NCBI GenBank assembly: GCA_007132975.1
Contig: SLNO01000047.1
Coordinates: 1 to 64,000, forward strand
Length of the DNA stretch: 64,000 nt
Origin: Balneolales bacterium
Lineage (GTDB): Bacteria > Bacteroidota > Rhodothermia > Balneolales > Natronogracilivirgulaceae
Direction: 5' to 3'
Numbering within the stretch: position 1 is the first letter of the stretch; the number at the start of each line of letters is the position of its first letter. The notes beneath the pieces are model-generated. The model was not told the DNA's origin. It ran no database searches and was given only the letters and a program-made list of their open reading frames with translations. A program made the translations under genes and the position numbers. Positions 1-64,000 of the stretch are shown here, piece after piece.

Positions 1-158
1 CAATCTACGTGAGGACGTCCTTTTTGGAAAGATCAAGGCGTTTCGCTTCGAGTTATTCGAATAACCGTACGATTGGACGGAATTCGCCCATCCACATCAT
101 CAATCTCCACGCCGGTTAAACACAGGGCATTTATGCCTTTACTCTTTAAATAAGCTCA

Positions 159-1379
159 ATGAATTTTCTGCTGCTTATCTTCTTTTGTTTTCAGATAATC
201 ATCGCGGATTCTGAAAATGAAACCAGCGTTATAAGTGAGGACTTGATAGCGCAACATACCACCTATTTTGATATTCAGGATGGAAATTTCATTGGTGCAG
301 ATTCACTGATAGTTGCATTAGGGCAGGCCCACTTGGTTGCTCTTGGAGAGTTACACAATCGAACAAGACTTGGTGAATTAACTGTATCGCTGCTGCAGAC
401 ATTAAAGCCTCATGGGTTCAATTATTTTGCCATTGAAACCGGTCCCTATTCCGCCCGAAAACTTCAGCAGCTAATCCGCAATGGCAAACCTGAAGTATCC
501 GCTTTTTATGCAGCGTATTCATCACGGATATACGACATCATCCCCATTCCCTTTTTTAAAGGTGAAACCGATTTGCGTTTTCTTGCCGCCGCAGATTTTA
601 TGGGCTATGAACTTTGGGGGCTGGACCAGGAATTCTACTTTTCGTACGCCTACCTGATTGATGAGCTTGCGGATCTGGCCGGCGAATCCATGTCCCGGGA
701 TCAGCAGAGGCTTCACAGAAAACTAACACGAAGAGTCTACCGGCTGGACAGGCGGAATCAGTTCAGGGAATTATTTATCAGCAGCTTTCACCGCAGCTGC
801 CGTCTTAAAAGCGATGCTGATCTTCAGGCATACCTGGAAAGTTTTACGCATTCCGATGACCCCGATATCAATCAAATTTCAGACGCTCTTCAAAAAACAT
901 TGGAAATTTACTGTATGGCTGAGAAGGGCCGAGCCAGCGAACCTGTTCGAATCAGCTATTTTAAAGAAAATTTCAACCGTAATTTTGAAGCGGCATTGGA
1001 GGCAAACCCGGAACCCAAAGTCTTTCTCAAAATGGGATCCTTTCACATGGGGCGGCATCGCAGCCCGCTAAACCTTTACGATATCGGAAATCATGTGTCC
1101 CAAATTGCTGAGTCCCGAAACCAAACATCTGTTCATATCTACTATCTGAATCGATTTTTTGAAGGCCGGGACGTAAAGGGTCGTAGTGGTTGGGAGGATT
1201 TTGAGCGTTTTATAAGCGTCGGAGATAAAGAAAAATGGGCTCTTGTGGATTTGCGGTCTCTTCGTGAACAGATATCCAACCAAACACTCACTGGAAGGCC
1301 ATTTGAAATACAAACCATACAGAACTATGACTTCATCATAATCGCCCCACAAGATGATTGGGTTGAAAGGCATTGGTGA
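159..1379 (+). CDS. Erythromycin esterase / ChaN-like family protein, probably exported
   Basis: 406-aa ORF with N-terminal hydrophobic segment; motifs 'LVALGELHNRTRLGE', 'FAIETGPYSARK', 'VFLKMGSFHMGRHRSPLN..DIGN' resemble the erythromycin-esterase-like superfamily. Confidence 0.65.
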   Translation: MNFLLLIFFCFQIIIADSENETSVISEDLIAQHTTYFDIQDGNFIGADSLIVALGQAHLVALGELHNRTRLGELTVSLLQTLKPHGFNYFAIETGPYSARKLQQLIRNGKPEVSAFYAAYSSRIYDIIPIPFFKGETDLRFLAAADFMGYELWGLDQEFYFSYAYLIDELADLAGESMSRDQQRLHRKLTRRVYRLDRRNQFRELFISSFHRSCRLKSDADLQAYLESFTHSDDPDINQISDALQKTLEIYCMAEKGRASEPVRISYFKENFNRNFEAALEANPEPKVFLKMGSFHMGRHRSPLNLYDIGNHVSQIAESRNQTSVHIYYLNRFFEGRDVKGRSGWEDFERFISVGDKEKWALVDLRSLREQISNQTLTGRPFEIQTIQNYDFIIIAPQDDWVERHW

Positions 1380-1551
1380 TTGATAACCTTTAGATTGGCA
1401 CGAGACTAAATAAATGATGACAAGGTATAACACGCTCTTCGCTTGGGCATTTTCTGGCATTCCTGAATTGGTGGATTGCATTACAGACACTTTTTACTAA
1501 TCTTTTTAAAATTTTTTTTATTACTGCATTTCACATTTAATCAATGAGATA

Positions 1552-1647
1552 TGAATTGTCCATGACCGTAGCCCGGTCACACTGGAGTATGATTAAAAAC
1601 GTCATGGTCATTCTATGTAACCTTAGAAATCCAAAGTTTTTAACACA
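1552..1647 (+). repeat. Dispersed ~100-bp structured intergenic repeat, copy 1 (first of a tandem pair)
   Basis: ATGAATTGTCCATGACCGTAGCCCGGTCACACTGGAGTATGATTAAAAACGTCATGGTCATTCTATGTAACCTTAGAAATCC...AACAC; directly followed by copy 2 with 96-bp period. Confidence 0.85.
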
Positions 1648-1747
1648 TGAAATGTCCATGACCGGACATCTACCGGTCACACAGGAGTATGATTAAAAAC
1701 GTCATGGACATTCTATGTGACCTTATGAATCCAATGATTTTAAACAC
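1647..1747 (+). repeat. Dispersed ~100-bp structured intergenic repeat, copy 2, abutting the GH3 glucosidase start codon
   Basis: ATGAAATGTCCATGACCGGACATCTACCGGTCACACAGGAGTATGATTAAAAACGTCATGGACATTCTATGTGACCTTATGAATCCAATGATTTTAAACAC then ATGAAAT; perfect 12-bp inverted repeat AATGTCCATGAC/GTCATGGACATT and inner TGACCGG/CCGGTCA. Confidence 0.9.
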
Positions 1748-3970
1748 ATGAAATACGTACTGATCTGCTTCTTTACCATTGCCTGCATCTTCACAACTGC
1801 GAACCTTAATGCCCAGACAACCATCTATCAAAATCCGGAAGCATCCATTGATGAGCGGGTTGAAGACCTTCTGAGACGGATGACCGTTTATGAGAAGATC
1901 GGGCAGATGACCCAGCTCAACATATCCATGATCAACACCACAGGCGCTGCAAGCGATGTGGTCCTGGATGAAGAAAAAGCACGGTATCTCATTCGCAACC
2001 ATCATATCGGGTCGTTTATCAACGGCGATGCCGTTCCACCCGAAACATGGTTCACATTTATATATGAACTCTCACGTGTAGGCCTGGAAGAAAGCAGGCT
2101 GGAGATCCCGGTCATCTATGGTATTGATCACATACACGGTGCCAGCTACCTTGCCGAATCCACCATTTTTCCACATAACATCAACCTTGGCGCCACATTC
2201 AACCCGATCCACGCCTATGCAACCGGGTGGGTAACCGCTTACGAATCAGTAGATATCGGGCATCGCTGGGGTTTTGCGCCCACGATTGACCTTGGCGTGA
2301 ATCCACTCTGGGCCCGTATCTGGGAAACCTATGGCGAGGACCCCCATCTTGCTTCCGAGATGGGTCGAAATTTCATTGAAGGATACCAGGGAAATGAAGA
2401 GATCGCGCCGTACCGGGTTGCGGCCACGGGCAAACATTTTGTTGCATATTCCGATCCAAGGACAGGCTGGGACCGCACACCCGTCCAACTTTCCATGCAG
2501 GCCATTCGTGAGTTCCACCTCCCCCCTTTCCAGGCAGCTGTGGATGCCGGCATCAAAACAATGATGCTGAACAGCGGTGAAGTGAACGGCATACCGGTGC
2601 ACGCATCATACGAGTTTGTCACAGAACTTCTCAGGGATGAAATGGGGTTTGATGGCGTTGTGCTTACCGACTGGGCTGATATTGAAAAGCTGGTCGATTT
2701 GCACAGAACTGCTGAAAACTACAAGGAGGCCGTTTATCAGTCGGTTACAGCCGGGATTGATGTCAGTATGACCCCGCTTGATCTCAATTTTAATACTGCG
2801 CTTAAGGAACTTGTGGATGAGGGACGCATCACGGAGGAGCGGCTTGATGAATCTGTGCGCCGGATACTCCGGCTTAAATTTGAACTTGGCCTTTTTGAGT
2901 ATCCCTTCCCTCGCAGCGACAGGCTTTACAGAATCGGAACGGAAGAGAACAGGCTCAAGGCCCTTGAGGCCGCGCGGGAGTCTATTGTGCTGTTGCGAAA
3001 TGAGAACGACGTTTTGCCGGCCAAAGAACCCAATTTGATCGTAGTTGCGGGGATGTCGGCCAACAGCAAGCGCAATCTGAACGGCGGCTGGACGCTTACC
3101 TGGGCCGGGGGAACTGAGGAGCAGTATCCGGAAGATATGCACACCATTTATACCGCTCTGCAGAAGGAATATCCGGCAGCTGAAATCCGGCTGATCGCAT
3201 CGGAGCTTAGGTCATCTGCAAACCGGGACCTGTTAGACAGCGCAGATTTGATCATCTATGCGGGGGGTGAGGAACCTTATGCGGAGTTCACCGGCAACGT
3301 CACCGATCTGACCTTGCCCAGCGACCAATTATCAGATGTTGCGTTTTTGTCAGAGTCCGAAACGCCGCTTGTGCTGGTCCTTGTGCTGGGAAGGCCGCGG
3401 ATCATCACACCAATAGTTGAGAAGACGGATGCCATCATTTTTACAGGACTGCCCGGATTCGAGGGCGGTGAAGCCATTGCAAATATCATCAGCGGACGTG
3501 TGAATCCAAGTGGAAGGCTGCCCATTTCATATCCCATGTACACGGGACACTTTTCGACCTACAATCACAAACCAAGCGCGATATCCTCATCCGCGCTCTA
3601 CCCTTTTGGTCACGGTCTGTCGTACACAGAGTTTGATTACAGCGATTTACAGCTGGGGAGCCATTCAGTGGGCATGAATGAGTCTTTGACTGCCTCTGTC
3701 ACGGTTACCAACAGCGGTGAAGTTACGGGGATGGAGAGCGTGCTCTGGTACATAACCAACCATGTAGGCAGAATTTCAAGGCCGGTTCTGGAGCTGAAGC
3801 ATTTTGAAAAAATCGAGCTGGAGCCGGGGGAGTCTACCAGGCTGGAGTTTGAATTGGTGCCGCAAAAACATATTTCATACCCGGACCGCTATGGAAACAG
3901 AATACTGGAACCCGGTCGGATTACCGTTAGAGTCGGGGATTTATCGAAAGAGTTCATGCTTGTTGAGTGA
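1748..3970 (+). CDS. bglX: Glycoside hydrolase family 3 beta-glucosidase (BglX-like), secreted
   Basis: 740 aa; signal peptide; 'RMTVYEKIGQMTQ', 'VVLTDWADIE', 'ARESIVLLRNEN', C-terminal fibronectin-III-like domain 'LYPFGHGLSYTEFDYS'. Confidence 0.92.
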   Translation: MKYVLICFFTIACIFTTANLNAQTTIYQNPEASIDERVEDLLRRMTVYEKIGQMTQLNISMINTTGAASDVVLDEEKARYLIRNHHIGSFINGDAVPPETWFTFIYELSRVGLEESRLEIPVIYGIDHIHGASYLAESTIFPHNINLGATFNPIHAYATGWVTAYESVDIGHRWGFAPTIDLGVNPLWARIWETYGEDPHLASEMGRNFIEGYQGNEEIAPYRVAATGKHFVAYSDPRTGWDRTPVQLSMQAIREFHLPPFQAAVDAGIKTMMLNSGEVNGIPVHASYEFVTELLRDEMGFDGVVLTDWADIEKLVDLHRTAENYKEAVYQSVTAGIDVSMTPLDLNFNTALKELVDEGRITEERLDESVRRILRLKFELGLFEYPFPRSDRLYRIGTEENRLKALEAARESIVLLRNENDVLPAKEPNLIVVAGMSANSKRNLNGGWTLTWAGGTEEQYPEDMHTIYTALQKEYPAAEIRLIASELRSSANRDLLDSADLIIYAGGEEPYAEFTGNVTDLTLPSDQLSDVAFLSESETPLVLVLVLGRPRIITPIVEKTDAIIFTGLPGFEGGEAIANIISGRVNPSGRLPISYPMYTGHFSTYNHKPSAISSSALYPFGHGLSYTEFDYSDLQLGSHSVGMNESLTASVTVTNSGEVTGMESVLWYITNHVGRISRPVLELKHFEKIELEPGESTRLEFELVPQKHISYPDRYGNRILEPGRITVRVGDLSKEFMLVE

Positions 3971-4244
3971 GCTTGGTTTGTAACCTCAGTGGACCCCGCC
4001 ACGCGAAGTTATTAAAAAAAGTTTTTGGTTCATGAGCTGGACGCAATCACTGTTTGAATTTTGAAAGACTTAAACATTATTGAGGCACTCTAATCGATAA
4101 ACATATATAGTAACAACAATTTCAAGTCGGGCATAACTTCGATTTGCCGATCCAAGATCTATTGCCTGAAAAGCAATTCAAAGTATTATTGCATCTCCTA
4201 CTAACCAAGTCAAGCCTGTTAAAAACTGGCCCTATGTTAGTCTG

Positions 4245-5105
4245 TTATTGAATGGTATTCTTGTAAATTTTTCCGTCTTTCATGATAATCACGAAGTTGG
4301 TGTCGGGGTCTCTGATAAGGTCAATATCCTCAAGCGGATTGCCCTGAACAAGAAGCAAATCCGCATAAGCACCTTCTTTCACTACTCCCAAATCGCCGGG
4401 ATAGGGGTTACGCTCGCCGGAAAGTTTCAGGATTTGCGCGTTGTTTGAGGTTGCCATGACAAGCAATTCTGCAGGGGTAAAAAATCCGCTCAATTTTGCC
4501 AGGTGCGCGCCATGATTTCTGTTTCCTGCCGGGTTGAATAACATATCGGTTCCCCACGCTACTTTCACATTGTGCTTTTTTGCCAGCTCAAAAGCCCGCT
4601 CTGTTCCCTCAGAAACCATGATCTGCTTTACACGACTTGGCCCTGTTTGCGGATTGGCAAATTCATCATCAAAGAAGGGTTGCAAACTCCACCAAACATC
4701 ATATTCTGCCATCATCATCACGGTCTCTTCATCGAGCAGCTGTCCGTGTTCAATACTTTTCACCCCGGCTCTGATGGCTAATTGAACGGCCTCTGGGGTG
4801 TAAGCGTGAATCATCACATAGGTACCCCAGTTTTCAGCAGCTTGAACGGCCACACGGATCTCCTCATAGGTGTATTGGACGGCATCCAGCGGATCATACA
4901 TAGAAGCAACACCTCCGCCTCCGGCCAGCTTAATGTGGCTTGCACCTAACATCAGCTGTTCTCTTGCTCTTCGCGTTACCTCGTCAACACCGTCAGCTAT
5001 TGCTGATACGCCCATCGTTTCTACGCGAGACAGCTGAGACATGGGCGTTCTGGGGACTTCGTGGGGCAAGCGGAAATCACCGTGTCCCGCAGTTTGACTG
5101 ATCAT
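4245..5105 (-). pseudogene. Amidohydrolase family protein (imidazolonepropionase-like), N-terminally truncated
   Basis: Strong C-terminal amidohydrolase features ('GASHIKLAGGGGVAS', 'VMIHAYTPEAVQLAIRAGVKSIEHG', 'VAWGTDM', 'GVVKEGAYADLLLVQGNPLEDI'), but the N-terminal metal-binding HxH region is missing. Homologous-looking codons (NIRVGIQFYPAGA) continue upstream of the ATG until an in-frame TAG. Confidence 0.75.
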
Positions 5106-5197
5106 GGCACCGGCAGGATAAAATTGGATGCCAACCCGTATATTGCCACGTTCATTCTCCTATTCAGTTCTAATCCTGCAGAATTCTATACATAGTC

Positions 5198-6313
5198 ATG
5201 CCCTTATTTCGCCGTGTCCTGCGCCGGCTTCAGGAAGAGGCCCTGCTTGCCATATTACTGGTATTGTTCATTCCACTCTTCCTGCTTGCACCGGTTTCAG
5301 CTGATGGACTTGCAGCATTGGTTGACTGGAAAACCATCGGCGCACTTGCGGGACTCATGGTGCTCAGCAGGGGGCTTGAGGCAAGCGGTTTCCTGGCCTT
5401 TACCGGACGCAGAATGCTTGCCGAAATCCGCAATGAGAGAACGCTGGCGATCGTCCTGGTACTTTTTTCTGCCGCACTTTCCGCATTGATCACCAATGAT
5501 GTAGCCCTTTTTATAGTGGTTCCAATCACTCTCAGTCTCGGCCTGGTCGCCTACCTCCCGGTTGGCCGTCTTGTGATATTCGAAGCCCTCGCGGTGAATG
5601 CCGGATCTGCTGTCAGCCCGATTGGCAATCCACAAAACCTGTTTCTCTGGCAGGTATCGGGAGCATCCTTCACGGAGTTTCTTCTGACTATGATCCCTCT
5701 CAGTTTGTGCCTCATGTTGTTACTTATGATTGCTGTGCCATTGGGTTTTTCGAAGAAAGAAATTGTTTTGAAACAGATCGATACGGGACCCGAAATCAAC
5801 CGGAAACTGCTGATCATATCCCTGCTCCTTTATCCTGTATTTCTGATCCTTACCGATCAGGGATTTGCCATGTATGCTGCCGTTGGCCTTATTCTGCTAT
5901 TTCTGTTCATATCACGTGAAGTACTTCTCGGGGTCGATTGGCTGCTTCTGCTCGTATTTATCATGATGTTTGTGGATCTGGGCCTGCTTGCAACACTGCC
6001 TTCTGTTGCAGCACAGGCAAACTACATCGACGTACTGCCGGGCGGAATCTTCTCGGCTGGTGTAATACTGTCACAGGTGATGTCGAACGTGCCGGCCGCC
6101 ATATTCCTGGAGGCGTTTACAGACGACTGGCAGCTGCTAGCATGGGGTGCAAGCGTTGGTGGATTTGGCCTGGGAATCGGCTCACTTGCAAATCTTATTG
6201 CAATGCGCCTGGCCCGCGGTCAGGCCCGCTGGACAGAGTTCCACATTTGGTCAGTTCCCCTTCTGATCACCGGGAGTGCCATTGCATTTGGATTGATTTT
6301 CCGGGTGCTGTGA
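5198..6313 (+). CDS. SLC13 / ArsB-like anion permease
   Basis: 371 aa, about 10 hydrophobic segments; 'VNAGSAVSPIGNPQNLFLW', 'MSNVPAAIFL' motifs of the ArsB/NhaD/citrate permease superfamily. Confidence 0.85.
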   Translation: MPLFRRVLRRLQEEALLAILLVLFIPLFLLAPVSADGLAALVDWKTIGALAGLMVLSRGLEASGFLAFTGRRMLAEIRNERTLAIVLVLFSAALSALITNDVALFIVVPITLSLGLVAYLPVGRLVIFEALAVNAGSAVSPIGNPQNLFLWQVSGASFTEFLLTMIPLSLCLMLLLMIAVPLGFSKKEIVLKQIDTGPEINRKLLIISLLLYPVFLILTDQGFAMYAAVGLILLFLFISREVLLGVDWLLLLVFIMMFVDLGLLATLPSVAAQANYIDVLPGGIFSAGVILSQVMSNVPAAIFLEAFTDDWQLLAWGASVGGFGLGIGSLANLIAMRLARGQARWTEFHIWSVPLLITGSAIAFGLIFRVL

Positions 6314-6520
6314 GAACTGGTACAGAGCCACCTGATAGAATTTCTGAGTTGCAGCTCACACCCTGAGATTGATGATCCATGAATTGGTAGCAAACGACCT
6401 GGCAATCTGCTACATTCAACTTTACTGAGCAGGCGAATTGAATCGCGCAGACCACATTGAAACTCTAAAACGCCTTTCGGATATCCAATGAACCGCACGG
6501 TACCATCCTGAAGGCAGCAG

Positions 6521-6715
6521 ATGACAGTTGGTATGGAATTAATTCTGATCGCCGTCTTTATAATTACCTGCGGCGTTATTATTCTTCGACGGTCTAAATG
6601 TCTGAAGCAATGCAGCTGGCCTGGAATTGTTTTTTTAATTTTCGTGATTGCGGTGATACTTTTTCTCGTATGGCTGACCATCATGGTGATCTTTGTTGGG
6701 CCATCGATGCGTTGA
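6521..6715 (+). CDS. Small hypothetical membrane protein
   Basis: 64 aa, two hydrophobic segments; no recognised family. Confidence 0.35.
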   Translation: MTVGMELILIAVFIITCGVIILRRSKCLKQCSWPGIVFLIFVIAVILFLVWLTIMVIFVGPSMR

Positions 6716-6858
6716 GAATAATTGGTTATTCACGCTGATGTGCGCACCCGACTAATGCATTGATTGGCAGACACTTGGTCAAATACCTGGCCAGGTTGCT
6801 CTAACCAGTCCATCCCGGCATTCAGTGGCCAGATCATGCAACTCTAGCTTATTGACTT

Positions 6859-7470
6859 ATGATCCTATATTATTTTGATCTCGCAGGCGTCGCCGTATTC
6901 GCTGTGAGCGGTGTGCTTGCCGCACGAGACAGAAGGCTGGACCTTCTGGGTGTAATTGTGATTGCAGCAATCACCGCCATTGGGGGCGGCACCCTGCGCG
7001 ATCTCCTCCTGAACCGGTATCCGATCTTCTGGACCACTGACATTCTTTACCTGATAGTCATCATCGCTGCAGCATTGCTCACCGTAGCTTATGTCCGGCT
7101 TAGACCTCCACCGCAAAAGGCGCTTCTCGTGGCTGATGCTTTCGGTCTTGGACTGTTTGCACTCTCAGGTGCGCAGGTGGCCGAAGCAGCCAACTATCCC
7201 GCAATCATCGTGGTACTGATGGGCACCATGACCGGTGTTGCCGGTGGAGTCCTGCGGGATGTCATCACCGCGCAAATCCCGCTCATATTGCGGCGGGACA
7301 TATACGCCACCGCTGCCATCGCCGGCATCATCCTGTATCTGATCCTGAAGGCACTTGGTCTCGATAGTTCTGCAGCATTTGGGATCGGCATGGCCATGGT
7401 GATTGCGCTGCGGCTATTCGCCATCCACAAAGGCTTGCAGTTACCCATATTCCGCATGTCTGAGCGGTGA
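6859..7470 (+). CDS. Trimeric intracellular cation channel family protein (UPF0126/YadS-like)
   Basis: Duplicated 'DLAGVAVFAVSGVLAARDRRLDLLGVIVIAAITAIGGGTLRDLLL' and 'DAFGLGLFALSGAQ...GVAGGVLRDV' motifs. Confidence 0.93.
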   Translation: MILYYFDLAGVAVFAVSGVLAARDRRLDLLGVIVIAAITAIGGGTLRDLLLNRYPIFWTTDILYLIVIIAAALLTVAYVRLRPPPQKALLVADAFGLGLFALSGAQVAEAANYPAIIVVLMGTMTGVAGGVLRDVITAQIPLILRRDIYATAAIAGIILYLILKALGLDSSAAFGIGMAMVIALRLFAIHKGLQLPIFRMSER

Positions 7471-7533
7471 GCTGCATCATAAATCGATGATCTGCCAACA
7501 TTCGGCGGAGGTCCCGCTTGCCAGTTATCCCTC

Positions 7534-8901
7534 TCAACCGGCTAGAAGGCTCGTAAGGAAATAGGTGCTAAGCCCCAGGTAAATCGAAACGCCGGTTATA
7601 TCGGTGATTGTAGTGAGGACTGGTCCGGTCATCATGGCCGGATCGCCGCCCCAGCGCTTGATCAGGAACGGAAGGGTGCCTCCGACAATCCCTGCGATCA
7701 AAACGTTGCACGCCAGTGCGGCACCGGCAACCAGTCCAAGAACCAGGTTGGCCTGGATGATGAAAGCGATGACGGTAAAGAGGACGCCGAGGGCCAGGCC
7801 GTTGCACAGGCCGACGATGATCTCTTTTCTGGTCGCCCGCCAGTATTCGTTCAGCCTTGCCTCTCCCAGTGCTATGCTGCGAATGGATACCGACAGTGCC
7901 TGAATGCCGACGTTCCCGCCCATATCCGTGATCATGGGCAGAAATATGGCGAGTGCGGCCACGGCTTCAATGGTGGCTTCAAATGATGCTATTACCGCAA
8001 CGGCGCCCAGGTTCAGGAATACGTTACCCGCCATCCATGGAAGCCTTTTTTTTACGGACCCGAGAGGCGGCGTGTAGAAAGACTCATCGGCCGAGGTTGC
8101 ACCCATGTGCATGAACATATCCACCATGTTCATGGACAGCACTTCCACGGCGTCGTCGGCCATCAGAACGCCAATAATGCTGTCATCCTCATTCAGGACC
8201 GGGAGCATTTGAAAACGCCGGTTCTGCAATAGCTGCGAGGCCATGATCGCATCGTCCGTGGCGTGAACTGCCACCACATTGGGCACCATGATCTCATCCA
8301 CGACTTTTGACGGTTCGGTTCGGATGAGGTCTTTCATGGAAATAACCCCCTGCGGTTTGCCTTTCCCGTTCACCACGTAGACATAATTTTTGCTTTCAAT
8401 ACGATGCGATGCATCCTTGATGGCGATGAGCGTCTGCTGGACCGTTGTGCCCATCTTGACCGCGATGAAGTAGGTGTTCATGTGCGATCCGACCGTGCCT
8501 TTTTCGTAGCGCATCAGTTCCCGGATCATCGATTCAAGATTCGGGTTGATCATGCCCAGTAGTGTGCCAGCTTTTTCCGCATTCATTGCTTGCATGATAT
8601 CCGCTGCCTTGTCAACAGGGATGTCATCGATGAGTTTGGAACCGATATCCGGATTCATTTCTCCCAGGATCTCGGCCGACATCTGGGAGCTGAAATGCGA
8701 AAGGATCTTGCCGGCCTGCTTCTGATCAGCAGCTTCCAGGAAAGCAATTATGAGGTCATAATTCCGGTCGGTCAGGATTTGTGCCACCCTTCCGGCCGAG
8801 ATATTCTGAGCGCTCAGTACAGCTTCTCCAATGTTCCATTCATCGAGATCGCTTGTGAATTTTTCCCAATATGACTGAAGGACTTCCGGTTCAAGGATCA
8901 T
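7534..8901 (-). CDS. mgtE: Magnesium transporter MgtE
   Basis: MgtE N domain, CBS pair, and transmembrane domain ('RLPWMAGNVFLNLGAVAV', 'LPMITDMGGNVGIQALSVSIRSIALGE', 'DPAMMTGPVLTTITDITGVSIYL'). Confidence 0.95.
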   Translation of the reverse strand: MILEPEVLQSYWEKFTSDLDEWNIGEAVLSAQNISAGRVAQILTDRNYDLIIAFLEAADQKQAGKILSHFSSQMSAEILGEMNPDIGSKLIDDIPVDKAADIMQAMNAEKAGTLLGMINPNLESMIRELMRYEKGTVGSHMNTYFIAVKMGTTVQQTLIAIKDASHRIESKNYVYVVNGKGKPQGVISMKDLIRTEPSKVVDEIMVPNVVAVHATDDAIMASQLLQNRRFQMLPVLNEDDSIIGVLMADDAVEVLSMNMVDMFMHMGATSADESFYTPPLGSVKKRLPWMAGNVFLNLGAVAVIASFEATIEAVAALAIFLPMITDMGGNVGIQALSVSIRSIALGEARLNEYWRATRKEIIVGLCNGLALGVLFTVIAFIIQANLVLGLVAGAALACNVLIAGIVGGTLPFLIKRWGGDPAMMTGPVLTTITDITGVSIYLGLSTYFLTSLLAG

Positions 8902-9035
8902 ATCTCAATCTGTTATATTGCTTTGGTTGTTTGTAAACTGTTTATTTCGATTTAATTATAACATCAATTGAATAAAACACAAACTGGCATATTGGAGCCG
9001 GTTCAACGCTTTTGAAAGTCTGTTAAACAATATTT

Positions 9036-12000
9036 ATGGAATCCATCGATAATATCCTGAACCGGCGATTCAAGGCCCTGAAACCAGGGGACGTACGACT
9101 TGCAGACCTGGCTGCCGAGGCTGCAGAGGCCGGATTTAAGCCATTCGAGCTGAACGCAAAACTTTTCCCGATCTGTTCACCACAGGCTATTCAGGAGGCG
9201 TGGAGCGATTGGACGCACATTTCTGAGAGGGAGGAGATCCGGCTCAGGCTCATGGCCCTGAACACGTTTGAGAAGATCCATCCATCACTCATCCCCTTCC
9301 TCATTTTCTATTTTCGCTCTTCGGATTCGCTGCTGTATCAAACCGCGGGGCAAATCATCGGCAAAAATTTGCTGTTTCACAAGGGTTTGAGCCATTTTTT
9401 CCGGGAGTACCTGGCACAACGGAACGTGGATGCAAGCCAACCGGTAGATTTGAACGGCATCAGAAGCAAAAGGCGCATCCTTGTAGCCCTTGCTTCCTTG
9501 TATGCTGCGAAACATGCCGGAAAGCATATCGATACTGTGGGAGAAGTACCCGACGGCTTTTTTGCAGTTATGCCTCTTGACCTGGACAAGCTGGAGCTGC
9601 ATCCACCCGAAAACCATCTGGACCTGAGCGCCGTAATGCTGGCTTTGTCCATCCTCCTGAAACATGGACTGGCAGACGGCTGCTTGGACGCCGCTGAAAA
9701 ACTGTTGCAGCTGCCGGGCAGCCAGGATGTTGCCATCTGGGACAGAAATGTCATTCGGAACTGGGGGGTGCTGCTAAACGCAACCCCCCTGCATGATTCC
9801 CGGAAGTGCGATCTCTGCCGCAGTTTTCTGCAATCGGGGATCCATCACCTGAACCAATCGGCCCATTTCAAGGACAGGCTGCACATCCTGTATGAGCTGG
9901 ATGAAATCGTAAAATCGATGGTTCATATTCCAAAATCGGAAAAGGTCATCCGTGAGCTCGATGTGACAGACCCTGAAGATGCGCGCGCACTTGATTTTCT
10001 GAAGCTTCAGTTCCGTTACTGGCGGCTGCGAGAAACAAATAGCGATGCACCTTTTGATGATGTCCGGCAAACCGGATCGGAGGTTCTCGTTATTGTTGCT
10101 GAAACCGGCAGATTACGCAACGGAGACTCCAGACCGGATGCGATCTACAAGCTGTTCCAGCCACTTTACTCCGAACATGCGTGGAGATTGCAGCCTACCG
10201 AAGAGCGGGTCCTGCGCACTTTTTTCATACTCCACAACGCGTCACAGATGCATCTTTCCCGTAAAGATGAAATCAATCAAATGATTTCAGTAATCCGTCC
10301 TTCCCTATCAGAAGTGACTTATGCCCGCCGGACGAACGCGGATGCTGACCAACCGCTTCTGGACAATCTTCTTGTCAGGCTCACTGAGCTTGAACTCACG
10401 GCCAAAGGACAGATTCCGGATGGCCGGCTGATCCAGAAGATCACAGATGAGAACCTTTTGATAAGTTTGCTGCCAACTGAAACCGATTCCGAACTGCTGC
10501 CGGTACTGGCTGACGCATTCGAACACCGGCTCCGGCTTTTACTCGCTTTCGATCCGCAATTTGACGTGGACCATTATGTTTACAAAATAACTATTCGGGA
10601 GCCGAACCGTAACTTCTACCGTTACATGCGGGAAATCACGCACAAACGGCATTATGGCAGGGAAGGTGACCCAGCGGTTGATTTGTCCGCGCGATTCCAG
10701 CTGCTTTACCAGCAAGGAGCGGGCGGAAAAGCTGGCGGGGCATCGATATTGGCAAATGATCTGCCGTTTTGGGGCACATTGGATCAGATTCGCGCGCGGC
10801 TGACCAGCCTGTTGTCAAGCGAACGACTCTTTGACCTGCTTGAAGCATTCATCCACGAACTGGAAGGAACCGGCGCTGAGACGCTCAGCAGCACATCCAC
10901 CCTGCATGACCTGATCAATATTACCCAGCAGGACGGCGCCAGATGGATCCGCTCCGGGTTCCCATCCCTCTGGAACCAGTCGGCGCCGGTCATCAACCAA
11001 AGACTGGCACAGATCCATCAGCAACTGAGATCGGATCTTCCCAAATTGAAGCCCGATCAACTGAGTGGATACATGGATGCCGCCGAAGCATCGCATCGCA
11101 TCAAGGAATCCCTTGAAGAGGCGGCCTCTCTCCTTTCGCCTACGCTCGGCAAAAACGAGGCGGCCATTGTAAACCGGATCTCGTCTCATCTGAAGCAATT
11201 GACGGATCATTGGATATTCTCTTTGTCCGATATCGGCAAGCACTGGGATGATTTCAAGCAATCCGGCACTTCCATCCGTGACGAGCAGCGCAATGCCATA
11301 TTCCAGTCTATCGGCAAGGAAGCAAACAGCCACATGAAAAGCGCATTGCTTAATGTGTTTCTGGCAACCCTGCTCAAACCCGATGCAAACCGGAAACAGC
11401 TCACCTGGATCCATCAGTACCATATACTGTTGTGGGCGGCGCAGGCAATGACCTCTCCGGTACTCAATGACTCTGAGACGGCAGAATGGAAAAAAAGCCT
11501 GGTTGCACTGTGGAAGCAGATGCTGAACACTGCGATGGAGCAGAGTATGGAAGCCAGGGTGGTCCAATTGATCAAGGCCCGGCAGTTTTCGGAGCTGCGC
11601 AGAGAGGAGGAGATCCAGATGATGCTGCCTGCGGTAAAAACCTGGTGTTTTGACCGCTATGACATGAATCACGCCTACATCTGCAACCGTGAACTGGCGC
11701 CTGACAAGAATCTCGTCCAGAACAGATGGACCACCGCGCGGGAGTTTCTTGCCCATTTTTCCTACGTTTGGCTGGCCCTGGTCGTGGGTGTGATCCTGAT
11801 GTTCGATTTTGGGGATCCCTGGGCGGAACTGGCGGAAATCGGTGATGTGGGCGGCGTGCTGTTCGCCTTTGTACTTGGAGTAACCGGCGCCTACCTGTAT
11901 GTTTTTGCCGATCTGAACAAGAAGGCCAAACTGATCAAGGGGGATCCGTTTGAGTGGGCTTCGCGGTTTGTCCGGGTGGCTGTATTCATTTTGATCACTC

Positions 12001-12161
12001 TGTTTTTTACCGTCTTGATGGTGCTTCTGTTCTATTACATGTTTTCCAGCACGGACCAGGTCGTGACCGGTGCCAATGCCGTCTGGCATATCATGTCATG
12101 GACCGGTTTCGCCCTTTTCATAGGTGTTTTCTTCGGCCTGCTTGGTAAAAAGAGATTCTGA
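9036..12161 (+). CDS. Large hypothetical protein with C-terminal multi-helix membrane domain
   Basis: 1041-aa uninterrupted ORF with about 4 hydrophobic helices near the C terminus ('YVWLALVVGVILMF', 'GGVLFAFVLGVTGAYLYVFA', 'FVRVAVFILITLFFTVLMVLLFYYMF', 'SWTGFALFIGVFFGLLGKK'); no family recognised. Confidence 0.85.
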   Translation: MESIDNILNRRFKALKPGDVRLADLAAEAAEAGFKPFELNAKLFPICSPQAIQEAWSDWTHISEREEIRLRLMALNTFEKIHPSLIPFLIFYFRSSDSLLYQTAGQIIGKNLLFHKGLSHFFREYLAQRNVDASQPVDLNGIRSKRRILVALASLYAAKHAGKHIDTVGEVPDGFFAVMPLDLDKLELHPPENHLDLSAVMLALSILLKHGLADGCLDAAEKLLQLPGSQDVAIWDRNVIRNWGVLLNATPLHDSRKCDLCRSFLQSGIHHLNQSAHFKDRLHILYELDEIVKSMVHIPKSEKVIRELDVTDPEDARALDFLKLQFRYWRLRETNSDAPFDDVRQTGSEVLVIVAETGRLRNGDSRPDAIYKLFQPLYSEHAWRLQPTEERVLRTFFILHNASQMHLSRKDEINQMISVIRPSLSEVTYARRTNADADQPLLDNLLVRLTELELTAKGQIPDGRLIQKITDENLLISLLPTETDSELLPVLADAFEHRLRLLLAFDPQFDVDHYVYKITIREPNRNFYRYMREITHKRHYGREGDPAVDLSARFQLLYQQGAGGKAGGASILANDLPFWGTLDQIRARLTSLLSSERLFDLLEAFIHELEGTGAETLSSTSTLHDLINITQQDGARWIRSGFPSLWNQSAPVINQRLAQIHQQLRSDLPKLKPDQLSGYMDAAEASHRIKESLEEAASLLSPTLGKNEAAIVNRISSHLKQLTDHWIFSLSDIGKHWDDFKQSGTSIRDEQRNAIFQSIGKEANSHMKSALLNVFLATLLKPDANRKQLTWIHQYHILLWAAQAMTSPVLNDSETAEWKKSLVALWKQMLNTAMEQSMEARVVQLIKARQFSELRREEEIQMMLPAVKTWCFDRYDMNHAYICNRELAPDKNLVQNRWTTAREFLAHFSYVWLALVVGVILMFDFGDPWAELAEIGDVGGVLFAFVLGVTGAYLYVFADLNKKAKLIKGDPFEWASRFVRVAVFILITLFFTVLMVLLFYYMFSSTDQVVTGANAVWHIMSWTGFALFIGVFFGLLGKKRF

Positions 12162-12279
12162 AAACCCTTGCTCCCCTCGCATTATTCTTGCAGTCTTAGT
12201 GCATCATTTTCATATGTTTCATTTATTTTGAAACTTTGATTATTTTTGCATTATTACTGCATCTAATGTATCTTCGTTT

Positions 12280-12921
12280 ATGGGCAACAAGAACAGCACA
12301 TATTACATCCTGATGGGCGACGTGATCCGAAGCCGGGATTACGAGCTTGATAAACTTGCGGAAGATCTTAAGGATTTGGTCCAGTCCGCCAACCGGGAAC
12401 TCCGGAGCAAGACCTTATCTCCCTATACCATTACTCTTGGGGACGAATTCCAGGGGGTTACGCAGTCTCTGGAGTCCGGCATAGAGACCCTCTTCTATTT
12501 TGAAGAACAGCGGCTTGAAAGAAAGTGGGACTTCTCGGTCCGTTATGTGCTGCACCATGGCAGGATAGACACCGACATCAACCCGGATACCTCGTACGGC
12601 ATGCTGGGTGAGGGACTGACCCGGGCCCGAAATCAGCTTGCATCCAAGAAACGGGACCGGAAGAAGTTCCAGATATCAGTGGAGGACCAGGAACTGAGCA
12701 ATCAGATCAACCGCTTGTTCGAAGTGCTTTCTGGTATCACCGACCGGTGGAAAACCGAGGACTTTGCCCTGATTTACGATATGATCCGCAATGAAAATGA
12801 CCAGGAAGTTGGTGATATTCATGGAAAGGATCGTTCCCAGATCTACAAACGACGCAAAACGCTCCTGGTGAAAGAATACGCGCTGCTCAAAGAATCCATT
12901 TTTGCCTGCACAAAACTGTGA
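12280..12921 (+). CDS. SatD family protein
   Basis: 'YYILMGDVIRSRDY', 'TLGDEFQGV', 'RYVLHHGRIDTDIN', C-terminal HTH-like 'VGDIHGKDRSQIYKRRKTLLV'. Confidence 0.8.
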   Translation: MGNKNSTYYILMGDVIRSRDYELDKLAEDLKDLVQSANRELRSKTLSPYTITLGDEFQGVTQSLESGIETLFYFEEQRLERKWDFSVRYVLHHGRIDTDINPDTSYGMLGEGLTRARNQLASKKRDRKKFQISVEDQELSNQINRLFEVLSGITDRWKTEDFALIYDMIRNENDQEVGDIHGKDRSQIYKRRKTLLVKEYALLKESIFACTKL

Positions 12922-13247
12922 CCATTATGAACTGGCTGCTTCTTGTAGTTGCATATCTTGTGATGGAAAGCATCATCAATCTGGTGTTCCATTTTGTGAG
13001 CAGAAAGCTCAAGTCGGACGAAAACCGCAAGCTCTCGGTCTTCAAAGGGGTGCTCGAACGGATATTCGTGATCACCGGGCTGATGCTTGGCTATCCGCAT
13101 GTCATCATTGCATTCGGCGCCCTGAAAATCGGGACCCGCTTCCAGGGTTCCAGCAGAATTACAAACGACTATTTCCTGATCGGCAATTTCATCTCGCTTC
13201 TTGCAGCCCTGCTGTTCTGCCAACTGGCTGCAATACTATTAAGCTGA
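12918..13247 (+). CDS. Small hypothetical membrane protein, translationally coupled to the SatD-family gene
   Basis: 109 aa, three hydrophobic segments; 4-bp ATGA overlap with the preceding stop codon. Confidence 0.7.
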   Translation: MTIMNWLLLVVAYLVMESIINLVFHFVSRKLKSDENRKLSVFKGVLERIFVITGLMLGYPHVIIAFGALKIGTRFQGSSRITNDYFLIGNFISLLAALLFCQLAAILLS

Positions 13248-13290
13248 CCGACGGACCATATCCAACATCATTATCCCCGGAGTAAAACAT

Positions 13291-14355
13291 ATGGCTGAAT
13301 TAAACGAGGCGTTTCTGGAGCAGCTTGTACAGAAAATCATCCGCAAGAAAAATGTCTACAGCTGCGTGCTTTGCGTTGAGAGCGGCGACGGGAGCCTTTC
13401 GTGGACAGGAGCGGCCGGCGACATGCAGCCCGACGACCGGTATTTCATCGCCAGTGTCACCAAGCTTTATATCACCGCTGTCGTGACGCGGCTGATGGAG
13501 GAAAACAGGCTGCGGCTGGATGACCCCATTGCCGACCATCTGCCCGCGGAATACATGATCGGCCTCCACGTCCTGAACGGCAAGGACCATTCCCATGAGA
13601 TCACGATCCGGCACCTGATCTCGAACACCTCCGGCCTGCCAGACTATTTCTTCCACAAACAGCCTGGTGGAAAAACGGCTGCTGACTCCCTTCTGGATGG
13701 TGTGGACCAGTCCTGGCATCTGGATAAAACCATCGCGACTGTCAAGAAGCTCAAGCCCAACTTCCCTCCGGGCAAAAAGGGCAAGGCGGCCTACTCCGAC
13801 ACCAACTACCAGCTTCTTGGCAGGATCATTGAGACGGTCACCGGCATGACCATGGGCGAAGTCCTGAAAAAATACCTGTTTGATGAGCTGGGACTGGAGC
13901 AGACCTATGCCTACTCCGATACGGAAGACACCTCGCCGGTCCCCTTCTACTTCAAATCGAGAAAATTGTGGATACCGGAGTACATCGCCTCGGTCACGGC
14001 GGAGGGCGGAATCATATCCACCGCACAGGAATGCATGCGCTTCACGAAGGCCTTTTTCCAGGGACGCTTTTTTCCGGTGGAAAAGATAGAGGACATGAAG
14101 CAGTGGAACTGGATCTACCCCCCGCCGGGGCTATTCCTTTTTGGTATAGGATTGGAAAAACTGTGGACCCCGAGGATCATTTCGCCGTTCAAGCCGATAC
14201 GGGATGTCCTGGGTTTCTGGGGCCAGACAGGGTCGTTTGCCTGGCACCATCCCGAAACGGACCTTTACTTCACCGGGACCACGAACCAGATTGACGGCTC
14301 AGGACATTCCGCTGCAGGTAGCGCCATCTTCAAGATCATCAAGAAGTCGCTGTAA
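13291..14355 (+). CDS. Serine hydrolase (beta-lactamase class C / PBP-like)
   Basis: 'FIASVTKLYITAVVTRLMEE' (SxxK), 'YSDTNYQLLGRIIE' (YxN), 'ISNTSGLPDYF'. Confidence 0.9.
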   Translation: MAELNEAFLEQLVQKIIRKKNVYSCVLCVESGDGSLSWTGAAGDMQPDDRYFIASVTKLYITAVVTRLMEENRLRLDDPIADHLPAEYMIGLHVLNGKDHSHEITIRHLISNTSGLPDYFFHKQPGGKTAADSLLDGVDQSWHLDKTIATVKKLKPNFPPGKKGKAAYSDTNYQLLGRIIETVTGMTMGEVLKKYLFDELGLEQTYAYSDTEDTSPVPFYFKSRKLWIPEYIASVTAEGGIISTAQECMRFTKAFFQGRFFPVEKIEDMKQWNWIYPPPGLFLFGIGLEKLWTPRIISPFKPIRDVLGFWGQTGSFAWHHPETDLYFTGTTNQIDGSGHSAAGSAIFKIIKKSL

Positions 14356-14400
14356 GATTGGCCACATACAGCCTGGCGTGCGTAGTGTGACCGCAATGCG

Positions 14401-14832
14401 CTACTTGTCCTTCAGGGAAAAACCGCGATCCACCCCGAAATGGTCGTAGCGGGTGTGGAACAGCAGCAGGCAGACGGCAATGCCGTAGATCATGATATTG
14501 GCGGCCGTGCCGAAATTCTGCTGCAGGATGACCCCGAATGCCAGGCTTGCCAGAAGCAGGCCCATAACAGCCAGTGCCCATCGCGTTTTCCAGCCCAGGA
14601 TCAGCATGACCCCGATCGCTGATTCGGTGAAGACGATAACATGTGCATAGATGAAGACAAAAGTGTGTGGCAGGAAGGTGTCAGAAAAGCCGTCGGCCAT
14701 TCCTCCCGCAAAACTCTGCAGCTCCGGCAGCCGGACAATGCTGCGGCCCAGCATATTCACCCCCAGCAGCAGCCGGAGCAGTGCAAATCCCATTTTCTTG
14801 TCCAGTGATGAGGTTTCTTCTGAATGATTCAT
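14401..14832 (-). CDS. DoxX family membrane protein
   Basis: 143 aa; 'ALLRLLLGVNMLGRSIVRLP', 'IVFTESAIGVMLILGWKTRWAL' typical of DoxX. Confidence 0.75.
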   Translation of the reverse strand: MNHSEETSSLDKKMGFALLRLLLGVNMLGRSIVRLPELQSFAGGMADGFSDTFLPHTFVFIYAHVIVFTESAIGVMLILGWKTRWALAVMGLLLASLAFGVILQQNFGTAANIMIYGIAVCLLLFHTRYDHFGVDRGFSLKDK

Positions 14833-15083
14833 ATTTGTATCTCCTGCTGGTAATGGTTGTTATAATCGGATCTGTGCCTGGATATGGAACACCGCTCATG
14901 GCGTCACCATTCATGGAACCTGTTAAAACCCATGAGCCAAACCAGTGGCTTGAACCCATACACGCAATTGTTTATACTACACTTACAATACATGGAATCG
15001 CAAAAGTCAGCTTCAGTCATATTACATGGGCAATCAATCACTTGTTCTGTGTCCATCAGCTGCCGGTTTTGAAAGATGCTCCA

Positions 15084-15920
15084 ATGAAGAAACCCCCTGC
15101 AATGAATAAAAACACGTCATCAGATTTTAAAAAAATCACCGAAACCCAGAAAAAAACCTGGTCCGCCGGTGATTTCAACCAAATTGCCCGGCAAAACTGG
15201 ATGATGGGGGAAGCGCTGTGCGCTGCTGCTGACCTCCGTCCAGGGCAGCGCGTGCTCGATGTCGCGTGCGGCAGCGGTACCGCAGCGCTGGTTGCCGAGA
15301 GACGATATTGCGAGGTGACCGGTCTGGATTATGTCCCGGAATTGATTGACCGGGCCCGGCTCAGAGCCGAGGCAAATGGCCAGGAAGCGCGGTTTATCGT
15401 CGGTGATGCTCAGGACCTGCCCTTTCCTGACAACAGCTTTGATGTGATTTTATCCGTCTACGGAGTGCAGTTCGCACCTGACCAGCAGAAAGCTGCCGAC
15501 GAGATGCTGCGGGTCTGCAAGCCTGGTGGAACGATTGCCCTGGCTGGTCCGGTACCGCGCGGATGGAGCGGGGATTTCTTTGCGGCACATGCCAGATACA
15601 ACCCTCCGCCACCCGGAATCCCTTCACCGCTGGACTGGGGCACGGAGGACGGGATCAGAAAATTGCTTGGCGCTGGATGCTCATCCATCGATTGCTCGAA
15701 CAGAGTCTCCATCCAGTACTACCATTCAGCGGACCATGCCGTGGAAGTGTTCAGCCGCTGGTTTGGTCCTACCATTATCGCCTCCGAAAAGCTCCCGGGA
15801 CCGGAGTATGACAGTCTCCTGGAAGATCTAAAAAACGTATTCGAAAAATACAACCAGGCCGATGACGGGACCGCCGCAGTAGAGAACATCTATCTGCAGG
15901 TGCTGGCAGAAGTAAAGTAA
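15084..15920 (+). CDS. Class I SAM-dependent methyltransferase
   Basis: 'VLDVACGSGTAALVAERR', 'VGDAQDLPFPDNSFDVILSVYGVQFAPD'. Start placed at 15084 (MKKPPAMNKN) because the longer ORF start at 14667 overlaps DoxX antisense. Confidence 0.88.
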   Translation: MKKPPAMNKNTSSDFKKITETQKKTWSAGDFNQIARQNWMMGEALCAAADLRPGQRVLDVACGSGTAALVAERRYCEVTGLDYVPELIDRARLRAEANGQEARFIVGDAQDLPFPDNSFDVILSVYGVQFAPDQQKAADEMLRVCKPGGTIALAGPVPRGWSGDFFAAHARYNPPPPGIPSPLDWGTEDGIRKLLGAGCSSIDCSNRVSIQYYHSADHAVEVFSRWFGPTIIASEKLPGPEYDSLLEDLKNVFEKYNQADDGTAAVENIYLQVLAEVK

Positions 15921-15968
15921 CCGCAACAGTTCATGGGCAGTGCATGCCGGGACCGGCAGCAGTCCGCG

Positions 15969-16115
15969 TCAAATGCCTGCAAACGCTCTCATCAGTGCCT
16001 GCCAGACCGGCCACTCATTGATAAATCCCATGATCAGATGCGGAAGGGCCAATGTCGCAAAGAACGGAAACAGCAACCACGCATATGCATTAGGATAGAA
16101 ATCCGGCTTCTTCAT
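15969..16115 (-). CDS. Short ORF, 48 aa, hydrophobic; possible small membrane protein or remnant
   Basis: Manual translation: MKKPDFYPNAYAWLLFPFFATLALPHLIMGFINEWPVWQALMRAFAGI*; below the 60-aa cutoff of the supplied track. Confidence 0.35.
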   Translation of the reverse strand: MKKPDFYPNAYAWLLFPFFATLALPHLIMGFINEWPVWQALMRAFAGI

Positions 16116-16365
16116 CAATCCCTCCCGCAATTGTTTATTTGGGTGCCGAAACAGGCCAACCAGTACTAAAACCCACCAACAACAGTCTCCAAGTTACTGT
16201 TTTTTAATAATATTACAACAGCCTGGAACCCATTACTTGAGAAGGTCGGCACTTCAATGCTTTGGCCTGCACTTTTCGCGTCATTTTCCTCATAACTTTC
16301 CCGGAAATTTCTTTAATTCCATGCAAGCCGGATTATTTGAAAAGTAATAGCGGGGGAGCCATCAG

Positions 16366-17697
16366 ATGCAAAAAACCAACAGAGATGTGATTGTGGTGGG
16401 TGTGGCACTGTTTGCCATGTTTTTCGGTGCCGGCAACCTCATTTTCCCACCTTACATGGGTCTTCTGGCGGGTGTCGACTGGCGGTGGGCACTCCTTGGC
16501 TTTCTCATCACTGGAATCGGCATGCCGCTTCTGGGCATCATGGCGGCGGCACGCGCCGGGGGTACCGTTGAGCACATGGGCCGGAGGGTCGGCCCCTGGT
16601 TCGGACGCCTGCTGGGCATTGTGATCATCCTGGCCATCGGTCCGTTGCTGGCCATCCCGCGCACCTGCGCCACAGCGTTCGAGCTAGGGATGCGTCCCAA
16701 TTTCCCTGATTTCCCGATTGCCCTTTTTTCCGCCATTTTTTTCGCCATCACCCTCTGGTTAGGCCTCAACCGCTCGCAGGTCGTCGACAAGATCGGCAAA
16801 TTCCTGACCCCCTTCCTGGTCATCACCCTCGCGTGGATCATCATCAAGGGCATCCTGACACCTTTTGGGGAAATCACCGGCGGTGAGCTGGCCGGCCCCA
16901 CAGGTCGCGGATTCCGGGAGGGCTACCAGACCATGGACGCGCTCGCCTCGCTGGTCTTCGCCCAGATCATCATCGCCGCCCTGGTGTTCAAGGGATACGG
17001 CAACCTGCGCAATCAGATCAAAATGACCTCCATTGCCGGGCTCATCGCCGCGCTCGGTCTGGGCGTTGTCTACGGCGGACTCATGTACCTCGGCGCCACC
17101 GCAAGCTCGGCATTCACCCCGGAGGTGGAGCGCACCGACCTGCTGATCGCCATTGCCGAAGGTCTTTTAGGCAGCACAGGAAAAGTCGCTCTTGGCCTGG
17201 CCGTCAGCCTCGCCTGCCTCACCACCGCCATCGGCCTCACCGCCACCGTTGCCGACTACTTCAGCGGCATGTCCAAAAATGTCACTTACCGTTTTGTTGC
17301 TGTGGCTACCGTCGTTTTCAGCGGCATCTTTGCCACTGTTGGCGTCACCACCATCGTCAATGTCGCCTACCCTCTTCTCGTGACCGTCTATCCGGTGGCC
17401 ATCGCACTGATCATCCTCACCCTCATCGGCGGCCCGCTTGCCTTTCGGCCCGTCTACATTGGAGCCGTCACCGGCGCTCTGGTAACCAGCATTCCCGAGG
17501 CCCTGGATATCACCGGCCTTCCTGTCGCATTCCTGATGAATCTGGTGGATGTGATCCCGTTCGCCGCTGCGGGCTTCGCCTGGATCCTCCCGACGGTACT
17601 CGGTGCAACAATCGGCCTGGCCATTGTCAAATTCGGCTCCGGTGAAGCAAAAAAGATCGATACACCAACGGCCGCCAAAGGCGATCAGGAAGAATGA
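16366..17697 (+). CDS. brnQ: Branched-chain amino acid transport system II carrier protein (BrnQ/LIVCS family)
   Basis: 443 aa; 'FAMFFGAGNLIFPPYMGLLAG', 'GPLLAIPRTCATAFE', 'TLWLGLNRSQVVDKIGKFLTP'. Confidence 0.92.
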   Translation: MQKTNRDVIVVGVALFAMFFGAGNLIFPPYMGLLAGVDWRWALLGFLITGIGMPLLGIMAAARAGGTVEHMGRRVGPWFGRLLGIVIILAIGPLLAIPRTCATAFELGMRPNFPDFPIALFSAIFFAITLWLGLNRSQVVDKIGKFLTPFLVITLAWIIIKGILTPFGEITGGELAGPTGRGFREGYQTMDALASLVFAQIIIAALVFKGYGNLRNQIKMTSIAGLIAALGLGVVYGGLMYLGATASSAFTPEVERTDLLIAIAEGLLGSTGKVALGLAVSLACLTTAIGLTATVADYFSGMSKNVTYRFVAVATVVFSGIFATVGVTTIVNVAYPLLVTVYPVAIALIILTLIGGPLAFRPVYIGAVTGALVTSIPEALDITGLPVAFLMNLVDVIPFAAAGFAWILPTVLGATIGLAIVKFGSGEAKKIDTPTAAKGDQEE

Positions 17698-18734
17698 CAA
17701 GTAAATTCCACAAAGAACAGGACGGGCCACACACAACCGGAACCACGGCTGGAAGCGGTGGAAAAAGCCGGCAGCTCAGTGACATCTCGCATGCCCCGCA
17801 CATTACACACGCCAGGGCCGATATCGCCCTGCTGACCGACCATCGGTACACCGCCACTCAGGCCGCCGCCAGCGACTGGTACCTCGGCAATATCCTCCAT
17901 GATGATGCCCTGCTCCAGGACTCTCTTGCCCAACTCGGCCTCTCATCCGTCCGGGTGGACTGGGCCGATCCCACCGTCGACTGGACCTCCTTTTCGTGCG
18001 CTGTTTTCCGCACCACATGGGATTACTTCGAGCGCATCACGGAATTCACCGCCTGGCTTGACCGTGTGGAAAAACAGACAAGGCTGTGTAATGACACCTC
18101 TCTTATCCGCTGGAACCTGGACAAACACTACCTGGCCGATCTCCAGTCAATGGGCATTCCAATTGTCCCTTCCCTTTTTCTGGAAGCCGGTTCGCGTCCC
18201 GATCTGCCGTCACTTCTTTCTGAAACCGGCTGGGAAGATGCCATCATCAAGCCGTGCATATCCGGTGGTGCGTGGAACACATACCGCTTAGACCTGTCTA
18301 GCGCCGGCCGCATCCAGCAAATACTGGAACCACAGCTAGCCACAGAAGCCTTCATGCTGCAGCCTTTCCAGCCCGACGTGCTTCAAAACGGCGAAGATAC
18401 GCTGATCCTTGTCGACGGGATCTTCACCCACGCCATCACAAAAAGGCCCAAGCCTGGAGATTTCCGCGTACAGGACGATCATGGAGGCACTGTGCACGCG
18501 TGTGAACCGTCCATTGAACAAATCGAACTGGCCGAACGAGCCTTTGCCGCCTGCCGGTCGGAGAATCGCCCGTTGCCCGTCTACGGACGGGTGGATATGG
18601 TCCGGGACCAAAACGGCTCCTGGCGTATCATGGAGCTGGAGCTGATCGAGCCGGAACTGTGGCTGCGCAACCATCCGCCTGCGGCCCTTGCCCTGGCCCA
18701 AGCTATCGCCCGGTTCCTCAAAGATAAGCCCTGA
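17694..18734 (+). CDS. ATP-grasp domain protein (RimK / DcsG-like ligase)
   Basis: 'VFRTTWDYFERITEFTAWLDRVE', 'IIKPCISGGAWNTYR', 'YGRVDMVRDQNGSWRIMELELIEPELWLRNHPPAA'; ATGA overlap with brnQ. Confidence 0.8.
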   Translation: MTSKFHKEQDGPHTTGTTAGSGGKSRQLSDISHAPHITHARADIALLTDHRYTATQAAASDWYLGNILHDDALLQDSLAQLGLSSVRVDWADPTVDWTSFSCAVFRTTWDYFERITEFTAWLDRVEKQTRLCNDTSLIRWNLDKHYLADLQSMGIPIVPSLFLEAGSRPDLPSLLSETGWEDAIIKPCISGGAWNTYRLDLSSAGRIQQILEPQLATEAFMLQPFQPDVLQNGEDTLILVDGIFTHAITKRPKPGDFRVQDDHGGTVHACEPSIEQIELAERAFAACRSENRPLPVYGRVDMVRDQNGSWRIMELELIEPELWLRNHPPAALALAQAIARFLKDKP

Positions 18735-18809
18735 TCCGCGCACCCGCCTGATTTGCACAGATCGGCAGTACTTCCCCAGAAAGTCATTCTCGCAGGGAAT
18801 CTGGCACCA

Positions 18810-19976
18810 CTACCAGGTCCAGCGGAACAAACGGGGGGATTTCTGCACCCAGTGCGGTTTTTTATCCACATAGCGCAGACGCATATGCACCAGTGGCCAG
18901 TACAGCCGCCGGTGGATGCGGTCGGGACGGATATACTCTGCAATGCCCGTTGCCGACTGCACATCGAGCGCCGGATGTTTCAGCCGCGCCTGGGATATAT
19001 AGCGGCAGTAGAAAGGTCCGGAATCGGCCAGCACCTTGTGGCGCACCTCAATTTCCAGCTCCTTATCCCGGAACTGAAGCCTGCGGGCAGGACGCAGGAG
19101 AAAACCGTTGGCCGAACGCCCCTTAAGTCCGGTCAGTTCCAGCGTATTAAGCAGCCGCCTGTTGTCGGTGCTGATGAGCCAGGCCCGGTAATCCTGCACC
19201 AGTTCCTTGCTGCCTGCCTCTGCGTTTTTGTTCATGATATAATAGACCAGGGTGGCATGCGGGAAATGCACCCGTCCCCAGTACCAGTCCCGGAATGTCT
19301 CCTTCATGGGCTCGCTCCCGAGATTGTGGTCGTGGTATCCCGCACCCTCAAACTTCAGTTCCTTTTTAACCACACCATTCCTGAGCAGGTTGATGCGGCA
19401 CTGCATCTCGGCGCGCGGCATCACCAGGTTCCAAAGATGGTCCGGGCCGTCACCTCCCTCGGGCAGTGAAGCGGCCGGAGATGCGGTGGCTTTTCCCGCT
19501 CCAGAAAACAGCCGCTCATTCGGGTCCATACCGCTGAAGGTCAGGATTCCCTTCAGTTCGTCGCCGGACGGAAGCCGCTCGTTAATCCGGATGTCGTAGC
19601 TGCCGAATCCATCACTCCCATGAGTTTGCCTTTCGCTGAACCGGAATGAGTTATCCCCCACGGTCACCGCAGCCTGTACGTCATCGAAAGAGCATTGCCC
19701 GGGTGGATATTCGCTCAGGCAATAGAAGATGGGCTCGCCCTTGTGGTAAACCGATACGCTAATGGCCGGATGCCGGGCGGCCTGCGCATCGTCCCCCTCC
19801 GGATCTTTTTCCAAACTGCGAATATAGCGTGTGGAGAATGGGCACCCCTCATAAAAAATGATCACGACCTGGTAGTCACCATCCTCGGAAATTCCGTCAA
19901 AATACCACCATTCGTAACTACCGGGCCGTGATTTGGGATGCCGCGCATCCCTCCTGATATCAGAAAGAAGATGCAT
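18810..19976 (-). CDS. Carotenoid 1,2-hydratase (CrtC)-like protein
   Basis: 'GSYEWWYFDGISEDGDYQVVIIFYEGCPFS', 'GAGYHDHNLGSEPMKETFRDWYWGRVHFPHATLVYY' typical of CrtC-like proteins. Confidence 0.75.
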   Translation of the reverse strand: MHLLSDIRRDARHPKSRPGSYEWWYFDGISEDGDYQVVIIFYEGCPFSTRYIRSLEKDPEGDDAQAARHPAISVSVYHKGEPIFYCLSEYPPGQCSFDDVQAAVTVGDNSFRFSERQTHGSDGFGSYDIRINERLPSGDELKGILTFSGMDPNERLFSGAGKATASPAASLPEGGDGPDHLWNLVMPRAEMQCRINLLRNGVVKKELKFEGAGYHDHNLGSEPMKETFRDWYWGRVHFPHATLVYYIMNKNAEAGSKELVQDYRAWLISTDNRRLLNTLELTGLKGRSANGFLLRPARRLQFRDKELEIEVRHKVLADSGPFYCRYISQARLKHPALDVQSATGIAEYIRPDRIHRRLYWPLVHMRLRYVDKKPHWVQKSPRLFRWTW

Positions 19977-19989
19977 CAGCAGAATATTG

Positions 19990-21342
19990 TCAAGGGAACT
20001 GCACTCCTTCGTAGGCGCTTACGTTCACTGGTGAGAGCGTGGAACCGTATTTGGCATTGATGGCCTCCGTGATCACGTTGGCGACCACTGACGATCCGCG
20101 CGGCGTCAGGTGAACACCATCTAGCGAGAAGATACCGCCCTGAACGAAGACCGTATTCAATTGTACCCCGTCAAATACCAGGCCGCTTTTTGCAGTTTCA
20201 AGCACGCTGTTGACATCCACAAATGCCAGATCAAGGGCACTGGCCGTCTGCTGCAGCTTGGTATTGAATGCATTGGTAGCCTGCTGCACTTCGCTGATCT
20301 GAGATGCGCGCAGTGTGTATTGATCCGGGATGGGTGTTATGCTTCCCAGGCCTTCTTCACGAATTTCATTTTGCGGTACAGAGAGCAATATAAGATCACC
20401 CTGCTGCGCCATGCGCAGACCTATTTGCGATTCGGGGTCGGCAATAATGAATCCGTTCTGTCCGGCCTGGAAATTCGGGATGAGCGGCTCTGGCACACCC
20501 TGTGCGGCATAGCCGGCACGCAGCTGCTGCGCCTGATCGGCTGTGAGCACCAGTCCGTTCCACGGTACGGTGGTAAAGAACGGGATGCTGGTCACATCAG
20601 GGATGTTGATAACGGCCCCTTTGGCACCGCCGCTGGTGAGCGTTGCGGCAATGGCATCGATGCTGCCACTGAAGACGTTCATGGGTGTGATATCGTTGCC
20701 CGCAACGGCCGCAGGATCACCCATCTCGGCAAAACCCTGGCCCGTTCCACCGCTGGTGGCGTAACCAAGAACGTCGTTATTGCCTATCCAGAGGGTGAAA
20801 AACGTGGGTTGGGCCATCATGGCATCGCCAAGTACGGTTGCCTGTACGTCGCTCATCATGCGACCGAAAAACGGATTGAGGTTACCGTATCCGGGTGCCA
20901 CCAGGTGGAACGAGCGCGCACCGGGAATGCCCATGTTGTTGAAGGGGCCCTCAACCTGGCGGGAAAAGATGTCCTGTCCGCTTTCGGCGGCCGGACCAGG
21001 TCCCAGTGTTGGCGTTCCGTCCGGACCCATGGTGATCCTGAGGATCAGGCGGGCCTGGCCATCAGCGTTCGAGCCCACACCGGGGTTCACCAGTGGCTGG
21101 AAAAAGTCACCGCCACCAGCCTGCTTCATCTGTCCGGCAAGAATGTTGGGAAAGGAATTCAGTTGCCCGTCGCGATGAAGGGCATTGTCGGCATATCCTG
21201 CCGTCAGGGAGTTGCCCACGGCAACATAACTGCTGAAGTCAGCCTGGCCCGATTCCGGGGTGCGCTCGTTCAGGCTGGGTTCGCACTTAACCAGAAAAAG
21301 TACCGCAAGCGCAATCAGGGATATTTGTGAAAACCGCTTCAT
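19990..21342 (-). CDS. SGNH/GDSL hydrolase family lipoprotein
   Basis: Start at MKRFSQISLIALAVLFLVKCEPS (lipobox-like); 'YVAVGNSLTAGYADNALHRDGQ', 'LWIGNNDVLGYAT', 'DGVHLTPRGSSVVAN'. Confidence 0.85.
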   Translation of the reverse strand: MKRFSQISLIALAVLFLVKCEPSLNERTPESGQADFSSYVAVGNSLTAGYADNALHRDGQLNSFPNILAGQMKQAGGGDFFQPLVNPGVGSNADGQARLILRITMGPDGTPTLGPGPAAESGQDIFSRQVEGPFNNMGIPGARSFHLVAPGYGNLNPFFGRMMSDVQATVLGDAMMAQPTFFTLWIGNNDVLGYATSGGTGQGFAEMGDPAAVAGNDITPMNVFSGSIDAIAATLTSGGAKGAVINIPDVTSIPFFTTVPWNGLVLTADQAQQLRAGYAAQGVPEPLIPNFQAGQNGFIIADPESQIGLRMAQQGDLILLSVPQNEIREEGLGSITPIPDQYTLRASQISEVQQATNAFNTKLQQTASALDLAFVDVNSVLETAKSGLVFDGVQLNTVFVQGGIFSLDGVHLTPRGSSVVANVITEAINAKYGSTLSPVNVSAYEGVQFP

Positions 21343-21474
21343 AATCGTTGAATTTGTGTGGATGTAAAATCTGTCTGGAAATAGCCTAACCGGCAGTGCC
21401 GGCCGCGCTGTAATTTTTTCTTGGATGCACAACAGAAACCAGGGTTCACCGGTTGTGGCATCATGTGATCGGAA

Positions 21475-22746
21475 TCAGAACCGGTGGGATATTGATAAGC
21501 CGGGAATCCAGGCGCGGGTTACGAATTCACCAACGGGCACGGCACCAAAGGTTCCGGCGGCCATGGCATCCGCTTCTGTCTGCTCCCTTGGGCTTGAAAG
21601 CACAAGCAGCAGGGATGCATTGAGATGTGTATTTGCAGTGAAGGCATAGCCGAATCCACCACTAATCCCAATCCGGTCAACATCGGGCGTTTCGGGAGTC
21701 AGATACCCTTCATCGACCGGGGATGGGTCATAGTAACTGCCAAGCCTGAGCTGCAGGCGGTCGTTGAAATCGTATTCACCGCCGATGCGCACAATCCAAC
21801 GGTCGTTGTAGTTCCGTGGACCAATGGAGTTAAGTGTTTGCGGATTTTGTTCAAACTCAAAGTTCAGACTTTCGTAGGCACTCCAGAATGTCAGGTTGGC
21901 ATCCAGATTAAGCCTGAGATCTTCCGTTGCCTTGAATCCCAGTCCAAAACTGAGCACGGCCGGAAGCGGCAGGGCCGCGTCGAAGCGGTTACCTGCAGGG
22001 AACGTGCCGCCCAGGGCTGCAGGAACTGTAAAGTCGGCGTCACCGCCAGAAATTTCCATGTCTATCTGCGAACGGTAGGCCACTCCCAGGGAAATCTGAT
22101 CGGTGATTTTTCCATGGATACCCGCATTGAACCCGATTGCCGTAGTTGTTCCATCAAGCTCAACCATGGGCGTGAAGTCACCCTGGGCATCCACCGGCAA
22201 ATCCCGCTGGACATTAACGGCACCGTAGGCAAAGATAAAGCCGGCGCCAATCCCGATGCGGTCACCGATTCGGTAGCTGAGTGTCGGTTGGACAAATATG
22301 GCCGTAAGGGATATTTCACTTAGAAGAAAACGATACTTCCATCCCTCCTCCCAGCGCAGCGCATTTCCATACGGTGTGTAGACGCCAATACCGGCTCTCA
22401 GGTTTTCAATCGGAGTGACGTAGCTGGCATAGATACTGAAAGGAGTACGCATCGGGCTGTCCGTTTTGGCTGTGTAGCTGGACGGGGCCGGAGCCCGATA
22501 ATGGGTACTGATAAACGTGGCGCTGGATCCCAGGAGGATTGCATTGTGATCAATGGTGGCAAGGCCGCCGGGATTAAGTGAGATGGTAGCAATATCCAGA
22601 GGCATTCCGACACCGGTATGACCCATTGCTATTTGTCTTTGTCCCAGCAAGTTGAGTTGGTAACCGCCTGCGTAGACCGAGGATACGGCCAGACACAGCA
22701 CAACAAGGCTCGCCGTGGTAACGGTAAGTATTTTTTTCATGTGCAA
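21475..22746 (-). CDS. OmpP1/FadL family outer membrane transport protein
   Basis: 'GGYQLNLLGQRQIAMGHTGVGMPLDIATISLNPGGLATI', C-terminal beta-barrel ending in F. Confidence 0.88.
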   Translation of the reverse strand: MHMKKILTVTTASLVVLCLAVSSVYAGGYQLNLLGQRQIAMGHTGVGMPLDIATISLNPGGLATIDHNAILLGSSATFISTHYRAPAPSSYTAKTDSPMRTPFSIYASYVTPIENLRAGIGVYTPYGNALRWEEGWKYRFLLSEISLTAIFVQPTLSYRIGDRIGIGAGFIFAYGAVNVQRDLPVDAQGDFTPMVELDGTTTAIGFNAGIHGKITDQISLGVAYRSQIDMEISGGDADFTVPAALGGTFPAGNRFDAALPLPAVLSFGLGFKATEDLRLNLDANLTFWSAYESLNFEFEQNPQTLNSIGPRNYNDRWIVRIGGEYDFNDRLQLRLGSYYDPSPVDEGYLTPETPDVDRIGISGGFGYAFTANTHLNASLLLVLSSPREQTEADAMAAGTFGAVPVGEFVTRAWIPGLSISHRF

Positions 22747-22973
22747 TTTCCAGTTAATGGCAGTTCAGTGGAAAGAATTTCAGCCGTCACAAGCCAAATG
22801 AATCATGTCACCGATGTGTATAAGTGCAGACCGGTAGAATTGATTTTTTTGTGATGCCGGTTAAACCCCAGAATTGTTTGGCGCCAGTGCGTTGGCACAT
22901 CCCGGCATGCCTGGACGGACAGCCCTAATTTAACGCTATGATCGGGATATCCCAATAATTAAGTGTAATTTTG

Positions 22974-23735
22974 TCAAATTTTCCTGATCAGGTGCAATCC
23001 GTCACGCACACTTAACATGACATTTTCCACATTGGGATCATCAGCTATAAGCCGGTTCAGCCGGTCTATGGCGGCTGCTTTTCTGTTGGATGGAGACCCC
23101 CCGGCAACGTTGCCTCTTTGGACCCGCTGCAGTTCCGGTCGCCACACCTCTCCATTCCAAAAAGCGTTGTCGACAACCATTATCGCCCCTGGAGCCAAAT
23201 GTGGTAAGATTTTTTCGTAATACTCCGGATAATTTTCCTTGTCGGCATCCAGAAACACAAAATCAATGACTTCCGGCAAGCCGGCTTGCAATGCCGGACC
23301 TAAAAGCAGCTGTATACCCGCAGGTGTGCCCGGCCTCTGGAAGGGCTCATTAAACTTATCTGCTTCCGCTACCTTCTCTAAAGCTCTCCGGCGGCCGTCC
23401 CCTGTCTCCGGCCACTCCAAACGGTATCGGTCAAAGAAACGCCTGGCTATGTGAGCGTATTTCTCATTGTTCTCACAGGTGATCACCTTTCCATCAGGTG
23501 GAAGCGCCATGGCCATCCACAAGGTTGCATAGCCGGTAAAGGTGCCGATCTCAAGTACCGTTTTTGCACCGCTCATTCGAACAAGCATATTCAGGAAAGC
23601 CCCAACGACCGGACCGCTCAGCATGTCGTCATGTCGCAGCTCCCGCGTTGTTGTCTCCCTCAGATCCTTGAGAAGCGCAGGTTCCTTGCGCATCATACAG
23701 TCTGCATACCGGTCTGATTCTTCCTTGAAACTCAT
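22974..23735 (-). CDS. O-methyltransferase (CCoAOMT-like)
   Basis: 'TVLEIGTFTGYATLWMAMALPPDGKVITCE', 'IDFVFLDADKENYPEYYEKILPHLAPGAIMVVDNAFWNG'. Confidence 0.9.
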   Translation of the reverse strand: MSFKEESDRYADCMMRKEPALLKDLRETTTRELRHDDMLSGPVVGAFLNMLVRMSGAKTVLEIGTFTGYATLWMAMALPPDGKVITCENNEKYAHIARRFFDRYRLEWPETGDGRRRALEKVAEADKFNEPFQRPGTPAGIQLLLGPALQAGLPEVIDFVFLDADKENYPEYYEKILPHLAPGAIMVVDNAFWNGEVWRPELQRVQRGNVAGGSPSNRKAAAIDRLNRLIADDPNVENVMLSVRDGLHLIRKI

Positions 23736-24268
23736 GGAACCACGATCTTTCTGATGATTTCGCTGACAGGAATTTCCAGGTCGGTTGCCCTTGCCGGAAC
23801 ACGCTGCGGAACTCGGATCGTCGGTGTTGAACTCTGTGCTTCCGGAACGACCGACATCACCGGGTTTATTTCGCGACGCAACGTGAGCCGAATCACAAAA
23901 ATACCCGTGCGTATGCGCCTTGCCTCAAGTCCGGCGGGCAGAAGTATCGCATCCAGGACGGCCCTGAGCTCTGAATCCCTGAATTCTCCCGAGGCGGTTT
24001 TGCCAGCCGTAAGCCTGGGTTCGTAGATAAATTCGGCACCGGTACGTTCGGATATCCGGAAAAGCGCCTGGTCCAAAGTCACATCCCTGAATTCGAAGTC
24101 CCACCTCTCAGTGCTTGTGCTGCCGGTTTTAGATGCATCCTGGCCTGGGTTCCGTTTATCAGCGGCCTGCGCGCCTGCTGCCGTCATATGCAGACACAGC
24201 CCTGTAAGACATAGCGCCGCAGCCAGGGATTTGAAAACGAGGTGATGGAGGATATTCGCACGCAACAT
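23732..24268 (-). CDS. Stand-alone STN (secretin/TonB short N-terminal) domain protein
   Basis: 'WDFEFRDVTLDQALFRISERTGAEFIYEPRLTAGKTASGEFRDSELRAVLDAILLPAGLEARRI' matches the STN pattern; no plug or barrel follows. Confidence 0.75.
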   Translation of the reverse strand: MLRANILHHLVFKSLAAALCLTGLCLHMTAAGAQAADKRNPGQDASKTGSTSTERWDFEFRDVTLDQALFRISERTGAEFIYEPRLTAGKTASGEFRDSELRAVLDAILLPAGLEARRIRTGIFVIRLTLRREINPVMSVVPEAQSSTPTIRVPQRVPARATDLEIPVSEIIRKIVVP

Positions 24269-24290
24269 ATCCGCAATTTAGGACAATTCC

Positions 24291-24392
24291 ATGAAATGAA
24301 CATGGCAGCCTCTGGCTGACTCAAATGAGCATGATCAAACCCTGCCATGTGAATTCATTCTGACCTTATAAATCCAAATTTGATTTGAACAG
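24291..24392 (+). repeat. Dispersed ~100-bp structured intergenic repeat, copy 3 (divergent, stems conserved by compensatory changes)
   Basis: ATGAAATGAACATGGCAGCCTCTGGCTGACTCAAATGAGCATGATCAAACCCTGCCATGTGAATTCATTCTGACCTTATAAATCCAAATTTGATTTGAACAG then ATGAAATG; perfect ACATGGCAG/CTGCCATGT and CAGCC/GGCTG. Confidence 0.85.
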
Positions 24393-24501
24393 ATGAAATG
24401 AGCATGAAAGCATTGATAGGGGAATCGGGGAAACCACCGGATATGCCTGGCTCGCGCAGATCTACGTGGTACGACATTCCCGATTGGAACACTGGATTTA
24501 C

Positions 24502-24626
24502 ACTCTGCGCCGGATGTACCTGATGCGCCAAACTTGACTGATGCGCGGGATATACCTGATGCTGCATGCTTGACTGATGCGGCGGATCCACCTTTTGCGA
24601 CGCGCTACCTCGTGCGGCGGATCCAC
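24502..24626 (+). repeat. Degenerate tandem repeat, ~18-bp period (about 7 units; 36-bp higher-order pattern)
   Basis: Units ctgatgcgccaaacttga / ctgatgcgcgggatatac / ctgatgctgcatgcttga / ctgatgcggcggatccac / cttttgcgacgcgctac / ctcgtgcggcggatccac. Confidence 0.75.
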
Positions 24627-24652
24627 TTCCTGCAAACAGATCTGATGGAAGG

Positions 24653-25606
24653 CTAGAACAGGTGTAATTGGCCGTTCTGCTCCTCATACCGGCAGTCGGT
24701 CACAAAACAGATGGTCTCTATGATGGTCTCGAGGTCGCCCGGACGAGGCAAATAAATAGTAAGCTCCCGGGCGCCAAGCTGTTCATTACCGATGATGATC
24801 TCGGAATCATAGCGCCTTTCCAGTTCCGCAGCTACTTCACTCATAGGTATAGCAGAGAAATAGAAGCCGTGGTTCCGCCAAGCCAGGGCTTGATTGGTAT
24901 CTATGGGTCGGGGGTCATGCGGCACGGAATTGAGATAGTCGATTTCGCTGATATGTCCAGGGGGTATCAGGACAGATGCCTCCGGCTCAAGCAGGGATGC
25001 CAGCCGTACTTGTCCCTCAACCAGTGTAAGCGTGGTGCGTCCCGTCGGGTCATCTGCCCATGAACGGACGTTGAAACGGGTGCCCAGAACTTCCACCATG
25101 GCCGTTTGCGTTTCTACGATAAATGGCTTCTCACTGGTGGGTACATCAAAATAGGCCTCGCCATGCAGACGAATGTTACGGTGGCCATTTGTAAAACTCC
25201 GGTTCCAGGAAATGGTGGATCCGCTGTTGAGTTCCACCCGGACCCCATCGTTCCATTGGAACGTGGTGTATGAACCTCTGGGAGCTTCAATACTGACCGG
25301 GATAAACAGGTACCACAGGAGGAAGCCACCCAGAAACAGGGCCGCCAGAGCCGAGATGAAGGCATACGTCCTGGCCGATGAACTGCGTCGCCGGGCAGGG
25401 TGTATATGCAAAGTAGGCCTGGTTGGACCGATCCTCTTCTGCAGCTTTTCCCATGCAGCTTGCATCTCTTTCGCGGACAGATTACCGGGTTCCGGTTTCC
25501 TGCGACGGGCCTTATCCCAGATCAGGTGCAGATCTTCCTGCTGTTCGCCCGGAAATTGATTCAGGATTTGTTTATCTGGTTTCTTCTTGTCCATGCTATC
25601 TCTCAC
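24653..25606 (-). CDS. FecR family anti-sigma factor
   Basis: 'GVRVELNSGSTISWNRSFTNGHRNIRLHGEAYFDVPTSEKPFIVETQTAMVEVLGTRFNVRSW', 'TLVEGQVRL', DUF4974-like C terminus. Confidence 0.93.
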   Translation of the reverse strand: MRDSMDKKKPDKQILNQFPGEQQEDLHLIWDKARRRKPEPGNLSAKEMQAAWEKLQKRIGPTRPTLHIHPARRRSSSARTYAFISALAALFLGGFLLWYLFIPVSIEAPRGSYTTFQWNDGVRVELNSGSTISWNRSFTNGHRNIRLHGEAYFDVPTSEKPFIVETQTAMVEVLGTRFNVRSWADDPTGRTTLTLVEGQVRLASLLEPEASVLIPPGHISEIDYLNSVPHDPRPIDTNQALAWRNHGFYFSAIPMSEVAAELERRYDSEIIIGNEQLGARELTIYLPRPGDLETIIETICFVTDCRYEEQNGQLHLF

Positions 25607-26162
25607 GATCTGACTTCCACTTATTGAGCTTCTCTCTCAGGTTGTTCAGAGCCCCTACGATGTGGTTGTTCACCGTTCGGGGCGCGCATTCCATAACATC
25701 CGCTATTTCATGATGGTCAAGCCCTTCGAACCTGCTGAGTTCAAATGCTTCGCGTTGTCTTGGCGGCAGTGCTTCAATCCATTCTGTGAGCTGCCGTTCG
25801 AGTGCATCACCGCTATCATTCTGGAGGAATTCAGCCGCCATTTCCTCACTTGGTTGTTCTGAGGGAGCAACATCGTCCAGCCTTACGGGTCTCTTCGACC
25901 TGATCACGTTGATACTGCGGTTTTTTACCATGCGGTACAGCAACGCCTTGAGGGATTTGTTCTCATCCAACCGATCACGGATTTCCCACAAATGGGCATA
26001 CACCTCCTGCAGGATGTCACTGGCGACATCGGCGTCTTTCACAAAATTCAGTGCATATCGCATAAGTGGTTGGTATGAATCCATGAACAGGTCATGGAAT
26101 GCTTTGTTATCTGACCTGCGGATCCTGCGTGCCCACTTCCGATATTCTGTTGCGTTTGTCAT
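25596..26162 (-). CDS. RNA polymerase ECF sigma-70 factor
   Basis: 188 aa; region 2 'VASDILQEVYAHLWEIRDRL', region 4 'LPPRQREAFELSRFEGLDHHEIADVMECAPRTVNNHI'; overlaps FecR start. Confidence 0.93.
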   Translation of the reverse strand: MTNATEYRKWARRIRRSDNKAFHDLFMDSYQPLMRYALNFVKDADVASDILQEVYAHLWEIRDRLDENKSLKALLYRMVKNRSINVIRSKRPVRLDDVAPSEQPSEEMAAEFLQNDSGDALERQLTEWIEALPPRQREAFELSRFEGLDHHEIADVMECAPRTVNNHIVGALNNLREKLNKWKSDRER

Positions 26163-26426
26163 TTTTGTACCGGATCCGTGAACTCTGGCTCCATGTACAA
26201 TACGAATTTTTTGTATTTAATCTGACGCAGCAACACAATCGTTCAACGCGGCAGCAGGCGGCACACCGCAGTTTGTTTGCTATAAGTTATACACACCGGC
26301 GGGCTTCGATGACCAGTGAACGGCCAATGCAAAAATTGACGGGAGCCGTATCCTCCCATTTGGGTGGAATTGTCTCTTTTTTTTGTATGTTTACCCCTTT
26401 GTTAAGCCATCAGATTGCAAAACACC

Positions 26427-27140
26427 ATGACAAAAGCGAGGATCATTCTGGCATCATCCAGTCCGCGAAGGCGTTTGCTGCTGCGGCAGATCGGCCTTTC
26501 ATTCGAGGTCGTTCCTTCTGCAACAGACGAGGAGGTGGAGAACGGCTATGCCCCGGACACCATTGTGGAGACACTGGCCATGCAGAAGGCGCAAGATGTT
26601 GCGGAACAACTGGGGCATTCGGATACTATGGATGGGTCGACAGCAGATCCGACCAAACCGGCCCTCATCATTGGCGCCGATACCATTGTCGTGCTGGATG
26701 GAGGAATCCTGGGCAAGCCGGCTGATCGCAATGACGCTGTTGAAATGCTTCGCACGCTGAGCGGTCGAACCCACCAGGTCTACACCGGCGTTGCCCTGAT
26801 CCTGGCCGGTGGTAACCAAAGACTGGACATTGCGGAGCCGGGAGCCGCATCCACCCGGAACTATTACACCCGGCACACATTCCATGAGCGAACCGATGTC
26901 ACGTTCGGTGAACTGAACGATAAGGAGATTGCCGCATATGTGGATACCGGCAGCCCCATGGACAAGGCAGGCGCCTACGGGATTCAGGATGATCTTGGTG
27001 CGCTGTTCGTCGAACGTATTGAAGGCGACTATTACAATGTGGTCGGATTCCCGCTGTTCCGTTTTTATCGCGAGGTCAATAAGCTGATGCCCGGCATCGT
27101 TACTCCATTTGAACCGGCAACCGGGCAGCGGGCAATGTAA
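26427..27140 (+). CDS. maf: Maf-like nucleoside triphosphate pyrophosphatase
   Basis: 'IILASSSPRRRLLLRQIGLSFEVVPSATDEE', 'IIGADTIVVLDGGILGKPADRNDAVEMLRTLSGRTHQVYTGVAL', 'DKAGAYGIQDDLGALFVERIEGDYYNVVGFPL'. Confidence 0.95.
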   Translation: MTKARIILASSSPRRRLLLRQIGLSFEVVPSATDEEVENGYAPDTIVETLAMQKAQDVAEQLGHSDTMDGSTADPTKPALIIGADTIVVLDGGILGKPADRNDAVEMLRTLSGRTHQVYTGVALILAGGNQRLDIAEPGAASTRNYYTRHTFHERTDVTFGELNDKEIAAYVDTGSPMDKAGAYGIQDDLGALFVERIEGDYYNVVGFPLFRFYREVNKLMPGIVTPFEPATGQRAM

Positions 27141-27181
27141 ACCCAGCGATCCGGTAATCCCCATATAACATCAATCACAAC

Positions 27182-29176
27182 ATGTCGCGCATTCGAAAAA
27201 CCCTTGTGAGCCTGATGGTGGCTTTGGCCGTTGTCATGACCGGCGGATACTCACTGCAAGCCCAGACCGGGTCTGGCGATTTTTCGCTGGGCAACGAGCT
27301 GCTTCGTCAGGGCAAGTTTGAGGAAGCTTATGAAATCTTTGAGCAGCTGCTGCGGGAAAATCCCCGTTCCTATGCCATATACGATCGTGCTGTTACTGCG
27401 CTGATAAACCTCAAGCGCTATGATGATGCCATCGAACTGACGGACCAGCGACTCAGGCGCGTGGGCGATGACAGCAACACGTTCATCAAGCTGGGTGAGA
27501 TCTACGATATTTCGGACAGGCGTGACGAGGCCATTGAAACCTGGAACAAGGTGCTGCGTCAGCATGCTGGAAATGCCCAGGTATACCGGCGAGTGGCCGA
27601 GACCATGAACCAGCGCAGGCTGTTCCGCGAGGCCATACGTGTTTTTGAAGAGGCCAGAGAGCAGGTTGGCGATCCCAATCTTTTCGCTTTCGAGATCGCA
27701 AACAACTATCTGGCTGTAGCTGATTTTGAGCCGGCCATCCGTGAATATCTGGATATCATAGCGCGTGACAGCCGGCGTATGAGCCTGATTCAGCGGCAGC
27801 TGCTCAACTACGACGAACGGCGCCTGTACGATACGGCCATCCTGCTTACGGAGGAGCGGCTGGGACAGTTGAGGGCGGGCAGTGAAACCGATCTGGCCTT
27901 TCGGGATTTCCTCATTTGGGTTACCATGGAGCGCGGACTGTACCGGCGCGCGCTTGCCGCGGCGCGAACTCTTGAGCGGCACAGCAACAATGAGCACCAT
28001 GCCATGTTCCGGATCGGGCGTGAACTGAGAAGCCGGAACGAGTTTGAACTTGCCGAGCAGGCATTCCGCTACTACCTGGAGCTGGAGACACATCCGCTGC
28101 AGGCCCGCAGCCATGAGGAGCTGTCCCGGACCTATCAGGACTGGGCCGGTTACCTCACTGACCGAAACCTGGATTTCAACGGGGCTGCCGACACGCTTTA
28201 CCGAAAGGCCTTTGAGACGGTGGAACTGCTCATGGAGCGTTATCCACGCTACGACCGGCTCATGCAGTCGCTTGTGATCCAGTCGGAGCTTGCCCTGGAC
28301 CATCTCAAGGCGCCGGAGAAAGCGGCTGTGTATCACCAGAGGATGGAGAGAGCCGCCCGCAACGAGGCTGAGCAGGCATTGGCGCATTATGTGGAAGGAC
28401 GGCTTCTCTTGTTCGATGGCAGCTTTTCGATGGCGCGAGTCTCGTTCACCCGCAGCAACCGGATGGCCGGGAGTGGTGAAATTGCCGACAAAAGCAGGTT
28501 TTACCTTGGCCTTGGTGACTTTTACAACGGCGACTTCACATATGCAAGGCTTCAGCTTCGGTCCCTGGAGCGTCACAACCATTCATGGTATGCCAACGAT
28601 GCCCTGCATTTGCGGTACATCATACAGGAGGCATACAACGAAGACGGGGATAATCCGAAGCTCCGCCGCTTTGCCAGAGGCCGCTACTTTTACGATACCG
28701 GACGTTATTACGAGGCGGCTGAGTTGCTTGCTCCTGTGATTGAAGAGCCTGCTTCGGACCCGATTATCGATGAATCGATGCTACTGCTCACTCAAACGCT
28801 GCGCAGGATACATCCGGAAGTTGCTTTTCGAGTGGTTGACCGGCACACCCGCCGACCGTCGGTGCGCCAGGCTGCGAGTGAACGCCTTCTTTGGGAACGC
28901 GCCAGGCTTGCGGAGGCAGTCTACATCATGCAGCAGCGCGATACGGATGGCATCAGGTCTGCTGATGGATTGGTTCCGGCCTCACTTCTTGCCAATGCGC
29001 TCAGTGCCGAGGATCAGTTTTATGGAAGAGATGGCGACTCCGGAAGGATGCTTCTCAGCGCTGACGGGGTAACCAAGTTTTATGAAGAACTTCTGCTAAA
29101 CTTTCCCGATGGTTACTACTCCGACATTGCCCGGGGCCGCATACGCGAGCTGGAGCAGCAGGCACGGGAGATATAG
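27182..29176 (+). CDS. Tetratricopeptide repeat protein, secreted
   Basis: 664 aa; signal peptide; TPR-like repeats throughout ('GKFEEAYEIFEQLLRENPRSYAIYDRAVTALINLKRYDDAIEL'). Confidence 0.85.
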   Translation: MSRIRKTLVSLMVALAVVMTGGYSLQAQTGSGDFSLGNELLRQGKFEEAYEIFEQLLRENPRSYAIYDRAVTALINLKRYDDAIELTDQRLRRVGDDSNTFIKLGEIYDISDRRDEAIETWNKVLRQHAGNAQVYRRVAETMNQRRLFREAIRVFEEAREQVGDPNLFAFEIANNYLAVADFEPAIREYLDIIARDSRRMSLIQRQLLNYDERRLYDTAILLTEERLGQLRAGSETDLAFRDFLIWVTMERGLYRRALAAARTLERHSNNEHHAMFRIGRELRSRNEFELAEQAFRYYLELETHPLQARSHEELSRTYQDWAGYLTDRNLDFNGAADTLYRKAFETVELLMERYPRYDRLMQSLVIQSELALDHLKAPEKAAVYHQRMERAARNEAEQALAHYVEGRLLLFDGSFSMARVSFTRSNRMAGSGEIADKSRFYLGLGDFYNGDFTYARLQLRSLERHNHSWYANDALHLRYIIQEAYNEDGDNPKLRRFARGRYFYDTGRYYEAAELLAPVIEEPASDPIIDESMLLLTQTLRRIHPEVAFRVVDRHTRRPSVRQAASERLLWERARLAEAVYIMQQRDTDGIRSADGLVPASLLANALSAEDQFYGRDGDSGRMLLSADGVTKFYEELLLNFPDGYYSDIARGRIRELEQQAREI

Positions 29177-29277
29177 CAAAAAAGCGCCGAAAACATCCAA
29201 ACAATCTTATACATTTAACGCATCAAAACCTCGAAGGCGCCCAAAAACATCTGATTCTGCGAAATAAAGTACATTCT

Positions 29278-30657
29278 ATGATGGAAAAAAATCTCTTTGC
29301 CTTTGGCGGCCGGTTGTTTCGGCACATTGCCCTTGCTTTGCTTGCTGTCGTGCTGTCAGGAAGCCTGGTTTCCGTGCAGGCACAGTCCGGTTACGTACTC
29401 ATTCCAATGGATGACAGCCAGCGCAACCATCTGAAAGCCTATGGCGTAATGTTCCAGCACCTGCATGACGGTCACACCGGAAAATGGCTGCTGAATTACC
29501 GGGGTGGAAGTTTCATGGCGCCGCAGACCGAATCCATGGTACGTCGCAGTCGACTTCGCGGAGTGACCATGGAGCAGATCACATCCACAAGAGCCCGCCA
29601 AATCATTGAGCAGGTTGAGCGTCCCAATGTGAACATGTCGGTAGTGGAGCTGGAAAAAGCCCCGCGCATTGCCGTCTATACGCCCGACCATGCCCTGCCA
29701 TGGGACGATGCCGTCACCCTGGCACTTACCTATGCCGAAGTACCCTACGAGACCATCTACAACAAGGAGGTGCTCCAGGGGGCTTTGGAAGAATTCGACT
29801 GGCTCCATCTGCACCACGAAGACTTTACCGGCCAGCATGGCAAATTCTGGGCGGCCTATCGCAATCAGCCATGGTACATTCGCCAGGTGCGCGACCTGGA
29901 GGAAATGGCCTCGGAAATGGGCTTCGACAAGGTTTCAGAGATGAAGAAAGCTGTGGTTTGGACGATCCGGGATTTCATCGAAGAGGGTGGCTTCCTTTTT
30001 GCAATGTGCTCGGGAACCGACACTTTTGATATTGCACTGGCGGCCAGTGATGTGGATATCGTACCGACACAATTTGACGGTGATCCGGCCGATCCGGATG
30101 CCAACGAGAAACTGGATTTCAGGCATACGCTGGCATTCGAGAATTTTGAGGTGACCCTGGATCCCGCTGAATACCGCCATGGCAATATCGATATCCTCAA
30201 TGTGCAGCAACGCATGGCAGAGGTTGACGAAGAAATGGATTACTTCACACTTTTCAATTTTTCAGCCAAATGGGATCCGGTACCGACCATGCTAACCCAG
30301 AACCATGTCAGCAGCATCAAAGGTTTTTACGGTCAGACCACCGCTTTCCGCAAGGAGACCATTAAGAGCAATGTGGTGATCATGGCTCAAACCCCTGGAC
30401 GCAATGAGGCAAAGTACATACACGGCAACCTTGGAGAAGGCTTTTTCACATTCTATGGCGGCCATGATCCCGAAGATTACACGCACAGGGTGGGTGATCC
30501 GCCAACGGAGCTGGATCTGTTCCCCAACAGTCCCGGGTACCGGTTGATCCTGAACAACATCCTGTTTCCGGCTGCCCAAAAGCAGGAGATGCAGACGTTG
30601 CGTCACGAAGAGCTTGAGTCCCGCAGAGATCACTTCCGGTTTGCTTCGGGCGAATAG
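29278..30657 (+). CDS. Conserved secreted protein (family often annotated 'asparagine synthetase B' in Bacteroidota)
   Basis: 459 aa; signal peptide; 'GYVLIPMDDSQRNHLKAYGV', 'GGFLFAMCSGTDTFDIALAA', 'FYGGHDPEDYTHRVGDPPTELDLFPNSPGYRLILNNILFPAAQ'. Confidence 0.7.
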   Translation: MMEKNLFAFGGRLFRHIALALLAVVLSGSLVSVQAQSGYVLIPMDDSQRNHLKAYGVMFQHLHDGHTGKWLLNYRGGSFMAPQTESMVRRSRLRGVTMEQITSTRARQIIEQVERPNVNMSVVELEKAPRIAVYTPDHALPWDDAVTLALTYAEVPYETIYNKEVLQGALEEFDWLHLHHEDFTGQHGKFWAAYRNQPWYIRQVRDLEEMASEMGFDKVSEMKKAVVWTIRDFIEEGGFLFAMCSGTDTFDIALAASDVDIVPTQFDGDPADPDANEKLDFRHTLAFENFEVTLDPAEYRHGNIDILNVQQRMAEVDEEMDYFTLFNFSAKWDPVPTMLTQNHVSSIKGFYGQTTAFRKETIKSNVVIMAQTPGRNEAKYIHGNLGEGFFTFYGGHDPEDYTHRVGDPPTELDLFPNSPGYRLILNNILFPAAQKQEMQTLRHEELESRRDHFRFASGE

Positions 30658-30671
30658 AGTATTGCTGCCTA

Positions 30672-31493
30672 TCAGCTGCTGTCCCCTTCCCGGTCCTTGG
30701 CCGCATCCCAGATAGCGTCCATCTCTTCAAGCGTGGCGTCCTTGAGTTTTTTACCCTGCCGATGCAGCACCTCTTCGATATGCTGGAAACGCTGCTTAAA
30801 CTTCCGGTTCGTCAGGCGCAGGCAATCCTCCGAGTTCAAACCGGCCAATCGTCCCACGTTAACCAGGGAGAACAGCAGATCGCCAAACTCAGCCGCTTTC
30901 TCCTCTTCTGACCCTTTGAGGGCCGCCATCCTGAACTCTTCCATCTCTTCAGCGAGCTTGGGCCACGCCTCTTCCCACGTCTGCCAGTCGAATCCGACAG
31001 CGGCAGCTTTTTCCTGCATGCGTTGTGCCTTTATAAGTGCAGGCAAGGTATCAGGCACACCCTGCAGCACCGAATTTCGCTCCTTCTCCTTCATCTTCAG
31101 GTCTTCCCAATTACGGACGACCGTCGAAGAGTCATCGGCACGCGTATCGGCAAAAACGTGAGGATGCCTGCGTATAAGTTTTTCCTGGATTCCGTAAATC
31201 ACGTCCCCAATGTCAAAACGATCGGCTTCCCTGGCAATTTCCGTATGGAAGACCACGTGAAGCAACAAGTCCCCAAGCTCCTTTTTCAGTTCTGCCGGAT
31301 CATTGTTGTCGATGGCCTCGATGGCCTCGTAGATCTCCTCCACCATCAGGTCCTTGATGGATTCATGCGTCTGCTGCCTGTCCCAGGGACACTCCCTGCG
31401 AAGGATGGTCATAATTTCAACAAGATCGGAAAAACGGCGGGAAGGACTTCTTGGTTCTGACATGAAACGTTGTGAGGTTATTCCAGCTCCCAC
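30672..31493 (-). CDS. mazG: Nucleoside triphosphate pyrophosphohydrolase MazG
   Basis: 'LRRECPWDRQQTHESIKDLMVEEIYEAIEAIDNNDPAELKKELGDLLLHVVFHTEIA', second MazG domain 'EEEKAAEFGDLLFSLVNVGRLAGLNSEDCLRLTNRKFKQRF'; true start may be 31463. Confidence 0.95.
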   Translation of the reverse strand: MGAGITSQRFMSEPRSPSRRFSDLVEIMTILRRECPWDRQQTHESIKDLMVEEIYEAIEAIDNNDPAELKKELGDLLLHVVFHTEIAREADRFDIGDVIYGIQEKLIRRHPHVFADTRADDSSTVVRNWEDLKMKEKERNSVLQGVPDTLPALIKAQRMQEKAAAVGFDWQTWEEAWPKLAEEMEEFRMAALKGSEEEKAAEFGDLLFSLVNVGRLAGLNSEDCLRLTNRKFKQRFQHIEEVLHRQGKKLKDATLEEMDAIWDAAKDREGDSS

Positions 31494-31822
31494 CTTTTAA
31501 ACGAACCACCGTAGAATTCGGACAAGTCCGCCAGGTAGTCACACAGGTCACAGATCGTATGGGGATCAGGTGAGGCCAGTGCGTGCGCGAGGAGTATCCA
31601 GCATGAGCCGGCAGGCATTACATTTATCTCCCAATGCTCTTTCTGCAATCGGGCTGCCAGGTAATATGCAGAACTTTCCTCGTACAATTCAATATAAAAT
31701 ACAATGGGTTTCTCCGGTTCTTTCGGCCGATAGCCAAAATCTTGAAACAGACCCTTGTGGTTGATTGCTCTCATAGTCGGAACGGATAAGCGTTCGTGTG
31801 TCGTTGATCTGGCATCGATCAT
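31478..31822 (-). CDS. Hypothetical protein with RraB-like (ribonuclease E inhibitor) fold signature
   Basis: 'YIELYEESSAYYLAARLQKEHWEINVMPAGSCWILLAH...LCDYLADLSEFYGGSFKRWELE' resembles the RraB domain pattern; start codon uncertain. Confidence 0.5.
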   Translation of the reverse strand: MIDARSTTHERLSVPTMRAINHKGLFQDFGYRPKEPEKPIVFYIELYEESSAYYLAARLQKEHWEINVMPAGSCWILLAHALASPDPHTICDLCDYLADLSEFYGGSFKRWELE

Positions 31823-32227
31823 GCAAGACGTCAGACGGAATTCAAATTACAAAGGTTCTATTCTTCATACAAAATTTATATTTCTTTTGTAAGAGAAAAA
31901 GTTGCTTTTTTTGAGCGGGTCATCCCCATCAGTGCCAACGAGTTGCTTCGAAACAAGCCTAACTCCTGTATATATTAATATTTGCGGCGTGGGCGGACAT
32001 TGATCTGCGGCGTGCAAAGATGATTTACGCGCAAAAAAAATCCCCTCACTGACAGGTCTGCAAGCAAAAAACATGAACTTCATTTCAATGGCCGGATGAA
32101 ACTTACTGCTATTATGAGTATTATCTCATGTTGGGGTACCGTCGGAGCGATGGTTCTGCAAAGGTTGGACCGTATTACAGCAGAGCCGTATCAATACGCA
32201 ATTTTTTAAGCGAAACGCAGTGTTCCA

Positions 32228-32241
32228 GGAAACGCGTTTCC
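32228..32241. promoter_or_regulatory. 14-bp perfect palindrome GGAAACGCGTTTCC upstream of citrate synthase; candidate operator
   Basis: Exact self-reverse-complement in a ~600-bp intergenic region. Confidence 0.35.
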
Positions 32242-32419
32242 CAAACAGCCTTGATTCGGTTGCATATTTTGTGGAAATAGTGAACCGCACAGGTGAATGA
32301 AATGTTATTGACGGGTAACCATAACACGTATTTCTGCGCAGTGTAAATTTGACGAAATACACATGTTATTGTTTTTTTTACGCTGCATTAGATTTTGACC
32401 AAAGTACTGACATTAATTT

Positions 32420-33601
32420 GTGAAACACGGAGCATCTATGAGCAAACAACTTCACGAGAATATTGATAAGGACAAATATCCCTACATCAATCGGGGTTTG
32501 GAGGGAATTGTTGCATTCTCATCTACCAAAAGTGCCATTGACGGTGAGAAAGGAGAACTGATATACGCCGGTTACAATATCGATACCCTGGCACAAAACG
32601 CAACTTTTGAAGAGGTGGCGTTTCTGCTGTGGAACGACCGTCTACCTACCAAAGAGGAATTGGATGACCTGAACAGCAAACTTGTCGCCGAACGTCACCT
32701 TCCCGAAACTGTCGTAAACTACCTTAAAACAACCAGCAAAGATGCGGAACCAATGTCCGTGCTTCGCACTGCCACTTCGATGCTTGCGGATTTTGATGAA
32801 GAGGCCCCTCTTGACGATCCGGATGCCAACATGCGCAAGTCCATTCGAATGACGGCAAAAATGCCCGCCATCATAGCCGGATACGCACGTGCTCGAGAAG
32901 GAAAAGAAATCCTTTCACCGCTGAAGGAAGGCAGTACCGCATATGACTTCCTTTACATGCTCAACGGCGAGCGTCCAGGAGAGAGCGCCGAAAAAACCAT
33001 GGACATATGCCTGATCATCCATGCCGAGCATGGAATGAACGCCTCGACCTTTACGGCAAGGGCTATTTGCTCGACACAGGCCGATATCTATTCCGCAGTT
33101 ACCGGAGCTATTGGATCCCTTAAAGGTCCTCTGCACGGTGGCGCCAATACGGCGGTTATGAATATGCTGCTCAAACTTGACAAGGACGCCGACATCGAGG
33201 CTTACATCAAAGAAAGGCTGGCTGAACGGAAAAAAGTCATGGGCTTCGGACACCGGGTTTACCGTACGGTGGATCCCCGGGCCAAACACTTGCAAGTCAT
33301 GGCCAAGTCGCTTGCCGAGGAGACCGACAGCGTCTACCTCTACGAGTGGTCTGACAAGATCATGGCCGTAATGAAAGAGGAGAAGGGCATTGATCCCAAC
33401 GTAGACTTTTTCTCGGCCACCGTGTACTACTCCATGGGTATCAAACCAGACCTGTTCACTTGTATTTTTGCCATGAGCCGTATCACCGGGTGGACGGCAC
33501 ACTACATCGAACAGGCTGATAACAACCGTTTGATACGGCCGCGGCAGCTCTATGTCGGTGAGAAAAACCTGCCTTGGACACCCATTGAGAAGCGGAAATA
33601 A
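32420..33601 (+). CDS. gltA: Citrate synthase
   Basis: 'GYNIDTLAQNATFEEVAFLLWNDRLPTKEEL', 'HAEHGMNASTFTARAICSTQADIYSAVTGAIGSLKGPLHGGAN', 'KKVMGFGHRVYRTVDPRA'; start possibly 32438. Confidence 0.96.
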   Translation: MKHGASMSKQLHENIDKDKYPYINRGLEGIVAFSSTKSAIDGEKGELIYAGYNIDTLAQNATFEEVAFLLWNDRLPTKEELDDLNSKLVAERHLPETVVNYLKTTSKDAEPMSVLRTATSMLADFDEEAPLDDPDANMRKSIRMTAKMPAIIAGYARAREGKEILSPLKEGSTAYDFLYMLNGERPGESAEKTMDICLIIHAEHGMNASTFTARAICSTQADIYSAVTGAIGSLKGPLHGGANTAVMNMLLKLDKDADIEAYIKERLAERKKVMGFGHRVYRTVDPRAKHLQVMAKSLAEETDSVYLYEWSDKIMAVMKEEKGIDPNVDFFSATVYYSMGIKPDLFTCIFAMSRITGWTAHYIEQADNNRLIRPRQLYVGEKNLPWTPIEKRK

Positions 33602-33619
33602 TTCTTATACGCTTTTTCC

Positions 33620-35098
33620 ATGCCTGCATCTGTTGAATCGGCCCAGAAAAAAGTACTGGCCTACATGCTCCGTAAAGGAGCACAAACCGAATACGGAAAA
33701 AAATATCGTTTTTCAAGGATAACCGGGTTCGATGAATATGTCCGTAACGTGCCAATGGTTACGTACAACGACATTGAATCGTATATCGAACGGTTGAAAA
33801 AAGGGGAACAGTACCTCCTGTGGCCTAACAAAATCCAGAATTTTGCCGTATCGGCAGGGACGACGGGCAAAGGGAAGCACATTCCCCTGAGCGAAGACCG
33901 CCTGCGCAGCGACCAGCGCTTCATGCGCAAGGTGATCCTCTCCTATATAAAACAGAACCCCAACTTCTTCCATTTTTTCCTCGGAAGTCACGTGAGTCTG
34001 CCGGGGAATATTGAGCGGCTGGACCCCAAGTCAAATGTTCGCCTGGGTGAGATCAGTGCTTACCTTGCCAAGCTCTCTCCCGGTTGGCTTTCCCTGTTCC
34101 AGGTACGCTCACCGCAGACGATGATTCAGGAGGCGTGGACTGAGAAATTCGACCGGACCCTGGAAATGGCGGTGAAATCCGATGTCCGGAAAATCGTGGC
34201 CATCCCCTCCTGGGCGCTGCGGTTTTTTCAGCGCGCCCTGGAAATCACTGGGAAAAAGCATATTCGCGAGGTTTGGCCCAACCTACGCCTGCTCATCTGT
34301 GGCGGTGAAGCGCTGAACACGTATCGGCCCCACTTTGACAAGCTTCTTGAGGGTCTGGACATGCACTACATCGAAAACTATGGCGCCTCGGAGTCCTACT
34401 TCGCATTCAGTGATGACTTGTCGCGCAGCGATCTCCGGCTCATAGTGGACAATGGTGTTTTTTACGAGTGGATTCCACATCCCAAAGAACACAAGGACAA
34501 TCTGCAGGGGCAAAAAACCGTACCGACCTGGCAGGTTAAAAAAGGGGTGCCCTACTCTCTGGTTGTCACAAGCAACTCCGGGCTCTGGCGGTACATGATC
34601 AATGACGTGATCGAATTCACTGATCTTGAACAGCCCCGGATCAAGGTTGTGGGACGGGTTTCTGAAATTTTTGACCGGTTTGGCGAAGCGGTTGAGTCTC
34701 ATGAAGCTCAATCTGCCCTTGAAGAGGCAGCCCAGAAGGCAGGTGCCACGTTTTCGGTATTTGCCATGGGTGGCCTGATAGATCCTGATATCGGGGCTCC
34801 GAGGCATTTCTGGTTTATCCAATGGGTGGATGAACCGCGTGATATCGAAGAATTCACGAGCAGCCTTGATGCCAGCCTGCGAAAAATCAATCGGCATTAT
34901 CACAATCGCAGGGAAAGCATGGGTATTCATCCGCCGGTTGTACTGAACCTCACCAAAGACGCGATGTACAAATGGCGTGAAAAGCACCAGTCACTCCATG
35001 CACAGACTAAAATGCCCCGGATACTGCAAGAGGAGGATAAAATTGTGGATATGGTTGCACTCTGTCGCGAGGCAAGACAGGGTACTCATGCAAAGTGA
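33620..35098 (+). CDS. GH3 auxin-responsive promoter family protein (acyl-acid-amido synthetase fold)
   Basis: 'NFAVSAGTTGKGKHIPLSEDRLRSDQRFM', 'LLICGGEALNTYRPHFDKLLEGLDMHYIENYGASESYFAF', 'LWRYMINDVIEFTD'. Confidence 0.92.
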   Translation: MPASVESAQKKVLAYMLRKGAQTEYGKKYRFSRITGFDEYVRNVPMVTYNDIESYIERLKKGEQYLLWPNKIQNFAVSAGTTGKGKHIPLSEDRLRSDQRFMRKVILSYIKQNPNFFHFFLGSHVSLPGNIERLDPKSNVRLGEISAYLAKLSPGWLSLFQVRSPQTMIQEAWTEKFDRTLEMAVKSDVRKIVAIPSWALRFFQRALEITGKKHIREVWPNLRLLICGGEALNTYRPHFDKLLEGLDMHYIENYGASESYFAFSDDLSRSDLRLIVDNGVFYEWIPHPKEHKDNLQGQKTVPTWQVKKGVPYSLVVTSNSGLWRYMINDVIEFTDLEQPRIKVVGRVSEIFDRFGEAVESHEAQSALEEAAQKAGATFSVFAMGGLIDPDIGAPRHFWFIQWVDEPRDIEEFTSSLDASLRKINRHYHNRRESMGIHPPVVLNLTKDAMYKWREKHQSLHAQTKMPRILQEEDKIVDMVALCREARQGTHAK

Positions 35099-35235
35099 TC
35101 AAGCTTGCGTACATGGGTCGGCAGATCAGGCCGACCATCATGAACCAGCTAACCATACTGCTTGATGGAAAGTGACCGAGTTCCGGCCGGAATCCAGAAT
35201 CTCCTGAAAACTTCTCGATTTTTCTTCTTGACAAT

Positions 35236-36471
35236 ATGAATCATAATGTGCAATATCTTTCTGCAAAATGTAAACAACCTTTACAAACCACGAGGGCTAT
35301 GGACTATTTTCCAAGATTGATCGAAAAAGAAATTGCACGCTCATTACAAACCAAACCAGTTACGGTCGTCACGGGATCGCGGCACAGTGGCAAATCAATG
35401 CTCGCCAAACAACTGTTATCGAAAATTCGCGGGAGGGAGACACTTTACCTGAATTTGGAGCACCCGGCCGATCTTCAGAAGCTTGACGATCCGGAGTGGT
35501 TTTTTAATTCCCAGATTGACAAGCTGGTCTGTATTGACGGATTACATCACGTGCCAAATCTTTTTGATGTCCTGAAGCGCACGGTGGATGAGCGCAAGCG
35601 TCCTGGAATGTACCTGCTTCTTGGCGGAGCCTCCAGGGAACTGCTTGGGCAGGATCCGCAAGCACTATTTGGTTACATCAAATTCATCCATCTGCCTACC
35701 CATCTTTACATGGAAATGGCTGAGAAAGTGAGCCTTGAATCATACCTGACTCGTGGGGGATACTATCCTTCGCTCATGGCTGAATCGGATGAGAAATCCA
35801 TGGATTGGCGTTTAGAATACATCAATTCCTTCCTTCAGCGGGATCTGCCGCAGTTCGCTGGTATCACACATCGCACCATGCGCCGGTTGCTTCCAATGCT
35901 GGCCAACAGCAACGGTCAGACCGTCAATTACAGCAAGATCGGGACTTCCCTTGAAGTCAGCCACAATACCATCCGGAACTACATTGATGTGCTGAATAAG
36001 ATGTATATGGTCACCCAGTTGGAGGCCTGGCACGGGAAATCAAATAAACGACTGGTGAAATCACCAAAAATCTACATATCAGACCCCGGCATTACCTGTG
36101 CCCTGCTGCAACTGCCGGGTTTTGAAGCTGCCTATGGCCATCCCGTCTGGGCCTCACTCTGGGAATCGGTGGTCCTGATGCACCTCAAGATTCATTTCTC
36201 GAGCCTGCCTATTTATTTCTATCGTTCAAGCTATGGCAATGAGGTGGATATCATCATTGAGTCCGGGTCCATGGTCGTTGCCATTGAATGCCGGCCATCC
36301 ATGAAGCCAGAGCTGTCATCCGGCAACAAGAATGCCCTGAAGGATATCCAGGCAGACCTTACATTCATCGCCTCTCCCGTCAAGGAGAGCTATCCGATCT
36401 CAGATGGTGTGGTGGTAACCCCGCTGAATGAGCTTACTACACAGGTTTCGGATTTTCTGGGGCATGGCTGA
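35236..36471 (+). CDS. ATPase (AAA) with DUF4143 C-terminal domain
   Basis: 'RLIEKEIARSLQTKPVTVVTGSRHSGKSMLAKQLL', 'KIYISDPGITCALLQLPGFE', 'WESVVLMHLKIHF...FYRSSYGNEVDIIIE'. Confidence 0.88.
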   Translation: MNHNVQYLSAKCKQPLQTTRAMDYFPRLIEKEIARSLQTKPVTVVTGSRHSGKSMLAKQLLSKIRGRETLYLNLEHPADLQKLDDPEWFFNSQIDKLVCIDGLHHVPNLFDVLKRTVDERKRPGMYLLLGGASRELLGQDPQALFGYIKFIHLPTHLYMEMAEKVSLESYLTRGGYYPSLMAESDEKSMDWRLEYINSFLQRDLPQFAGITHRTMRRLLPMLANSNGQTVNYSKIGTSLEVSHNTIRNYIDVLNKMYMVTQLEAWHGKSNKRLVKSPKIYISDPGITCALLQLPGFEAAYGHPVWASLWESVVLMHLKIHFSSLPIYFYRSSYGNEVDIIIESGSMVVAIECRPSMKPELSSGNKNALKDIQADLTFIASPVKESYPISDGVVVTPLNELTTQVSDFLGHG

Positions 36472-36591
36472 GATTAAAAAAACGAATGTGCCAACTGTGA
36501 CGACAAGCTGACCACGAATTTGTTGGCTGCAGATAGTCTGCCAGCAACCTGATTGCTGAGTGCAGGCAGACGACCTTCCAAGGCGATTTGA

Positions 36592-39264
36592 TTACTTCAG
36601 CACGAAGTTGATCACCCGGTTGGGTACGAAGATCTCCTTGACCACCTGCCCTTTTTCGAGGTGTTTGCTGACGGCTGTTTCATTTCGGGCTGCGTCAAGG
36701 ACAAACTCCTTGTCGGTGGCGCGGTCAGACGGCACTTCCACCTGTCCGCGCACCTTGCCATTGACCTGCACGGCATAGACTTTGGTGTCGGCCTGCAACA
36801 GTTCCTCCTGGTACTCAGGCCAGGGTTCGTAAGCAAGGGTCTTCTTTGCACCCCCCTTTCCACCTTCAATTTCGCCAAGCTGCTCCCAAAGCTCCTCGGC
36901 CAGATGCGGGGCAAACGGGGAAAGGATCAGCAGGAACGGCTTGAGCACTTCCACCGGACGCACATCCCATTTCATGGCTTCGTTCGTGAAGATCATCAGC
37001 GCGGAGATAGCGGTGTTGAACCGGTGTCCCTCGATGTCCTCGGTCACTTTTTTGATGGTCTCATGCAACATTTTCAGTTGTGCGCGATCCGGGGCGACGG
37101 CAGGCGTGCCGCCACTGTTGACCGAACGCCGGACGGCAGGGTTCAGACCGCCCGCCTCCTCGTCAATGAACACGCGCCAGACGCGTTTCAGGAAACGGTA
37201 GACCCCCTCCACTCCCTGCATGCTCCAGGGTTTCACCTGCTCAAGCGGACCCATGAACATTTCATACAGCCGCAGGGCATCCGCGCCATACTGCTCCACG
37301 ACATCGTCGGGATTAATGACGTTTCCGCGGGATTTCGACATCTTGAACGAGCGCGCATCCACAACCGTATCGGTACCCTTCAGCACAAACCGGTCCCCGC
37401 GCTTTTCCACATCCTTTTCCTCGAGTTTCACCCGCTCCAGCTCATCGCCTGTACCATTCATGCTGTCTGCCGGGACATAGCTGCCCGCGGCATCTTTGTA
37501 GGCGGTGAACTCCAGCTCTCCCAGGATCATGCCCTGGTTAACCAGACGCTGAAAAGGCTCTTTTGTGGATACTACCCCGATATCGAACAGCACCTTGTGC
37601 CAGAAACGCGCGTAGAGCAGGTGAAGCACCGCGTGTTCGGCGCCGCCGACGTAGAGATCCACCGGCATCCAGTATTTCTCCTTTTCGGGGTCTACCGGTC
37701 CTTTTTCATAATCCGGGCTGATATAGCGCAGATAGTACCAGCACGAACCGGCCCATTGCGGCATGGTGTTGGTCTCCCGGATTGCCGGCTTTCCGGTCTC
37801 GGGATCGGTGGTTTCCAGCCAGTCCTTTGCCTTGGCCAGCGGTGGTTCGCCAGTTTTGGTAGGCTGGAAATCGTCCATGTCCGGCAGGGTGATGGGCAGG
37901 TGGTCTTCGGGAAGCGGCTTGGGTTGGCCGTCCACATGGATCACCGGGAAAGGTTCGCCCCAGTACCGCTGCCGGGAAAAAAGCCAATCTCGCAGCTTGT
38001 AGGTGACCGCATATTTGCCAAGCCCCTTTTCTTCCAGCCACTTTGTGATCTTCTTCTTGGCCTCAGGCACCGGCAGGTCGTTGATCGACACTTCGTCGTT
38101 GGCTGAATTCACGCAGATACCGTCTTGCGAGTCGACATATGCCTCTTTTGTGACATCACCGCCCTTGACAACCTCAACGATCGGCAGGTCGTATTTTCGG
38201 GCAAATTCCCAGTCCCGCTCATCGTGTCCCGGCACCGCCATGATCGCTCCGGTACCGTAGGACATCATCACATAGTCTGCGATCCACACCGGAATCTCTT
38301 CGTTATTGACCGGGTTGACCGCGAAAGCACCGATGAACACGCCGGTTTTATCCTTGTTGAGGTCGGTGCGGTCCAGGTCGGTCTTGTTGGCCGCCGTTTG
38401 CCGGTAGGCCGAAACGGCCTCTTTCTGCGCGTCGGTGGTGACGCGGTCCACCAGCGGATGTTCCGGCGCGAGCACCATGTAGGTTGCCCCAAAAAGGGTA
38501 TCGGGACGCGTGGTAAAAACCTCGATGCTTTCCTGTACGTCCCCATCGGCTGTTTTCATCGGGAACACCACATTTGCCCCCTCCGACTTGCCGATCCAGT
38601 TCCTTTGCATCTCCTTGATGGATTCGGGCCAGTCCAGCTCTTCAAGATCCTGCAGCAGGCGCTCGGCGTATGCCGTGATCTTGAGCATCCACTGCCGCAT
38701 CGGCCTGCGCTCCACCGGGAAACCGCCGACCTCGCTCTTGCCGTCGATAACCTCTTCGTTGGCCAGGACCGTCCCGAGCTCAGGGCACCAGTTCACAGGC
38801 ACGCTCGCCTCATATGCGAGACCTTGCTCATACAGCTTCAGGAAAATCCATTGCGTCCAGCGGAAATATGCCGGGTCGGTGGTATCCACTTCGCGGTCCC
38901 AGTCGTAGCTGAACCCGAGCGCCTGCAACTGGCGGCGAAAACCGTCGATGTTCTCATTGGTGGTGACCCTCGGATGCGTACCCGTCTTGATGGCATACTG
39001 TTCCGCCGGAAGTCCGAATGCATCCCACCCGATCGGGTGCAGCACGTTGAACCCGTTCATCCGCTTGTATCGGGCCAGGATGTCGGTGGCCGTATACCCC
39101 TCGGGATGACCCACATGCAGGCCCGAACTGCTCGGGTAGGGGAACATGTCCAGAACGTAGAATTTTGGCTGGCTCAGGTCGGTGTCATCTGTGCGGAAGG
39201 TCTTGTTCTCAAGCCAGTACTGCTGCCATTTCGGTTCGATCTCTGAGGGTTTGTATTCGTTCAT
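36592..39264 (-). CDS. leuS: Leucyl-tRNA synthetase
   Basis: '[28 protein letters not shown]', editing domain, '[33 protein letters not shown]'. Confidence 0.98.
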
Positions 39265-39524
39265 GTTGCTGATATGTGGGAAGTTCAGTAATGCCGGATG
39301 CGTACGGTGCCGGGACCGCTGCTTTCCGAAGCCCTTGAAAAAACTTTACGGAGAGGTGTTCGGGCCGTTTTGGGATGGATGAAGATACGGTTTTTTTTCC
39401 GCTTATTGAAGCTGTGGCATGCCCTGCCTGCTGTCTTTTGATGGCAATATGCTTACTTTGAAAGAACACTCGGACATATCCGGGTGGATGTCAATCTTGC
39501 CTCATAATTCAACAGGACGCTGCC

Positions 39525-40310
39525 ATGATAAACGAACAGACCAGCTACAAGGAACCCTTCCGGGGGAAAACCGTAATCGTTACAGGCGGGGCCAACGGGA
39601 TCGGCCAATCCATTGCCATTGCTTTTGCGGCGGGACATGCCCGGGTGGTGATTGCCGACATTGACGAGGCGGCCGGTATGGCCCTGGAGCGTTCGCTCAA
39701 CGATGGGGGCGGCGACTCTGACGGGGGCGCGCTATTCATTCGTGCCGATGTCTCGGAGCCGGAGTCAATTCACTCCATGATTGCACGTGCCGCGTCAGGT
39801 TCTGCCAACGGCACCATCGACATCCTGGTTAACAATGCCGGTATTGCCGGCTTCAAGCCGCTTCATGAACTGCGCCTGGAAGAGTGGGACAAAGTTCTGA
39901 ACACCAATTTGAGAGGTGCTTTCGTTTGTTCGCGTGAGGCTTCGCGGTTCATGACCGAAGGCGGTTCCATCATCAATATCGCTTCTACCCGCGCCCTGAT
40001 GTCCGAGCCCGGATCCGAGGCATATGCCGCTTCCAAGGGCGGAATGCTGGCGCTCACTCACGCCATGGCCATGTCGCTGGCGGAGCAGAAAGTGTCGGTC
40101 AATGCCATCCTTCCGGGATGGATACACACCGGCGACCCGGAAACGCTGCGCGATATCGACCACAGCCAGCATCCATCCGGCCGGGTCGGCAAACCTGAAG
40201 ACATTGCCCGGGCCTGCCTGTATCTGGGACATCCCGCAAACCGTTTCATCACGGGTCAACAACTTGTCATCGACGGCGGCATGACCCGCAAGATGATCTA
40301 CGAAGATTGA
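39525..40310 (+). CDS. SDR family oxidoreductase
   Basis: 'KTVIVTGGANGIGQSIAIAFA', 'DILVNNAGIAGFKPLHEL', 'YAASKGGMLALTHAMAMSLAEQKVSVNAILPGWI'. Confidence 0.95.
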   Translation: MINEQTSYKEPFRGKTVIVTGGANGIGQSIAIAFAAGHARVVIADIDEAAGMALERSLNDGGGDSDGGALFIRADVSEPESIHSMIARAASGSANGTIDILVNNAGIAGFKPLHELRLEEWDKVLNTNLRGAFVCSREASRFMTEGGSIINIASTRALMSEPGSEAYAASKGGMLALTHAMAMSLAEQKVSVNAILPGWIHTGDPETLRDIDHSQHPSGRVGKPEDIARACLYLGHPANRFITGQQLVIDGGMTRKMIYED

Positions 40311-40319
40311 TGGCATAGC

Positions 40320-41489
40320 TCAGGTCGCCCACAGCCATCCAAGCACATCGATGCCATCGGGTTGCCAGTCAATGGGCGGCCTCTGGGCTTTGGAGAGCGG
40401 TTCCATTCGGATTTCTTCGGAATTCTGCAGCAGTTCGCCGGATTCAAGGCCGAGCGGGTCCCGACCGGTGTACAGGTACACCTGCTGCAGCTGAGGGCCC
40501 GCCTGCCTGGCCAGCCGCACCACATCCTCACGGGAACCTTTCAGCCAGCAGATGACATCATCCCGGCCAATGAGCTCGGGATCATCGGTAATGATCTGCC
40601 CACCCAAATCGTAGACCTCTTTACCCGTGCTTTTCAGGTAGCTCCTCCAGTAACTAACACCTGGTTTACGCCAATGCGACGGACGATTTTGCCTGGTAAA
40701 GACTTCCGCAGCATCGCCAAGCGATCCGGCAAATTCCCCCAGGCTGCGCTCGGCGACCACGAGTACCAGAGAGCGGCAGCCGCGGCCTTCGTAGCGGAGC
40801 ATGGCATCTATGAGTTGCTTGCTGAGCCGGGTTTCATCATCCAGAAAATCCGCCTCGGAGATCCATGCCATAGAGTAACGTGCCGTCCTTGGCAGGAAAA
40901 GTGCACGGTTGGATGCGAGTCCGAGCTCATGGATACGGCGCTGCACTTCCGGGACGGATGCGTCTGCTCCTGCAAATAGCACTCTGTCTGCTCCTGCCTT
41001 GTCGAGATCTTCGAGGCGCACTGCCCATCCACCCAGCAGCTCGGGCAGGCGTTTACGCAATATCCGAAGCAAGCCGTCTGCAAGCCACGGATCCTTTCTT
41101 GAAAGTTTTCCATGATAGACAGAACCGGAGAGCAATGTTGCTATGATGTCCTGAAATCCGACAAGGGGGAGATTTCCGGCGTGCAGACAGAGTATGTGGT
41201 TGTTGCGCGGGTGGCTTTCGGGATCGATTGCACCGGAACCGGCCGTTTCGCGCAGCTCGGATGTCCCTTGAGCCGCAACCCTGCTGACCCAGCCACGCAA
41301 AGCATCCGGGGTGACGGTTTCGGCGATGCTGTCGAGCATGAACATCACATCGTGACGGGGGAAAAGGCCCTCGGTGGCGGTACGGTCTGCTGTTCTGGAC
41401 AGGATATCGTCCTCGTTATCCAGCCAGGCCGCGATTGCCTCGCAGATCAGTTCAATACGGTCTTCGATTTTTTCTTTGCCCGTGACCAT
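40320..41489 (-). CDS. Acyl-CoA reductase (LuxC family)
   Basis: 'HILCLHAGNLPLVGFQDIIATLLSGSVYHGKLSRKDPWLADGLLRILRKRLPEL', 'LIDAMLRYEGRGCRSLVLVV'; start set at MVTGKEKIED. Confidence 0.82.
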   Translation of the reverse strand: MVTGKEKIEDRIELICEAIAAWLDNEDDILSRTADRTATEGLFPRHDVMFMLDSIAETVTPDALRGWVSRVAAQGTSELRETAGSGAIDPESHPRNNHILCLHAGNLPLVGFQDIIATLLSGSVYHGKLSRKDPWLADGLLRILRKRLPELLGGWAVRLEDLDKAGADRVLFAGADASVPEVQRRIHELGLASNRALFLPRTARYSMAWISEADFLDDETRLSKQLIDAMLRYEGRGCRSLVLVVAERSLGEFAGSLGDAAEVFTRQNRPSHWRKPGVSYWRSYLKSTGKEVYDLGGQIITDDPELIGRDDVICWLKGSREDVVRLARQAGPQLQQVYLYTGRDPLGLESGELLQNSEEIRMEPLSKAQRPPIDWQPDGIDVLGWLWAT

Positions 41490-41542
41490 GCAATTGGTTT
41501 TCCTGTTGTGGTGATGATCCTGAAACCGGCTGCTGCCGGCTT

Positions 41543-42649
41543 CTACTCCACGAGGAAGTTGCAGCCGCGCAGTTCGGCCTGGTCCCACCGTCCAAGGACC
41601 TGGAACGACCCGTCCGGCAACTCCAACCCGCGATCCTGCGTCAGAAAGAATGCAAGCGAATGCACATTGGCCAGATCCATAATACCAATGAGACCCTCCT
41701 TACCCGGTGGCAATAACTCCATCGGGTTTTCAGGGTTGCGAACGGTGATCCGCAGCCATGGCGGACACTTGAAACTCCCCGCCCCTGTATCCCAGGCCTG
41801 ACTGCACATTTCAGCCATTCCATACTCTGAGTGGATGGAAGCGGCCGGCAGCCCGAACCCTTCTGCCAGCTTCACACGAAGGTCCTCCTTAGAGATTTCG
41901 CGCCGGTGGGTCTTCATGCCGCCTGTTTCCACTACAATGGCATCAGCGGGCAGCTTGGGAGCACCTCTTTCCACCATATCCAACAATCCGAATGCCGGTC
42001 CGAACAGCATCACACGCCTATCCTTATCCTGAGACCCGCCACCTTTTTCGCTTTCATCGGTCCTGCGCAAGTATCGGCGCTGGCGACGTTTGTTGAGAAA
42101 CGATACCGTGTTCACGTCGGAAAAAGTAACAAGATCCACACCAGAAAGCGACTTATCCAGCGGCAAAAACCCGCTCTTCCCGCTGTTGTCACGCTGGATA
42201 AGGTGTTCGATCATGGTCACCAGGGAGGAGTCCGGATTTTCAGCATAACCTGGCAGCCATGCAAGCAGCATAAATTCGTCGGGGTCATAAAATTGCTCGA
42301 ATCCCCTATAGCACGATTCAAGATAGAGCCTCAGATCAGCAATTTCATGGGTACTCTGATTCGATCCGGTAGTACCACTGCTGCGAAACACAGCTTGCGG
42401 CGCTTCAACATAGTCTGCCCGCACAGTTGCATCACGGAAAACCTGAATGGGGATCATAGGAATAGAATCGGCATCCGGAACTGTGCCGCCATTTCCGTTC
42501 TCTGGCGGCAGTACCTGAAGGTCCTCACAAAATCGCCTGTAGACGGGCTGGTGTTCAAATTGATGCCGATAGACGGTCCAGGCCTTGTCAGCGAAGGGGA
42601 TATCCGCATTGAATAAATAGTTGCGCCAGGTTCTGTATGACTGTTCCAT
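41543..42649 (-). CDS. Acyl-protein synthetase / LuxE family protein
   Basis: 'DADSIPMIPIQVFRDATVRADYVEAPQAVFRSSGTTGSNQSTHEI', 'VVETGGMKTHRREISKEDLRVKLAEGFGLPAASIHSEYGMAEMCSQAW'. Confidence 0.88.
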   Translation of the reverse strand: MEQSYRTWRNYLFNADIPFADKAWTVYRHQFEHQPVYRRFCEDLQVLPPENGNGGTVPDADSIPMIPIQVFRDATVRADYVEAPQAVFRSSGTTGSNQSTHEIADLRLYLESCYRGFEQFYDPDEFMLLAWLPGYAENPDSSLVTMIEHLIQRDNSGKSGFLPLDKSLSGVDLVTFSDVNTVSFLNKRRQRRYLRRTDESEKGGGSQDKDRRVMLFGPAFGLLDMVERGAPKLPADAIVVETGGMKTHRREISKEDLRVKLAEGFGLPAASIHSEYGMAEMCSQAWDTGAGSFKCPPWLRITVRNPENPMELLPPGKEGLIGIMDLANVHSLAFFLTQDRGLELPDGSFQVLGRWDQAELRGCNFLVE

Positions 42650-42734
42650 AATGCTTGTTTAATGGTGTTGTTTTGGCGGCCTCTCGATTACCGATGTCGG
42701 GATCGGTGCCTGCCGGGTGGATGCGGACCGGACC

Positions 42735-43664
42735 TCATTCGGTGAGTGCCATGCGGACCAGCATTCTTCTGTTAAGTAAATAGATGGTGTTGTCTCTGAT
42801 GTCAAAACTGTGCCAGTGGCCGCTTGCCGCATTTTGTCTCAGATTTTGCCTTCGGGATTCCGTAGCATCACCTGGTACATCCGGCAGCCTTTGTGATCGG
42901 AGGATCCGGCCACCGGCGTCAATCTGCATGATGTGGTCAGAACCCAGCATCCACAATGACCCTCCACCGGCGCGAAGGGACCGGGCCGGCTCCGGGGCAT
43001 AAATGAAGCCAAGATAGGATCCGTGCGAGGTGAACCTGTGAAGAAGCTGCCCTCTCTCCCCTGCCACCCACAACTCATCGTCCATAATGGCCATGGCAAC
43101 GGGCATGATGCGTCCGTCATCACCGAAAAGTTCAAAATCCAGCTCATACTGACCGTGGCTGTCAAACCTGTACATCACATGGCGGTCCTCATCGAAGAAA
43201 AAGATGTTGCCGGACGGATCAACCACCAGTTTGGCAGGCAGGTAACGCGAGGGAAGCCCGGCCCTCTGGGGCATCTGCAGGGTGGACAGGTACTGCATGC
43301 GCCTGTCAAACACCTGAATGCGCCGGTTGTTCCTATCGGCCACATAGATCTTCAGCTCATTGGTGGGATCGATTGCGACAGGCAAGTCAAGCTGATAATC
43401 ACCATTGCCAAGGCGGCCGACCGAATCCACCCGCACCCCGTCCCTGTCTGTTTTGAGGATGCGGTGCCGGCCTGTTTCAACAATAAATATGTTGCCGAGT
43501 GTGGATACGCGTATGCTTCGGGCATCCTCAAGGCCGGTCAGCAGTACCGAGACGGACGCTGTTCTGTTACCGGCATTCAACTCGGGCATGTGCACCCCTG
43601 CAAGGATGAAAAACATCAACATGAACATCGCATTGAAGCGGCGATAATTTGGAGATGATGCCAT
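42735..43664 (-). CDS. NHL-repeat / 6-bladed beta-propeller protein, exported
   Basis: N-terminal signal; repeated 'IRVSTLGNIFIVETGRHRILKTDRDG', 'ELKIYVADRNNRRIQVFDRRMQYLSTL'. Confidence 0.8.
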   Translation of the reverse strand: MASSPNYRRFNAMFMLMFFILAGVHMPELNAGNRTASVSVLLTGLEDARSIRVSTLGNIFIVETGRHRILKTDRDGVRVDSVGRLGNGDYQLDLPVAIDPTNELKIYVADRNNRRIQVFDRRMQYLSTLQMPQRAGLPSRYLPAKLVVDPSGNIFFFDEDRHVMYRFDSHGQYELDFELFGDDGRIMPVAMAIMDDELWVAGERGQLLHRFTSHGSYLGFIYAPEPARSLRAGGGSLWMLGSDHIMQIDAGGRILRSQRLPDVPGDATESRRQNLRQNAASGHWHSFDIRDNTIYLLNRRMLVRMALTE

Positions 43665-43746
43665 TAGTGGCTGGTTTTGTTACGAGCCATTGCTGATATT
43701 CTCAATATACCGAGCTGTCGTTTGCCTTGCCATGCCCACCTCCGAT

Positions 43747-45069
43747 TTATTGCAGTCTGCGGAGCCCTTTTGCGCCAATATCGCGACGGTAGACGGCATT
43801 TTCAAACGAGATTTTTTCGACTTCCCGATAGCAATTGTCGATGGCGGATCTAAGATCGGATCCACTTGCTACAACGTTGAGGACCCGGCCTCCGTTGGTG
43901 AGCAGTTTACCACCCTCATGACGCGTTCCGCTGTGGAAGACCATTGCGCCATCTGACACCTTGGAGATGCCGGTGATCTCCTTGCCTTTGGCATAGGCTT
44001 CCGGATACCCTCCTGATGCCAGTACAACGCAGCAGAAATGATCGTCCGACATAACCACTTCCGACTTGTCCAGTTCATGGTTAACCGTCGCCAGCATCAG
44101 CTCAAGAAGGTCTGATTTCAGGGCTGGCAGCAAAACCTGGCACTCCGGATCGCCAAAGCGGCAGTTGTATTCGACCACTTTTGGACCCTCCCGGGTGATC
44201 ATGAGACCAAGGTAGAGCACGCCGCGGTAGGGATGTCCCTCCTGTTGCATTGCTTCGAGGGTTGGATAGAGGATGGTGTCTTCGACCAGCTTGAGCATGC
44301 GATCGTCGATCACCGGCGCCGGTGCATAGGCGCCCATCCCGCCGGTATTCAGCCCGGTATCCCCTTCGCCGATGCGTTTGTGGTCCTGTGCCGAAATGAG
44401 AAGACGCGCATTGCGCCCGTCCGTGACCGCGAATACCGATGCCTCTTCGCCCTCCATGAACTCCTCAACGATCACTTTGCCTGCGGCTTTGAGCAGGGCG
44501 GCGTCATTGCGGATCTTGCCGAGATGTTCCAGGGCTTCAGGCCTTGATCGGCTGATGAAAACGCCTTTGCCCGCAGCGAGCCCGTCGGCCTTGATCACCA
44601 CCGGCCATTTCTGGTTCTCCGTGCTCAGCCACTTCTCAAGGTTGTCCAGTACCGCTTCACCACTGAACTCTATGGAACCGGCCGTCGGGATCCGGTATTT
44701 GTGCATAATCCACTTGGCGAAGGTTTTGCTTCCTTCCAGTTGGGCGGCGACTTTGGAGGGTCCGAACACCTTGTGGCCCCGCTCTTCCAGATAGTCGGTG
44801 ATGCCATCTACCAGCGGCTGTTCGGGTCCCACGACCGTAAGTCCTATTTCTTTTTCCGTGAGAAAGGCCTCAACCGCTTCGAACCATGCATCCGGTCCCG
44901 GTGGTGCCCCTTCAGCCGGGGTAATCGTCACATTTTCGCCAAGTTCTGCGGTACCCGGGTTGCCGGGGGTGATGTAGAGTTTGCCCGGAAGCGGGGACCG
45001 GCTCAGGGACCACGCCAGTGCGTGTTCCCTTCCGCCCGATCCAAGAATGAGTACGTTGTGTTGCGCCAT
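43747..45069 (-). CDS. purD: Phosphoribosylamine--glycine ligase
   Basis: 'NVLILGSGGREHALAWSLSRSPLPGKLYITPGNPGT', 'KADGLAAGKGVFI', 'PKVVEYNCRFGDPECQVLLPAL'. Confidence 0.97.
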   Translation of the reverse strand: MAQHNVLILGSGGREHALAWSLSRSPLPGKLYITPGNPGTAELGENVTITPAEGAPPGPDAWFEAVEAFLTEKEIGLTVVGPEQPLVDGITDYLEERGHKVFGPSKVAAQLEGSKTFAKWIMHKYRIPTAGSIEFSGEAVLDNLEKWLSTENQKWPVVIKADGLAAGKGVFISRSRPEALEHLGKIRNDAALLKAAGKVIVEEFMEGEEASVFAVTDGRNARLLISAQDHKRIGEGDTGLNTGGMGAYAPAPVIDDRMLKLVEDTILYPTLEAMQQEGHPYRGVLYLGLMITREGPKVVEYNCRFGDPECQVLLPALKSDLLELMLATVNHELDKSEVVMSDDHFCCVVLASGGYPEAYAKGKEITGISKVSDGAMVFHSGTRHEGGKLLTNGGRVLNVVASGSDLRSAIDNCYREVEKISFENAVYRRDIGAKGLRRLQ

Positions 45070-45087
45070 CGTTTTGGACTGTGGTTG

Positions 45088-45855
45088 CTATTGGGCGGCG
45101 GCGATGGCCACCAGCTGGCTGAAGTCGGACGGTTTCAGGCTTGCACCGCCGATGAGTCCGCCATCCACATCCGGCTGCTTGAGCAGTTCGTCGGCGTTGC
45201 CGGGTTTCATGCTTCCGCCATAGAGGATGCGAACGGTGGCGGCGGCTTCTTCGCCGAACTGTGCGGCCAGCTCCTTGCGGATGAAGGCATGCATTTCCTG
45301 TGCCTGTTCGGGTGAGGCTGTCTCGCCGGTCCCGATGGCCCAGACCGGCTCATAGGCGATGACGATCTTTTTGAGTTCGTCGGCGGAGAGCCCGGCCAGC
45401 GATCCGGCGGTCTGCTCCTTCACCACGTCAAAATGGCGGTTTTCCTTGCGTTCGGCCAGCACTTCGCCGACACAGACGATGGGTGTGACACCGGCGGCAA
45501 GTGCTTTCTTGACTTTTTTATTGATGATGGCATCGTCTTCGCCGAAATACTCCCGGCGCTCGGAGTGGCCCAGGATCACGAAGTCACAGCCAAGTTCGTT
45601 CAGCATGGATGTGCTGATCTCTCCGGTGTATGCTCCGTTGTCCTCAAAATGGACATTCTGCGCACCGATTTTCACGGCGCTACCGGATTTGCGGGCCGAG
45701 AAAGCTGCGGAAAGTGACACGAATGGCGGACACACGGCCGCATCCACCCCTTCGATATTCTTCTGTGCGGAATCGTCCAGTTGCGCAAAAAAGTCTGCGG
45801 TCTCTTTCGGACCCATGTTCATTTTCCAGTTTCCGGCTATTAATATACTTCTCAT
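45088..45855 (-). CDS. tpiA: Triosephosphate isomerase
   Basis: 'RSILIAGNWKMNMGPKET', 'FVILGHSERREYFGEDD', 'VIAYEPVWAIGTGETASPEQAQEMH', 'ILYGGSMKPGNADELL'. Confidence 0.98.
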   Translation of the reverse strand: MRSILIAGNWKMNMGPKETADFFAQLDDSAQKNIEGVDAAVCPPFVSLSAAFSARKSGSAVKIGAQNVHFEDNGAYTGEISTSMLNELGCDFVILGHSERREYFGEDDAIINKKVKKALAAGVTPIVCVGEVLAERKENRHFDVVKEQTAGSLAGLSADELKKIVIAYEPVWAIGTGETASPEQAQEMHAFIRKELAAQFGEEAAATVRILYGGSMKPGNADELLKQPDVDGGLIGGASLKPSDFSQLVAIAAAQ

Positions 45856-47339
45856 GATATTTCTCCGTCGTTTATGAGTCTGTTCAGTTCAATAAGTATT
45901 TCATTAATGTTGTGACCATGGAATTTTCGGATGATGCGCCCTTCGGCGTTGATCAGAAAGCGGACTGGCATCTCATAGATGTTCCACTGCTCTTCCAGGT
46001 CGGTTTCGGCGAAGGCGCCAGCCCTTGCCACGGGCCAGTCCTGACCCCTTTCTTCGTAAAATGCTCGCACGGCGATGGCGCTCTGCTCAATGGGGATGGA
46101 CAGGAACTGCACATCCTCCTGGTTGAAAATGAGGTAGAGCGTCTGCAGCTGCGGATAGCTGGCCTGATACAGGCGGTCGGCCAGCGACACAACTTCCACC
46201 AATGACGGGGCACCGCTCAAATCCTCCAGTGTCAAAAAACCGGTTTGGGGCTGGTCATCGTCCCCTCTTTCCGGCAACAGCACTTCCAGCTCAAAACCTG
46301 GCAAGCGCATGCCGGGGGACAGCTCCTCAACGTCACGGCGCATCACTGAGAGCCAGGCGTCGGCCTCCTGGTCGCCGGCAAAACGGGCTTCATAGTCGCG
46401 TATTCGGCTGCGCGCCTGGTCGATTCGGGAACTGTCGTACAGAACTTCAATGCGGTTCTTGGCAATCCTGAGCCTGGTTTCCTGCGATGTGGATTCGGCC
46501 TCGAGGGAATCTGCCCAGGCGATGGCCGCATCCAGCCCGCTGTTCTGCAGCACCGACATGAAGCCGAACCTTGCGGCCAGCATGCGGATGTTCTCGTCGT
46601 CTCCATAATCCCGCAGCCGCTGCAAGAGCAGCTCGTCGTTGCGGTCTTCAAGCATGCGCAACGATTCGCGGGCAGCTATACGCGCCGCAACAGTGCCCGG
46701 CCAGGCATCCCAGACTTCCCAGAATATGGAGCTCCAGTTATCGAGCACATAAGGGATGGTGTCCTGTGCGATACCGCCGGCTGCGGCAATCTGAATGACG
46801 CGGTTGTATTGCCGCTCCAGGCGGTTCAACGTGCGCATCGCTTCGTTTTCGGCGGAATGGAAGCGGGCCGACCCTGCAAAACGCGGCAGTGATCCTTCGA
46901 TACGGATCGTGTCCTGATGGGCAAGGATAAGTGTGCTGTCCGCCAAACGGCGTTCATTGCGGTACAACCTTATTGTGTAGGCGCCCTGCCCGGGGAAAAC
47001 GGCTTCGCCGTCAAAAGTGCCAAGTGCATCGGTGACGGCGCGGAACAAAGTGTCCGGTCTGCCGGTCAAGTCCAGTAGCAGAACGCCGGTGCCCTCCGTG
47101 GCCAGGGTGTCGCCTGGACGCGGCGTGAAATTATCATCCAGCGTAATGGATCCGTACACCCGTGTACGTTCCTCAGCCGGTTCGGATGCCGGCTCCTCCC
47201 GGCTGTTGCCGCAACCGGAGACGGAGAGGATCACCGCCGTCAACAGCGCAAGCCCCATCCACCCGAAAGATTTTGGTGAGGATGAGCGGCTGCAGGCTTG
47301 GCAATGCGGCTGATTTTGGTTCATCAGGTTGTTCATCAA
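45852..47339 (-). CDS. TlpA/thioredoxin-fold lipoprotein lacking the CxxC motif
   Basis: Lipobox-like 'LSVSGCGNS'; C-terminal thioredoxin-like region 'GAPSLVEVVSLADRLYQASYPQL...YEMPVRFLINAEGRIIRKFHG'; overlaps tpiA by 4 bp. Confidence 0.7.
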   Translation of the reverse strand: MMNNLMNQNQPHCQACSRSSSPKSFGWMGLALLTAVILSVSGCGNSREEPASEPAEERTRVYGSITLDDNFTPRPGDTLATEGTGVLLLDLTGRPDTLFRAVTDALGTFDGEAVFPGQGAYTIRLYRNERRLADSTLILAHQDTIRIEGSLPRFAGSARFHSAENEAMRTLNRLERQYNRVIQIAAAGGIAQDTIPYVLDNWSSIFWEVWDAWPGTVAARIAARESLRMLEDRNDELLLQRLRDYGDDENIRMLAARFGFMSVLQNSGLDAAIAWADSLEAESTSQETRLRIAKNRIEVLYDSSRIDQARSRIRDYEARFAGDQEADAWLSVMRRDVEELSPGMRLPGFELEVLLPERGDDDQPQTGFLTLEDLSGAPSLVEVVSLADRLYQASYPQLQTLYLIFNQEDVQFLSIPIEQSAIAVRAFYEERGQDWPVARAGAFAETDLEEQWNIYEMPVRFLINAEGRIIRKFHGHNINEILIELNRLINDGEIS

Positions 47340-47414
47340 ACAGGTTCTATCTGGAAGTTTCCGTCAGGTTGGAATTGGGTATGTTGGTTTTCAGCCGGCA
47401 GGATTTTCAGCATT

Positions 47415-48878
47415 TTATTCAAATTCGGTGATTTTCTTCTGGACGAGGTCCCTGACCATGCCCGGATTGGCTTTGCCCTGCGATTTCTGCATGATTTGGC
47501 CGATGAAAAAGCCTATGAGCCCTTTTTTGCCACCAAGATAGCGCTGCACCTCTTCGGGGTTGCTGCGCAGCACCTCATCGACAATGGGATCGAGGAAGCC
47601 GGTGTCGGATACCTGCAGCAGGTTCAACTTCTGCGCCAGCTCTTCGGCCGTGGTTTTGGCATCCGGACCGGCATCCACCATGGCATCCAGCAGGGTCTGC
47701 ATGGCCGATGAGCTGATCTTGTCCCCCTCTCGAAGGGCCAGCAGGCCGGCGAGGCGCAGCGGGCTGACCGGGAATTCTGTGATGCCGAGGGCTTTCTCGT
47801 TGAGGATGCGCCGGATTTCGGTGATGATGAGGTTGGCAGTGGGTTTGGCAGATGCGCTGTGCTCCAGGATCGATTCGAAGAAGTCGGCCAGCGGGCGGTC
47901 CTCGGTCAACACGGACGAATCAAAATCGGTGAGGCCGAATTCGCTGACATAACGGCGGCGGCGCGCTTCGGGCAGCTCGGGGATTTCCAGGCGGATCTCT
48001 TCGAGCATTTCGTCCGTGACCACCACGGGCGGGATGTCCGGCTCCGGGAAATAGCGGTAGTCGTGCGCCTCCTCCTTGGATCGCATCTGCCTGGTGCGCA
48101 TTTCGTTCGGGTCCCAAAGAAGGGTCTGCTGGATGACCGAACCGCCCGAGCGGACCAAATCCTTTTGGCGTTCCACCTCGTAAACCAGCGCGCGCTCCAC
48201 ATTGCGGAACGAGTTCAGGTTCTTGATCTCGGTGCGCGTGTTGAACTCTTTTTGCCCGACGGGACGGATGGACACGTTGGCATCGCAGCGAAGGCTTCCC
48301 TCCTCCATGTTGCCGTCGCACACGCCCAGGTAACGGACGATCTGCCAGATCTTGCGCATGTAGGCCCCGGCCTCCTTCGGGCTGCGGATATCCGGCTCGG
48401 AGACGATTTCCAGCAACGGTGTGCCGGCTCGGTTCAGGTCGATGAGCGTGTTGTGCGGGTCCTGGTCGTGGATGGATTTGCCGGCGTCCTCTTCCATGTG
48501 GATGCGGGTGATGCCGATCCGGCGGGTGCTGCCATCCTCCATTTCGATATCCATATGGCCATCGTAGCAGATGGGCGTCTCGAACTGGGAGATCTGATAG
48601 CCCTTGGGCATGTCCGGATAGAAGTAGTTCTTGCGTGCGAAGATGGATTTGGATCGGATCTTGCAGCCAGTGGCCAGGCCAAGTTTCACCGCATAACGGA
48701 TCAGGTTCACGTTGGGAACAGGCAGGGTTCCGGGGTGTCCCAGGCAGAGCGGGGTGACATTGGTGTTGGGCGCTGATCCGAAACGGTTCGACACCGGGGC
48801 GAATGCCTTCGATTCCGTTAGCAGCTGCGCGTGTACTTCCAGTCCTATTACCGTCTCGAATTGCGTATCCACGCTCAT
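47415..48878 (-). CDS. gatB: Aspartyl/glutamyl-tRNA(Asn/Gln) amidotransferase subunit B
   Basis: 'FETVIGLEVHAQLLTESKAFAPVSNRFG', 'NYFYPDMPKGYQISQFETPICYDG', 'LIDLNRAGTPLLEIVSEPDI', GatB/YqeY C-terminal domain. Confidence 0.98.
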   Translation of the reverse strand: MSVDTQFETVIGLEVHAQLLTESKAFAPVSNRFGSAPNTNVTPLCLGHPGTLPVPNVNLIRYAVKLGLATGCKIRSKSIFARKNYFYPDMPKGYQISQFETPICYDGHMDIEMEDGSTRRIGITRIHMEEDAGKSIHDQDPHNTLIDLNRAGTPLLEIVSEPDIRSPKEAGAYMRKIWQIVRYLGVCDGNMEEGSLRCDANVSIRPVGQKEFNTRTEIKNLNSFRNVERALVYEVERQKDLVRSGGSVIQQTLLWDPNEMRTRQMRSKEEAHDYRYFPEPDIPPVVVTDEMLEEIRLEIPELPEARRRRYVSEFGLTDFDSSVLTEDRPLADFFESILEHSASAKPTANLIITEIRRILNEKALGITEFPVSPLRLAGLLALREGDKISSSAMQTLLDAMVDAGPDAKTTAEELAQKLNLLQVSDTGFLDPIVDEVLRSNPEEVQRYLGGKKGLIGFFIGQIMQKSQGKANPGMVRDLVQKKITEFE

Positions 48879-48943
48879 AAATAATGTTCGACAGTGAAAA
48901 ATTCCAATTGCTCTTCAGCGGAATAAAATAAGAATTTTTCGAA

Positions 48944-49372
48944 CTATCTGGACCGCTCTTTTTCCAGTTCCTCGTACTCTTCCCGGATCTGGTAGTGGTA
49001 GCCGTTGTAATTGAAGACATTGGTGAAGCCCATCTCAACCATGCGCTGCGATGCAATGCGGCTGCGGTTGCCTGAATTGCAATAAACCAGGTAGGTGACG
49101 TCCCGGTCGAGTTCAGCGATGGCATCGTTGAATCCGGGGTGGCCCAGGTTAAATGTAAGTGCAGATTCCACCTTTCCTCCATCCCACTCACGTGGAGTTC
49201 GTACGTCGAGGATGACGGCGTTGTTTTCCTCAAGGAACCCTGCGAGCCCCCCAGGATGGACATTCGTGAACCCGTTTTCCTGGGCACGGGAGCTGCAGGA
49301 TGCAAGCAGTACTATGGCCATGACGGCCAGAATATTGATGGACAGGTACTTCATTCTCCGCTCACTCCGCAT
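48944..49372 (-). CDS. Rhodanese-like domain lipoprotein
   Basis: Lipobox 'VLLASCSS'; 'NAVILDVRTPREWDGGKVESALTFNLGH', active site 'LVYCNSGNRSR'. Confidence 0.9.
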   Translation of the reverse strand: MRSERRMKYLSINILAVMAIVLLASCSSRAQENGFTNVHPGGLAGFLEENNAVILDVRTPREWDGGKVESALTFNLGHPGFNDAIAELDRDVTYLVYCNSGNRSRIASQRMVEMGFTNVFNYNGYHYQIREEYEELEKERSR

Positions 49373-49447
49373 TTGTTGTATTTATCAGGGTTGCAAATAT
49401 TTTTACATAATACGACGAACGGACATCAAAATCATTGTGCACCCTAA

Positions 49448-50671
49448 TTACCTGAAATCCCGCAGTTTGGGCACCTGCTGGGTTATGCAGTGGATGGATC
49501 CCTGTCCCCACACCAGGTCTTTGCACGGAATGCCCTTGATGGTGCGCTTCGGGAACAGTTTGCGGAACAGCTTCAGCACCTGGTCGTCGTAGCGGTCGTC
49601 GTAGAGCGGTACAAGCACACACTCGTTGGCAATGTAGAAATTGGCGTAGCTGGCCGGGACGTACTCCGAACCGTCCACCGTGGTGCCATCGATTCGTGTT
49701 GAGGGCATCGGTAATTCAATCACCTCGAAAGGAACGCCCTTGCAGTCCGTTGCATTGGCCAGGATCTCGCGATTCTCCTTGAGCACTTCATAGTTGGGAT
49801 CGGACGGATCTTCGCTGACTGAGGTCACGATGGTCTGTGGACCGACGAACCGAGCCAGATCGTCGATGTGCCCGTCGGTGTCATCACCGCGCAACCCGCG
49901 TTTGAGCCAGAGGACCTTATCCACACCGAGGTATTTCCGCAGGTTTTTTTCGATCTGAAACCGGCTCATCTCCGGATTTCGGTTGGGGTTGAGCAGAACG
50001 GATTCGGTGGTCAGCAGGAAGCCAGCTCCGTTGACTTCGATGGAGCCGCCCTCCAGGATCATGCCCGGAGAGACGAGCGGGTAATCCAGCAGTTCAGCCA
50101 GTTTTCCGGGAATGGCATCGTCGTCTTCAAATGGAGGATACTTTCCACCCCAGGCATTATACCCCCAGTCGCACATCACCATATCACGAACTTTATTTTC
50201 GCGGGCAGAGCGGGTTTGCTTTTCAGGATACCGGTGGCCCTGATGAGCTGTTTGATGACCTGTTTTCTGGCCGACCTGCCAGTCGCTTTGCGGCACATCA
50301 AGTTGGCCAGAATCGGTACTTTCCAGCATATTCTGGTCCACTTCCTGACCGGATAGCTGCTCCCTGAGCAGGGTGATGGGTCCATAATCGCGAATCCAAA
50401 CGTCATTGGTCGGCATCCGAACCAGCCGCACCCGGTTCCAGTCAACATTCCTGTTCTGGATCATGGATGCGGCCGCCTGCTGCGCATCCTCATTGGCGAC
50501 AAGCAGCAAGACATTCTCATGCGGCGTGAGCGCCTCCAGAATATCGGCGTAGACGTGCTCCACGCGGTTAAGTCGAATCCCCGGCCAGGTTTCCCTGTTG
50601 TCCGGCCAGGTGAGCAGGGTCATTTCATGTGGCTCCCATTCCGGGGGCATCCTGTAACGGTATGACGGCAT
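49448..50671 (-). CDS. aguA: Agmatine deiminase family protein
   Basis: 'PPEWEPHEMTLLTWPDNRETWPG', 'DVWIRDYGPI', 'ILEGGSIEVNGAGFLLTTESVLLNPNRNP', 'DDTDGHIDDLARFV', C-terminal 'GQGSIHCITQQVP'. Confidence 0.92.
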   Translation of the reverse strand: MPSYRYRMPPEWEPHEMTLLTWPDNRETWPGIRLNRVEHVYADILEALTPHENVLLLVANEDAQQAAASMIQNRNVDWNRVRLVRMPTNDVWIRDYGPITLLREQLSGQEVDQNMLESTDSGQLDVPQSDWQVGQKTGHQTAHQGHRYPEKQTRSARENKVRDMVMCDWGYNAWGGKYPPFEDDDAIPGKLAELLDYPLVSPGMILEGGSIEVNGAGFLLTTESVLLNPNRNPEMSRFQIEKNLRKYLGVDKVLWLKRGLRGDDTDGHIDDLARFVGPQTIVTSVSEDPSDPNYEVLKENREILANATDCKGVPFEVIELPMPSTRIDGTTVDGSEYVPASYANFYIANECVLVPLYDDRYDDQVLKLFRKLFPKRTIKGIPCKDLVWGQGSIHCITQQVPKLRDFR

Positions 50672-50722
50672 GTCAGTACGGGTAGTGCGAGTAAATAGTG
50701 TTGGATGTGGTGCCCGGCTGCC

Positions 50723-52090
50723 TCAGGCAACGTACACCGTCTTGATATTCGTGAATTCTCGAATCCCAAGATACGACAATTCCCGTCCATAACCGCTGGT
50801 CTTGATGCCGCCGAAAGGCAGGCGCGGATCGGATTTCACTAACTCGTTGACAAAGCACGAACCCGCCTCAAGCTCTTCGGCCGCAATACGCCGGCCGCGG
50901 GCCGCATCCCCGGTGAAAACAGCCGCGCCAAGCCCGAATACCGAGTTGTTGGCCAGTTCCACCGCTTCTTTTTCATCACGGGCCGGAATAATCGCAGCCA
51001 CCGGCCCAAAAAGTTCCTCATCGAATGCCGCCATTCCCGGTTTCACGCCTGTTAGTACCGTCGGCGGGTACCAGGCGCCCTTCCGGTCAGGGATTTCACC
51101 GCCAAGCACGCATTTCGCTCCCTGTTTCACCGATTTCCGCACCTGTTCGTGCAGCTCGTCACGCAGATCCTCCCTGGCCATTGGCCCCAGTGTCGATTCC
51201 TCATCCATCGGATCCCCCATCTTTGCGGCTTTCATGCCCCCCACGAATTTCTCGGTGAAGGGATCCAGAACGGATTCGACCACGATGAACCGCTTTGCGG
51301 CAATGCAACTCTGTCCGCCGTTGATCAGCCGGCTGGTTACACAGGTGGATGCGGCTGCGTCCAGGTCCGCGTCCTCCAGAACGATGTACGGATCGCTTCC
51401 ACCCAGCTCCAGAACCGTCTTTTTGAGCATTTCTCCGGCCCGGGAAGCCACGGCGCTGCCGGCCGGACCGCTGCCTGTCAACGTAGCCGCCTTGATGTGC
51501 TCATGTCCGAGCAGCTCATCCACCCACGAGGTTTTGACAAGCAGCGAGCGGAAGGCGTCCGGCGGGAATCCGGCGTCGCGGAACACCTCTTCGATGGCCA
51601 GGGCGGAGCCTGGCACGTTGCTGGCGTGCTTTAGCAGGCCGGTATTGCCGGCCATCAGCGCGGGGGCGGCGAACCGGAATACCTGCCAGAACGGGAAATT
51701 CCACGGCATGACAGCCAGGACAACCCCGAGCGGATTGTAGGTGATGAAGCTTTCGGAGGCATCGCTCTCCACCGGTTCTTCGGACAGGAATTTCTCAGCG
51801 TTGTCGGCGTAATAATCGCACACCCACGCGCATTTTTCCACCTCAGCCACGGCCGATTTCAGGGTCTTGCCCATTTCCAGGGTCATCATTTTGGCATAGG
51901 ATTGCGACCTGTCACGTAGCAGGTCCGCAGCTTTCTTCATGAGGCGGCTGCGCTCGCTAAAAGAGGTTCTTCGCCATTCAAGCCATGTTTTCTGGCTGCG
52001 ATCCAGCACATCCCACATCTCCTCCTTGCTCATCTGTTCATAGGTGCGGACCAAGGATCCGTCTGCCGGGTTCATCACTTTCAAGCTCAT
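50723..52090 (-). CDS. NAD(P)-dependent aldehyde dehydrogenase (succinate-semialdehyde dehydrogenase-like)
   Basis: 'VMPWNFPFWQVFRFAAPALMAGN', 'VLELGGSDPYIVLEDADLDAAAS', 'RLINGGQSCIAAKRFIV', 'LPFGGIKTSGYGRELSYLGIREFTNIKTV'. Confidence 0.95.
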   Translation of the reverse strand: MSLKVMNPADGSLVRTYEQMSKEEMWDVLDRSQKTWLEWRRTSFSERSRLMKKAADLLRDRSQSYAKMMTLEMGKTLKSAVAEVEKCAWVCDYYADNAEKFLSEEPVESDASESFITYNPLGVVLAVMPWNFPFWQVFRFAAPALMAGNTGLLKHASNVPGSALAIEEVFRDAGFPPDAFRSLLVKTSWVDELLGHEHIKAATLTGSGPAGSAVASRAGEMLKKTVLELGGSDPYIVLEDADLDAAASTCVTSRLINGGQSCIAAKRFIVVESVLDPFTEKFVGGMKAAKMGDPMDEESTLGPMAREDLRDELHEQVRKSVKQGAKCVLGGEIPDRKGAWYPPTVLTGVKPGMAAFDEELFGPVAAIIPARDEKEAVELANNSVFGLGAAVFTGDAARGRRIAAEELEAGSCFVNELVKSDPRLPFGGIKTSGYGRELSYLGIREFTNIKTVYVA

Positions 52091-52220
52091 GATTTCCTCT
52101 TGTTTTGTTACTCATCTCAGATTCCAGAATGCCGGTTTTTCAATCTAACAGCACCGAAGGACACCGCCTTTTTCGACCGACTCCAGTCGCACTGCGACCT
52201 GGCTGCATCTATCCACCAGA

Positions 52221-54038
52221 TTACTTCTCTTTCCAGTATTTATCCAGCCTTTTCACCAGTTCGTCGTTTACATGGGTGTCCACCGGTACTTCGATCACGC
52301 TCACCGCGTCCTTCCGAAGCGCCTCGCCAAGCCGTTCCTCAAGCTCAGAAGCTGTGGCGGCGCGGTACCCATCCACCCCGAAACTCTTCGCAAAAGCGGG
52401 GAAATCCGGATTTCCGATGCGCGTGCTCACGGACTTGCTGCGCGAAAGCTGCTGCTTCCAGCTTATCAGTCCGTAATCATTGTCGTTGAAAACGATGGCG
52501 ACAAAAGAGGTACCGAGGCGCCGGGCCGTCTCAAGTTCCTGCGCGTTCATCAGGAATCCCCCGTCGCCCATGGCCGCCACGATCTGGCGTCCGGGTTGCT
52601 GGATGGATGCGGCTATGGCTCCGGGCAATGCTATCCCCATGCTGGCCAATCCGTTGCTGATGAGGCATCCATTGGGACAATACGTCGGGTAGTTGCGTGC
52701 TATCCACATTTTGTGCGTACCCACGTCGCTGAGCAGCAATCCGTCATCCCCCAGCATCTTGCGGATGATGTGCAGAGCTGATGGTACTGTGAGGCTGTCG
52801 CCGCCATCCGGACGGTAGGTTTCCAGGTCATTGCGAATGCGGTCGCGTACCGTTTCGAACCATCCTTTTTCCATTTTGAGGAAAAGCCCGTCGCTTCCGC
52901 TGTCGGTTGTGTCGGGACCTGTGCCGAGTTCGCTATCCATGTCCAGTCCGGCGGCGACATCCAGCCCGGCAGCGGAGTCCTGCCCTGAAGCGGAGTCCTT
53001 TCCGGTAGCAGGATCTTGTCCGCTAGCGTAGCCCATTCCGTCAGCAGGATCCTGTCCGGCATGCATACGGTTCAGTTCCCAGAGCGCCGCCGAAATGTCG
53101 CCCACCACTTCCACATCCGGATCGTATTCGGAGTAGACCTCGGCCGGATCAAAATCGATGTGTATGATGCGTTTCTTGTTGCCAAGATTCCACTTCTGAG
53201 GCGGATATTCGGCGATATCGTACCCGACTGTGATGACCAGGTCGGCTTCGTCGAACGCCTCGGCCACAAAGTCACGGAATCCGAGGCCGATAGCGCCAAG
53301 CGAGAGTGGGGAGCGGTCCGAGAGCGCCCCCTTGCCCATGAACGTGGACGCCACCGGTACCTGATGCCGCTCGGCAAACTCGGTCAGATGCTTGCTGGCC
53401 CTCTTGCGGATGGCCCCGTTGCCCGCCAGGATGAGCGGACGCCGTGATTCGCTGATCAGGGCCACTGCCTGTTGGATCGCCTTGTAGTCGGATGCCGGTC
53501 GGCGCGGACGTCTGGGCTCCATTGGTACGGTTGCGTCTTCGACTTTCAGATCGGCCACATCCTCAGAGAGTTCGATATGGGTGGCACCGGGTTTTTCCTG
53601 CTCGGCCTCACGGAACGCCTTGCAGACCATTTCGGCGACAACCTCAGGCGACGTAATGGAACCGTTCCATTTTGTGATGGGCCGGAACATGTTCACGATG
53701 TCGATTTTCTGATGGCTTTCGTGATGCAGTCGGTCCAGCCCGCCCTGCGCCGTGAGGGCTACAAGCGGCGCTTTGTCCAGATTGGCGTCCGCCACGCCCG
53801 TGATCAGATTGGTGGCACCTGGTCCTAAAGTCCCGAGACAAACCCCTGCCTTGCCGGTGAGCCGGCCATACACATTCGCTATGAATGCGGCTCCCTGTTC
53901 ATGGCGACAGGGAACAAAGGTGATTGTGGAATCCTCCAGGGCGAAGAGAAGGCTTTCGTTTTCCTCGCCGGGCACCCCGAAAATATGGGTCACGCCTTCC
54001 TTTTCCATGCATCTTACAAACAGTTCGGCAACGGTCAT
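52221..54038 (-). CDS. Acetolactate synthase large subunit-like ThDP-dependent enzyme
   Basis: 'IFGVPGEENESLLFALEDS', 'GPGATNLITGVADANLDKAPLVALTAQ', ThDP motif 'AAMGDGGFLMNAQELETARRLGTSFVAIVFNDNDYGLI'; carries an internal hexapeptide repeat insertion. Confidence 0.9.
   Translation of the reverse strand: MTVAELFVRCMEKEGVTHIFGVPGEENESLLFALEDSTITFVPCRHEQGAAFIANVYGRLTGKAGVCLGTLGPGATNLITGVADANLDKAPLVALTAQGGLDRLHHESHQKIDIVNMFRPITKWNGSITSPEVVAEMVCKAFREAEQEKPGATHIELSEDVADLKVEDATVPMEPRRPRRPASDYKAIQQAVALISESRRPLILAGNGAIRKRASKHLTEFAERHQVPVASTFMGKGALSDRSPLSLGAIGLGFRDFVAEAFDEADLVITVGYDIAEYPPQKWNLGNKKRIIHIDFDPAEVYSEYDPDVEVVGDISAALWELNRMHAGQDPADGMGYASGQDPATGKDSASGQDSAAGLDVAAGLDMDSELGTGPDTTDSGSDGLFLKMEKGWFETVRDRIRNDLETYRPDGGDSLTVPSALHIIRKMLGDDGLLLSDVGTHKMWIARNYPTYCPNGCLISNGLASMGIALPGAIAASIQQPGRQIVAAMGDGGFLMNAQELETARRLGTSFVAIVFNDNDYGLISWKQQLSRSKSVSTRIGNPDFPAFAKSFGVDGYRAATASELEERLGEALRKDAVSVIEVPVDTHVNDELVKRLDKYWKEK
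52932..53057 (-). repeat. In-frame 18-bp tandem repeat (7 hexapeptide units) inside the ThDP enzyme gene
   Basis: Encodes GQDPAD GMGYAS GQDPAT GKDSAS GQDSAA GLDVAA GLDMDS. Confidence 0.9.
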
Positions 54039-54093
54039 GGCAGTCTGCGTTGGTTAGATTTTGTGGACTTGGCTGATCGCCCGGGTCCGAAAG

Positions 54094-54753
54094 TCAGGAG
54101 CGCTCAATGACTCCATCCATAATGTTCCGGAAATGCCCGATTTCGTCTTCATTGATCGTGTGTCCCAGACCGGGATAGATTTTCTTGACAACCCGCGCAC
54201 CCAGACGTTCGAACAGTGCCGCGGACTCGTGCACCCGCTCTTCCGGTATGTGGTGGTCATGGTCGCTGCATCCCAGAAATACCGGCGTCTTCGCCATGTC
54301 TCCGCTGTATCGGGCATCATCCAGCTCCGGTCCGATCACACCCCCGCTCAGGGCCACTACTCCGCCATACCTTGCAGGGTTCCGGGCGGCGAATTCCAGC
54401 GACAGGCAGGCGCCCTGCGAAAAACCGGCCAGGACGATCTTATCTTTGGGAAGACCGGCCTCCTCCACCCTGGCAACAAGCTCCGAAAGCAGCCCCAGCG
54501 CCGAAGTGAGGCCGGGTTCGTTCTGCTCGATGGGCGCAAGGAAGGAGAAGGGGTACCAGGTATAGTTGGCAGCCTGCGGTGCCAGCCAGGCAGCCTCCGG
54601 CCGGTCCACTTCTCCGGCAAGAGTGAGAATACTTTGGGCCGACGCGCCTCGTCCGTGGACCAGGATTACCGCGGCGGCGGCATCTTCCAGGTTTTTTCCT
54701 TTTTCAAGTATCGGCTGGCCCTGATGGGGGTCGGATGTGTTGTCAAAAATCAT
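54094..54753 (-). CDS. Alpha/beta hydrolase (phospholipase/carboxylesterase family, MhqD-like)
   Basis: 'AAAVILVHGRGASAQSIL', 'IVLAGFSQGACLSLEFAARNP', 'PVFLGCSDHDHHIP', 'GLGHTINEDEI'. Confidence 0.88.
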   Translation of the reverse strand: MIFDNTSDPHQGQPILEKGKNLEDAAAAVILVHGRGASAQSILTLAGEVDRPEAAWLAPQAANYTWYPFSFLAPIEQNEPGLTSALGLLSELVARVEEAGLPKDKIVLAGFSQGACLSLEFAARNPARYGGVVALSGGVIGPELDDARYSGDMAKTPVFLGCSDHDHHIPEERVHESAALFERLGARVVKKIYPGLGHTINEDEIGHFRNIMDGVIERS

Positions 54754-54880
54754 TCGCTATTCAGTTTATTGTTATTTGTGCAATGTTAAGTAACTGTACT
54801 TCAGCAAGATGCGACAGGGAAGATTATATATGAGTCAATTATGCTTTTTTAATACCCTTTAGCTGCAAGCCAGCATATTT

Positions 54881-55861
54881 CTAAGTTGTGAGTTCGGGAA
54901 GATGCTCTTCAATCCAGTGCCTGTTCTGCTCCAGCCCTGGCGGCAGTTTGAGCGCGGTTCCCAGAGTATCCATCCCCTCATCAATGAGCATGCCGGGCGG
55001 ATCGGTTGCCAGCTCGAAAAGCACCCCTCCAGGTTCGTGAAAGTAGATGGATCTGAAATACTGGCGGTCAACGACCGGGGTTGGACGCAGTCCGGCCTTC
55101 ATCAAGGCATCACGCCATTGCAGCTGCTGCTCTTCATTCTCTGCACGAAACGCGACATGATGAACGGTACCTGTACCCATGCGTCCAACAGTAGTTTTTT
55201 GAATGTGCAGGTCGATGAACGGAGCCGGAACGATGCCCGATGACGCCTGACCGCCGCCGCCAGCATCGGATACGGAACTTGCGCTGCTGCCATAAGCGGC
55301 AAATCGTTGGAATACCCCGTCTTTTTGGAGCGGTTCGTAACCCATAATCTGCAACAACCTGGCCGTTTCCACCCCATCATCAAGCAACAGCGTGGCATTG
55401 GCGAAACAGCGGATACTGTGCTCCTTGGGGATGTCGCCGGTCGCCCACCCAGGCAATTTTTCCACCATGGGCAAGGTCGTGATTTCAAGCAGCAAACCAT
55501 CGGGGTCCTGAAAAGTGATCACAGGGTTGCCAAATCGTTCGGATGGCGGATCAAAGCGGCTAACTTTTCCCGATATCCGATCCACCCACCACTGAAAACT
55601 ATCGCCCGGGACGGCAAAGCCAATTCGGCTGGCCATGCCTGTTCCAGCCTTCCCCGGCGAGGCATTTTCGAAAGGGAAAAAAGTAAGCAGCGTGCCGGGA
55701 CTACCCGTCTCATCACCATAGTAGAGATGCCAGGTCTGCGGGTCATCGAAATTGACTGTTTTTTTTACAAGTCGAAGACCTAAAATTTTTGCGTAAAAGT
55801 CGTAATTGATCTGGGGCCCGCCCGAAATGGCCGTAATGTGATGGATTCCCGATATATGCAT
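54881..55861 (-). CDS. Ring-cleaving dioxygenase, glyoxalase/VOC family (MhqO-like)
   Basis: 'ISGIHHITAISGGPQINYDFYAKILGLRLVKKTVNFDDPQTWHLYYGDETGSPGTLLTFFPF', 'GTVHHVAFRAENEEQQLQWRDAL', 'YFRSIYFHEPGGVLFELATDPPG'. Confidence 0.93.
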   Translation of the reverse strand: MHISGIHHITAISGGPQINYDFYAKILGLRLVKKTVNFDDPQTWHLYYGDETGSPGTLLTFFPFENASPGKAGTGMASRIGFAVPGDSFQWWVDRISGKVSRFDPPSERFGNPVITFQDPDGLLLEITTLPMVEKLPGWATGDIPKEHSIRCFANATLLLDDGVETARLLQIMGYEPLQKDGVFQRFAAYGSSASSVSDAGGGGQASSGIVPAPFIDLHIQKTTVGRMGTGTVHHVAFRAENEEQQLQWRDALMKAGLRPTPVVDRQYFRSIYFHEPGGVLFELATDPPGMLIDEGMDTLGTALKLPPGLEQNRHWIEEHLPELTT

Positions 55862-56332
55862 GTTATTGATTAATTTAGTTGCACGGCAATTCAGTTGATG
55901 CCGGACATCCGTATTCCGTTTGAGTTCATTTCTCTAGAACACGTCTCACGGGTCAATCATTCAGGGAAACAGATTGCTCAACGACCACCCACGTACCCTC
56001 ATATCCCGTCATGCGTACATTTTCTCAAAGTTGCCCACATACCCTTGGGTACGCACTCTACACTCTGGGAAATCATACACAATTCTCCAGGGAAACGTAC
56101 AAAACAACCCATGATGCTGAACTCATTCTCCCAAGGACCCAAGCATGTTTCACCAAGGACCCTCACGCATTTCCCAGGGCAAAACTTTCAGCCTTAAAAA
56201 GAGTGCGGATTGTGGAAAAGCGGACGTGTATGGTTGCGCGGAAAGTAATATTTTGAATGGCAGCTTTTCCGGGGGTGCTGCCAATGCCGTTCTAAATCGA
56301 TTTCCCATCCTCCCATTCAAACCTGATTTGTA

Positions 56333-56432
56333 ATGAAATGTCCATGACCGGGCATCTTCCGGTCACACAAGAGCATGATTAAAAACGTCATGGATATTCA
56401 TTCTGACCTTATAAATCCAACATTTTCGACAG
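56333..56432 (+). repeat. Dispersed ~100-bp structured intergenic repeat, copy 4, abutting the S9 peptidase start codon
   Basis: ATGAAATGTCCATGACCGGGCATCTTCCGGTCACACAAGAGCATGATTAAAAACGTCATGGATATTCATTCTGACCTTATAAATCCAACATTTTCGACAG then ATGAAAA. Confidence 0.9.
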
Positions 56433-59411
56433 ATGAAAACAACCCAGAATTGCTTCCAGGCACGCACATGGTGCCTGATGCCGCCGGCGAAAACCGCGAT
56501 GCGCAACGTCTTTTTTGTTGCACTACTGATGTGGATTCCAATCGTGCCAGGTGCGGGCGATGTGTTTTCACAACCGGCCAGCCGGTCGAGCGCTCAGGAA
56601 ACAAACGGCAATTACTGGTCGCCAGCCGATATCGTCCGGCAGGAGTCGGCCAGCCAGTTCACTTTTTCGCCGGACGGCACCATGGTTGCCTGGGTCAAAT
56701 CCCGCAACTCCTCGGAAAACGACCGCAACGTGACCGATCTTTACCTCACAAGGCTCGATCGCAAAGCCGGGGATTCCGGGGTGGATGGAGACCGCTCCCC
56801 GTACCTTAGCGTGCGATTGACCCGGACGGAAGATTCTGACCGCAACCCGTTTTTCTCGCGCGATGGCGCCCTGCTCTATTTCCTGTCGTCCCGTGACGGC
56901 GGCAAGAAGCTGTGGGCCATGAACCTGCATGGGGGTGAACCCTATGAGGTGCATGAATTCGACGAGGGGATTGGCAATGCCCGTATCCTGGACGATGGTA
57001 CCATCCTGTTTGTTTCACAAGAGGGTGACCTGCTCATCGAGGCGCAGCGCAAAGAGCGCAAGGACAATACCTTGGTGATCGAAGACACGCTCACCTTCAA
57101 ACCTTCGCGGCTTTTTTCCTTTGATCCGGATTCCAAAGAGATCCGCCGGCTCACCGACAACCGGTATCCGGTCAGCACGTATGCCGCATCGGATGACGGA
57201 CGCTGGGCTGTTACCGTCCACACCCGCAGCCCGCACTACGGCGCCGATGCTCAGCCGCCTCCATCCTACTATTTCCGGGATTTGAAGTCGGGCAAAAGCC
57301 TGCGCATCCTGCAGGGAATGCAAACTCCCGGCAGCTTCGCCTTCACCAAGGACGGCAATGGGCTCTATTTCACCGCCGTCACCTCCTCGGATCCGCATTG
57401 GAGCGGGGCTGGCATCTCGAAGCTTTACTACATCGAGATTCCCGCGGACCTCGACCTGGAAGCCTATGCCGTCAAGGATCCCGATAACATCAATCAAGCC
57501 AGTGGTTCCGAAGAACCGACAGATCATCCTCTGCAACCTGTTGAAGTTCCGCTGGACTGGGACTGGGCGCTCTCATCAGGATTCCAAGTACTCGGCAACG
57601 ACGTGCTGGCCTCGCTGGCCAATGGCCCCACGCGCATCCTGGCGCACTACGAGCGTCGCGGCAATGGTGAATGGCGCAAACGCATCGTCGAAACCGGCCG
57701 GTTCGATGAGCGGGTTGCCATTGGCTCCATTTCCGAAGATCACAAAAAGGTGGTTTTCGTACACGCCACCGCATCCACCATACCGCAATATCGCATCGGC
57801 GAACTGGATGTGCGCCGACGCAGTGCCCGGCTTTCCGAAAGCGAACACCTGGTCCGGCTCAACACCGGCCTGGCGGACAAGTACGTGGCCAGATCCGAGA
57901 TCTTCCGCTGGACCGGCGCCGAAGACAACGAAGTCAACGGCATCCTCTACTATCCCGAGGATTACGAGCCCGGCAGGGCCTACCCTCTGGTCGTGGCCAT
58001 CCGCGGCGGACCTGCCGCCGTCACCCTCGACTGGTGGAACATGAGCTGGGCCTATTTCCCGCACATTCTGTCACAAAAGGGCTCATTCGTCCTGATGCCG
58101 AACTACCACGGCTCATCCAACCACGGACTTGAATTCGTCGAGTCCATCAAGGGCCGCTATTATGAGCTGGAGCTTGTTGATATCGTAAATGGCATTGAAA
58201 CCCTGCACGAAGCGGGCAAGGTAGACAAGGACTCGCTCGGGGTGATGGGCTGGTCCAACGGATCCATACTGGGAATAGCCCTGTCCGTTGAGTATCCTGA
58301 CATGTTCCGCGTGCTGGGTGCTGGTGCAGGGACCGTGAACTGGGCATCCGATTATGGAACGTGCGAGTTCGGCGTGAGGTTCAACCAGAGCTACATCGGC
58401 GGCGCCCCTTGGGACAGCACCGACGGCACCTTCTACAACCGCGCCTACATCGAAAAATCACCGCTGTTCCGCATGGAGCGCGTCAAGACGCCAACCATCA
58501 TCTTCTTCGGCAGCGAAGACCGGGCGGTGCCGCGTGACCAGGGCTGGGAGCATTACCGCGCCCTGCAGCAGATCGGCAAAGCCCCCGTCCGCTTCCTCTG
58601 GTTCCCCGACCAGCCCCACAGCCTTCTGAAACTTACCCACCAGCGCCGCAAGCTGGAAGAGGAGATCGCCTGGTTCGACCGCTGGCTGTTCGGTACCTTC
58701 GATGAGCCCAACCGCGCCTTCAAGGATGACAGCCCGCTGGCCGCGCTGCTCAAACGCGACAGCCTGGCCATCTACAACGGCTATTTTGGGCTGCGCAACA
58801 GCGACCGGCTGATCCCCGAGACGGTTCCCGTCGACAGGGACACCATCGCCATCGGCCGGTTCCCCGTGACAAACATCCAATACCACGCGTTCGACTCCAC
58901 CCACACCTTCCACCCGTTGCAGGCCAACCATCCGGTCCGCGGTATCGGGGTGGATGCGGCCCGCGCCTACACCCGCTGGCTCAGCGAGCACACCGGCCGC
59001 ACCTACCGCCTGCCCAATACCGAAGAGACCCGCGCCCTGCACCGCATCGCCCATCGCGCCGGAGCCCGGCAGAACACACTCAACCACCTTGCCGGTTTCG
59101 GGATCACGGTGGATGAAGTCGGCATCCTGCGGCAGAAAATGGACCTGCTATCAGCAGAACAGCTGGTGCGCGAGGTAGGATCGTTCCCGCCGGTCAAGGT
59201 CGGCGATGCCGAAATCTACGACCTGGGCGGCAATGTGGCAGAATGGTCCGATGGCGGCTCGAACGACGGCGGCTCGAACAATAGCGGCTCAAACAATGGC
59301 AGTTCCGTTTACGGGTACAGCGTACATGATTTTGTGGATGCGGCCGATCCGGGAAGCCGCGAGCTGGATCCGGAATTCACCGGGTTTCGCGTCATCCGGG
59401 AGGCTGACTGA
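56433..59411 (+). CDS. S9 family (prolyl oligopeptidase) peptidase fused to a C-terminal FGE/SUMF1-like domain
   Basis: Beta-propeller N-terminal region; catalytic region 'LGVMGWSNGSILGIALS', 'FFGSEDRAVPRDQGWEHYRALQQIGK', 'DQPHSLLK'; C-terminal 'AIGRFPVTNIQYHAF...RAYTRWLSEHTGRTYRLPNTEETRAL...DLGGNVAEW...EFTGFRVIRE'. Confidence 0.88.
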   Translation: MKTTQNCFQARTWCLMPPAKTAMRNVFFVALLMWIPIVPGAGDVFSQPASRSSAQETNGNYWSPADIVRQESASQFTFSPDGTMVAWVKSRNSSENDRNVTDLYLTRLDRKAGDSGVDGDRSPYLSVRLTRTEDSDRNPFFSRDGALLYFLSSRDGGKKLWAMNLHGGEPYEVHEFDEGIGNARILDDGTILFVSQEGDLLIEAQRKERKDNTLVIEDTLTFKPSRLFSFDPDSKEIRRLTDNRYPVSTYAASDDGRWAVTVHTRSPHYGADAQPPPSYYFRDLKSGKSLRILQGMQTPGSFAFTKDGNGLYFTAVTSSDPHWSGAGISKLYYIEIPADLDLEAYAVKDPDNINQASGSEEPTDHPLQPVEVPLDWDWALSSGFQVLGNDVLASLANGPTRILAHYERRGNGEWRKRIVETGRFDERVAIGSISEDHKKVVFVHATASTIPQYRIGELDVRRRSARLSESEHLVRLNTGLADKYVARSEIFRWTGAEDNEVNGILYYPEDYEPGRAYPLVVAIRGGPAAVTLDWWNMSWAYFPHILSQKGSFVLMPNYHGSSNHGLEFVESIKGRYYELELVDIVNGIETLHEAGKVDKDSLGVMGWSNGSILGIALSVEYPDMFRVLGAGAGTVNWASDYGTCEFGVRFNQSYIGGAPWDSTDGTFYNRAYIEKSPLFRMERVKTPTIIFFGSEDRAVPRDQGWEHYRALQQIGKAPVRFLWFPDQPHSLLKLTHQRRKLEEEIAWFDRWLFGTFDEPNRAFKDDSPLAALLKRDSLAIYNGYFGLRNSDRLIPETVPVDRDTIAIGRFPVTNIQYHAFDSTHTFHPLQANHPVRGIGVDAARAYTRWLSEHTGRTYRLPNTEETRALHRIAHRAGARQNTLNHLAGFGITVDEVGILRQKMDLLSAEQLVREVGSFPPVKVGDAEIYDLGGNVAEWSDGGSNDGGSNNSGSNNGSSVYGYSVHDFVDAADPGSRELDPEFTGFRVIREAD
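59250..59306 (+). repeat. In-frame 15-bp tandem repeat (about 4 units) coding for a Gly/Ser/Asn-rich segment
   Basis: gatggcggctcgaac gacggcggctcgaac aatagcggctcaaac aatggcagttcc. Confidence 0.85.
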
Positions 59412-59417
59412 CAGGCA

Positions 59418-60275
59418 TCACTCAACCAGGGAACGCAGCCATGCGATCTCATCCGCCCATATTTCCGGCCGGGTCGTCTCCAGGATCATCGGGAGGCGAT
59501 CAAGCCGGTCGTCGTTCATAATGAGCCGGAACGGCTCCTGGCCCATGGTGCCGGTACCCAGCGGCGCGTGGCGGTCCACCCGGCTGCCAAGTTCCGATTT
59601 GGCGTCATTCAGATGCAGGCCGCGCAGCATGGATAGCCCCACAATCCGGTCGGCCTCCTCCATGGTCTGTCGGTACCCTTCCGGCGTGGTCAGGTCGTAG
59701 CCCGCGGCATGCGCATGGCAGGTGTCGATACAGAACCCGACCCGGCTCTGGTCCTCCACCTGCCCGATGATCTCGGCCAGATGCTCGAACCGGTAGCCCA
59801 GGTTGCTGCCCTGTCCGGCCGTATTCTCCAGCACCACCGTCACCCCGCGGGTCTTGTCCAGCACAATGTTCACCGTCTCGGCGATGCGCGACAGGCACTC
59901 CGTTTCGCTGATTTGGCGCAGGTGGCTGCCCGGATGGATGTTGAGCTGTGGAATTCCCAGCTGCTCGCACCGCTGCATCTCATCAAGCAGGGCCTCGCGC
60001 GATTTCTCGATACCCGCTTTTTCGGGATGCCCGGGGTTGATGAGGTAACTGTTGTGCGGGAGGATGCGGTCTGCGGTGAAACCAAGCTCCCCGCACTTCT
60101 CCCTGAACGCTTCTATATCAGCTTCCAGCAGCGGTTTAGCCTTCCACTGGCGTTGGTTTTTTGTAAAGAGAGCGAAGGCATTGGCTCCGATGGCCTGTGC
60201 ATTGACAGGCGCATTCTGCACTCCGCCGGCAGCGCTCACGTGCGCTCCGATCCATTTGTCAGATAAAATGAGCAT
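59418..60275 (-). CDS. nfo: Deoxyribonuclease IV / endonuclease IV
   Basis: '[38 protein letters not shown]', '[25 protein letters not shown]', '[17 protein letters not shown]', '[23 protein letters not shown]'; true start may be internal. Confidence 0.96.
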
Positions 60276-60363
60276 GACCGGGCACCTCCCTTACACACAT
60301 AAGCATGATCATAATCATCATGAACATTCTATGCGACCTTATGAATTCAACGTTCATATACAC
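60263..60363 (+). repeat. Dispersed ~100-bp structured intergenic repeat, copy 5 (decayed)
   Basis: ATAAAATGAGCATGACCGGGCACCTCCCTTACACACATAAGCATGATCATAATCATCATGAACATTCTATGCGACCTTATGAATTCAACGTTCATATACAC then GTGAATT; conserved core but weakened stems. Confidence 0.75.
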
Positions 60364-60432
60364 GTGAATTGATTATTTTTTTTTGCGTTCTTATTTGCCC
60401 TTTGAAGCGCATTCAACCTCATCAGGAAACGT

Positions 60433-60837
60433 TTATTTAGCAACCCAAATTTCAGCAGCGGCCGAATTACGTATGCGCTGGTCGTGTGTTGCAAGAGGCC
60501 AGCCGGTCAACAGGGCTGTCGCTGTTATCAGCCTGTCAGCAGGGTCCTGGTGGAAGGCAGGCGGCAACTGTCGCTGTGCTATTACCAATTCCATATCCAC
60601 AGGAATAATCCGGCAAACGGATTTGTTCGTAGCACAGCGCATCCAACCTTCAAAATCTGGCAACAGCCTAATGCGGCCCTTAGCTTCCAATATCTCCGTT
60701 TCCCACACACTGGCCCATGAAATAGCCAATCGCTTATTAGATGCAAGTTCGTCCAGGCTTTTGCGCTCAAAAGCCTGCAAAGCCCCGCCACCAAGCAGCC
60801 ACCAAAGCCACACATGTGTGTCCAGAAGTACCATCAA
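60433..60837 (-). CDS. vapC: PIN-domain toxin (VapC-like)
   Basis: 'VLLDTHVWLWWLLGG', 'ISWASVWETEILEAKGRI', 'QDPADRLITATALLTGWPLATHDQRI'. Confidence 0.9.
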   Translation of the reverse strand: MMVLLDTHVWLWWLLGGGALQAFERKSLDELASNKRLAISWASVWETEILEAKGRIRLLPDFEGWMRCATNKSVCRIIPVDMELVIAQRQLPPAFHQDPADRLITATALLTGWPLATHDQRIRNSAAAEIWVAK

Positions 60838-61097
60838 TCCGGTTCATTCACCTGATTGGCATGGAAATAACCTGGTCCTGAGTAGTCATCAAAGCCTGAT
60901 TCCTCCGCGCTAAGAGAATCAGCCGATCCCTGTCCCCGGAGAGATTTCCAGGGGGCATCCTGCCTGCCTTCGTTCGTATCTGCCAATTCTTTTTCCAAAC
61001 TGTTGATCAACAGCTTTTTCAGTGTAATGCCTTCCCTTACGGCTTTAATCTTAGCCTTCTTCATCAGTTGATCCGGTATGTCTATGGTTGTTCGCAT
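60834..61097 (-). CDS. vapB: VapB-like antitoxin
   Basis: Start at MRTTIDIPDQLMKKAKIKAVREGITLKKLLINSLEKELAD (ribbon-helix-helix-like N terminus); ATGA overlap with vapC. Confidence 0.82.
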   Translation of the reverse strand: MRTTIDIPDQLMKKAKIKAVREGITLKKLLINSLEKELADTNEGRQDAPWKSLRGQGSADSLSAEESGFDDYSGPGYFHANQVNEPD

Positions 61098-61234
61098 AAA
61101 AGCATAAAAACATATTATCACATCAAAGTCAAGTTCAAGCACAAATATGATCCTGAAAACAGCCTCTGACTTTCTGCTATTTAAACTTGATGTTTCAAGT
61201 GAGGACGCCGAATCGCCTAAAACGACACCCCCGA

Positions 61235-61284
61235 AGACCAAAACAAAGAAAGCGGACCCGGCCCAAAGTCCGTGATCCGCTTTC
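61235..61284 (-). terminator. Probable intrinsic terminator downstream of the S9 peptidase gene
   Basis: Inverted repeat GAAAGCGGA (61248-61256)/TCCGCTTTC (61276-61284); minus-strand sequence after the stem is T-rich (TTTCTTTGTTTTGG). Confidence 0.55.
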
Positions 61285-61338
61285 CGAATATGAGTTTGGC
61301 GGGAACAAGAAATCCCCGCCACCTGACAGCCCTAACTG

Positions 61339-63378
61339 TCAGGGCTTTTCAACGCCCAGCGCTTCCAAATCAAGGAAGAAAGACGGCAGTTCGGGATCGT
61401 CCTCCAGCAGGTAGGTTTCAAACCACTGCAGCATGCGCAGATGGTAGTCGAACCGGGAGGTGGACCTTATGTTGCCATGCCCCTCATTCGGATACCAGAT
61501 CAGGCGCAGCGGCACTTCCGGCTTGCGCACCTTAATGTGGCGGAAAAGCTCCAGCGACTGCGCCGGATGCACCCGGGTGTCATCTTCCCCGTGCATGATC
61601 AGCAGCGGCGTCTGGGAATTGTCCACGTGATAGATCGGGCTCCGCTCCAGCTTGTCCTGCCAGTCATCCCACAAACGCTTGCGCGAGTGGACCAGGTAAA
61701 GCTCCTCGGGGATATCACTCGTTCCCCATTTGGACAGATTATTGCTGATTCCGACAAACATCACACCTGCCGCAAAGCGGTGCGAGTAGTAGGTCGACAT
61801 CCACGCCGTGGCATAGCCGCCGTATGATCCGCCGGTGACACCCACGCGATCTTCGTCGGTAATGCCTTCGCCAATGAGGAAGTCCACACCATCCACGATA
61901 TCATCAAACTCGGCTCCGGCAAGGTCTGCCTGGCTCGATTTGATAAATTCGAGACCCCGGCCTGTGCTGCCGCGGTAATTGGGATAGAAAACGGCGAATC
62001 CGCGGGCCGCTCCCACCTGTCCGGCCAGTGAGTAAGCCGTGAGCCAACCATTGCTGTAATGCGCTTCCGGTCCACCGTGGACAACCACAATGGCGGGATA
62101 GGGTCCACCGTGCTCTTCAATCGGGTAAATCAGCAAGCCTTCAATGTTGCGGCCGTCCCGCGCTTCGTAGCTGACCACCACCTGGCGTCCCATGGGTACG
62201 TCCGCCAGCCAATCATTGCTGACCGTGACCCGGGAAAGCTCATCGGCGCCGGCTTCCATGACATAAATTTCCGTGGGGTGGCTCGGCGTCTGCTTGGTGA
62301 AGACTACCGTTCCGTCATTGGCATATGTGAAGTTGGTGATGTAGCCATCTTCCACATGCAGCAAGCGGGTGAAACCGGATCCGTCAGAAGCGATTGTCCC
62401 AAAGGTGGTTGCCGTGCTTTCACTGGCGAGGAAGCGGATCAGGCCATCCTCTGACCACGTGATGCGCTCGAATTTACCTTCAAAATCGGGGAAGATATTT
62501 TGAGGTGTTCCACCGGAGGCGGATACCACCATGATACGGCCATCAATGGGATCGTGGATGTTGTGTCCCGCACGCAGCGCCAGCATGCTGCCATCAGGGC
62601 TCCATGTGATCTGGGCCAGTTTTCCTGCATTGTCGATTTCGTTGCGCACCTGTGCCGTGGCGGCATCCACCACTTTTACCTGCTGGAACATGTAGAAATC
62701 GTCAATGTTGGGAGTCGGGGTCTCCGAAATGGCCAGATGGCGCCCGTCAGGGCTCCACTCCATCAGATAGACCGCACCGTCCACCTGGATGCGCCGGCGC
62801 TCAGGCTCTGCCTCTTCCAGATCCACAAGGAATGCTTCCCGGTTGGGAACATTCTCCTCATAAACGGTCGGCTCATAGGGAAGCGGATTCTCGGGCCGGT
62901 CAAGCTGCTCGCGTGAAACCAGCGAGACGATGGTGCCTGAGGGATGCCAGCTGTAGGCCATGATCCCAGCCTCATGATGGTACAGGCGGGTTATCTCCCC
63001 GGATTGCGGATCCAGTTCGTACAAAGACACCGCACTGTCTTCGGGGCCACGGGTTGTGAAGGAGAAGGTGTTGTGGTCTGGACGCACCTGAAGGTTGCCC
63101 GCGCGGCTTTCCAGTTCAATCTGACGGATATCTCCAGTGCGCCGATCCATCACATGCAATTCGAGATTGGCGGGTGCATTGGTCTCGAATGGATCCTGCG
63201 GTACTACCTTGGTGAATGCAATGAAGTTTCCGTCAGGTGCCACCAGGGCAGACCCCACATTCTGGATTTTCGCTACCTGCTGAGGTGTCAACCCTTCGGC
63301 CTGCAATCCGCTGTTGATTACAGGAGCCACCGCTAATAGCAGTAAGAGGAAAAATGGTATAAACCTATTCTTTAGCAT
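61339..63378 (-). CDS. S9 family peptidase (acylaminoacyl-peptidase / prolyl oligopeptidase-like), secreted
   Basis: Start at MLKNRFIPFFLLLLLAVAP; 'VGVTGGSYGGYATAWMSTYY' (GxSxGG), 'LIMHGEDDTRVHPAQSLELFRHIKVRKPEVPLRLIWYPNEGHGN'. Confidence 0.93.
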   Translation of the reverse strand: MLKNRFIPFFLLLLLAVAPVINSGLQAEGLTPQQVAKIQNVGSALVAPDGNFIAFTKVVPQDPFETNAPANLELHVMDRRTGDIRQIELESRAGNLQVRPDHNTFSFTTRGPEDSAVSLYELDPQSGEITRLYHHEAGIMAYSWHPSGTIVSLVSREQLDRPENPLPYEPTVYEENVPNREAFLVDLEEAEPERRRIQVDGAVYLMEWSPDGRHLAISETPTPNIDDFYMFQQVKVVDAATAQVRNEIDNAGKLAQITWSPDGSMLALRAGHNIHDPIDGRIMVVSASGGTPQNIFPDFEGKFERITWSEDGLIRFLASESTATTFGTIASDGSGFTRLLHVEDGYITNFTYANDGTVVFTKQTPSHPTEIYVMEAGADELSRVTVSNDWLADVPMGRQVVVSYEARDGRNIEGLLIYPIEEHGGPYPAIVVVHGGPEAHYSNGWLTAYSLAGQVGAARGFAVFYPNYRGSTGRGLEFIKSSQADLAGAEFDDIVDGVDFLIGEGITDEDRVGVTGGSYGGYATAWMSTYYSHRFAAGVMFVGISNNLSKWGTSDIPEELYLVHSRKRLWDDWQDKLERSPIYHVDNSQTPLLIMHGEDDTRVHPAQSLELFRHIKVRKPEVPLRLIWYPNEGHGNIRSTSRFDYHLRMLQWFETYLLEDDPELPSFFLDLEALGVEKP

Positions 63379-63472
63379 ATGTTTACAGTTGTTTGGATTA
63401 TCTGTTGGGCTCAAAAAAATTGTGGAACAGTGCCCATAGATACGGATTTTCGCGAAATATTTCAGCCACAAA

Positions 63473-63507
63473 CAAAAAAAACCCCGCCTCCTGTCAGGGA
63501 AACGGGG
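63473..63507 (-). terminator. Intrinsic terminator downstream of the response regulator
   Basis: Minus strand: CCCCG-TTTCCCTGACAGGAGG-CGGGG followed by TTTTTTTG. Confidence 0.8.
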
Positions 63508-63542
63508 AAGTTGAATCGAGGTCTTTGTCGCGTTTAACCGGG

Positions 63543-64000
63543 CTACAGATAAAAGAATACGCCCGGGTTGATGAGTTTTCTGGAAATTCCTTTTGCAATC
63601 GCTTCGGACCGGGAGTTGACCTGAAGCTTTCGATAAATGTTGCGGATGTGGTAGCGTACACCATCGACCGACAGAAATATCTCTTTGCCAATGGTGTGAT
63701 ATGAAACACCCGTGGCAAGTTTTTCGAGAATCTGGTGCTCCCTCTCCGTGAGGTGTTCCTGATTGTCGCCCTGATGGAAGCTGCGGATCACCTTGTTGGC
63801 GATATTGGGTGTGATCGGGGATCCTCCGTCTATGGCGTCACGAATAGCGGCTATAAGTCCTTCCGGACTTACTTTTTTCTCCAGATAACCCATAGCGCCA
63901 GCTTTAAGCGCATCAAAGATGTGCTGGTCGTCATCAAACACACTCGCCATGATCACGATCACATCCGGGTAGTGTTTTTTGACATATCGGACCCCTTCTA
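63543..64000 (-). CDS. NarL/FixJ family response regulator (partial, runs off the right edge)
   Basis: Receiver remnant 'GVRYVKKHYPDVIVIMASVFDDDQHIFDALKAGAMGYLEKKVSPEGLIAAIR' and LuxR HTH 'LTEREHQILEKLATGVSYHTIGKEIFLSVDGVRYHIRNIYRKLQVNSRSEAIAKG'; reading frame is open to position 64000. Confidence 0.93.
   Translation of the reverse strand, partial: EGVRYVKKHYPDVIVIMASVFDDDQHIFDALKAGAMGYLEKKVSPEGLIAAIRDAIDGGSPITPNIANKVIRSFHQGDNQEHLTEREHQILEKLATGVSYHTIGKEIFLSVDGVRYHIRNIYRKLQVNSRSEAIAKGISRKLINPGVFFYL

Follow-up and report, generated by a model that had tools for sequence, protein, structure and literature searches.

What keeps the stems of a short repeated sequence paired while its letters change? 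The question arises near position 24,300 of a 64-kb window of Balneolales DNA (the window being the whole 64,000-nucleotide stretch that was analyzed), where an earlier note, made from the sequence alone, described a divergent repeat copy whose outer and inner stems had been preserved by compensatory change. The strings that it quoted do occur in the sequence, no more than a base or two from where it placed them, and its central proposal that the stems are kept on a folded single strand is borne out by pairing far above shuffled and slid controls. What the note missed is that the copies are mobile-element insertions at ATGAA start sites and not ordinary leaders.

The element is noncoding and approximately 100 nt long, has ATGAA at both ends, and occurs singly or in head-to-tail arrays (one to four units, with a period of approximately 100 nt) in which adjacent units have one ATGAA in common. 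Within the window, repeat analysis identified five plus-strand copies. The tail motif occurs five times and the core motif three times, versus 0.25 and 0.04 occurrences expected from shuffling. Copy 1 (positions 1551 to 1651; left ATGAA at 1551 to 1555 and right ATGAA at 1647 to 1651) is the first of a tandem pair. Copy 2 (1647 to 1752) begins with the right ATGAA of copy 1 and ends with an ATGAA (1748 to 1752) that is the start codon of a glycoside hydrolase family 3 (GH3) gene (1748 to 3970, plus strand, profile-checked). The 56-kb copy (56333 to 56437) likewise ends in a start codon (56433 to 56437), that of a profile-checked plus-strand gene with peptidase S9 and FGE-sulfatase domains (56433 to 59411). 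A decayed fifth copy (60263 to 60368) has ATAAA on the left, GTGAA on the right, and no open reading frame (ORF) downstream. The called start of an opposite-strand TIM-barrel gene (59418 to 60275) lies inside this decayed copy, at 60263 to 60275, and may be misplaced or may come from the copy itself.

The 24-kb copy (24291 to 24397, plus strand; left ATGAA at 24291 to 24295 and right ATGAA at 24393 to 24397) is intergenic and antisense to an STN gene, and no ORF follows its right end. Judged by eye, ATGAAATGAGCATGAAAG at 24393 to 24410 looks like the left end of another tandem copy that has decayed. The intergenic region of the 24-kb copy also holds head-to-tail 18-nt units (36-nt matches at steps of 18) at positions 24506 to 24577, between this copy and the end of a FecR gene. 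On the minus strand from 23732 to 26162, genes for an ECF sigma factor and FecR precede one for a 178-amino-acid protein with only a weak STN domain, which is followed by an O-methyltransferase gene; the sigma factor and FecR genes have no full TonB receptor gene directly after them. Elsewhere in the window, open frames at 159 to 1379 (406 amino acids) and 9036 to 12161 (1,041 amino acids) have no Pfam match.

A pseudoknotted single-strand fold

The stems belong to a pseudoknotted single-strand fold with four helices, P1 to P4. In the 24-kb copy, the outer stem P1 (24300 to 24350) pairs ACATGGCAG at 24300 to 24308 with CTGCCATGT at 24342 to 24350, and the inner hairpin P2 (24306 to 24318) pairs CAGCC at 24306 to 24310 with GGCTG at 24314 to 24318. 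Both pairings are thus present as described previously, but the two stems have bases in common (the three bases CAG at 24 kb and TGAC at 1.6 kb). As a consequence, P1 and P2 are never both complete at once, and the inner helix compatible with a full P1 is approximately 3 bp. The 24-kb sequence is also no lone divergent copy, as had been supposed; it belongs to the GAACATGGCAG subfamily, which has many members in several species. Its compensations are therefore largely one shared set, and independent evidence has to come from other copies.

Such evidence is provided by the aligned copies. P1 and P2 are paired in 86.6% of alignment cells, compared with 27 to 39% in slid controls, and they contain 70 double changes, whereas 22.8 were expected. 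The earlier note had held that variation without compensation would mark the pairing as chance. Stem positions do change in this way in approximately 13% of cells, but pairing remains far above that of the controls. To control for relatedness, contrasts were made between disjoint pairs of close copies, and stem pairs ranked 2nd, 3rd, 5th, and 6th of 879 column pairs. The fourth-ranked pair lay outside the proposed model and revealed P3, a pseudoknot in which the core TTAAAA pairs with the tail TTTTAA, or TTATAA with TTATAA in other copies. In the 24-kb copy, P3 (24335 to 24388) shows a C-G compensation, with TCAAA at 24335 to 24339 opposite TTTGA at 24384 to 24388. P3 was discovered in these same data, which makes the support for it partly post hoc.

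The first-ranked pair, with 41 compensatory switches in 64 contrasts, joins an internal guide to the right end of the element. In this helix, P4, the guide TTCTAT[C/G]TG (or TTCATTCTG) pairs with the right end CA[G/C]ATGAA, i.e., with the start codon. P4 of the 24-kb copy (24354 to 24397) pairs TTCATTCTG at 24354 to 24362 with CAGATGAA at 24390 to 24397, leaving one bulged T. Across copies, 91.9% of P4 cells are paired, and a single C/G position accounts for 26 double changes, compared with 13.3 expected. Moreover, the C or G of the guide matches the G or C of its own right end in 109 of 128 deduplicated copies (Fisher P = 1.4e-16). Within tandem arrays, the guide matches the end of the left neighbor in only 9 of 53 cases, and neighbors tend to alternate in type, a pattern that would follow if copies matched on both sides are lost. 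The same guide also pairs, imperfectly, with the left ATGAA, and the pairing of guide and ATGAA includes a conserved A·C mismatch, which is odd for simple base pairing.

Taken together, the 27 pairs of the full structure are formed in 89.4% of cells, compared with 26 to 44% when slid, and include 118 double-change cells, compared with 41.7 ± 4.9 after shuffling. Two tree-based covariation tests gave a best E value of 0.38 and P values of about 0.01 to 0.06; the lack of strong significance probably reflects the poor tree obtainable from 100 recombining bases. RNAalifold predicted no consensus structure. The core and tail had previously been read as single stranded, but the core is paired with the tail in P3, and the guide is paired with the right end and the start codon in P4.

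Pairs such as those of P3 and P4, which are pseudoknotted, nonpalindromic, and covarying, would be meaningless in duplex DNA. For this reason, we consider it highly improbable that the element is a double-stranded palindrome or protein-binding repeat whose stems serve as a binding site or a cruciform, even though high copy number, a mostly extragenic location, and palindromic stems are what such a repeat would show. The argument made earlier against a cruciform, that a G-U wobble at 56 kb favors RNA, is not supported. Over all stems, with two atypical positions left out, single-side mismatches are G·T in 34 cases and A·C in 28. G·T pairs form in single-stranded DNA too, and with A·C nearly as frequent, the wobble is not diagnostic of RNA. 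The covarying strand may act as RNA, as single-stranded DNA, or as both.

In some copies, ATGAA is followed directly by an additional 19 bases, C[CT]GAA[AG]GTC[AG]CG[AT]AG[CT]G... This left-end variant forms a mini-hairpin with a GAA loop, CAC-GAA-GTG or CGC-GAA-GCG, in which the change is paired. It was seen at loci L033, L057, L086, L125, L138, and others, sometimes doubled, and similar hairpins lie inside the tail at locus L078.

Insertion at ATGAA and start codons

Orthologous sites with and without the element define its boundaries. The metK site is filled in the host genome (...atattaca-ATGAA-ATGTCC...TTTTAAACAC-ATGAA-ATATCTC) and empty in other members of the genus (...ctaattgca-ATGAA-ATACCTC). 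Similarly, pheT is filled in five genomes (G000, which is the host, G002, G006, G007, and G009) and empty in three (G001, G004, and G008), and the 5' flanks of filled G002 and G007 are nearly identical to those of empty G008 and G004 (...cactccg-ATGAA). At both genes, the comparison puts the element precisely on the ATGAA of the start codon, with the pentanucleotide present on either side. Insertion thus occurs 3' of a fixed short oligonucleotide that the left flank retains. In one trpA copy, both ends read TTGAA. The ends, ATGTCC.. on the left and ..AAACA[CG] on the right, are not inverted repeats. For the GH3 copy of the window itself, no orthologue close enough to supply an empty site was found, the best matches being approximately 60% identical. 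Just before the pheT start codon, the element-free relatives G003 and G012 (loci L176 and L181) have ATAAACAG or TTAAACAG, which are possibly remnants of an element right end.

Start codons are two- to threefold enriched over other nongenic ATGAA sites, an excess that targeting or selection alike could yield. The terminal ATG opens an ORF of 100 codons or more in 65 of 101 last-in-array copies, or, counted by array, is the start of a long ORF in 63 of 97; by comparison, 20 to 34% of nongenic ATGAA sites are possible starts (41 to 84 of 201 to 244). Although genes contain the majority of ATGAA sites, no more than 3 of 97 arrays could be interrupting an open frame, and so insertions into genes are either absent or removed by selection. 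The same count bears on the idea of an intron- or bypass-like element that the ribosome skips or that is removed from the mRNA. With ATGAA directly repeated at the two ends of such an element, the native ATGAA start and reading would be restored exactly, but a removable element should be tolerated within genes, and we regard this idea as barely credible.

A more serious alternative is that the copies are cis-regulatory RNAs, similar to riboswitches or thermosensors, in which P3 and P4 hide the start codon and open on a signal; the fold would be kept for its function, and mobility would account only for its spread. The conserved structure of P3 and P4 does cover the initiation region, exactly at TTTTAAACACATGAA, most copies lie at gene starts, and the same genes (pheT and a nucleotidyltransferase) have copies in several species. 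Set against these points, the genes downstream are unrelated (metK, pheT, thrA, ispF, purQ, GH3, and others, as named from their N termini, with profile checks for those in the window) and form no coherent regulated set with a common pathway. No long ORF follows approximately one-third of arrays, the metK and pheT sites of close relatives are without the element, and, by eye, different subfamilies occupy the same gene in different species. We therefore judge regulation as the primary function to be unlikely, while a regulatory effect is plausible on the modeled fold, because P3 and P4 would cover the start codon in mRNA.

The account that we favor, and hold to be fairly probable, is that of a nonautonomous, high-copy Balneolales mobile element of approximately 100 nt that has a base-paired fold and depends on an enzyme acting in trans. 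Such an element would insert directly 3' of ATGAA, most often that of a gene start codon, with ATGAA then on both sides and the tail of the element as new sequence upstream of the start codon. By analogy with the IS200/IS605 family, the guide may bring two ATGAA sites together for excision and insertion as a single strand, steps that the enzyme in trans would carry out. The same fold, if formed in mRNA, would cover the start codon through P3 and P4.

Spread, host range, and search for an enzyme

The 3.24-Mb host assembly contains at least 62 copies, a lower bound since 40 of 102 candidates were scored. Several copies lie within approximately 700 bases of contig ends in this assembly (contigs C20, C91, C107, C110, C112, and C113), as expected if the repeat breaks assembly, and so the true number is probably higher. 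Of 93 copies, 71 have their nearest neighbor within their own genome, compared with 37 expected from shuffling, and some copies are 100% identical to their nearest relative, a pattern that recent spread would give.

Among 41 relatives, 18 carry the element, and across the class it occurs in 23 of 245 genomes, most of them from one Balneolales family (17 of its 20 genomes). When 85,462 species genomes were scanned with an exact pattern, matches came almost only from metagenome-assembled genomes of Balneolales/Balneolaceae, many of them from soda-lake sediment according to our interpretation of sample names. The exact tail is also found in records labeled Nealsonbacteria and Cloacimonadota (loci L093 and L136); L093 has both the copy and the downstream gene start in common with Balneolales loci, making binning contamination likely. 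The element was not found in IMG/VR by exact pattern or in plasmids or phages. Rfam 15 had no match in the window, the element itself reaching only a chance-level hit to sau-19 (E = 0.33; 20 bits versus a cutoff of 80). Keyword searches returned no published description, which is weak evidence of novelty since they covered open-access literature and most subscription journals lay outside. Apparently, this high-copy mobile element of approximately 100 bases from soda-lake Balneolales has not been described previously.

Which enzyme moves it? The Y1 transposase (PF01797) is missing from 9 of 10 genomes of the genus, the host (88% complete) among them, and from G017, which is 98% complete and has at least 22 copies. 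No element copy was detected adjoining the Y1 gene of the sole genus genome that has one. A reverse transcriptase (PF00078) was found in 1 of 10 genus genomes, and the IS110 DEDD transposase (PF01548) is absent from all 10 and from G017. Presence of Y1, reverse transcriptase, or IS110 is not correlated with presence of the element. The profile search for the IS91 Y2 enzyme was silent, as were its controls. Searches via half-copies and via the region between two copies revealed no autonomous copy, only ordinary genes such as the amidohydrolase between two copies on contig C112, and no recurrent neighbor gene emerged as a candidate transposase.

These results weigh on the proposal that the element is a true IS200/IS605-derived miniature (PATE or REP-like) whose Y1 HUH transposase is missing from assemblies or too diverged for the profile. 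Insertion 3' of an oligonucleotide kept on the left flank, hairpins, putative pairing of a guide with the ends, and the lack of terminal inverted repeats all fit that family (PMC5934647). However, beyond the scarcity of Y1 in the genus and its absence from a nearly complete carrier, the transposase is commoner in relatives without the element, and the position of the guide and the single-guide design differ; we consider this origin quite improbable. More speculatively, the element could represent a new kind, in which a self-guiding pseudoknotted strand reads ATGAA by base pairing, colonizes start codons without breaking genes, and hides or exposes the start codon in mRNA, with an enzyme outside the Y1, Y2, IS110, and reverse transcriptase families. 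We advance this larger picture tentatively, as a possibility that may well prove wrong.

By landing precisely on start codons, a mobile element can rewire how dozens of genes are translated while leaving the genes intact, and in these genomes leaders may be mobile DNA instead of classical regulatory RNA. The natural copies already supply compensatory variants for testing. Also, the element would exemplify, in minimal form, insertion directed by base pairing in a group without a candidate enzyme, and so the discovery of that enzyme would be informative in itself.

Comparison with known systems

The closest parallels are IS200/IS605 elements, among them IS608 and ISDra2, and their miniature PATE derivatives. 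These insert 3' of a short site of 4 to 5 nt that stays on the left flank, lack inverted-repeat ends, have hairpins, and recognize their ends through base pairing with an internal guide (PMC5934647). By contrast, nearly all hosts of the element described here lack a Y1 transposase, and its fold is pseudoknotted. It has one guide, 3' of the stem, for the right end and partly for the left, whereas IS608 has two guides, each 5' of a hairpin; its right end is the same ATGAA as the target, whereas the ends of IS608 differ (TTAC and TCAA). Measured by the guide pairing of PATEs, guide/right-end covariation is strong, left pairing is imperfect, and the guide position is different, such that recognition by this route is putative.

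REP/BIME sequences with TnpA-REP are also short, high copy, mostly extragenic, arranged in tandem arrays, and built of stem-loops (PMC8266576). The present element differs in being approximately 100 nt long and located at start codons, with no GTAG-palindrome organization seen and no TnpA-REP/Y1 found.

The IS605-specific stem-loops of Borrelia adjoin lipoprotein genes and keep their structure by compensating and wobble changes (PMC2775950). As here, transposon-derived stem-loops lie next to genes and vary in a compensated manner (PMC2775950), but those of Borrelia flank the 3' ends of certain families of lipoprotein genes and are tied to known IS605, whereas the Balneolales element lies at the start codons of unrelated genes and has no parent insertion sequence. 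Finally, the BrickBuilt MITE of Porphyromonas gingivalis, from the same broad bacterial group, is also a small noncoding mobile element with tandem repeats (PMC4596501). BrickBuilt has inverted-repeat ends and lies 49 to 591 nt from genes, while the element of the Balneolales has no inverted repeats and abuts the start codon.
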